Assembly (NCBI GenBank): GCA_903896425.1
Contig: CAITXW010000496.1
Span: 1 to 34,287, forward strand
Direction of reading: 5' to 3'
DNA from: an uncultured beta proteobacterium
GTDB taxonomy: Bacteria; Pseudomonadota; Gammaproteobacteria; Burkholderiales; Burkholderiaceae_C
Length of the DNA stretch: 34,287 nucleotides
The notes under the pieces: model-generated
What the model was told of the DNA's origin: nothing
Databases searched by the model: none
The model's input: only the letters and a program-made list of their open reading frames with translations
Translations under genes and position numbers: made by a program
In this document: piece by piece, positions 1 to 34,287 of the stretch
Layout of the letters: the number at the start of each line of letters is the position of its first letter
Position numbering within the stretch: position 1 is the stretch's first letter

Positions 1-561
1 GCCGGCCAGGATGCCCGGAATCATGCCGGCGGCAAACAAGGCCGGCACCGAGGCGCCCGGCACCAGCACCGAGTAGACGATGAAAGCCACCGATGGCGGA
101 ATCAGGATGTCGGTCGCCGCCGCAGCGCCGACCACACTGGCGGAAAACGCCGGTGGATAGCCAGCACGCGACATGGCCGCGATCATGACAGCGCCAACCG
201 CCGCCGCGTTGGCCGGACCGGAGCCCGAAATACCGCCCAGAAACATGGCCACCAAAATGGCGACCAGCGGCAGCATGCCGGGGCCGCGCCCGACGATGGC
301 GATGGCAAAGTTGACCAAGCGCAGGGCAACACCGGAGCGGTCGAAGATGGAGCCCACCAGCACAAACATCGGAATCGCCAGCAACGGGTACTTGCCCAGA
401 CCGGCGTAGAAATTCTGCGGCACAGCCAGCAGTCCAAACCAGAGCGCATCGGTATTGGCCAGCGCAATGCAGGCGGCACCGGCCAGCCCGAGCGCCGCGC
501 CGATGGGCACGCCCAGCAGCATCATGACGACGAAGGCGACGAACAGTAATGTCGGAATCAT
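1..561 (-). CDS. dctM: TRAP transporter large permease (DctM-like), partial at window edge
   Basis: Reverse-strand reading from ATG at 561: MIPTLLFVAFVVMMLLGVPIGAALGLAGAACIALANTDALWFGL...GGISGSGPANAAAVGAVMI...ATDILIPPSVAFIVY; typical DctM motifs; open at position 1 (so absent from ORF track); ATGA overlap with dctQ stop. Confidence 0.9.
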   Translation of the reverse strand, partial: MIPTLLFVAFVVMMLLGVPIGAALGLAGAACIALANTDALWFGLLAVPQNFYAGLGKYPLLAIPMFVLVGSIFDRSGVALRLVNFAIAIVGRGPGMLPLVAILVAMFLGGISGSGPANAAAVGAVMIAAMSRAGYPPAFSASVVGAAAATDILIPPSVAFIVYSVLVPGASVPALFAAGMIPGILAG

Positions 562-1085
562 TCGCGACGCCCCCGACGAATGAACAGGCCCAGCGCGCGC
601 CCGGCAATCGCCACCGACATCACCGGCAGCCAGATCGTGTACCACCACTGCGGCACGCCGATGCCAGGCGAGGTCTCGCCGTAGCGAATATCGTCGTACA
701 CCATGCGCGTGCTCAGGACTGCGATCAGCATGAACAGCAGAAACACCATGATGGCGCCAAAACGCGCCAAGGCGCGCTGGCGCGCCAGTGAGCCGCTGTC
801 AGCAAAGTACTCGATGCGGATCTGGCGGTTGCGCGCGACCGAGGCCGAGCCTGCCACCAGCGACAGCACGATCATCAAGAAGACCGAAAACTCTTCGGTC
901 CAGGCAAAGGACTGGTCAGTGAAGTAGCGCACCAGAACATTGCCGAATGTAATCAGCGCGAGCAAGCCCATGACAATGACGGTAAGCCAGTCTTCGATCT
1001 TGAGGGGGATGACAGTGACCTCATCCTGTGCCGAGGGGTCCGGCACTTCGATGGGCAGGTGAGTGGGTTCGTGGGGAAGGTGCAT
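558..1085 (-). CDS. dctQ: TRAP transporter small permease (DctQ-like)
   Basis: 4-TM small protein with FGNVLVRYFTDQSFAWTEEFSVFLMIVLSLVAGSA motif typical of DctQ. ATG at 1085 preferred; ORF can extend to TTG at 1112. Confidence 0.85.
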   Translation of the reverse strand: MHLPHEPTHLPIEVPDPSAQDEVTVIPLKIEDWLTVIVMGLLALITFGNVLVRYFTDQSFAWTEEFSVFLMIVLSLVAGSASVARNRQIRIEYFADSGSLARQRALARFGAIMVFLLFMLIAVLSTRMVYDDIRYGETSPGIGVPQWWYTIWLPVMSVAIAGRALGLFIRRGRRE

Positions 1086-1140
1086 AAGAAGAGGGGAACA
1101 GTTTAGGGGCAAAACACAGGTTTGGACATTGGTGAATACC

Positions 1141-2100
1141 TTAATGAGCGGTCATCGCGCGCACGGCGGCAGCGATGGCGTCGGGCTCGACACGCGACTG
1201 CGCTTCGAGCACCGGCGAGTAACCCACGGGAATGCGCGGTGCACCCACGCGCCGCACCTTGCAGCCCGTGGCCTCAGCTGCGCTGGCAGCAATCTCGGCG
1301 CCAAAGCCGCCGGCCTGCACTGCCTCGTGCACCACCAGCAGTTTGCCGGTTTTGGCGCAGGAGCCGAGCACGGTGTCGCGGTCCCAGGGCCAGATGCTGC
1401 GCAGATCAATCAGTTCAACTTCAATGCCTTCAACCGCCAGTTGCGCGCAAGCCGTTTCACACGCCTGCAACTGCCGACTCCAACTCACCAGAGTCAAGTG
1501 CTTGCCCGGACGCAGAATGTTGGCGCGGCCCAGCGTAGCGGGCAGTGCTTCATCGACTTCGCCACTCAGGCCCCACAAGGTCTTGTGCTCCATGTAAACC
1601 ACCGGATCACCACAGGCCAGCGCAGCGCGCAGCATCGAATAGTTGTCCTGCGGCGTCGCCGGGCACAGCACCACCACGCCGGGCAGATGGGCAAACCAGC
1701 TCTCCAAGGACTGCGAGTGCTGCGCGGCGGAGGCATCCCAGATGCCGATCGGCATGCGCACCACCATCGGCACACGGCCTTGCCCGCCAAACATGAAACG
1801 GTTTTTCGCCGCCTGGTTCACGATCTCGTCCATGCCACAGAGCGCGAAATCAACCACCCGCATCTCGACCACCGGGCGCAGACCCGCCAGCGCCATGCCG
1901 ACACCGGCACCCAAAATGGCGGCCTCGCTGATCGGCGTATCGATGACCCTCGCTGCACCAAAGGTTTTCTGCAGCCCCTGGTACTGGCCGAAGATGCCGC
2001 CACGGCCTACGTCCTCACCCAACACCACGACCGAGGCATCGGCCTCCATCTCGCGCTGCACCGCCAGGGCGGCGGCCTGCGCATACGTCATCAGCGCCAT
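1141..2100 (-). CDS. 2-oxoacid dehydrogenase E1 component beta subunit (acetoin/pyruvate dehydrogenase-like)
   Basis: MALMTYAQAAALAVQREMEADASVVVLGEDVGRGGIFGQYQGLQKTFGAARVIDTPISEAAILGAGVGMA: transketolase-like E1 beta family. Confidence 0.9.
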   Translation of the reverse strand: MALMTYAQAAALAVQREMEADASVVVLGEDVGRGGIFGQYQGLQKTFGAARVIDTPISEAAILGAGVGMALAGLRPVVEMRVVDFALCGMDEIVNQAAKNRFMFGGQGRVPMVVRMPIGIWDASAAQHSQSLESWFAHLPGVVVLCPATPQDNYSMLRAALACGDPVVYMEHKTLWGLSGEVDEALPATLGRANILRPGKHLTLVSWSRQLQACETACAQLAVEGIEVELIDLRSIWPWDRDTVLGSCAKTGKLLVVHEAVQAGGFGAEIAASAAEATGCKVRRVGAPRIPVGYSPVLEAQSRVEPDAIAAAVRAMTAH

Positions 2101-3107
2101 TGGCCTGCTCCCAGGTTTTGCACATCGGTAAAAGCACTTGCCGGATCGGGCCAGGGCGCGGCCTCGGCCACGCGCAAGGCAGCCGCTATTTCATCGGTCG
2201 CGGCCTGTTCAATGAGATCAAGTTCCGCCACAGTGGTGTCGGGCAATGCCAGGTACTGCCCTCGGGCGCGCGCAATCGGGTCGGTCTGCAAGGCATCCTG
2301 CAACTCAGCTGCATTGCGATAGGCTGCCAGATCAACCGAGACGTGGCCTTTGACGCGGTAGGTGATGGCATGCAGCAGGCGCGGACCGGCACCGCTGCGC
2401 ACCTGCTGCACCAGTTCAGCCGCAGCCGCATGCACCGCCAGCACATCGTTGCCATCGACCTGAACGGCTGCGATGTCCAGGCTCAGCGCGCGCGCCGTGG
2501 CGCCCTCGCCAGCCGTCATCGGGCCACTGGCGGTGGTGGCGCTCCAGCGGTTGTCCTCGCAGATAAACAACACCGGCAGTTCATAGACGCGAGCCCAGTT
2601 CAAGGCTTCGAGAAAAGGCCCGCGGTTGATGGCGCCGTCGCCGAAAAAGCAGGCCGTGATGCCATCGCGCTGTTGCAGCTTTTGCGCATGCGCCGCGCCC
2701 ACCGCAATCGGCATGCCGGCTGCCACGACCCCGTTGGCGCCGAGCATGCCAACCGAAAAATCGGCGATGTGCATGGAGCCGCCTTTGCCGCCGTTGAGGC
2801 CGCCGGCCTTGCCGAACAGCTCAAGCATCATGCCCTGCAAGTCCGCGCCCTTGGCCAGCGTGTGGCCGTGGCCGCGGTGTGTGGAAGTAAGGTAATCGGT
2901 GCGGCGCAAATGGGCGCAAACGCCCGCTGGCACTGCCTCCTGCCCGGTTGAGAGATGCAGCGGCCCGCGCACCTTGGCGCCCCCGTCGGCCGTCTTGCCG
3001 TAAGCGCTGACGCCACCCTGGCTGGCAGCCTCGGCCGCGTTCTCAAAGGCCCGTATCCGCACCATGGTGCGGTACAGGCCGCTCAAAAGATCTCGTGTGT
3101 CTTTCAC
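2091..3107 (-). CDS. Thiamine-pyrophosphate-dependent dehydrogenase E1 component alpha subunit (AcoA/PdhA-like)
   Basis: TPP-binding motif GDGAINRGPFLEALNWARVYELPVLFICEDNRW; STHRGHGHTLAKG; overlaps E1 beta start by 10 bp. Confidence 0.9.
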   Translation of the reverse strand: MKDTRDLLSGLYRTMVRIRAFENAAEAASQGGVSAYGKTADGGAKVRGPLHLSTGQEAVPAGVCAHLRRTDYLTSTHRGHGHTLAKGADLQGMMLELFGKAGGLNGGKGGSMHIADFSVGMLGANGVVAAGMPIAVGAAHAQKLQQRDGITACFFGDGAINRGPFLEALNWARVYELPVLFICEDNRWSATTASGPMTAGEGATARALSLDIAAVQVDGNDVLAVHAAAAELVQQVRSGAGPRLLHAITYRVKGHVSVDLAAYRNAAELQDALQTDPIARARGQYLALPDTTVAELDLIEQAATDEIAAALRVAEAAPWPDPASAFTDVQNLGAGQWR

Positions 3108-3130
3108 CTTGTCTCCAATTGGAAATTGCT

Positions 3131-4819
3131 CTAAAACAGTCCCGATATCCGACCCTCGTCATCGATGTCAATACGCGCCGAGGCCGGCTCTTTCGGCAAG
3201 CCGGGCATGGTCATGATGTCACCGCAAATCATCACCACGAACTCGGCGCCGGCGGCCAGACGCACCTCGCGGATATTGACCATGTGACCGCTGGGCGCGC
3301 CGCGCAACAGCGGGTCGGTGGAGAACGAGTACTGGGTTTTGGCCACACACACCGGGTAATGGCCAAAGCCGTCCTTTTGCAGCTGCGCGATTTTGTTGCG
3401 CACAGCAGAGTCAGCCGAGATATCGGAAGCGCCATAGATCTTGGTGGCGATCGCTTTCATCTTGTCCCACAGGCTGTCTTCGTCCTGGTAGACAAAGCGC
3501 ATGTGAGCCGTGCCGGACTCGGCCATCTTCACCACCGCGTGCGCCAGTTCCTCGGCGCCGGCTGAGCCCTGGGCCCAGTGCCGGCAGATCACCACCTGAA
3601 CGCCCTGGCGGTTCATGTGCCGGCGCAGAACGGCCAGTTCCTCGTCAGTGTCCGACGTGAAATGGTTGAGCGCCACGATGCAGGGCAGGCCGTAGCGGTG
3701 CCGGATGTTCTCGACATGCCGCTCCAGATTGACCAGGCCTTTTTCAACCGCCGCCACGTTGGGCACAGAGAACGCCGCGCTCGCCACACCGCCATGGGCC
3801 TTGAGCGCGCGCAGCGTGGCAACGATCACCGCGACGTCCGGGCGCAGGCCCGATTTGCGGCACTTGATATCGATGAATTTTTCGGCGCCGAGATCGGCGC
3901 CGAAGCCGGCCTCGGTCACCACATAGTCACCGAGCTTGAGCGCTGCCTGCGTTGCCGTGACCGAATTGCAGCCGTGGGCGATGTTGGCAAAGGGACCGCC
4001 GTGGATGATGGCCGGGTTGTTCTCCAGCGTCTGCACCAGATTCGGCTTGATCGCGTCCTTGAGCAGCGCCGCCATCGCGCCTTGCGCCTGCAGGTCGCTG
4101 GCGCGAATCGGTGTCAAATCGCGCCGGTAGCCGACGATGATGTTGGCCAGGCGCGCCTTCAGGTCCTTGCGCGAAGTCGCCAGGCAAAAGATCGCCATGA
4201 CCTCGGAGGCAACGACGATGTCAAAGCCATCCTCGCGCGGAAAACCATTGCTGGAGCCACCCAAAGAAATCACAGTCGAGCGCAGCGCGCGGTCGTTCAT
4301 ATCCATGACGCGGCGCCAGACGATACGCCGGGAATCAAAACGCAGCGTGTTGCCGTGGTGGATGTGGTTGTCGATCAGCGCCGCCAGCAGGTTGTGCGCC
4401 AGCGCAATGGCGTTGAAGTCGCCGGTGAAGTGCAGGTTGATGTCCTCCATCGGCACCACCTGGGCGTAGCCGCCACCGGCAGCACCGCCCTTCATGCCGA
4501 ACACCGGACCGAGCGAAGGTTCGCGCAGCGCGATGACGCAGCGCTTGCCGATACGGTTCAGCGCGTCACCCAGGCCAACCACGGTGGTGGTCTTGCCCTC
4601 GCCGGCGGGCGTCGGGCTGATCGCTGTCACCAGCACCAGCTTGCCGTTGGGGCCGGTCTGCTGGTTCAACCAGGTGAGGTCGATCTTGGCCTTGTAGTGA
4701 CCGTAGGGTTCGAGCGCCTGCGCCGGTATGCCCAGACGATCCTGCGCCATCTGCAATATCGGTTGCAGGGTTGCCGCCTGGGCAATTTCAATGTCGGAGA
4801 GCGTCACGCTTGCTTGCAT
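3131..4819 (-). CDS. fhs: Formate--tetrahydrofolate ligase
   Basis: [23 protein letters not shown] (ATP-binding), [36 protein letters not shown]; 562 aa, full-length Fhs. Confidence 0.97.
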
Positions 4820-4828
4820 TCTTGACTT

Positions 4829-5617
4829 TCATTTGCTTTTTTGTCGGGCCATGAATTGGGCGCGCGCTGCCAGTGCTTCCTCGCTGGCAGCGGCCAGCGC
4901 GAGTTGGTCGCTCACCATGTAGGAGGCCAGGTGATTGAGTGCGTTGGCGCTGGCATTGACCGCCTGTTTGCTCATGCTCACCGCGACCTCGGGCAATTCG
5001 ACAACGCGCTGCGCCAGTGCCAGCGCCTGGGCTTGGGCCTGACCGTCGTCCACCAGGTAATCGGCCAGGCCGACATCGATTGCCTGCTGACCCTGAAAGC
5101 GATCCCCCAGGATGATGAAACGCTTGGCTGTGGCTGGCCCGAGCAGGCGCACCAGACGCGGCAACGCACCCCACCCAAGCGGAATGCCCAGCGCAATCTC
5201 GGGCAGCCAAAACCAGCTTGAAGCGCCAATGACACGCCAATCGAGCGCCGCCACCAGTGCGGCGCCGCCGCCGATGCAATGGCCCTCGATCGCACCGATG
5301 GTGATCGCGGGAATGTTCTCCCAGGCCTGGCACATGCGCTCGCCCAGGGCGGCCAGCGCGCGGCGCTCGGCCAGGCTGGGCTCGCGCTGCGGTGTGGCCT
5401 GCAGTTCGCCCAGATCCATGCCGGCCGAGAAATGCGCGCCGGCGGCGCCCAGAATCACGGCGCGCACGCCGGGCTCGTCGCGCAGCCGCTCCGCCGTGCG
5501 CGTCAGGCTGCGCATCAGGTCCAGTGAAAAAGCATTGCGCTGCAACGGACGGTTGAGTTGCACCGTCCAGATGCCCGCGCTGGACTCGGTTTCGATCAGA
5601 TCATTCATGCCAACCAT
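4829..5617 (-). CDS. Enoyl-CoA hydratase/isomerase (crotonase) family protein
   Basis: IWTVQLNRPLQRNAFSLDLM, AGAHFSAGMDLGELQ, AIEGHCIGGGAALVAALDWRVIG crotonase signatures. Confidence 0.92.
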   Translation of the reverse strand: MVGMNDLIETESSAGIWTVQLNRPLQRNAFSLDLMRSLTRTAERLRDEPGVRAVILGAAGAHFSAGMDLGELQATPQREPSLAERRALAALGERMCQAWENIPAITIGAIEGHCIGGGAALVAALDWRVIGASSWFWLPEIALGIPLGWGALPRLVRLLGPATAKRFIILGDRFQGQQAIDVGLADYLVDDGQAQAQALALAQRVVELPEVAVSMSKQAVNASANALNHLASYMVSDQLALAAASEEALAARAQFMARQKSK

Positions 5618-5695
5618 CCCTAGGTAGTTTCACCAGCACGACTTCGCGCTGCCGGCAGCAAAATGCACTATACCCGCCCATAACAGGAGACCCCC

Positions 5696-6853
5696 ATGCA
5701 AATCAAACCCACCCTGGTGCTGGCTGCTTTCGCGCTCTGTGCCGGCAGCGCCATGGCCCAGCAAGGCGTCAGCAAAACCGAGATCACGCTGGGTTCGATT
5801 CAGGACTTGTCAGGCCCCGCCGTCAGCCTGGGCAAACAGGCGCGCTTGGGCATGTTGCTGCGGGTGGACGAGATCAACGAGCAGGGCGGCATCAATGGTC
5901 GCAAGCTCAGAATCCTCATCGAGGACTCGGGCTACGACCCGAAAAAAGCCTTTCTCGCCGCGCAAAAACTGGTGAACCAGGACAAGATCTTCATGATGGT
6001 GGGTCACATCGGAACCGCGCAAAACCTGGCCGCCATGCCGGTCCAGTTCGAGAAAAACGTCATCAACTTCTTTCCCCTGACAGCGGCGCGCGAAATGTAC
6101 GAGCCGCTGCACAAGCTCAAGTACGCTTTCTCCGTTACCTACTTCGACCAGATTCGCCAGACCACGCCCAAGCTGGTGAAAGAGAAAAACCTCAAAAAGG
6201 TCTGCACCCTGTACCAGGACGACGAATTCGGTCTGGAAGTGATGCGCGGCGGCGAGGCCGGCCTCAAATCCATCAACATGGACTACGCCGAGAAGACCTC
6301 CTACAAACGCGGCGCCACCGATTTTTCTTCGCAGGTCGCCAAGCTGAAAGCAGCCGGCTGCGAGATGGTGGTGCTGGGCACCATCGTGCGTGAAACCATC
6401 GGCGCCATCGGCGAGTCACGCAAGACCGGTTTCAACCCGGTCTTCCTGGCCTCCAATGCGGCCTACATCGACGTCATTCACAAGCTCGGCGGCAAGGCGA
6501 TGGAAGGCCTGTACGCTTCCATGACCTCGCAAAACCCGTATCAGGACGACAGTTCGCAACCGATCCGCTTCTGGGCCAACAAGTTCCGCACCAAGTTCAA
6601 CGACGAACCTTCCGTGTTCGCGGTCTATGGTTACCTGATTGTCGACGCCTTCGCCCAGGCGGCACAAAAGGCTGGGCAGAATCTGAACACAGAGAGTTTC
6701 ATCAAGTCCATGGACACGATGAGCACACCGGCCGATATTTTCGGCAGTGCGCCGACCAACTTTTCCCCGAACAAGCGCATTGGCAGCGACGCCGCACGCT
6801 TGTCGCAAATCGTGGACGGCAAGTGGAAAGTGGTGTCCGACTACATCAAGTGA
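5696..6853 (+). CDS. ABC transporter substrate-binding protein, branched-chain amino acid (LivK-like) family
   Basis: Signal peptide MQIKPTLVLAAFALCAGSAMAQ, then GVSKTEITLGSIQDLSGPAVSLGKQARLGMLLRVDEINEQGGINGRKLRI; RBS aggaga upstream. Confidence 0.93.
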   Translation: MQIKPTLVLAAFALCAGSAMAQQGVSKTEITLGSIQDLSGPAVSLGKQARLGMLLRVDEINEQGGINGRKLRILIEDSGYDPKKAFLAAQKLVNQDKIFMMVGHIGTAQNLAAMPVQFEKNVINFFPLTAAREMYEPLHKLKYAFSVTYFDQIRQTTPKLVKEKNLKKVCTLYQDDEFGLEVMRGGEAGLKSINMDYAEKTSYKRGATDFSSQVAKLKAAGCEMVVLGTIVRETIGAIGESRKTGFNPVFLASNAAYIDVIHKLGGKAMEGLYASMTSQNPYQDDSSQPIRFWANKFRTKFNDEPSVFAVYGYLIVDAFAQAAQKAGQNLNTESFIKSMDTMSTPADIFGSAPTNFSPNKRIGSDAARLSQIVDGKWKVVSDYIK

Positions 6854-6861
6854 TCGCCACA

Positions 6862-6887
6862 GCGACCGATCGCAGATGGTCGGTCGC
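6862..6887. other. Perfect 8-bp-stem hairpin downstream of the ABC binding-protein gene
   Basis: GCGACCGA-N10-TCGGTCGC; no clear U-tract, so terminator function uncertain. Confidence 0.4.
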
Positions 6888-6935
6888 GTCAATCAAAAAC
6901 CTTCCCGACCGACGATCGCTTCGCGCGGGAATGCG

Positions 6936-7151
6936 TTATGCGGAAATCCGGTAGGTGGTCGCCGGGCCAGCTCCTTCGCGCAGGATCCAACCCTGCGAAA
7001 CCAGTTTGGCCAGGTAACGATTGACGGTCGGGCGCTTTTCTCCAACCCGGGTCGCGATGGCGTGGGCGCCAATCGGTTTAAGTCCCTTGTTTGAGCGATC
7101 TGCCAGACAGGCGACGACATTGCTCGGGAGTTGTTTTCTAGTCATGTCCAA
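6936..7151 (-). CDS. Small winged-helix-type DNA-binding protein (putative regulator)
   Basis: 71 aa: LADRSNKGLKPIGAHAIATRVGEKRPTVNRYLAKLVSQGWILREGAGPATTYRIS, helix-turn-helix plus wing pattern. Confidence 0.6.
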   Translation of the reverse strand: MDMTRKQLPSNVVACLADRSNKGLKPIGAHAIATRVGEKRPTVNRYLAKLVSQGWILREGAGPATTYRISA

Positions 7152-7285
7152 GACCTAATGGATGATGGCGTTGATTTGCGGACCGAAGGTTTTTTTATTC
7201 CCTATCTGTGGCCCGACGCGGCGGCAAACTCCCTGCAAGTTCGACCGCCCAACTGTACACGATTTTGTCCAGGACGATTACGGAA

Positions 7286-8548
7286 CTACACGCCGCCCAG
7301 GTAGCGCAAAACGCCCTGCCCGGCGCGCTTGCCGCTGGCCATGCAGGCCGTCAGCAGGTAGCCACCGGTTGGCGCCTCCCAGTCCAGCATCTCGCCGGCG
7401 CAAAAGACGCCGCGCCACTGCGTGAGCATCAGTTGGCTGTCCATCGCCTCGAAACGAACGCCACCGGCGCTGCTGATGGCTTCATCGATCGGGCGCGCTG
7501 CCACCAGCGTGATCGGCAGCGCCTTGATGGCCGCAGCCAGCGTGGCGCTGTCGTGCATCTGTTCCTTGCTCAAGCATTCATGCAGGATGGCGGCCTTGAT
7601 GCCGTCCAGATGCAAGCGACCTTTGAGGTGACTGGAGAGCGAGCGCGAGCCACGCGGGTGGCTGACTTCGGCGAGCACGCGCTCGGGCGCCAGATCGGGC
7701 CGCAGGTCAAGGTGGAAAGTCGCGCTGCCGTGCGCCAGGATCTCGTCGCGCAACAGGCTGGATGCCGCGTAAATCAAACTGCCCTCGACACCGCCGGCAG
7801 TCAGCACAAACTCGCCTTTGCGCTGGAATCGCTGTCCGTCCGAGGTCGTGACCGCAATTGCCACCGACTTGAACGGCTGGCCGGCAAAGCGATCGGCAAA
7901 ATGCGCGCTCCAACCGCCCTGTGCATCAAAACCGCAGTTGGCCGGCAGCAAGGGTGCCAGCACCACACCCTGCGCCTGAAGCCACGGCACCCACGCGCCG
8001 TCGGAGCCCAGGCGCGCCCAGCTGCCCCCGCCAAGCGCGAGCAGCACGGCGTCGGCCTGTGCCTGCACCGCACCCTGCGGCGTATCGAAACCCAGTGTCA
8101 CGCCCGCTGCACCGTCCGGCGCATCGGCATGCCTGCCGTTCCAGCGATGGCGCATGTGAAACTGCACGGCCACGCCCGTGGCCGGGTGGCGCAGGCGCTG
8201 CAGCCAGGCGCGCAGCAGGGGTGCTGCTTTCATGTCCGCGGGAAAGACCCGGCCCGAAGTGCCCACAAAAGTATCGATGCCGAGCGACTTGGCCCAGTCA
8301 CGCAACTGCGTGGCATCGAAATCCTGCAGCAGGTTTGCAATCTGCTCGCGCCGCGCGCCGTAGCGCGTGACAAAAATATCGGCCGGCTCCGCATGCGTGA
8401 GGTTGAGCCCGCCCTTGCCCGCGAGCAGAAACTTGCGCCCGACCGAGGGCATGGCGTCATAGACGTGCACCTCGACCCCGGCGCCACTAAGCACCTCGGC
8501 CGCCATCAAACCGGCCGGCCCTGCGCCCACCACCATCACTTTTTTCAT
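7286..8548 (-). CDS. NAD(P)/FAD-dependent oxidoreductase, TIGR03862/HI0933 (YhiN-like) flavoprotein family
   Basis: MKKVMVVGAGPAGLMAAEVLSGAGVEVHVYDAMPSVGRKFLLAGKGGLNLTHAEP dinucleotide-binding motif and HI0933-type signature. Confidence 0.92.
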   Translation of the reverse strand: MKKVMVVGAGPAGLMAAEVLSGAGVEVHVYDAMPSVGRKFLLAGKGGLNLTHAEPADIFVTRYGARREQIANLLQDFDATQLRDWAKSLGIDTFVGTSGRVFPADMKAAPLLRAWLQRLRHPATGVAVQFHMRHRWNGRHADAPDGAAGVTLGFDTPQGAVQAQADAVLLALGGGSWARLGSDGAWVPWLQAQGVVLAPLLPANCGFDAQGGWSAHFADRFAGQPFKSVAIAVTTSDGQRFQRKGEFVLTAGGVEGSLIYAASSLLRDEILAHGSATFHLDLRPDLAPERVLAEVSHPRGSRSLSSHLKGRLHLDGIKAAILHECLSKEQMHDSATLAAAIKALPITLVAARPIDEAISSAGGVRFEAMDSQLMLTQWRGVFCAGEMLDWEAPTGGYLLTACMASGKRAGQGVLRYLGGV

Positions 8549-8588
8549 GCTTTGTTTCGTCTCTTGTGTGAGCGCTGTTGATTAATTG

Positions 8589-8903
8589 CTAAATGCCGCT
8601 CATCACAGCATCCATTGCCGCAACAATCTCACCCGCTCGATCTCGAATCGACGAAACCTCAGTTTTGAGCAGGCGCTTGTCGAGCGGCGCAGCTTCAAAC
8701 GGCACCAGCATCAAACTCTTGCGGCGCACCGTGAACACCGGGCACAGACGTCGCGGTAATTCTTTTGCTGTCAACGCGGTCAGTGCCAGCGGCACAACCA
8801 TGCGCGTTGCCAGCCCGCCAAGCAAATTGCTTTGCACGTCGACCACGAACGGATATTGGTCACGCATGCGTGGGCTTGGGTTCTCGTAAACATCGAATTG
8901 CAT
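8589..8903 (-). CDS. ccdB: CcdB family type II toxin
   Basis: [41 protein letters not shown]...[46 protein letters not shown]: CcdB-like throughout. Confidence 0.92.
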
Positions 8904-8908
8904 GGTGG

Positions 8909-9178
8909 CTACCAGACCCGCAAATCGTCACACCACAATCCATTCGCTTCAAAACGGGAGTTTTGTTCAGCAAACCAGGCGCGGTGCGTTTTTTCAAGCT
9001 GCGCTTTGCGCTGCACCAGATTCTTGTCCTGTGCAGCACTCTGCAGCGCTTCAAATTGCTCAGCAGACACGATCACCGTGTCAATGCGCCCGTCCTTTTC
9101 AACGAAAACCGGTTTGGTCTTGGCTTGGGCGCAGATTGCGCCAAATCGGTTCTTGGCTTGGGTGGCAGTAACTTGCAT
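8909..9178 (-). CDS. Type II antitoxin: Phd/YefM-like N-terminus with CcdA-like C-terminal tail
   Basis: ATG at 9178: [45 protein letters not shown] (Phd/YefM fold) ... [24 protein letters not shown] (CcdA-like tail); ends 5 bp before ccdB start. Confidence 0.85.
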
Positions 9179-9208
9179 GACGCAGTCCGTTCGAAGTTTG
9201 ATGGCTAT

Positions 9209-9218
9209 TTTAGCTAAA
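9209..9218. promoter_or_regulatory. Palindrome TTTAGCTAAA upstream of the TA operon (possible operator/-10)
   Basis: Perfect 10-bp palindrome about 30 bp upstream of the antitoxin ATG, overlapping the addA stop codon; TAAAAT-like -10 on the minus strand. Confidence 0.35.
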
Positions 9219-12200
9219 GCTCCAGCACCACCCCCTGTGGCGTCAAAAAAGCCGCCCGCACCACATGGTCCGGGTAAAGCGCTTGCACGGCAGCGCGGTA
9301 GTCTGTCATTTGCGCGCGCAGTTCGGCTTGTGCCTGCGGCGCTGCGGCAGTCTTGTAATCGAGCACCCACCACTGACCGTCGCGACGCAGCACCAGGCGG
9401 TCAATCTGCCGGTACTGGCCACGCCAGCTGATGCCGACTTCATTGCCAGCCCATTCGATGACAGCCGGGTCCCAGGCCCAGGCACCGGCGCCCTGCAGAA
9501 TGGACGTGGCCAGTTCTGCTGCACGCGCGCCCTGCGCCGGGCTCAGTTCAAATTCACGCGCCACCGCCGCCGTACCCTGGGCGCTGAGCGCGCCCCATTC
9601 CAACAAGCGGTGCATGGCCTTGCCGATGCGCGCCTCCAGCGGATCATCATCCGGCACCGCAACAACCGGGGTCGCGCTGAGCGCAGCCGGCGGCAATTCC
9701 TTGAGTTGGAAAACCGGCGCTGCCGCTGTGGCGGCACTGGCCGGCCGTGGCGACAGGGCGGCGATGTCGAGCAGACCGGTTTGCGTCAGGCGCTGCCACC
9801 AACTGCGTGGCGCAGCGCGGTACGGCACGATGCTGGAGACAGCCAGCGTATGTCGGGCGCGGGTCAGCGCAACGTAGAGCGCATTGAGCTCCTCGCGCTG
9901 ACGCTCCTGGTGCTCGGCTGCCAGCAGCGTCTGCGCACTGGCTGGCGGTTGGCTCTCGCTGGCCAGAAAGACAAAAGATTGCGGCCAGGCCGCTTCGCCC
10001 GGCCAGTCCACCAGCACCGTCATGCTGTCGGCGTTGCGCGCCGGCGTATCGGTGTCAAGCAGCAGCACGCTGTGGGCTTCGAGACCCTTGGCGCCGTGGA
10101 TGGTCAGCAGACGCACCGCCTGCGCATTGACCGCCGCTGGCGCGCGCACGCCGCCGGCCTTGAGCGCACGCACCAGCGCATACGGCGTGGCAAAACGGCC
10201 GCCGCCCAGTTGCAGCGCAGTGCCGAGCAGTGCGCGCAAATTGGCCAGCACGGTCTCGCGCTGATGGCCAGGTGCGGCGGCGGCAAAGCGCGCGAGCACG
10301 TCACCATCGCTGTAAATGGCTTGCAGCGCATCGTGCGGCGGCAGCGCATCCAGCCAGGCTTTCCAGCGCAGCAGGCTAAGCGCAACCGATCGCTGATCAG
10401 CAGTCACGATGTTGCGAGTCTGCAGCAATTCGAACCACGAGGCCGAGCCCTGCCCCTTGGCCAAGGCCAGTTGCACCAGCGCCTGATCGCCCAATGCAAA
10501 CAGCGGCGACTTGAGCACACGCGCCAGCGACAAATCGTGCTGCGTCGAGACCAGCACATCGAGCAGGGCGACGATATCCTGCACCTCGCAGCATTCAATC
10601 AGTTCGGTGTTGTCGCCGAGCTGGACTGCAATCTGCAAGCGGCGCAGTTCATCCTGCAGCGGCAACAGGGCCGAGCGCTTGCGCGCGAGCACCATGATGT
10701 TTTGCGGCTGCAGCGCCGCGCCGTCGGTCGGTGTGAGCTGCTGCGCAACCCAGCGCGCCGCCTGGCGCGCCTCCAGCACATGCAGGGTTTCTTCCGGTGA
10801 CTCGCGCGGACTGCGCAGGCTGTCGCGCCAGGCATCCGCCAGCGCCGCGGCGTCCTCAGTCTCGATCGCCACCGGTCGCGGGATCGCAGGCAACTGGCAC
10901 AAACTGCCAGCCAGTGCGGAACTGGTGGTGTGCGCGCGATAACCCTCAAATCCATCGGCCTGCACGGCGTCGAGCATGACCGCGTTCACGCTCGCGATCA
11001 CGCCACGGGCGTTGCGCCGCGTGTGGTCGCAACTGAGCAAATCGCCCTGCAGCGCGTCACGCACAAAGGCCTGCGCCGCCTTGAACACCTGCGGCTCAGC
11101 GCGGCGAAAACGGTAAATGCTTTGCTTGGGGTCACCCACGATGAAGACGCTGGGCGCATGGCTGCCGGCGCCGGCGTAGCCGCTAAGCCAGGAGCGCAGC
11201 GCCTGCCACTGCAAGGGGTTGGTGTCCTGAAATTCGTCGATCAACAACTGGCGCACGCGCACATCGAGCCGCTCCTGCACCCAGCCCGAGAGCACCGGGT
11301 CACTCAGCATGATCAGTGCCGCACGCTCGACATCGTTCATGTCAACCCAGCCGCGTTCGAGCTTGAGCGCGGCATAAGCCTTGAGCAGCACGCGGCTCAG
11401 GCGCGTCATTCGCTGCTGGTAGCGCCACGCCGTCTGTTGCGCTCGCGCCGCCAGCACCTGCAGCACCAGGTCCTGCGCCACGCGCACCTGCGCAATGCCG
11501 ACAATCTTTTCGCCAAACTTGCGTGGCTTCTCGTCCTTCGTCAGCAGCGCGTCCAACATGCCCTGCAGGTCACTGTTGCCAAGCGCCGCCGCCAGTTCAA
11601 CACCCTTGGCTGCAAACGTCGGCGCACTGGCCTGCCCCAATGCCTTGGCGGCATCGAGCAGCGTCTGCCAGCATTGCGGCTGCGCGCGCAAAAAATCCTC
11701 CGGCTCAGCGAGTCCGGCAAAGCCGGGGCAATGCGCATCGAAGTTGGGCACCGACAGCGCCAGCACACCCTGCGCGTCGGCCAGGGCAAATTCAGTGCGC
11801 TTGTCCAGGGCCGTCTGCAAGGCTTTTTCAGTCTGCGCGCGACCGTACTCAAAAACCACTGCCTCGAAGTCGGCCTGGCGCTCGGCATCCAACACCAGCG
11901 CGGCGTAAAAGCGCCGCCACACCAACTCCTTCGGTTTGCTGTCGTCCTCCAGCAATTCATAGTCAGCCGGCAGTTCCATCTGCTGCAACAGCGCGAGCGG
12001 CGCGCTGCGCAGCAAGGCCGCAAACCAGCTGTGGAACGTGCGCACCTGAACCTGGCGTGTGCTGCAGAGCATCTGCTGGTAGAGCTGCGCCAACTGCTGC
12101 GGCAACACCGACTGCGCCTCGTCCGCAATCTGAACGCCGCGCTCACGCAGCGCCTGCAGCAGCGCGGCGCGATCGGCCACGGCAAACTCGGCCAGCCACT

Positions 12201-12432
12201 GGTACAGGCGCTCGCGCATTTCACCGGCCGCGCGGCGGGTGAAGGTGATGGCCAGAATTTCCTGCGGCGCCACACCTTCGAGCAGCGCGCGCACGATGCG
12301 CGAGACCAGCATCCAGGTCTTGCCAGCACCGGCGCAGGCTTCCACCGCCACACTGCGCTGCGGGTCGCAGGCGATGGCGTAAAAGGCTTCGGCGCTGACG
12401 TGCTGGCCGTTGCGTTCGTAGGCGGCAATCAT
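9214..12432 (-). CDS. addA: UvrD/RecB-type helicase-nuclease AddA
   Basis: EACAGAGKTWMLVSRIVRALLEG (Walker A), ITFTRRAAGEMRERL, LLIDEFQDTNPLQWQAL, IVGDPKQSIYRFRRA, C-terminal RLVLRRDGQWWVLDYKT nuclease motif. ATG at 12432 (MIAAYERNGQHVSAEAF) overlaps addB stop by 4 bp (ATGA). Confidence 0.92.
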   Translation of the reverse strand: MIAAYERNGQHVSAEAFYAIACDPQRSVAVEACAGAGKTWMLVSRIVRALLEGVAPQEILAITFTRRAAGEMRERLYQWLAEFAVADRAALLQALRERGVQIADEAQSVLPQQLAQLYQQMLCSTRQVQVRTFHSWFAALLRSAPLALLQQMELPADYELLEDDSKPKELVWRRFYAALVLDAERQADFEAVVFEYGRAQTEKALQTALDKRTEFALADAQGVLALSVPNFDAHCPGFAGLAEPEDFLRAQPQCWQTLLDAAKALGQASAPTFAAKGVELAAALGNSDLQGMLDALLTKDEKPRKFGEKIVGIAQVRVAQDLVLQVLAARAQQTAWRYQQRMTRLSRVLLKAYAALKLERGWVDMNDVERAALIMLSDPVLSGWVQERLDVRVRQLLIDEFQDTNPLQWQALRSWLSGYAGAGSHAPSVFIVGDPKQSIYRFRRAEPQVFKAAQAFVRDALQGDLLSCDHTRRNARGVIASVNAVMLDAVQADGFEGYRAHTTSSALAGSLCQLPAIPRPVAIETEDAAALADAWRDSLRSPRESPEETLHVLEARQAARWVAQQLTPTDGAALQPQNIMVLARKRSALLPLQDELRRLQIAVQLGDNTELIECCEVQDIVALLDVLVSTQHDLSLARVLKSPLFALGDQALVQLALAKGQGSASWFELLQTRNIVTADQRSVALSLLRWKAWLDALPPHDALQAIYSDGDVLARFAAAAPGHQRETVLANLRALLGTALQLGGGRFATPYALVRALKAGGVRAPAAVNAQAVRLLTIHGAKGLEAHSVLLLDTDTPARNADSMTVLVDWPGEAAWPQSFVFLASESQPPASAQTLLAAEHQERQREELNALYVALTRARHTLAVSSIVPYRAAPRSWWQRLTQTGLLDIAALSPRPASAATAAAPVFQLKELPPAALSATPVVAVPDDDPLEARIGKAMHRLLEWGALSAQGTAAVAREFELSPAQGARAAELATSILQGAGAWAWDPAVIEWAGNEVGISWRGQYRQIDRLVLRRDGQWWVLDYKTAAAPQAQAELRAQMTDYRAAVQALYPDHVVRAAFLTPQGVVLEL

Positions 12433-14948
12433 GAAACAGTCCAAAAATCTTTGCGGCACAAGCCGCGCGCATCGCAGAAATCGCAAGCTTTGCCGGCACC
12501 GAGCGCGGGCAGGAGCGCACCGGCAGCGATGCGCGTCACGTCACTGGCAATGCCGTCGAGCAACTGGTCGCGCAGGTCAACGACGTCTTGCTGCTCATAG
12601 GCGCGCGTGCCTTCCTTCTCGCCGACATTGACGTAGGCTGCCGCCAGCGTGTCGTCACTCAGCAACGCAGCGTAGAACGCGAGCTGCGTGTCTTCCAATG
12701 GCGTCTTGACGCGCTGCGCCGTGATGCCAGGTGTTTCGGTCTTGTAGTCGATCACCAGGGCGCTGCCATCAGCTAAGCGGTCGATGCGGTCAATCTTGCC
12801 GACCAGCTTCAAGCCGCCCAGCGGCATCTCTTTCCAGGCCTCGGCCGCGACAAATTCGGCACCACCGGCCTGGTGCGCGGCCAGCCACTGCAGGTAGCCG
12901 GCGCGCACACGCGGCCAGGCAGCGGCAAACGGCAAAAACTCAGCCGGCGACAAGCCCAATTCCGTGCTGGCCTGCGCAGCCGCTGTGTCAAGCAGGGCTT
13001 GGCGCGCCTGTGCTTCTGACACCGGTGCGACCCGCAGCGCTTGGTGAAAATGCCGCAGCACCAGGTGCAACCAGTTGCCAAAATCGCGCTTGTCCAGCGC
13101 CACATCGAGTTCATCCGCGCCTTGCAGCTTGAGCTGGCGCAGCGCAAAAAAGCGGTAGGGGCAGCGGCGCAGGTCTTCGTAGGCGGTGCCGGAGAGCCGC
13201 TCCACGGGTAAAGCTTCGCCGCTGGGCTGCGGCATGGCGCAGGGCCTGGGATCGAGCGCGCGCAGGGGCCGCGGATCCGGCGCCAGCGCCTGCGGCTGCT
13301 GCAAGCGCAACTGCTGCACGAAACCGCTGGCCATCAATTGCTCGCCGCCTTCGCTCAAACGCCAGAGCACATCGACATGGGGAAACAGCAAGGCGTAATC
13401 CCAAGCGGCACGGGCCGCTGCGGCCAGATCGTCACGCGCTGGCAGGCCGAGCACGACCGACTGGGCTGGCGTCCACCAGGGCGGCGGCTCCGGCGACATC
13501 GGCAGGCGCGCCTCGTCACAACCGGGCAAGACAACGGCCGCCAGTGGACGCCCCAGCAACTGACTCAGCGGCAGGATAAGAACTTGTGTGTTCGTGCCAT
13601 GGCCCGGCACAAAGCTCTTGCCCTCCAGGGTCTGACTGACCCAGGCCCGCAATTCACTGGCCGCCATGCGCGCCGTGACATCGGCAAACTCCAGTTCGGC
13701 GCCTTCGCGCAGTCGCAGCACATCGAGCACGGCTTGCCCGGCCTCGTCCTGCTCCAGCGCCGGCCACTGCCCGGCATCCTGCAACACGGCGCGCAAATCG
13801 TGCAGCCAGCCTGAGAGCGGCCGGTTCGCTTGCAGCCGCTCACGCAGCGCCTGCGCCTGCTGCACCAGCGCGGCTTCAGGCGGCAATGCGCGCCATTCAC
13901 GCACACCGTCGCGGCGCCATTCGATCTCGGCCTGCGTCAACTGCTGCGCATCAAAGGCAGGGGCGTGCTTGAGCCAGTCCAGCACGGCATCAGTCGATGC
14001 ATCCCACACCAGCGCGCGCAGCAGGCTCATGAGTGAGGCGGCGGCGCGCGTGGTGGAGAGCTTCCAGCCGGTCTCGTCGCTCACCGTGACGCCGGTCTGT
14101 GCCAGCATGGCGTGGACGCGGCGCGTCAGCACACGGTCCTGCGCCACCAGCGCAACCGGCACGCGACCGGCGGCCAGATGCGCCAGCACGCAGGCGCTAG
14201 CGCGCTGCGCCTCGTCTTCGGCGTCCTGCGCCGCGTGCAGTGCCACGGTGCCAAAGGACAAAGCTGGCTCCGACGCATCATCGGGCGTGTCCAGTGTCAG
14301 TAACAAAACCCGCGTGCCCAGTCGTTGCGCCAGGGTCTGCGTCAGCGGCTCGCTTTGAAAACCTTGCAGCAGCACCAGCAAATCGGGCTCAGCGCCGAAC
14401 ACCGGATCCGTCGCGTAGCTTGAACTGGCAGCCCAGGCCAAGGCGATGCGCGCTGTGGCCGCCTCCAGCGCTAGCAGCGGCGAATCGAGCGCTGCCGCCA
14501 GCATGGCACCCAGGCGCGCGCCCCAGGCAGCACGCTCAGCCGGCACGACCGCGGCGGCAACACGGGCCAGACTCCAGGCGCAGGCCATCAGGCGCGCAGC
14601 CAGCACGCCGCTGTGCGCGCCCAGACCGGCACGCGAGAGCAAGGAGGCCGCTGTCAGGCAATCACGTGCCGCGTCAAGTTGCAAGTCGTCCGGCCCCGGC
14701 ACAAAGCCGCCCAGGCTGCGTGCCCAACTCATGGTGGTTTCGAAACGCGGCAGAAAACAGGCCGGCCTTGCGGTTTCTTCGCACGCACGCAACCAGGCTT
14801 GACGTGCCTGCGGGATCAGTTGGGCGTAGGGCAGCAACACAAGCGTCTGCGCGGCATGGACCTGGCGCTCCTGCATGGCCGCGCGCAACTGCGCCATCAC
14901 GCAATCCCAAGCCCGTTGCACATGATGTGTTTTGGCTATCTCACTCAT
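12429..14948 (-). CDS. addB: AddB-like PD-(D/E)XK nuclease
   Basis: C-terminal KIDRIDRLADGSALVIDYKTE nuclease motif; RRCPYRFFALRQL and ACDFCDARGLCRKDFW cysteines resemble the AddB Fe-S nuclease arrangement. ATG at 14948 chosen; ORF extends to GTG at 14987. Confidence 0.85.
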   Translation of the reverse strand: MSEIAKTHHVQRAWDCVMAQLRAAMQERQVHAAQTLVLLPYAQLIPQARQAWLRACEETARPACFLPRFETTMSWARSLGGFVPGPDDLQLDAARDCLTAASLLSRAGLGAHSGVLAARLMACAWSLARVAAAVVPAERAAWGARLGAMLAAALDSPLLALEAATARIALAWAASSSYATDPVFGAEPDLLVLLQGFQSEPLTQTLAQRLGTRVLLLTLDTPDDASEPALSFGTVALHAAQDAEDEAQRASACVLAHLAAGRVPVALVAQDRVLTRRVHAMLAQTGVTVSDETGWKLSTTRAAASLMSLLRALVWDASTDAVLDWLKHAPAFDAQQLTQAEIEWRRDGVREWRALPPEAALVQQAQALRERLQANRPLSGWLHDLRAVLQDAGQWPALEQDEAGQAVLDVLRLREGAELEFADVTARMAASELRAWVSQTLEGKSFVPGHGTNTQVLILPLSQLLGRPLAAVVLPGCDEARLPMSPEPPPWWTPAQSVVLGLPARDDLAAAARAAWDYALLFPHVDVLWRLSEGGEQLMASGFVQQLRLQQPQALAPDPRPLRALDPRPCAMPQPSGEALPVERLSGTAYEDLRRCPYRFFALRQLKLQGADELDVALDKRDFGNWLHLVLRHFHQALRVAPVSEAQARQALLDTAAAQASTELGLSPAEFLPFAAAWPRVRAGYLQWLAAHQAGGAEFVAAEAWKEMPLGGLKLVGKIDRIDRLADGSALVIDYKTETPGITAQRVKTPLEDTQLAFYAALLSDDTLAAAYVNVGEKEGTRAYEQQDVVDLRDQLLDGIASDVTRIAAGALLPALGAGKACDFCDARGLCRKDFWTVS

Positions 14949-15096
14949 AGATGCAGGGCAATCGGTCGGGGGCTTGGTTTCTGTCACAATTTCCCCACTT
15001 TACCTTTAACGACAAAGATACCGAAAGTTGGCGGACGCGCAAACGCCAGGCGCGCCAGGCGATTCGGATCCACCCGCAACCCCAGAAGGAGAAATC

Positions 15097-15426
15097 ATGG
15101 CCAGCGAATTGATCAAACCTGTGTCCGACGCGTCTTTTGAAGCCGATGTTCTGCAAGCCACGGTGCCGGTGCTGGTGGACTACTGGGCTGAATGGTGCGG
15201 CCCGTGCAAGATGATCGCGCCGATTCTGGACGAAGTATCAAGCGCCTACGAGGGTAAATTGCAGATTGCCAAGATGAACGTCGATGAAAACCGCGAAATC
15301 CCAGCCAAGTTCGGCATCCGCGGCATCCCGACGCTGATGGTGTTCAAGGACGGCCAGTTGGCCGCCACCAAAGTCGGCGCCATGAGCAAGGCGCAACTGA
15401 CAGCTTTCATCGATCAGCAACTCTGA
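15097..15426 (+). CDS. trxA: Thioredoxin
   Basis: VLVDYWAEWCGPCKMIAPILDEVSSAYEGKLQIAKMNVDENREIPAKFGIRGIPTLMVFKDG; RBS agaaggag before ATG 15097. Confidence 0.97.
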   Translation: MASELIKPVSDASFEADVLQATVPVLVDYWAEWCGPCKMIAPILDEVSSAYEGKLQIAKMNVDENREIPAKFGIRGIPTLMVFKDGQLAATKVGAMSKAQLTAFIDQQL

Positions 15427-15461
15427 GGGCATTTCGCAATTTCCCAATCCGCAAAGTTGAT

Positions 15462-15545
15462 CGTCATTGCGAGGAGCGCCAGCGACGCGGAAATCCAGGA
15501 AGTCCGGAGTCATGGATCGCCGCGGCCGGTGGCCTCGCGATGACG
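15462..15545. repeat. REP/MITE-like imperfect palindromic element (CGTCATTGCGAG ... CTCGCGATGACG)
   Basis: Termini CGTCATTGCGAG (15462-15473) and CTCGCGATGACG (15534-15545) are inverted with one mismatch; inner AATCCA/TGGAT arms also inverted. Matches the widespread CGTCATTGCGAG-type intergenic repeats. Confidence 0.75.
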
Positions 15546-15639
15546 CCAATTAACAGTGCACGCAACGCCGCAGGCGAATTTCCTGTCCTTTTAAAATATC
15601 CATAACCGCTCCATTTCCTGTCATAATCGCGCCAGCTCA

Positions 15640-15708
15640 CCGACTCCCACCCCGTGTCGGTTCGAATTCCCGGTTAATACCTTGAGGCGCAGGGCAACAG
15701 CCCGCCTC
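15640..15708 (+). promoter_or_regulatory. Structured rho 5' leader (two hairpins)
   Basis: CCGAC-N11-GTCGG (15640-15660) and GAGGC-gca-GGGC-aaca-GCCC-GCCTC (15684-15708) upstream of rho. Confidence 0.4.
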
Positions 15709-15755
15709 ACCCGAAACTCCCCCGTATTTCGTTCAACTCCGTAGTTAGACACCCC

Positions 15756-17018
15756 ATGCACTTAAACGAACTCAAGGCACTGCACGTGTCGGAAGTCCTC
15801 AAGCAAGCCGAAGAGCTTGAGATTGAAAACACCGGCCGCATGCGCAAGCAGGAGTTGATGTTCGCCATCATCAAGAAGCGCGCGCGCACCGGTGAGCAGA
15901 TCATTGCCGACGGCGTGCTGGAAATCCTGCCCGACGGTTTTGGTTTCCTGCGCAGCCCCGACACCAGCTACACGGCATCGACCGATGACATCTACATCAG
16001 CCCGAGCCAGGTGCGGCGTTTCAACCTGCACACCGGCGACATGATCGAAGGTGAAGTGCGCACACCGAAAGACGGTGAACGCTACTTCGCGCTGAACAAG
16101 CTCGACCGCGTCAACGGCGGCGGTCCGGAAGACAACAAGCACAAGGTGATGTTCGAGAATCTGACGCCGCTGTTCCCCAAGGTGCAGATGCGCCTGGAGC
16201 AGGACATCAAGACCGACGAGAACATCACCGGGCGCATCATTGACATCATCGCCCCGATCGGCAAGGGCCAGCGCGCCCTGCTGGTGGCGCCACCGAAGAG
16301 CGGCAAGACGGTGATGATGCAGCACATTGCACACGCCATCAGCGCCAATTACCCCGAAATCCACATGATGGTGCTGCTGGTCGACGAGCGGCCGGAAGAA
16401 GTGACCGAAATGCAGCGCACCGTCAAGGGCGAGGTGATCGCCTCCACCTTCGACGAACCGGCGGCGCGCCATGTGCACGTGGCTGAGATGGTGATCGAGC
16501 GCGCCAAGCGCCTGGTCGAACTCAAGAAAGACGTGGTCATCCTGCTGGACTCGATCACGCGTCTGGCACGCGCCTACAACAATGTCGTGCCGTCCTCCGG
16601 CAAGGTCCTGACCGGCGGCGTCGACTCCAATGCCCTGCAGCGGCCCAAGCGCTTTCTGGGCGCGGCGCGCAACGTGGAAGAAGGCGGCTCGCTGACCATC
16701 ATCGCCACGGCGCTGGTCGATACCGGCAGCCGCATGGACGAAGTGATCTTTGAAGAATTCAAGGGCACGGGCAACTCGGAAATCCACCTTGACCGCCGCC
16801 TTTACGAAAAACGCGTGTTTCCGTCGATCCAGCTCAACCGCAGCGGCACGCGGCGCGAGGAGCTGCTGCTGGCGCCGGAAATCCTGCAAAAGACCCGCAT
16901 CCTGCGCCAGTTCCTCTACAACATGGACGAAATCGAATCCATGGAGATGGTGCTCAAGCAAATGCGCGCCACCAAGAACAACAGCGAGTTCTTCGACATG
17001 ATGCGTCGGGGCGGCTAG
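15756..17018 (+). CDS. rho: Transcription termination factor Rho
   Basis: [68 protein letters not shown]; 420 aa. Confidence 0.99.
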
Positions 17019-17020
17019 GC

Positions 17021-17026
17021 TATAAT
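17021..17026 (+). promoter_or_regulatory. -10 hexamer TATAAT, probable rpmE2 promoter
   Basis: Perfect TATAAT immediately after the rho stop, about 90 bp upstream of rpmE2. Confidence 0.45.
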
Positions 17027-17118
17027 TTACGGTTTTACGCGACAAGTACACCGGGCTTTGAATTGCGCAATGGTTTGCACAAGGGCTTGATGCGGCTGGC
17101 GCAACTGATGGAGAAGAC

Positions 17119-17376
17119 ATGAAAGAAGGCATTCACCCCAATTACCGCGACATTTGTTTCCAGGACTTGTCCAATGGTTTCAAATTCGTGACGCGCTCGT
17201 GCGCGAACGCCAAAGAGATGATCACGATGGAAGACGGCCGCGAACTGCCGCTGTACAAACTTGATACCTCGAGCGAATCGCATCCGTTCTACACCGGCAC
17301 GCAAAAATCCGTGGACAACATGGGCGGCCGCGTCGAGCGCTTCCGCAACCGTTTCGGCAAGACCGCCGCCAAGTAA
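17119..17376 (+). CDS. rpmE2: 50S ribosomal protein L31 type B
   Basis: MKEGIHPNYRDICFQDLSNGFKFVTRSCANAKEMITMEDGRELPLYKLDTSSESHPFYTGTQKSVDNMGGRVERFRNRFG. Confidence 0.97.
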   Translation: MKEGIHPNYRDICFQDLSNGFKFVTRSCANAKEMITMEDGRELPLYKLDTSSESHPFYTGTQKSVDNMGGRVERFRNRFGKTAAK

Positions 17377-17398
17377 ATACTGGCAAACGCTTCGCGCG

Positions 17399-17431
17399 AA
17401 AGGCAGCCCGGTTTACCGCGCTGCCTTTTTT
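17399..17431 (+). terminator. Rho-independent terminator after rpmE2
   Basis: AAAGGCAGC-ccggtttaccgc-GCTGCCTTTTTT: GC-rich stem followed by six T. Confidence 0.88.
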
Positions 17432-17452
17432 CATAGCGATTAACATCAGCGC

Positions 17453-19153
17453 GTGAACTCAACCACTCCCGCCATCGTTGCCCAGGGCGCCGTGCGCCGC
17501 TTGCCGCGCGTGGCACTGCTGCTGCTTTGCATCGCCTACGTGCTGCCGGGGTTTTTTGGCCGCGACCCCTGGAAAGGCGCGGACATTGCGGCCTTCGGCT
17601 ACATGGCCGAACTCTCGCGTGGTGCCAGCGACTGGATGGCGCCGCATTTGCTCGGCATGCCGCCCGAGGTTGATGCGCTGCTGCCCTACTGGCTTGGCGC
17701 CTGGGCCATGCAAATCGCGCCGGCCTGGATCGCCACCGACTTTGCCGCGCGCATCCCGTTCGGCCTGCTGCTGGCGCTGGCACTGGCAGCCACCTGGTAC
17801 GGCACCTACTACCTGGCGCGCAACACGGATGCCCAGCCCGTCGCCTTTGCCTTTGGCGGCGAGGCCCTGCCACCCGACTATGCCTGCGCCATGGCGGACG
17901 GGGGCCTGCTGGCCTTCATCGCCTGCCTGGGCCTGGCGCAGCTGTCGCACGAAACAACTCCGGCCATGGCGCAACTGTGCTTTGCCGCGCTGTCCTTTTT
18001 CGCCCTAGCCGCCCTGCCCTACCGCACGGTCATGCCGGTGCTTGCGGGCGTGCTGGGGCTCGTCGGTCTGACCCTGTCGGGCGCACCCACGGTTGCGCTG
18101 CTGCTGGGCAGTGGCGGGGCCCTGATTCACGGACTGGACCGCAGCCCCGGACGCAAGGCCGCTTCGCAACAGATCTGGTGGGCTGCGGGCATTGCGCTCA
18201 TCACGGCGCTGGTGGCCTGGCTCGCGCTGCGGCTCGATCTGTGGCGCTGGCGCATCGAGCTGCCCGAGGCCAACTGGACCGAGTGGCGCAGTCTCGGACG
18301 ATTGCTGCTGTGGTTCACCTGGCCGGCCTGGCCGCTTGCGCTGTGGACCGTGTGGCGCTGGCGGCACCAGTTGATTCGTCGCGCCATGCCGAGCCGGCAT
18401 CTGGCCGTGCCGCTGTGGCTGGCCGGCATCGCCATCGGCGCGACGCTCACCACCGGATCAGCCGATCGCTCGCTGCTGCTGGCCCTGCCCGCGCTGGCGG
18501 CGCTGGCCGCGTTTTCCCTGCCAACGCTCAAACGCAGCGTTTCCGCGCTGGTGGACTGGTTCACATTGCTGTTCTTCACGGGCTGGGCCGTTGTCATCTG
18601 GGTTATCTGGATCGCCCTGCAGACTGGCGTGCCGCAACAACCGGCGGCCAACGTGGCGCGGCTGGCACCCGGTTTCCAGCACAGCTTTTCACTGCTTCCC
18701 TTCCTGATTGCCGCCGTCGCCACGCTGGCCTGGGCTTGGCTGGTGAAGTGGCGGGTGGGACGCCACCGCAGTGCGATTTGGAAGAGCCTGGTCCTGCCCG
18801 CCGGCGGCGCAACGCTGTGCTGGCTGCTGCTAATGACGCTATGGCTGCCGCTGCTTGATTTTGCGCGCAGCTACGCGCCTTTGGTTCACCGCGCCATGGT
18901 GATCATGCCGCGCGCCACTTGCATCGAGACGCATGGCCTGAGCCGTGGCCAGATCGCAGCCTTCCAGTTGCACGGCCACGTGCGCGTCAACATCATCGAC
19001 GCTCAAGGCAGCTGCCCCTGGCTCGTCGTGCACAAGGATGCCTTGAACACGCTGTCGAAAAGTGTGGATCTGGCCAACTGGAAACTGCAGGGCAACATCC
19101 GCCACCCGATCGACCGCGACGAGGACCTGCTGATTTACCGCCGCGTCAACTGA
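17453..19153 (+). CDS. Polytopic membrane protein, glycosyltransferase (PMT/ArnT-like)
   Basis: GTG start; many TM segments; YVLPGFFGRDPWKGADIAAFGYMAEL near N-terminus resembles membrane glycosyltransferase first periplasmic loop. Confidence 0.6.
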   Translation: MNSTTPAIVAQGAVRRLPRVALLLLCIAYVLPGFFGRDPWKGADIAAFGYMAELSRGASDWMAPHLLGMPPEVDALLPYWLGAWAMQIAPAWIATDFAARIPFGLLLALALAATWYGTYYLARNTDAQPVAFAFGGEALPPDYACAMADGGLLAFIACLGLAQLSHETTPAMAQLCFAALSFFALAALPYRTVMPVLAGVLGLVGLTLSGAPTVALLLGSGGALIHGLDRSPGRKAASQQIWWAAGIALITALVAWLALRLDLWRWRIELPEANWTEWRSLGRLLLWFTWPAWPLALWTVWRWRHQLIRRAMPSRHLAVPLWLAGIAIGATLTTGSADRSLLLALPALAALAAFSLPTLKRSVSALVDWFTLLFFTGWAVVIWVIWIALQTGVPQQPAANVARLAPGFQHSFSLLPFLIAAVATLAWAWLVKWRVGRHRSAIWKSLVLPAGGATLCWLLLMTLWLPLLDFARSYAPLVHRAMVIMPRATCIETHGLSRGQIAAFQLHGHVRVNIIDAQGSCPWLVVHKDALNTLSKSVDLANWKLQGNIRHPIDRDEDLLIYRRVN

Positions 19154-20507
19154 TCGCAGGCAACTGCTGCGCCCTGCAGCGACCGGCCGGAAAGATGATC
19201 GAAAAGACCGAGCCCTTGCCCGGTGTGCTCTGAATGCCAAGCTCCGCACCATGACGCTGCGCCACGTGCTTGACGATGGCCAGACCGAGGCCGGTGCCAC
19301 CGGTGTCGCGCGAGCGGCTGTGGTCCACGCGGTAGAAGCGCTCGGTCAGGCGCGGAAGATGTTCCGGCGCAATGCCGGGACCGGTGTCCGTAACGGAAAA
19401 CTCGGCCCGACCGTCAGACAAGGGCAGCCAGCGCACCACGATGTCGCCACCGGCCGGTGTGTAGCGAATGGCATTGCCGACCAGATTACTCATGGCACTG
19501 AACAGTTCGTTGCCGGCCCCTGCAATCTCGCCGCCAGCTTGGTAATCAAACACCAGCGCATGCACGCGCTGCGCTGCCGGATTGAGGGCGGCGGACAAGG
19601 CCCTGGCGTCCTGCTCGATCTGCTGCATCAAGGCCGGCACGGCGATCCAGTCCGACAGACCGGGCGGCGGACTTCCCTCCAGTCGGGACAGGGTCAGCAG
19701 GTCGCTCACCAGGATCTGCATGCGATCGGCCTGCTGCGCCATCAGGGCCAGATAGCGTTCCCGCTCCGGCTCGGTCAATGCGCAGGTCTGCAGGGTCTCG
19801 ACAAAGCCGCTGAGCACGGTGAGCGGTGTGCGGATTTCATGCGAGACATTGGCCACGAAGTCGCGCCGCATCGCGTCCGCTTGCTCCAGGGCCGTGACAT
19901 CGCGCGACAGCAGCAGCAGACGGCCGCGGCCATAGGGATAGAGGTGGACCGAGAGCCGGACCGGCCGCGCCGACGTGTTCTCGCGCCCCGGCATGAGCAG
20001 TTCGTCGCGGTAGTCGTGCCCGGCAAAATAACGCACGAAGCCAGGCTCGCGCACCAGATTGCCGATGTGCTGCAGCATGTCTCGCTGCGCGTCCAGACCG
20101 AAGTGCGTGGCAGCGGTCTCGTTGAACCACTCGATGCTGCCCTGTGCGTCGAGCAGCATGACACCATTGGGCGAGGCCTGGAACGCGAGCAGAAAGTCCT
20201 GCAGCCGGTTCTGGCTGTCGCGCAGTTGGCGCTCCCGGCCCAACACCAGGCGACGCGTCCGCGCCGACACCTCGCCCCACAGTCCGGTGCTGATCGCCAC
20301 TTCCGAAACATCGCCGGCACGCAACCAGCGCAACACGCGCGACGCACGCGACCAGTCGATCAGAAACCAGACCAGGCCGCCGAACAGGATGCCTACCGCC
20401 AGCCCTTCCCACTCGGTCGCTGCGATGCCGCTTCGCAATGCGGCAAACCAGCCAGCCGATCCACCGGCTAGCAAACAGGCAACAAAGAAAAGAACGCGCC
20501 AGAACAT
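19146..20507 (-). CDS. phoR: Phosphate regulon sensor histidine kinase PhoR
   Basis: PAS domain, DFVANVSHEIRTPLTVLSGFVETL H-box, VGNAIRYTPAGG, FSVTDTGPGIAPEHLPRLTERFYRVDHSRSRDTGGTGLGLAIVKHV; adjacent to phoB. Confidence 0.96.
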   Translation of the reverse strand: MFWRVLFFVACLLAGGSAGWFAALRSGIAATEWEGLAVGILFGGLVWFLIDWSRASRVLRWLRAGDVSEVAISTGLWGEVSARTRRLVLGRERQLRDSQNRLQDFLLAFQASPNGVMLLDAQGSIEWFNETAATHFGLDAQRDMLQHIGNLVREPGFVRYFAGHDYRDELLMPGRENTSARPVRLSVHLYPYGRGRLLLLSRDVTALEQADAMRRDFVANVSHEIRTPLTVLSGFVETLQTCALTEPERERYLALMAQQADRMQILVSDLLTLSRLEGSPPPGLSDWIAVPALMQQIEQDARALSAALNPAAQRVHALVFDYQAGGEIAGAGNELFSAMSNLVGNAIRYTPAGGDIVVRWLPLSDGRAEFSVTDTGPGIAPEHLPRLTERFYRVDHSRSRDTGGTGLGLAIVKHVAQRHGAELGIQSTPGKGSVFSIIFPAGRCRAQQLPAIS

Positions 20508-20556
20508 GGTCAGAACGGCTAACCCGTGCTTTTCTGGTCAATGCAAATGGAAATTG

Positions 20557-21273
20557 TCATTGCGCAGATGACGCTGCCTGCACGACGTGCGCCGTCAGCC
20601 GGTAACCGGCACCGCGCACGGTCTCGATCATTTGCCCCGCGCTGGCACCAAGCGCCTCGCGAAGGCGCTTGACATGGACGTCGACGGTCCGCTCCTCGAT
20701 GAACACATGATCGCCCCACACCTTGTCCAGCAACTGGGAGCGGCTGTGCACGCGTTCGGCGTGGGTCATCAGGTAGTGCAGCAGCTTGAACTCGGTCGGA
20801 CCGAGCTTGAGCATCTGGTCGTTGAAGGCGACGCGGTAGGTCGACGAATCCAGCGACAAGGCGCCCACCGCCACCACGCCACCGACCTGCTCGGGCGCGC
20901 GCCGGCGCAGCACGGCGCGCACTCGGGCCAGCAATTCCTTGGTGGAGAACGGCTTGACGATGTAGTCGTCCGCGCCGGCGTCGAGCCCGGACACGCGGTC
21001 GCTCTCATCGCTGCGTGCTGTCAGCATGATGATGGGAACCGCCTTGGTGCGCGGGTTGGCGCGCCAGCGCTTGGCCAGCGTCAAACCACTCTCGCCAGGC
21101 AGCATCCAATCGAGCAGGATCACATCGGGCAGCACGTCGTCGAGTTCGCGCTGGGCCGAGGCACTGTCCATGGCCCAGGTCGGGCGAAAACCGTTGTGGC
21201 GCAGGTTGACGGCGATCAGTTCGGCGATGGCCGGTTCGTCTTCGACAATCAGCACGCCCGGTTGCTGCCTCAT
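20557..21273 (-). CDS. phoB: Phosphate regulon response regulator PhoB
   Basis: Receiver domain (VILLDWMLPGESGL) and OmpR-type wHTH (TVDVHVKRLREALGASAGQMIETVRGAGYRL). Confidence 0.97.
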   Translation of the reverse strand: MRQQPGVLIVEDEPAIAELIAVNLRHNGFRPTWAMDSASAQRELDDVLPDVILLDWMLPGESGLTLAKRWRANPRTKAVPIIMLTARSDESDRVSGLDAGADDYIVKPFSTKELLARVRAVLRRRAPEQVGGVVAVGALSLDSSTYRVAFNDQMLKLGPTEFKLLHYLMTHAERVHSRSQLLDKVWGDHVFIEERTVDVHVKRLREALGASAGQMIETVRGAGYRLTAHVVQAASSAQ

Positions 21274-21971
21274 TTCAACACCGACTCGATCTCTTCCATC
21301 GAGGTGTGTCGGATGTCGGCACCCTTGACGACGTAGATGATGAACTCCGCAATGTTCTTCGCATGGTCGCCGATGCGCTCGATGGCCTTGGCCAGAAAGA
21401 GCAGGTCCAGGCTTGGCGAGATCATGCGCGGGTCTTCCATCATGTAGGTGATGAGCTTGCGCACAAAGCCGTTGAACTCCTGGTCGATCTGGTCGTCTTC
21501 TTTCAGGATCGACACCGCGGCTGCCGTATCGAGCCGGGCAAAGGCATCAAGCGCCTTGCGCAGCAACCCCGAAGCCATGTCCGCTGCCACCCGCAACTCA
21601 AGCGCCGGCAAGGAACGCGGCGAGCCGCTGTCGATAATGGAGCGCACCATGCGCGCCATCTTCTCGGCCTCGTCGCCGACCCGCTCCAGGTTCGCCGTGG
21701 TCTTGGAGATCGCGATCAACAGGCGCAGGTCGCGCGCGGTCGGCTGGCGCCGGGCAATGATGCTCGAGAGTTCGCGGTCGATGTCGACCTCCATGGCATT
21801 GACGCGGGCTTCGGTTGCCGTCACCGCGTTCGCCGCCTCGACGTCGAATTGGGACAGCGCGTAGATGGCCTGGCGGATCTGCGATTCCACCAGGCCGCCG
21901 AGTTCCATGACCCGGGTCGAGACCGCGCTGAGTTCGCTGTCGAACTGCGTTGAGAGATGTTTTTCAGGCAT
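21270..21971 (-). CDS. phoU: Phosphate transport system regulatory protein PhoU
   Basis: MPEKHLSTQFDSELSAVSTRVMELGGLVESQIRQAIYAL; two PhoU repeats; 4-bp overlap with phoB. Confidence 0.97.
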   Translation of the reverse strand: MPEKHLSTQFDSELSAVSTRVMELGGLVESQIRQAIYALSQFDVEAANAVTATEARVNAMEVDIDRELSSIIARRQPTARDLRLLIAISKTTANLERVGDEAEKMARMVRSIIDSGSPRSLPALELRVAADMASGLLRKALDAFARLDTAAAVSILKEDDQIDQEFNGFVRKLITYMMEDPRMISPSLDLLFLAKAIERIGDHAKNIAEFIIYVVKGADIRHTSMEEIESVLK

Positions 21972-21980
21972 GATTTCCCC

Positions 21981-22760
21981 TTATCCGAACCGACCGGTAA
22001 TGTAGTCTTCCGTTTCCTTGCGCGTGGGCTTGAAGAATATCTGCTCGGTCGAACCAAACTCGATCAAATCACCCAGGTACATGTAGGCCGTGTAGTCGCT
22101 GCAGCGCGCCGCCTGCTGCATATTGTGGGTCACGATCACGACGGTGTAGTCGCGCTTGAGTTCGGTGATCAGTTCCTCGACCTTGGCCGTCGAGATCGGA
22201 TCGAGCGCTGAGCACGGCTCGTCGAGCAGCAGCACTTCAGGCCTGATGGCGATGCCGCGCGCAATGCACAGGCGCTGCTGTTGGCCACCCGACAGGCTGG
22301 AGCCGCTTTGGCCGAGCTTGTCTTTGACCTCGCCCCACAAGGCGGCCTTGCGCAGCGCCCACTCGACACGCTCTTCCATGTCGGTCGTGCTCAGCGATTC
22401 GAACAGCTTGACGCCGAAGGCCACGTTATCGTAGATCGACATCGGAAACGGCGTCGGTTTCTGGAACACCATGCCGACCTTGGCACGCAACAGCGCCACA
22501 TCCTGCTTGCTGGTCAACAGGTTCTCGCCATCGAGCAGCACCTCGCCCTGCGCGCGCTGCTCGGGATAGAGCTCGAACATGCGGTTGAAGACGCGCAGCA
22601 GGGTTGACTTGCCGCAGCCCGAAGGCCCGATGAAAGCGGTCACCTTGTTTTCCGGAATTTCCAGGTTGATGCCCTTGAGCGCGTGAAACTTTCCGTAGAA
22701 AAAATTCAGATCCTTGACGGCAATCTTGGTCGTCTCGCGGGTGGCTACAGCGGCAGTCAT
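21981..22760 (-). CDS. pstB: Phosphate ABC transporter ATP-binding protein PstB
   Basis: [77 protein letters not shown]. Confidence 0.98.
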
Positions 22761-22798
22761 GTTGGTACCTTGTTTCGTATCGTTGGCAAGCCTGGATC

Positions 22799-23683
22799 TC
22801 AGGACTTGTTGCGGGTGACAACCCGCGCCAGGATGTTGAGCGCCAGCACGGCAATCGTGATGATGAACACGCCAGCCCAGGCCAGTTTCTGCCAGTTTTC
22901 GTAGGGACTCATGGCGAACTTGAAGATGGTCACCGGCAGACTTGCCATCGGCTCGCTCAGGCTTGAAGTCCAGAACTGGTTGCTCAGCGCGGTGAACAGC
23001 AGGGGTGCCGTTTCACCCGCGATGCGCGCGACGGCCAGCAGGATGCCGGTGATGATGCCGGCACGGGCCGACTTCATGGTGATGCTGACGATCACTTTCC
23101 ACTTCGGCGCCCCCAGGGCATAGGCCGCCTCGCGCAAACCGGGCGGCACCAGCTGCAACATGTTCTCGGTGGTGCGGATCACCACCGGAATGGCGATCAG
23201 GGCCAGCGCCATGATGCCGGCATAGCCGGAGAATGATTTGAAGCGGGTGACCACCACCGCGTAGACAAAGAGGCCGATCACGATGGACGGCGCCGACAGC
23301 AGGATATCGTTGACGAAGCGCGTCGTCTGCGCCAAGGCACCCTTGGTATCGAATTCGGCGAGGTAGATGCCGGCCATGATGCCGATCGGCGTGCCGACAA
23401 AGGTCGCCAGCAGGACCATCAGGAACGACCCATAAATGGCGTTCGCCAGGCCGCCCGCATCATTCGGCGGTGGCGTCATTTGTGTCAGCGTGTCGAGGGT
23501 GAGGCCACCGATGCCGAGGCGAATGGTCTCGAACAGGATCCAGAACAGCCAGAACAGGCCAAAGGCCATGGCCAGCAGCGACAGCGTCAGGGCAACGCGG
23601 TTGATGCGCTTGCGCTGCGCGTAGCGCGTCTGACGCATCTGATTCAAATCGGCCGCTTGCAGCAGGCGTTGCCCGGTTCTCAT
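22799..23683 (-). CDS. pstA: Phosphate ABC transporter permease PstA
   Basis: PstA-type permease, [37 protein letters not shown]; operon context. Confidence 0.96.
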
Positions 23684-24711
23684 GTCTTGGCCCCTTCGCC
23701 CTTGCGCAATTGGGCCAGCAGTACTTTGGACAAGGTCAATATCACAAACGTGATGAAGAACAAGACCAGACCCAGGTACATCAGCGCAGCCTGGTGCAGG
23801 CCGGCACCGGCCTCGGCGAATTCATTGGCCAGCGCCGACGTGATGCTGTTGGCGGCCTGGAACAGGCTGAGCGAATCGAGCTGATTGAAGTTGCCGATGA
23901 CAAAGGTCACGGCCATGGTCTCGCCGATGGCACGACCCAGACCCAGCATGATGCCGCCGATGACACCCGCCTTGGTGTAGGGAAGCACCACCGTGGAGAC
24001 CACCTCCCACGTGGTAGCGCCCAGGCCGTAGGCCGACTCCTTGAGCAGGGTGGGCGTGACCTCGAAGACATCGCGCATGACCGAGGCGATGAACGGAATG
24101 ATCATGATCGCCAGTATGATGCCGGCCGACAGGATACCGATACCGACCGGCGGGCCGGAAAAGAACGCACCCAGGTAGGGCACGTCGGAAAAAACAGCCT
24201 GCAGCGGCTGCTGCACATAGGTCGCCAGCAGCGGGCCGAACACGAGCAGACCCCACATACCATAGACGATGGACGGAATCGCAGCCAGCAGTTCAATCGC
24301 CGTGCCCAGGGGACGCTTGAGCCAGGCCGGAGAGAGCTCGGTCAGGAACAGGGCGATGCCGAAACTCACCGGCACCGCGATCAACAAAGCAATCAGCGAA
24401 GTCATCAGCGTGCCGTAAATCATGACCAGACCACCGAACTCTTCCTTGACGGGGTCCCAGGTGGTGCTGGCGAGAAAGCTGAACCCATACTTGCTGATGG
24501 CCGGCCAGGCGCTGACCGTGAGCGAGACCAGAATGGCCAGCAGCATTCCAAGCGTCAACCAGGCCGCACCCTTGGCCAGCCAGCCAAAGATGCGGTCGGC
24601 TAGAGGCCCGGAGCGGTTTGCCTTTGCTGGAGGAGGATTTGTCATGGCGCGCCCGGAAAGCCTTGCAGATGGATGAACAGGCAACTGATTCGCCGGAAGT
24701 GTAGTTGACAC
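23680..24711 (-). CDS. pstC: Phosphate ABC transporter permease PstC
   Basis: [53 protein letters not shown] start at 24711, or ATG at 24645. Confidence 0.95.
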
Positions 24712-24741
24712 AGACCCGCCCCTGGAAAAAGTCGCGCTGCC

Positions 24742-25785
24742 TTACTTCAAAGCAACCGGCTTGCCAGACGCATCAGTGGTATGCGACCAGGCCTTCTCGA
24801 TCGAAGCAATCACATTGGCCGGCATCGGAACGTAGTCCAGATCGGTTGCACTCTTGCCACCGTTCTTGTAGGCCCAGGAAAAGAACTTAAATGCTTCCGT
24901 GGCATTGGCCGGCTTGTCCTGCTTCGTGTGCATCAGGATGAAGGTAGCGGTCGAAATCGGCCAGGCGTTCTTGCCGGGCTGGTCGGTGATGAGCTGATAG
25001 AACGACTTGTTCCAGTCGGCACCGGCAGCGGCGGCCTTGAATGCATCTTCATCAGGCGCGACGAACACGCCGTCCCGGTTCTTGAGCAAGGTGTAGGTCA
25101 TCTTGTTCTGCTTGACATAGGAATACTCGACGTAGCCGATCGAATTGGGCAGACGATTGACGAAGGCGGCGACGCCCTCATTGCCTTTGCCACCGGCGCC
25201 GACCGGCCAGTTCACCGCTGTGCCCTCACCCACCTTGGCCTTCCACTCGGCATGCACACGGCTCAGGTAGTTCGTGAAATTGAAGGTCGTACCGGACCCG
25301 TCGGCACGGCGCACCGGGGCAATGGCCGCATCGGGCAGTGCCAGCGTGGGGTTCAGTGCCTTGATGGCGGCGTCGTTCCATTTGGTAATCTTGCCGAGGT
25401 AAATGTCGCCGAGTACCTGGCCGTCGAGCTTCATCTGACCCGGTGCGATGCCTTTGATGTTGATCACCGGAACGGTGCCACCGATGACGGTGGGAAACTG
25501 GAACTGGCCCTTGGCCTTGAGCACCTCATCGGTTTGCGGCATGTCAGACGCGCCGAAATCGACCGTCTTGGCATCAATCTGCTTGATGCCTGCACCGGAG
25601 CCGACCGACTGGTAATTGACCTTGACGCCGGTTGCCTTGTTGTATTCGGCCGCCCACTTTGCGTACAGCGGAGCCGGAAAGCTGGCACCGGCACCAGTGA
25701 TTTCCTGCGCGGCCGCCAAGTTAAGGTAGGACATGGCAAGCACGCCCGCCACACTGATCAGGGAAATTTTGAAACTGGTCTTCAT
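24742..25785 (-). CDS. pstS: Phosphate ABC transporter substrate-binding protein PstS
   Basis: Signal peptide then ITGAGASFPAPLYAKWAAEYNKATGVKVNYQSVGSGAGIKQIDAKTVDFGASDMP. Confidence 0.97.
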   Translation of the reverse strand: MKTSFKISLISVAGVLAMSYLNLAAAQEITGAGASFPAPLYAKWAAEYNKATGVKVNYQSVGSGAGIKQIDAKTVDFGASDMPQTDEVLKAKGQFQFPTVIGGTVPVINIKGIAPGQMKLDGQVLGDIYLGKITKWNDAAIKALNPTLALPDAAIAPVRRADGSGTTFNFTNYLSRVHAEWKAKVGEGTAVNWPVGAGGKGNEGVAAFVNRLPNSIGYVEYSYVKQNKMTYTLLKNRDGVFVAPDEDAFKAAAAGADWNKSFYQLITDQPGKNAWPISTATFILMHTKQDKPANATEAFKFFSWAYKNGGKSATDLDYVPMPANVIASIEKAWSHTTDASGKPVALK

Positions 25786-25833
25786 GGGAATACCTTTGCG
25801 TTGAATTGGGGATAACTCTGCGGTAACGGGGCA

Positions 25834-25867
25834 ACTATAAGAAGGTTATATGACAGTGATGTGACAT
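25834..25867 (-). promoter_or_regulatory. Pho box and -10 for pstS
   Basis: Minus strand ATGTCACATCACTGTCATATAACC: TGTCA repeats exactly 11 bp apart (plus-strand TGACA at 25851 and 25862); TATAGT -10 at 25834-25839 about 11 nt downstream. Confidence 0.85.
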
Positions 25868-25923
25868 CTTTGCGGTTTTGCAAACGGCCGATGGATCGCA
25901 AGCCCGGCCTTTCAGACATGCAG

Positions 25924-25957
25924 CTGTCACGTTTTCGTCAAAAAACGACCCTATTCT
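25924..25957 (+). promoter_or_regulatory. Pho box and -10 for ppk2
   Basis: CTGTCACGTTTTCGTCAAAA: TGTCA (25925) and CGTCA (25936) 11 bp apart; TATTCT -10 at 25952-25957. Confidence 0.7.
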
Positions 25958-25991
25958 TCCCCCTGTAGGAACTTCGACTCGGGGGGCAGGC

Positions 25992-26849
25992 TTGACTGCA
26001 ATCAATGACGACTTGGTCCAGCGTATCCGACGCGACCTGGATGACAGCTACGACGAGGAGCTGGAACTGGAGCTGGAAGACCGAAATGTCGACGAACTCG
26101 CGCAAAGTTCGCTCGACACGGCGTCCAGGCAATACAAGGAAAGCCGTCGCCGGTATTTTCGTGAACTGTTCCGGATGCAGGGTGAACTCGTCAAGCTGCA
26201 GGACTGGGTGGTCAAGACCGGGCACAAGGTCGTGATCCTTTTTGAAGGCCGCGACGCGGCCGGCAAAGGCGGTGTCATCAAGCGCATCACCCAGCGCCTG
26301 AATCCGCGCGTCTGTCGCGTGGCGGCCTTGCCGGCGCCGAACGCACGCGAACAAACCCAGTGGTATTTTCAGCGCTACGCAGCCCATCTGCCGGGGGCCG
26401 GTGAGATGGTGCTGTTCGACCGCAGCTGGTACAACCGGGCCGGTGTCGAGCGGGTGATGGGCTTTTGCTCTGATGAACAATACGAGGAGTTCTTCCGAAC
26501 CGTCCCCGAATTCGAAAAGATGCTGGTGCGCTCGGGCATCCAGCTCATCAAGTACTGGTTCTCCATCTCGGACGAGGAGCAGCATCTGCGCTTCATGGGC
26601 CGCATCCACGATCCGCTCAAGCAATGGAAGCTCAGCCCGATGGACATGGAGTCCAGGCGGCGCTGGGAGGAGTACACCAAGGCCAAGGAAATCATGCTGG
26701 AGCGGACCCACATTGCGCAGGCACCCTGGTGGATGGTTCTGGCCGTGGACAAGAAGAAGGCCCGGCTCAATTGCATTCACCACCTGCTGCAACAGATTCC
26801 CTATGGCGAAATCGAACATCCGGCCATCGTGTTGCCGGAAGTCTATTGA
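25992..26849 (+). CDS. ppk2: Polyphosphate kinase 2 family protein
   Basis: VVILFEGRDAAGKGGVIKRITQRLNPRVCRVAALPAPNAREQTQWYFQRYAAHLPGAGEMVLFDRSWYNRAGVERVMGF. TTG start at 25992 inferred because the promoter lies inside the longer ORF (25878). Confidence 0.93.
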   Translation: MTAINDDLVQRIRRDLDDSYDEELELELEDRNVDELAQSSLDTASRQYKESRRRYFRELFRMQGELVKLQDWVVKTGHKVVILFEGRDAAGKGGVIKRITQRLNPRVCRVAALPAPNAREQTQWYFQRYAAHLPGAGEMVLFDRSWYNRAGVERVMGFCSDEQYEEFFRTVPEFEKMLVRSGIQLIKYWFSISDEEQHLRFMGRIHDPLKQWKLSPMDMESRRRWEEYTKAKEIMLERTHIAQAPWWMVLAVDKKKARLNCIHHLLQQIPYGEIEHPAIVLPEVY

Positions 26850-26859
26850 AGGCTCGTCC

Positions 26860-26904
26860 AGGTCACCAAGCCGTCACGAAACCGTCACGAAACCTTTGTA
26901 CGCT
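26860..26904 (+). promoter_or_regulatory. Triple PhoB half-site array and -10 upstream of the fasciclin gene
   Basis: Three consecutive 11-mers: AGGTCACCAAG (26860-26870), CCGTCACGAAA (26871-26881), CCGTCACGAAA (26882-26892); TACGCT -10 at 26899-26904. Confidence 0.7.
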
Positions 26905-26934
26905 CAAAACATCATTAATCTGGAGAAGAATCTC

Positions 26935-27417
26935 ATGTTCACTCGCCGCGCCTTAGCTCTTTCCCTCGTTGCGCTTGCGCTGGCCGGTTGCGCCAGTGTG
27001 CCGGCACCGGTTTCAGTTGCCGACAGCATCGCGAAAAACCCGTCGCTGAGCACGCTGGACGGCCTGCTGGGCCAGGCTGGCCTGAACGCCACACTGCAAG
27101 GCAGCGGCCCATTCACCGTGTTCGCACCCAGCAACGAAGCCTTCAAGGCGGTGCCTGCCAAGACCATGGACGACCTGGCCAAACACCCGGACAAGCTCAA
27201 GGATCTCTTGACCTTCCACGTTGTGGCCGGAAGACTTACCGCCGCCGAAATCAAGAATTCTTCTGTCAAGACCGTCAACGGCGCCGAACTGGCGCTATCC
27301 AAGGCTGGCGAATTCGTCACGGTTGAGCAGGCTCTGGTCCAGACCGCCGATATCGCCGCCAGCAACGGCGTGATTCACATCATCGACAGCGTTCTGATCC
27401 CGCCGCCCAAGAAGTAA
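26935..27417 (+). CDS. Fasciclin-domain (FAS1) lipoprotein
   Basis: MFTRRALALSLVALALAGCASVP lipobox; LDGLLGQAGLNATLQGSGPFTVFAPSNEAFKAVP ... LLTFHVVAGRLTAAEI ... SNGVIHIIDSVLIPP FAS1 motifs; RBS before ATG 26935. Confidence 0.93.
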   Translation: MFTRRALALSLVALALAGCASVPAPVSVADSIAKNPSLSTLDGLLGQAGLNATLQGSGPFTVFAPSNEAFKAVPAKTMDDLAKHPDKLKDLLTFHVVAGRLTAAEIKNSSVKTVNGAELALSKAGEFVTVEQALVQTADIAASNGVIHIIDSVLIPPPKK

Positions 27418-27421
27418 AGCG

Positions 27422-27439
27422 CACACCCCGCCGGGTGTG
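27422..27439. terminator. Hairpin after the fasciclin gene (weak terminator candidate)
   Basis: CACACCC-CGCC-GGGTGTG perfect 7-bp stem; no T-tract. Confidence 0.4.
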
Positions 27440-27513
27440 TCGGAGCATCACCACAACCGACGGGCTGCATGCGGATGCTATGCTGGACACTGAGACACAG
27501 GGAAACATAGCTG

Positions 27514-29019
27514 ATGCAAGATGGAACACGCTTGGCGGCTGTCGATTTGGGATCGAACAGCTTTCGCCTTGAAATTGGACGCATTGAACACGACCAGTTT
27601 TACCGCACCGAATACTTGAAGGAAGCCGTGCGCCAGGGCAGCGGCCTCGACGACGAGCGCAAGCTGACGCCCGCGGCCATGCAGCGCGGCTGGGACTGTC
27701 TGGCCCGCTTTGGCGAACGGTTGGCGGGCTTCGACAACGCCGAGGTGTCGGCCGTGGCGACGCAGACCTTGCGCGAAGCGCGCAACCGCGACGAGTTCCT
27801 GCACAAGGCCAGCGCCGTCTTGGGCTTTCCGATCGACGTCATCTCGGGTCGTGAAGAGGCGCGCCTGATCTACCAGGGCGTTGCCCACTCGCTGCCACCG
27901 AGCGACGAGCGCCGCCTGGTCGTCGATATTGGCGGGCGCTCCACCGAACTCATTCTCGGCAAGGGATGGAAACCGAAATTGATGGAGTCCTACCGGGTCG
28001 GCAGCATTGCCTGGTCAGCCAAGTACTTTGCGGACAACCAGTTCACCCGACATGCCTTCCAGATGGCCGAGATCGCCGCCAAGGCGGTGCTCGATGAGGC
28101 TCTCAATGCCTACCGCCGCGATGACTGGGACGTGGCCTATGGTTCAGCCGGAACCGTCGGCGCTGTGGGCGACATATTGGCCGCTGCCGGCTGGCCCACC
28201 GGCAGCGTCAACCGGGAAGGACTGGACTGGCTGCAGGACAAGCTGATCAGCGCGAAAAGCGCCGATCGCGTGCGGCTGATTGGCCTCAAGGACGACCGGC
28301 GCGCCATCATCGGCGGTGGCTTGAGCGTCTTGCGCGCCGTCTTTGACCTGCTGCAGATCGATCAGATGCATCTGACGACCGGCGGTCTGCGTCATGGCCT
28401 GCTGTTCAACCTGATGGGCAGTGCCCCCGATCAGAGCGATGTGCGCGCCAAATCAGTTCAAAGGCTGGTCAGCAAGTTCGGAACCGATGCGGTGCAGGGC
28501 TTGCGCGTGGCGAAGGTGGCCCTCGAGCTGTTTGCGCAGCTGCATTCGACGCTGAAGTCAACGAACCCGAAAGACGAGCGGCAGGCCCGAAAGCTCGCCT
28601 GGGCTGCGCAGTTGCATGAGATCGGCAGCCGCATCTCGCACAGCGACTACCACAAGCATGGCGCCTACATCCTGGACAACTCGGATGCCCTGGGCTTCTC
28701 CCTGCCCGAACTGCACCGGCTCAGCCAACTGGTATTGGGGCATCGCGGCAAGCTGCGCAAGCTCGAGGTCGACTTCGACGACGCGGAGTTCATCGCGCAG
28801 TTGCTGACCCTGCGTCTGGCCGTCATCCTGTGCCACGCCCGACGCGACCCTGAGCTGAGCGGCCTGCAGCTGATGTGCAGTGCTGACCACGACAAAACCT
28901 TTGTCATCGCGTGCCGCAGTGCCTGGGCACAGTCCTATCCGCAGTCGGCCCATCTGCTGCGCGAAGAGGTGCTGGCATGGCAGAAGACGCCATGGACGCT
29001 GGCCTTTTCTCCTGACTGA
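27514..29019 (+). CDS. ppx: Exopolyphosphatase (Ppx/GppA family)
   Basis: LAAVDLGSNSFRLEIGRIE; VISGREEARLIYQGVAHSLP; RRLVVDIGGRSTELILG; C-terminal HD-like region; 501 aa. Confidence 0.95.
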   Translation: MQDGTRLAAVDLGSNSFRLEIGRIEHDQFYRTEYLKEAVRQGSGLDDERKLTPAAMQRGWDCLARFGERLAGFDNAEVSAVATQTLREARNRDEFLHKASAVLGFPIDVISGREEARLIYQGVAHSLPPSDERRLVVDIGGRSTELILGKGWKPKLMESYRVGSIAWSAKYFADNQFTRHAFQMAEIAAKAVLDEALNAYRRDDWDVAYGSAGTVGAVGDILAAAGWPTGSVNREGLDWLQDKLISAKSADRVRLIGLKDDRRAIIGGGLSVLRAVFDLLQIDQMHLTTGGLRHGLLFNLMGSAPDQSDVRAKSVQRLVSKFGTDAVQGLRVAKVALELFAQLHSTLKSTNPKDERQARKLAWAAQLHEIGSRISHSDYHKHGAYILDNSDALGFSLPELHRLSQLVLGHRGKLRKLEVDFDDAEFIAQLLTLRLAVILCHARRDPELSGLQLMCSADHDKTFVIACRSAWAQSYPQSAHLLREEVLAWQKTPWTLAFSPD

Positions 29020-29028
29020 ACGCCGGTC

Positions 29029-29050
29029 GGCGGGCCCCGCGCGGCCCGCC
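29029..29050. terminator. GC-rich hairpin after ppx (weak terminator candidate)
   Basis: GGCGGGCC-N6-GGCCCGCC 8-bp stem; no clear T-tract. Confidence 0.4.
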
Positions 29051-29052
29051 AT

Positions 29053-29089
29053 TTGACTGAGGAAAACATAATGGTATAAACTGTATACC
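29053..29089 (+). promoter_or_regulatory. Sigma70-type promoter with overlapping palindrome upstream of the H1-like gene
   Basis: TTGACT (29053-29058)-N16-TATAAA (29075-29080); palindrome GGTATA-AACTG-TATACC (29073-29089) covers the -10. Confidence 0.65.
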
Positions 29090-29112
29090 TCGTTTTTCCA
29101 AGGACAGGCAAC

Positions 29113-29646
29113 ATGGTCACGACAGCAAACGCATTCACACCGGCGGCACCGGCAAAGACCACCGCAGCCGCTCCCGCCAAGGCGGCGGCATCTGCAAGAT
29201 CACCAGCACCAGCCAGGAAACCAGCCCGCAAAGCTGTTGCGAAAAAGCTTACGAATAAACCGGCGCCGATCGCAAAACCGGCGGCAAAAAAAGTCGTCAA
29301 GGCGCTTGCCGCAAAGCCTGTCAAGGCGTCGGTTCCAGCAGCGGCCGCACCCGCTGTCAAAGCACTTGCAAAACCCGTGCTCGCGAAAGTGGTCAAGGCA
29401 AAGGCGGCAAAGCCCGTCAAGGAAAGGAAGCCCAAGCTGGTCCGTGACAGTTTCACAATGCCGAAGGTCGAATACGGGGTGCTCGCCGAGCTCAAGCAGC
29501 GCGCCGGCAAGCTTGGCAGCCCGGTCAAGAAAAGCGAGTTGCTGCGAGCCGGAACCAAGGCCCTGGCCGCCATGGCCGACAACGCATTCCTGGCTGCGCT
29601 GAAAGCCGTCCCGGCCATCAAGACCGGGCGTCCGAGCAAGGACTGA
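29113..29646 (+). CDS. Histone-H1-like Lys/Ala/Pro-rich protein with a C-terminal RHH-like domain
   Basis: About 105 residues dominated by A/K/P/V, then RDSFTMPKVEYGVLAELKQRAGKLGSPVKKSELLRAGTKALAAM, which reads as strand-helix-helix. Confidence 0.75.
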   Translation: MVTTANAFTPAAPAKTTAAAPAKAAASARSPAPARKPARKAVAKKLTNKPAPIAKPAAKKVVKALAAKPVKASVPAAAAPAVKALAKPVLAKVVKAKAAKPVKERKPKLVRDSFTMPKVEYGVLAELKQRAGKLGSPVKKSELLRAGTKALAAMADNAFLAALKAVPAIKTGRPSKD

Positions 29647-29691
29647 GCGCCATGAAACGTAGCGTCTGCGCAAACCGGGCGCGCGGCGTTC

Positions 29692-30933
29692 TCAGTGCGA
29701 AACCAGGCCTTCGGCGATCGGGCGTTTGAAGACCAGCCACGCCGGCAGCGTGGCGACAATGGAACCGGTGACGATTAGCCCCGCCACCAGAACCTCTTCG
29801 GTCGCGCCCAGCCGCACCGGCATCGCAAACCCGAACTGCGACTGCATCCAGTGCGAAAGCCCATTGGAACCGAGCCACCCCAACATGACACCCAGCGCGG
29901 CACCAGTCGTGATCAGCAGCACGACTTCGATCCAGACGACGCAAAAGACGTAGAGGCGGCTGGCGCCGATGGCCCGCAGCACCGAGAACTGGCGCTGGCG
30001 CGCCAGAAAACCGACCAGCAAGGCCATCAGCACCGCAGCCACGACCAGAACCTCGGTCGTGATGGCCAGAACCGACATGAGGTCGCGCACGTTGCCCAAA
30101 GTCAGGTACAAATCGTTGAGCACTTCGGCCGGGAACAAGGCCACGCTGCGCGGCGTGCGCCACTGCGCGCGCAGGCGGTAGGCGCTGGCAACCGAGTCGG
30201 GCTTGATCGCGATGGCCGGCACACCGGACAGGTGGCCGGCGTCCCATGGCGGACCGATGCGCGATACGCCGCTGGCCGCGTGACCAATCGACAGGCCATG
30301 CACACTCCAGACGTCTTCGATTGGCACCAGAATGGCCGTATCCCAGATGTTCTCGCGTGGCGGCAAGCGCCCCACCACCGTGTAGTGAGCCGCGTCATGC
30401 CCGGGGTCGCCGTGCGTCGCCTCGTCATCCGCAGGCAGGTGCAGTCCGTGCGCCGGGCTGAAGGTCGCGCCGATGGCGAGCGCGACACCGGCGCCAACGA
30501 CGGCCTCGCCACGCCGCTGAAAGATCCGTCCCTGTGTTGGCTGCAGCGTGCCACCCCGGCTCACGAAGTCGGCGATGGTGCCGACGATGGCGTGGCCTTG
30601 CCAGTTGTCGCCAAACGCGATCGGCGCGGCATATTTCACGCCAGCCGCGCTGCCGGCCTTTGCCAGCAGGTCGCCGTCGAGCAAGGGAATGGCCTGGGGC
30701 CGCAGATAGACGGCGGTCAGCACCAGTTGCGTGTTGCTGCCCGGCGCGCCCACCAGCAGATCGAAATCGTCAGCGGCGCGGGCGCTGCCTTGACGCAGGG
30801 CGCGTTCCTGAGAGATCACGGCAATTCCGGTGGCCACGGAAAGGGCCATGAGCAGCACGGTCACCCATGCCAGCAACCGGTTGCGGCGCAGGTCGGCGCC
30901 AACGACCGGGAACGGGTTGAAGCGTGGCATCAT
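29692..30933 (-). CDS. ABC transporter permease, MacB/FtsX family
   Basis: N-terminal TM followed by large extracytoplasmic domain and three C-terminal TMs; His/Asp-rich loop AHGLHLPADDEATHGDPGHDAAHYTVVG; ATGA overlap with ATPase gene. Confidence 0.85.
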   Translation of the reverse strand: MMPRFNPFPVVGADLRRNRLLAWVTVLLMALSVATGIAVISQERALRQGSARAADDFDLLVGAPGSNTQLVLTAVYLRPQAIPLLDGDLLAKAGSAAGVKYAAPIAFGDNWQGHAIVGTIADFVSRGGTLQPTQGRIFQRRGEAVVGAGVALAIGATFSPAHGLHLPADDEATHGDPGHDAAHYTVVGRLPPRENIWDTAILVPIEDVWSVHGLSIGHAASGVSRIGPPWDAGHLSGVPAIAIKPDSVASAYRLRAQWRTPRSVALFPAEVLNDLYLTLGNVRDLMSVLAITTEVLVVAAVLMALLVGFLARQRQFSVLRAIGASRLYVFCVVWIEVVLLITTGAALGVMLGWLGSNGLSHWMQSQFGFAMPVRLGATEEVLVAGLIVTGSIVATLPAWLVFKRPIAEGLVSH

Positions 30934-31616
30934 GACACAGAAAATTCCTGCAGCGCGCCTTGCGCCAGACGCACGCAGCGGTCCATGCGCAGCAGCAGTT
31001 CCTGCTCGTGGGTCACCACAAGCAGCGTGGCCCCCTGGGCACGGACCAGTTCAACCAGCAGGTCGCCAATCTGCGTCCGATGGTCCGGATCCAGACTGGC
31101 GGTGGGCTCATCGGCCATGACGATGGCCGGTTGCAACAACAGGGCGCGTGCCAAGGCAACGCGCTGGCGCTCCCCGCGCGAGAGCAAGGCCGTCAACCGG
31201 TCCCATGCCGACAGCCCGACGGCCGTCAGCAGGTCGCGGGCGCGTTGCTGCAAAGCCGGCGCCAGCTTCCAGCGATCGAAACACGCGGGCAGCAGCACGT
31301 TGTCGAGCATGGAGAGACCTTCGACCAGATGGAAGTCCTGAAATACCAGTCCGAGATGGCGATGGCGCCAACGGCACAGACCATCCGCCGAAAGTGCGCC
31401 GATATCTGTGCCGCCCCATTCGATCTGACCCGATGCGGGGCGCGCAATGCCCGCCAGGCAATGAAACAAGGTGGTCTTGCCGGCACCTGAAATACCGCTG
31501 ATTCCAAGGCTGCAGCCGGACGGCAGATCAAGCGCCGCAATGCTGAAAAGCGGATGCGACTGGCCGACAAACCGGACCAGCAGATCGCGCACGTGCAAGT
31601 CACCCTTGCCACTCAC
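30930..31616 (-). CDS. ABC transporter ATP-binding protein (LolD/MacB-type)
   Basis: GISGISGAGKTTLFHCLAG Walker A; LLSRGERQRVALARALLLQPAIVMADEPTASLDPDHR. GTG at 31616 overlaps the upstream stop (GTGA); the 289-aa ORF extension is not protein-like. Confidence 0.88.
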   Translation of the reverse strand: MSGKGDLHVRDLLVRFVGQSHPLFSIAALDLPSGCSLGISGISGAGKTTLFHCLAGIARPASGQIEWGGTDIGALSADGLCRWRHRHLGLVFQDFHLVEGLSMLDNVLLPACFDRWKLAPALQQRARDLLTAVGLSAWDRLTALLSRGERQRVALARALLLQPAIVMADEPTASLDPDHRTQIGDLLVELVRAQGATLLVVTHEQELLLRMDRCVRLAQGALQEFSVS

Positions 31617-32089
31617 AGTTTGGACACCTCGGCATCGACAATACGCACTTGGCTGACGAATCCGTTCTCCGGATCGGTCCAGGAACCCATTTCCAGTCGG
31701 CCCGCGACTTCGATGCGCTGCGAGAAATTCACCGGACCCAGCGTCGCCTTGAGGTAGATGACCACGATGTCCGAGGGCCACTGCGCATCCGACGAGCAAA
31801 AGGGACAGACCGCCACCGGTTCGCGCGTGAGCACGAAGAACTTGCTCTCGGGCTTGAGCGGCGGCGCAATGTAGCCGCGCATGCGGACCGTATGACCCTT
31901 GAGCAATTTGGCCCGTTCCGAATATTGGGTGCCCAGCACACCGACCGACTTGTAGAGCGAATCAAAACTCAGATGCGAGTCCAGGCTCATGTTGTCGGCG
32001 GCACGGGCGCCGCTCGCCCACAGCAACAGGGATGAAAGCAAGAATCGCCGGCCAAGGCATTCTCTGGACTCCCGATGGATTGCGGACAT
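31613..32089 (-). CDS. Exported DUF3299-like (COG3495-like) protein
   Basis: Signal peptide (RRFLLSSLLLWASGARA), then VRMRGYIAPPLKPESKFFVLTREPVAVCPFCSSDAQWPSDIVVIYLKA; family assignment from memory of motifs. Confidence 0.55.
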   Translation of the reverse strand: MSAIHRESRECLGRRFLLSSLLLWASGARAADNMSLDSHLSFDSLYKSVGVLGTQYSERAKLLKGHTVRMRGYIAPPLKPESKFFVLTREPVAVCPFCSSDAQWPSDIVVIYLKATLGPVNFSQRIEVAGRLEMGSWTDPENGFVSQVRIVDAEVSKL

Positions 32090-33882
32090 TACTTCTTGCG
32101 GGGCTTGGCCGCAGCGCCAGTCTCTTGCGACGCCAGTGCCAGTGCGTCGGCCATGATGCGGAACAGTTCGGTGTTTTCCATCTGTCCATGCACCTTGTCG
32201 GCGCCCGGGCCGCTGGCCGTCAGCACCACATCGTCACCGGAATGAACACCGCTGTTCGAAGCGCGCGCACCCTTGTTTGGCAGGTTGCCTTCACGCAGCA
32301 CGGCGCCCGGAACAGCCTTGTACTTTTCGTTGGCCACCATGAGGCCGTCGGCATTGCGAAGGGTCGGCACAAATTCACCGTCCATGAAGGGGCGGAAGGT
32401 GTCGTAGTGATCCGGATAGGCACCGAAGGTCATGCGCAGGCGGCGCGACACATCCACCTTGCCCGGATAGCCCTGCGCATCGGGCGCCGGGTAATTGGGA
32501 AAGCCCGCTTCGGCATAGGTTTCAACCTTGTCGCGCATGTCAACGCCGGGTTCCTCGTCATTGACGGTTCCAATCACGCTGACCGCGTGCGAATGGTCCG
32601 AGGTCACGAGGATCAGGGTATTGTTGCCGTTCGCCTTGGCCCATTCCTTGGCCTGCTTGACTGCAACGTCGAGCATGATGGTGTCGTAGATAGCGCGCTC
32701 GGGGTCGAGCGAATGGGAGTACTTGTCGATGCGCGCGCTCTCCACCATCAGCACAAACCCTTTCTTGTTGCGCGACAAGACCTTCAGCGCCGCCGCCATC
32801 TCTTCCGGCACATCGGGCTGGTCGGGGAACTTGGAGACAGATCCCTTCTTCAGGAATTTCAGGTCGAGCGCGCCATCGACATTGCCGGTGTTGTACAGAC
32901 CGAGCATGCGCGTCGTCCTGGCATCGTCGGCAGCGGCCTGCATCTCTGACTTGCTGATGGCGATCTTGTAGTCGGCCTGTCTGAACAGGTCGATGTAGTC
33001 CACATCATCGCCACGCTTGGAGCCGGCGGTCGACTTCGGCAGGAAGTTGGGCGAGCCGCCACCCATCAGGACGTCGATCTTGCTGTCGTAGTACATCTTG
33101 ACGATGTCGTTGAAGTCCGAGCGGCGCCGCGTGTGCGCCACCATCGCCGCCGGCGTGGCGTCTTCGATTTCGGAATTGGTGACCGCGCCGACGGCCATGC
33201 CGCGGCGCTTGGCCAGCGCCGTGATGGTGTCGACTCTCGGGTGATCCAGGGTGCTGGCGGCGCGCGAGCAGTACACACCCAATGCATTGACGCAGGACTT
33301 GTGGCCTGTCGTGTAGGCATGCGCCGCATTGGCCGAGTCGGTGATGATGGAGTCCGTGCCCTGCGTAGTCAGCAGCGCCATGTACGGCATGTCATCGATC
33401 GCCAGTTTGCCGGTGAACTTGCCGCCCTCGATGCCTTGGGACAGGATGCGCGCCGCAGTCCGGTGTGCGATGGAGAGACCGTCGCCGATGAACAGGATCA
33501 CGTTCTTCGCCACCGGCTTGGCGGGGGTTGCATAGACGCGCCAGGCCACCGTCGCACTATGCTGGCCGTCGCTGGCCTGCACGGTGTACGGACCCGGCTT
33601 GCGGATGCTGGCGTCACGCAGCAACAGGCTTGACACCTCCTTGCCATCTTCGCGCGCCAGCAGTTGCGCCTTCTTGCCCAGCACCTTGCTGTAATCCCGT
33701 CCATTGATCGTGACCTTGATCTGGTCAGGATCGACCACGGCACCGAACTCGACCTTGAAATCAAAGTGCGAGCCCGCGAGGATGTCGGCGCGGGTCAGCG
33801 GGAAGATCGTCTGGGCGACAACGGTCGACGAGACGAGCATGGCACAAAGGACTGGTAGCAGATACGAAGGCTTGAAGCGCAT
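32089..33882 (-). CDS. phoA: Alkaline phosphatase (PhoA superfamily)
   Basis: VAKNVILFIGDGLSIAHRTAARI, DDMPYMALLTTQGTDSIITDSANAAHAYTTGHKSCVNALGVY active-site region, LILVTSDHSHAVSVIG metal ligands; signal peptide. Confidence 0.93.
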   Translation of the reverse strand: MRFKPSYLLPVLCAMLVSSTVVAQTIFPLTRADILAGSHFDFKVEFGAVVDPDQIKVTINGRDYSKVLGKKAQLLAREDGKEVSSLLLRDASIRKPGPYTVQASDGQHSATVAWRVYATPAKPVAKNVILFIGDGLSIAHRTAARILSQGIEGGKFTGKLAIDDMPYMALLTTQGTDSIITDSANAAHAYTTGHKSCVNALGVYCSRAASTLDHPRVDTITALAKRRGMAVGAVTNSEIEDATPAAMVAHTRRRSDFNDIVKMYYDSKIDVLMGGGSPNFLPKSTAGSKRGDDVDYIDLFRQADYKIAISKSEMQAAADDARTTRMLGLYNTGNVDGALDLKFLKKGSVSKFPDQPDVPEEMAAALKVLSRNKKGFVLMVESARIDKYSHSLDPERAIYDTIMLDVAVKQAKEWAKANGNNTLILVTSDHSHAVSVIGTVNDEEPGVDMRDKVETYAEAGFPNYPAPDAQGYPGKVDVSRRLRMTFGAYPDHYDTFRPFMDGEFVPTLRNADGLMVANEKYKAVPGAVLREGNLPNKGARASNSGVHSGDDVVLTASGPGADKVHGQMENTELFRIMADALALASQETGAAAKPRKK

Positions 33883-33914
33883 GGCACGGATCCGTGGGTT
33901 GGAACAAGCCTGTC

Positions 33915-33948
33915 AGTCTAGGCACGTCGTGTGACGGCTCAGTGACAA
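33915..33948 (-). promoter_or_regulatory. Pho box and -10 for the alkaline phosphatase operon
   Basis: Minus strand TTGTCACTGAGCCGTCACACGACG: TGTCA/CGTCA 11 bp apart (plus-strand TGACG 33932, TGACA 33943); TAGACT -10 (plus 33915-33920). Confidence 0.75.
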
Positions 33949-34133
33949 CCGGGCGCAAGCGCGAACGGTGGCCGATGGGTCGACACATTTCAGTCATGAA
34001 ATTGACACACAGCGGTGCGCCAATCAAGCAGGCCGCCCGTTGCGATAAATCAAAGGCGCGCGTTATATCCCTGCCGGCAACTTTGGGAGAACACTCCATG
34101 GGTAATACTTGCGACCTCAAGAAGGAAGGTCAT

Positions 34134-34287
34134 ATGTCAAGGCATTTGGACAACTTGAAAAGACTCTGGAAGAAGCTGCAAGCTCGCTACGGAAGCGACG
34201 ATCCATTGGTGCTTGAAGTGCAGCGCGAGATCGAGGTGATCGAAGCCAGGACCAAACAGGGTTCGGTGCCGTATGGCGAGTTCATCC
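34134..34287 (+). CDS. Hypothetical protein, partial at window end
   Basis: RBS aaggaaggt then ATG 34134: MSRHLDNLKRLWKKLQARYGSDDPLVLEVQREIEVIEARTKQGSVPYGEFI...; runs off the window (in-frame ATG also at 34098). Confidence 0.5.
   Translation, partial: MSRHLDNLKRLWKKLQARYGSDDPLVLEVQREIEVIEARTKQGSVPYGEFI

Follow-up and report, generated by a model that had tools for sequence, protein, structure and literature searches.

AlgP of Pseudomonas aeruginosa, a DNA-binding protein with an H1-like basic tail, localizes to polyphosphate (polyP) granules and spaces them (PMC9239181). In Cupriavidus, PhaR keeps its own gene and the phasin genes repressed until it is drawn off by PHB, and PhaM of Cupriavidus necator is proposed to join PHB granules to the nucleoid (PMC9049629). 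Our literature search found AlgP as the only granule-spacing protein, and a betaproteobacterial counterpart was not found.

The window (the whole 34,287-nucleotide stretch of DNA analyzed, from an uncultured beta proteobacterium) encodes a 177-aa protein whose family can be compared with each of these systems. As in AlgP, the family protein carries a long, A/K/P-rich, basic, disordered tail, but the tail of AlgP is made of C-terminal KPAA repeats, whereas that of the family is usually N-terminal and shows no tidy repeat; the globular parts, set side by side here by description, also differ, that of AlgP being a 124-aa helical N-terminal domain and that of the family being ribbon-helix-helix (RHH)-like (PMC9239181). 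A further difference from AlgP is that the family gene has a dedicated operator, described below. The layout in the family is similar to that of PhaR in Cupriavidus necator, an autorepressor that is encoded beside storage-polymer genes and for which release by the polymer has been proposed (PMC9049629). PhaR, however, represses phasin genes, whereas the main putative target of the family protein is its own gene, and the PhaR DNA-binding domain was not detected in the window protein in Pfam and NCBIfam searches up to an E value of 1. Finally, the storage granule-nucleoid link proposed for PhaM is similar to the role that we propose for the family, but PhaM, which has phasin-like properties, works on PHB granules, and the family protein is without such a domain (PMC9049629).

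The protein family and its predicted DNA-binding domain

The family is widespread, unannotated, and undescribed. Its gene is present in 30 of the 37 genomes of the genus and in 69 of 300 genomes of the order (40 of the 140 genera sampled), and a few members were also found outside the order. Copies that retain the operator reside on plasmids of Comamonas and Paraburkholderia, and the annotation of plasmid copies, if any, is hypothetical protein only. On a plasmid of Comamonas aquatica, a family copy and its operator lie directly after an arsenic-resistance operon (L285:3845-4294); arsenate is a phosphate analogue. In another genome (G022), a second family copy is situated directly 3' of ppk2 (L054:1913-2372) and has neither the operator nor the C-terminal TGRP motif.

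In the window, the open reading frame spans positions 29113 to 29646 of the forward strand (ATG at 29113, with the stop codon ending at 29646) and encodes a basic H1-like tail, an RHH-like domain, and a C-terminal KTGRP motif. The tail, as delimited by composition and net charge, comprises residues 1 to 112 (29113 to 29448, forward strand), with 33% A, 20% K, 13% P, and 11% V and a net charge of +25, which bears out the H1-like A/K/P/V tail described in an earlier, sequence-only reading of this DNA. Comparison of relatives places the conserved domain in the C-terminal 65 residues of the protein. Profile searches of the window protein against Pfam and NCBIfam gave zero matches, and a search of PDB sequences with the family profile returned nothing meaningful. 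Among 90 relatives, the tail has a median charge of +0.18 per residue, and although its sequence and length vary, its basic, A/K/P-rich character is kept. Its position differs as well: in two relatives (L074 and L103) the order is the reverse of that in the window protein, the domain coming first and the tail lying C-terminal of it, and in two others (L073 and L101) tails flank the domain on both sides, so that the chemistry of the tail, not its place, seems to be what matters.

Within the domain, the near-invariant or invariant positions of the family alignments are those of the strand (DSFT.P), helix B (KKSE...RAG), and the C-terminal KTGRP. The last of these belongs to a segment consisting of a third helix and an IKTGRPxK tail (29590 to 29643, forward strand), in which the G and the R are invariant in 62 relatives (two alignments). 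The family KTGRPxK resembles AT-hooks in the GRP core, a resemblance only; AT-hooks usually have an R before GRP where the family has a T, and the AT-hook profile gave zero matches.

The RHH-like DNA-binding domain is predicted at 29446 to 29589 (forward strand), with the strand DSFTMP, a helix A, and a helix B bearing KKSELLRAG. When the family was compared by hhalign with 28 RHH_1 domains encoded in the same genomes, the score was 25.3 (probability, 59%; E value, 9e-5), against at most 12.4 for 40 column-shuffled decoys, and the strand, helix A, and helix B all aligned in register; the probability in the reverse direction was 26%, making the match one of moderate strength. Structure prediction, which the sequence-only reading had put forward as a check on its RHH assignment, returned an AlphaFold2 (AF2) monomer with an extended DSFTMP and helices at domain residues 13 to 28, 35 to 48, and 51 to 59 (mean pLDDT, 89), in strand-helix-helix order. 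A Foldseek search with two AF2 monomers yielded zero significant fold matches, a null result that is weakly informative because the RHH fold exists only as a dimer. Among 40 relatives, none reached a curated Pfam or NCBIfam cut-off, the best values being 0.0045 for VapB_antitoxin (one relative) and 0.086 for RHH_1 (two relatives).

The family has in common with RHH_1/CopG and VapB-type regulators (PF01402 and PF09957) the predicted strand-helix-helix order, a KSEL helix B in register, and a palindromic operator at its own promoter, the last recognized here by comparison. It differs from CopG-type proteins in having a helix A and turn that are about five residues longer, and from all of these regulators in its third helix, invariant GRP tail, and basic arm and in falling below every Pfam cut-off. 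We consider the domain likely to be an RHH domain: the in-register profile-profile match and the predicted order of strand and helices lend the original assignment moderate support, to which the fold library adds no match for the monomer.

An antitoxin of a toxin-antitoxin pair would account for some of these features, in that RHH antitoxins autorepress through palindromes and VapB_antitoxin heads the weak Pfam matches of one relative. A conserved small partner gene was not found beside the family gene at the loci examined, however, and the neighbors in the window are ppx and, on the other strand, an FtsX-like gene; we therefore rejected this reading, which we regard as extremely improbable.

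A putative operator that accompanies the gene

The promoter TTGACT-N16-TATAAA of the sequence-only reading stands at 29053 to 29080 on the forward strand. Its -35 element, TTGACT (29053 to 29058), retains TTGAC at the same distance in many relatives, and its -10 element, TATAAA (29075 to 29080), follows after a 16-bp spacer and lies within the operator; a promoter scanner called one sigma-70-like site at the same place, but read the spacer as 18 bp, ending at TAAACT. A GC-rich hairpin (29029 to 29050, forward strand; -19.6 kcal/mol) separates ppx from the promoter; it has no T run and may serve as a ppx terminator. Given the position of the hairpin, the family gene probably forms a transcription unit by itself.

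The palindrome reported over the -10, GGTATA-AACTG-TATACC, matches exactly at 29073 to 29089 and is not a product of chance: allowing one mismatch, there is a single match in the window and none in 100 dinucleotide-preserving shuffles, and a genome-wide search for further sites, as the sequence-only reading had suggested, found only one exact match in 3.55 Mb. The conserved element is nevertheless larger than this core. Comparison of upstream regions defines a putative 27-bp operator (consensus, AAACGRTATAAACTGTTTATAYCGTTT) at 29069 to 29095 that overlaps the -10 and can be written, from the aligned upstream regions, as the half-sites AAACGRTATAAAC-T-GTTTATAYCGTTT; its center of symmetry is T29082, which moves the axis first assigned, C29081, by one base. 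At symmetry center 14, 67% of pairs are complementary, compared with about 17 to 34% at centers other than 13 and 14. The copy in the window is among the less symmetric versions, and symmetry is perfect in some relatives (e.g., L101).

In aligned upstream regions, the operator always overlaps the -10 and usually ends about 10 to 25 bases before the start codon, and there is usually one per genome. Within the genus, a strict operator pattern occurs in 28 of the 30 genomes with the family gene and in none of the 7 without it, and 28 of the 32 distinct places that it matches are at a family gene (the reversed-pattern control gave 2). Beyond the genus, a matrix derived from genus members recovers the operator in 41 of 47 relatives, at an unchanged place in the promoter; the sites score above 9, and 174 kb of unrelated sequence reaches a maximum of 1.4, a background test that guards against circularity in matrices derived from the family itself. 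When a symmetric pattern was applied across the order, 29 of 65 genomes were positive, and its reversed control matched zero times. The operator accompanies the family gene both with and without an adjacent ppx.

Since copies of the gene on plasmids and among new neighbors keep the operator, the family protein likely binds its own promoter, and because the operator covers the -10, the effect of binding should be repression. Self-repression through the operator, as had been proposed for the palindrome, is strongly supported by these comparisons, in which the operator tracks the gene and not the neighborhood. The palindrome could instead be the operator of another regulator, with the family protein not binding it, since operators of foreign factors can stay conserved at one promoter and the link between protein and operator rests on sequence; that the site is missing from genus-mates without the gene, is kept on plasmids and in new neighborhoods, and is mostly single within a genome makes this alternative very unlikely.

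A role for the operator in ppx regulation was rejected, as loci without ppx keep the operator. Extra sites in the genus and order searches were few, and none were seen at ppx, ppk, or pst genes; a regulon over polyP genes is accordingly unsupported, and the family protein is apparently no direct regulator of those genes. The genus has four extra operator-like sites, three of which (G005:C170:108098 in L053, G006:C28:1738 in L051, and G006:C32:3626 in L052) precede homologous open reading frames of about 61 aa that have common (H/K)(V/I/T)VGMFAGSL-type motifs and zero Pfam matches. Judging from the placement of these sites, the small protein is probably a second target of the repressor, one whose sole convincing copies are in 2 of the 61 genomes searched. 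Elsewhere, a perfect 27-bp palindrome, AAACGATATAAACCGTTTATATCGTTT, lies away from the family gene (G021:C245:7005-7031; L050:4006), about 80 bp upstream of an open reading frame named by eye as a cation-diffusion-facilitator-like transporter. Two genomes (G256 and G228) have, besides the promoter site, an additional operator-like site about 0.1 to 0.2 kb downstream of the family gene (L282:1423 and L283:1200), and three family f8 genomes have operator-like sites at a conserved position (L278:1965, L279:1950, and L280:2007) adjoining genes that were named by eye as rsmG/mnmG and as chromosomal and parAB-like. In family f8, the family gene (checked in G092) is without a clear operator.

ParG-type proteins, which are RHH autorepressors, have a mobile basic N terminus, and the family protein might similarly be a partition-type adaptor, an RHH centromere-binding protein that positions DNA or granules together with a ParA/MinD ATPase. 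The sites beside chromosomal parAB in family f8 are in keeping with this, as is the ParA/MinD-like ATPase gene that adjoins the family gene in L147, L161, L164, and L197 (divergently in three of the four). Adjacent ParA genes are found, however, in only 4 of 94 loci and in 1 of 20 control loci, and none is present in the window; moreover, the usual single operator per genome is no iterated centromere. We judge a partition role unlikely.

Polyphosphate and phosphate genes near the family gene

In the window, the family gene closes a cluster of pst-pho, ppk2, fasciclin, and ppx genes. Its upstream neighbor is the exopolyphosphatase gene ppx (27514 to 29019, forward strand; PF02541, 4e-70; PF21447, 3e-35), and the same cluster includes the polyphosphate kinase 2 gene ppk2 (25878 to 26849, forward strand; PF03976, 1.6e-108; TIGR03707, above cut-off), the true start of which is probably downstream of 25941. 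Pho boxes are direct repeats with a period of 11 (PMC4415409), and Pho-box-like repeats occur in the window at 25839 to 25867, in the gap between pstS and ppk2; at 26860 to 26888 (forward strand), as a triple repeat that precedes the fasciclin-ppx pair; and at 33931 to 33948, upstream of phoA. From its sequence, the window looks like a Pho-regulon cluster; upstream of its own family gene, no Pho box was found.

The adjacency to ppx, which had already been pointed out, is real and turns out to be one case of a recurring link to polyP and phosphate genes. Among 60 relatives from beyond the genus, 31 have ppx, ppk1, or ppk2 no more than 9 kb from the family gene, versus 1 of 20 controls (Fisher p, 1.5e-4); at 3 kb, the counts are 22 of 60 and 0 of 20 (p, 9e-4). 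The controls are a small set of random regions of these genomes, the relatives are not statistically independent of one another, and the 31 were counted from a gene listing. Such neighbors recur in nine families and in at least five arrangements (ppx-gene-ppk1; gene-phoU-ppx; ppk2 and ppk1 on either side; ppk2 adjacent; gene then ppx; and gene then pst), and on a Paraburkholderia plasmid phoU is directly 3' of the family gene. About half of the order-level relatives are without a polyP enzyme within 9 kb, some of them with intact operators. Pho-box-like direct repeats lie upstream of 24 of 81 family genes versus about 6% of control upstream regions, and 19 of these 24 cluster 66 to 106 bases before the start codon. 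Because the link recurs, a polyP-associated role is likelier than a single adjacency would imply, and the genomic evidence supports the view that the family gene belongs to phosphate and polyP physiology.

A candidate tether between granules and chromosome

The reading that we prefer, at a probability of roughly 50%, is that the family protein is a phosphate-linked, autorepressed RHH protein with a polyP-binding tail that tethers polyP granules to the chromosome, as suggested by its gene neighborhoods and operator and by analogy with the systems described above. The protein would bind DNA as an RHH dimer and carry a long, disordered, basic tail, its expression may be under phosphate control, and its binding to the 27-bp operator that covers the -10 would repress its own promoter. 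The tail may bind both polyP and DNA, by which the protein would join polyP granules to the chromosome, and accumulating polyP would pull it off the operator, whereupon more protein would be made. Such a protein would be a one-protein counterpart of the logic of PhaR, a granule-titrated autorepressor, and of PhaM and AlgP as granule-nucleoid links.

Several points count against this composite: about half of the order-level relatives have no nearby polyP enzyme, the operator is not seen at ppx, ppk, or pst genes, the window copy has no Pho box, and a basic tail will bind polyanions of any kind and might act on DNA only. Its main rival is a plain phosphate-starvation nucleoid protein, likewise autorepressed and with no direct role in polyP, whose tail would coat or compact DNA in phosphate starvation and whose gene would adjoin polyP genes through common Pho regulation. 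The Pho-box-like repeats, the pst and phoU neighbors, the operators kept at loci without nearby polyP enzymes, and the combination of an H1-like tail with the GRP motif all agree with the nucleoid protein. The specific recurrence of ppx, ppk1, and ppk2, in varied arrangements across nine families, is nevertheless more than general Pho genes require, and we hold this rival to be possible but somewhat doubtful.

The granule tether also admits a stronger version, which we advance still more tentatively, as a rather doubtful one: a single protein would be both polyP sensor and granule tether, its tail binding or sensing polyP and thereby freeing the RHH domain from its own operator, and in some lineages the same operator would also control the approximately 61-aa GMFAGSL protein. 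If this were true, the amount of polymer would set the amount of the nucleoid-granule linker.

With a sharply defined operator and recurring polyP neighbors, the DNA-binding and granule hypotheses are both directly testable, and a 27-bp operator kept across the order and on plasmids makes the family a good case for how RHH proteins find their sites. More broadly, the family bears on how the number, spacing, and inheritance of polyphosphate granules are governed in bacteria.
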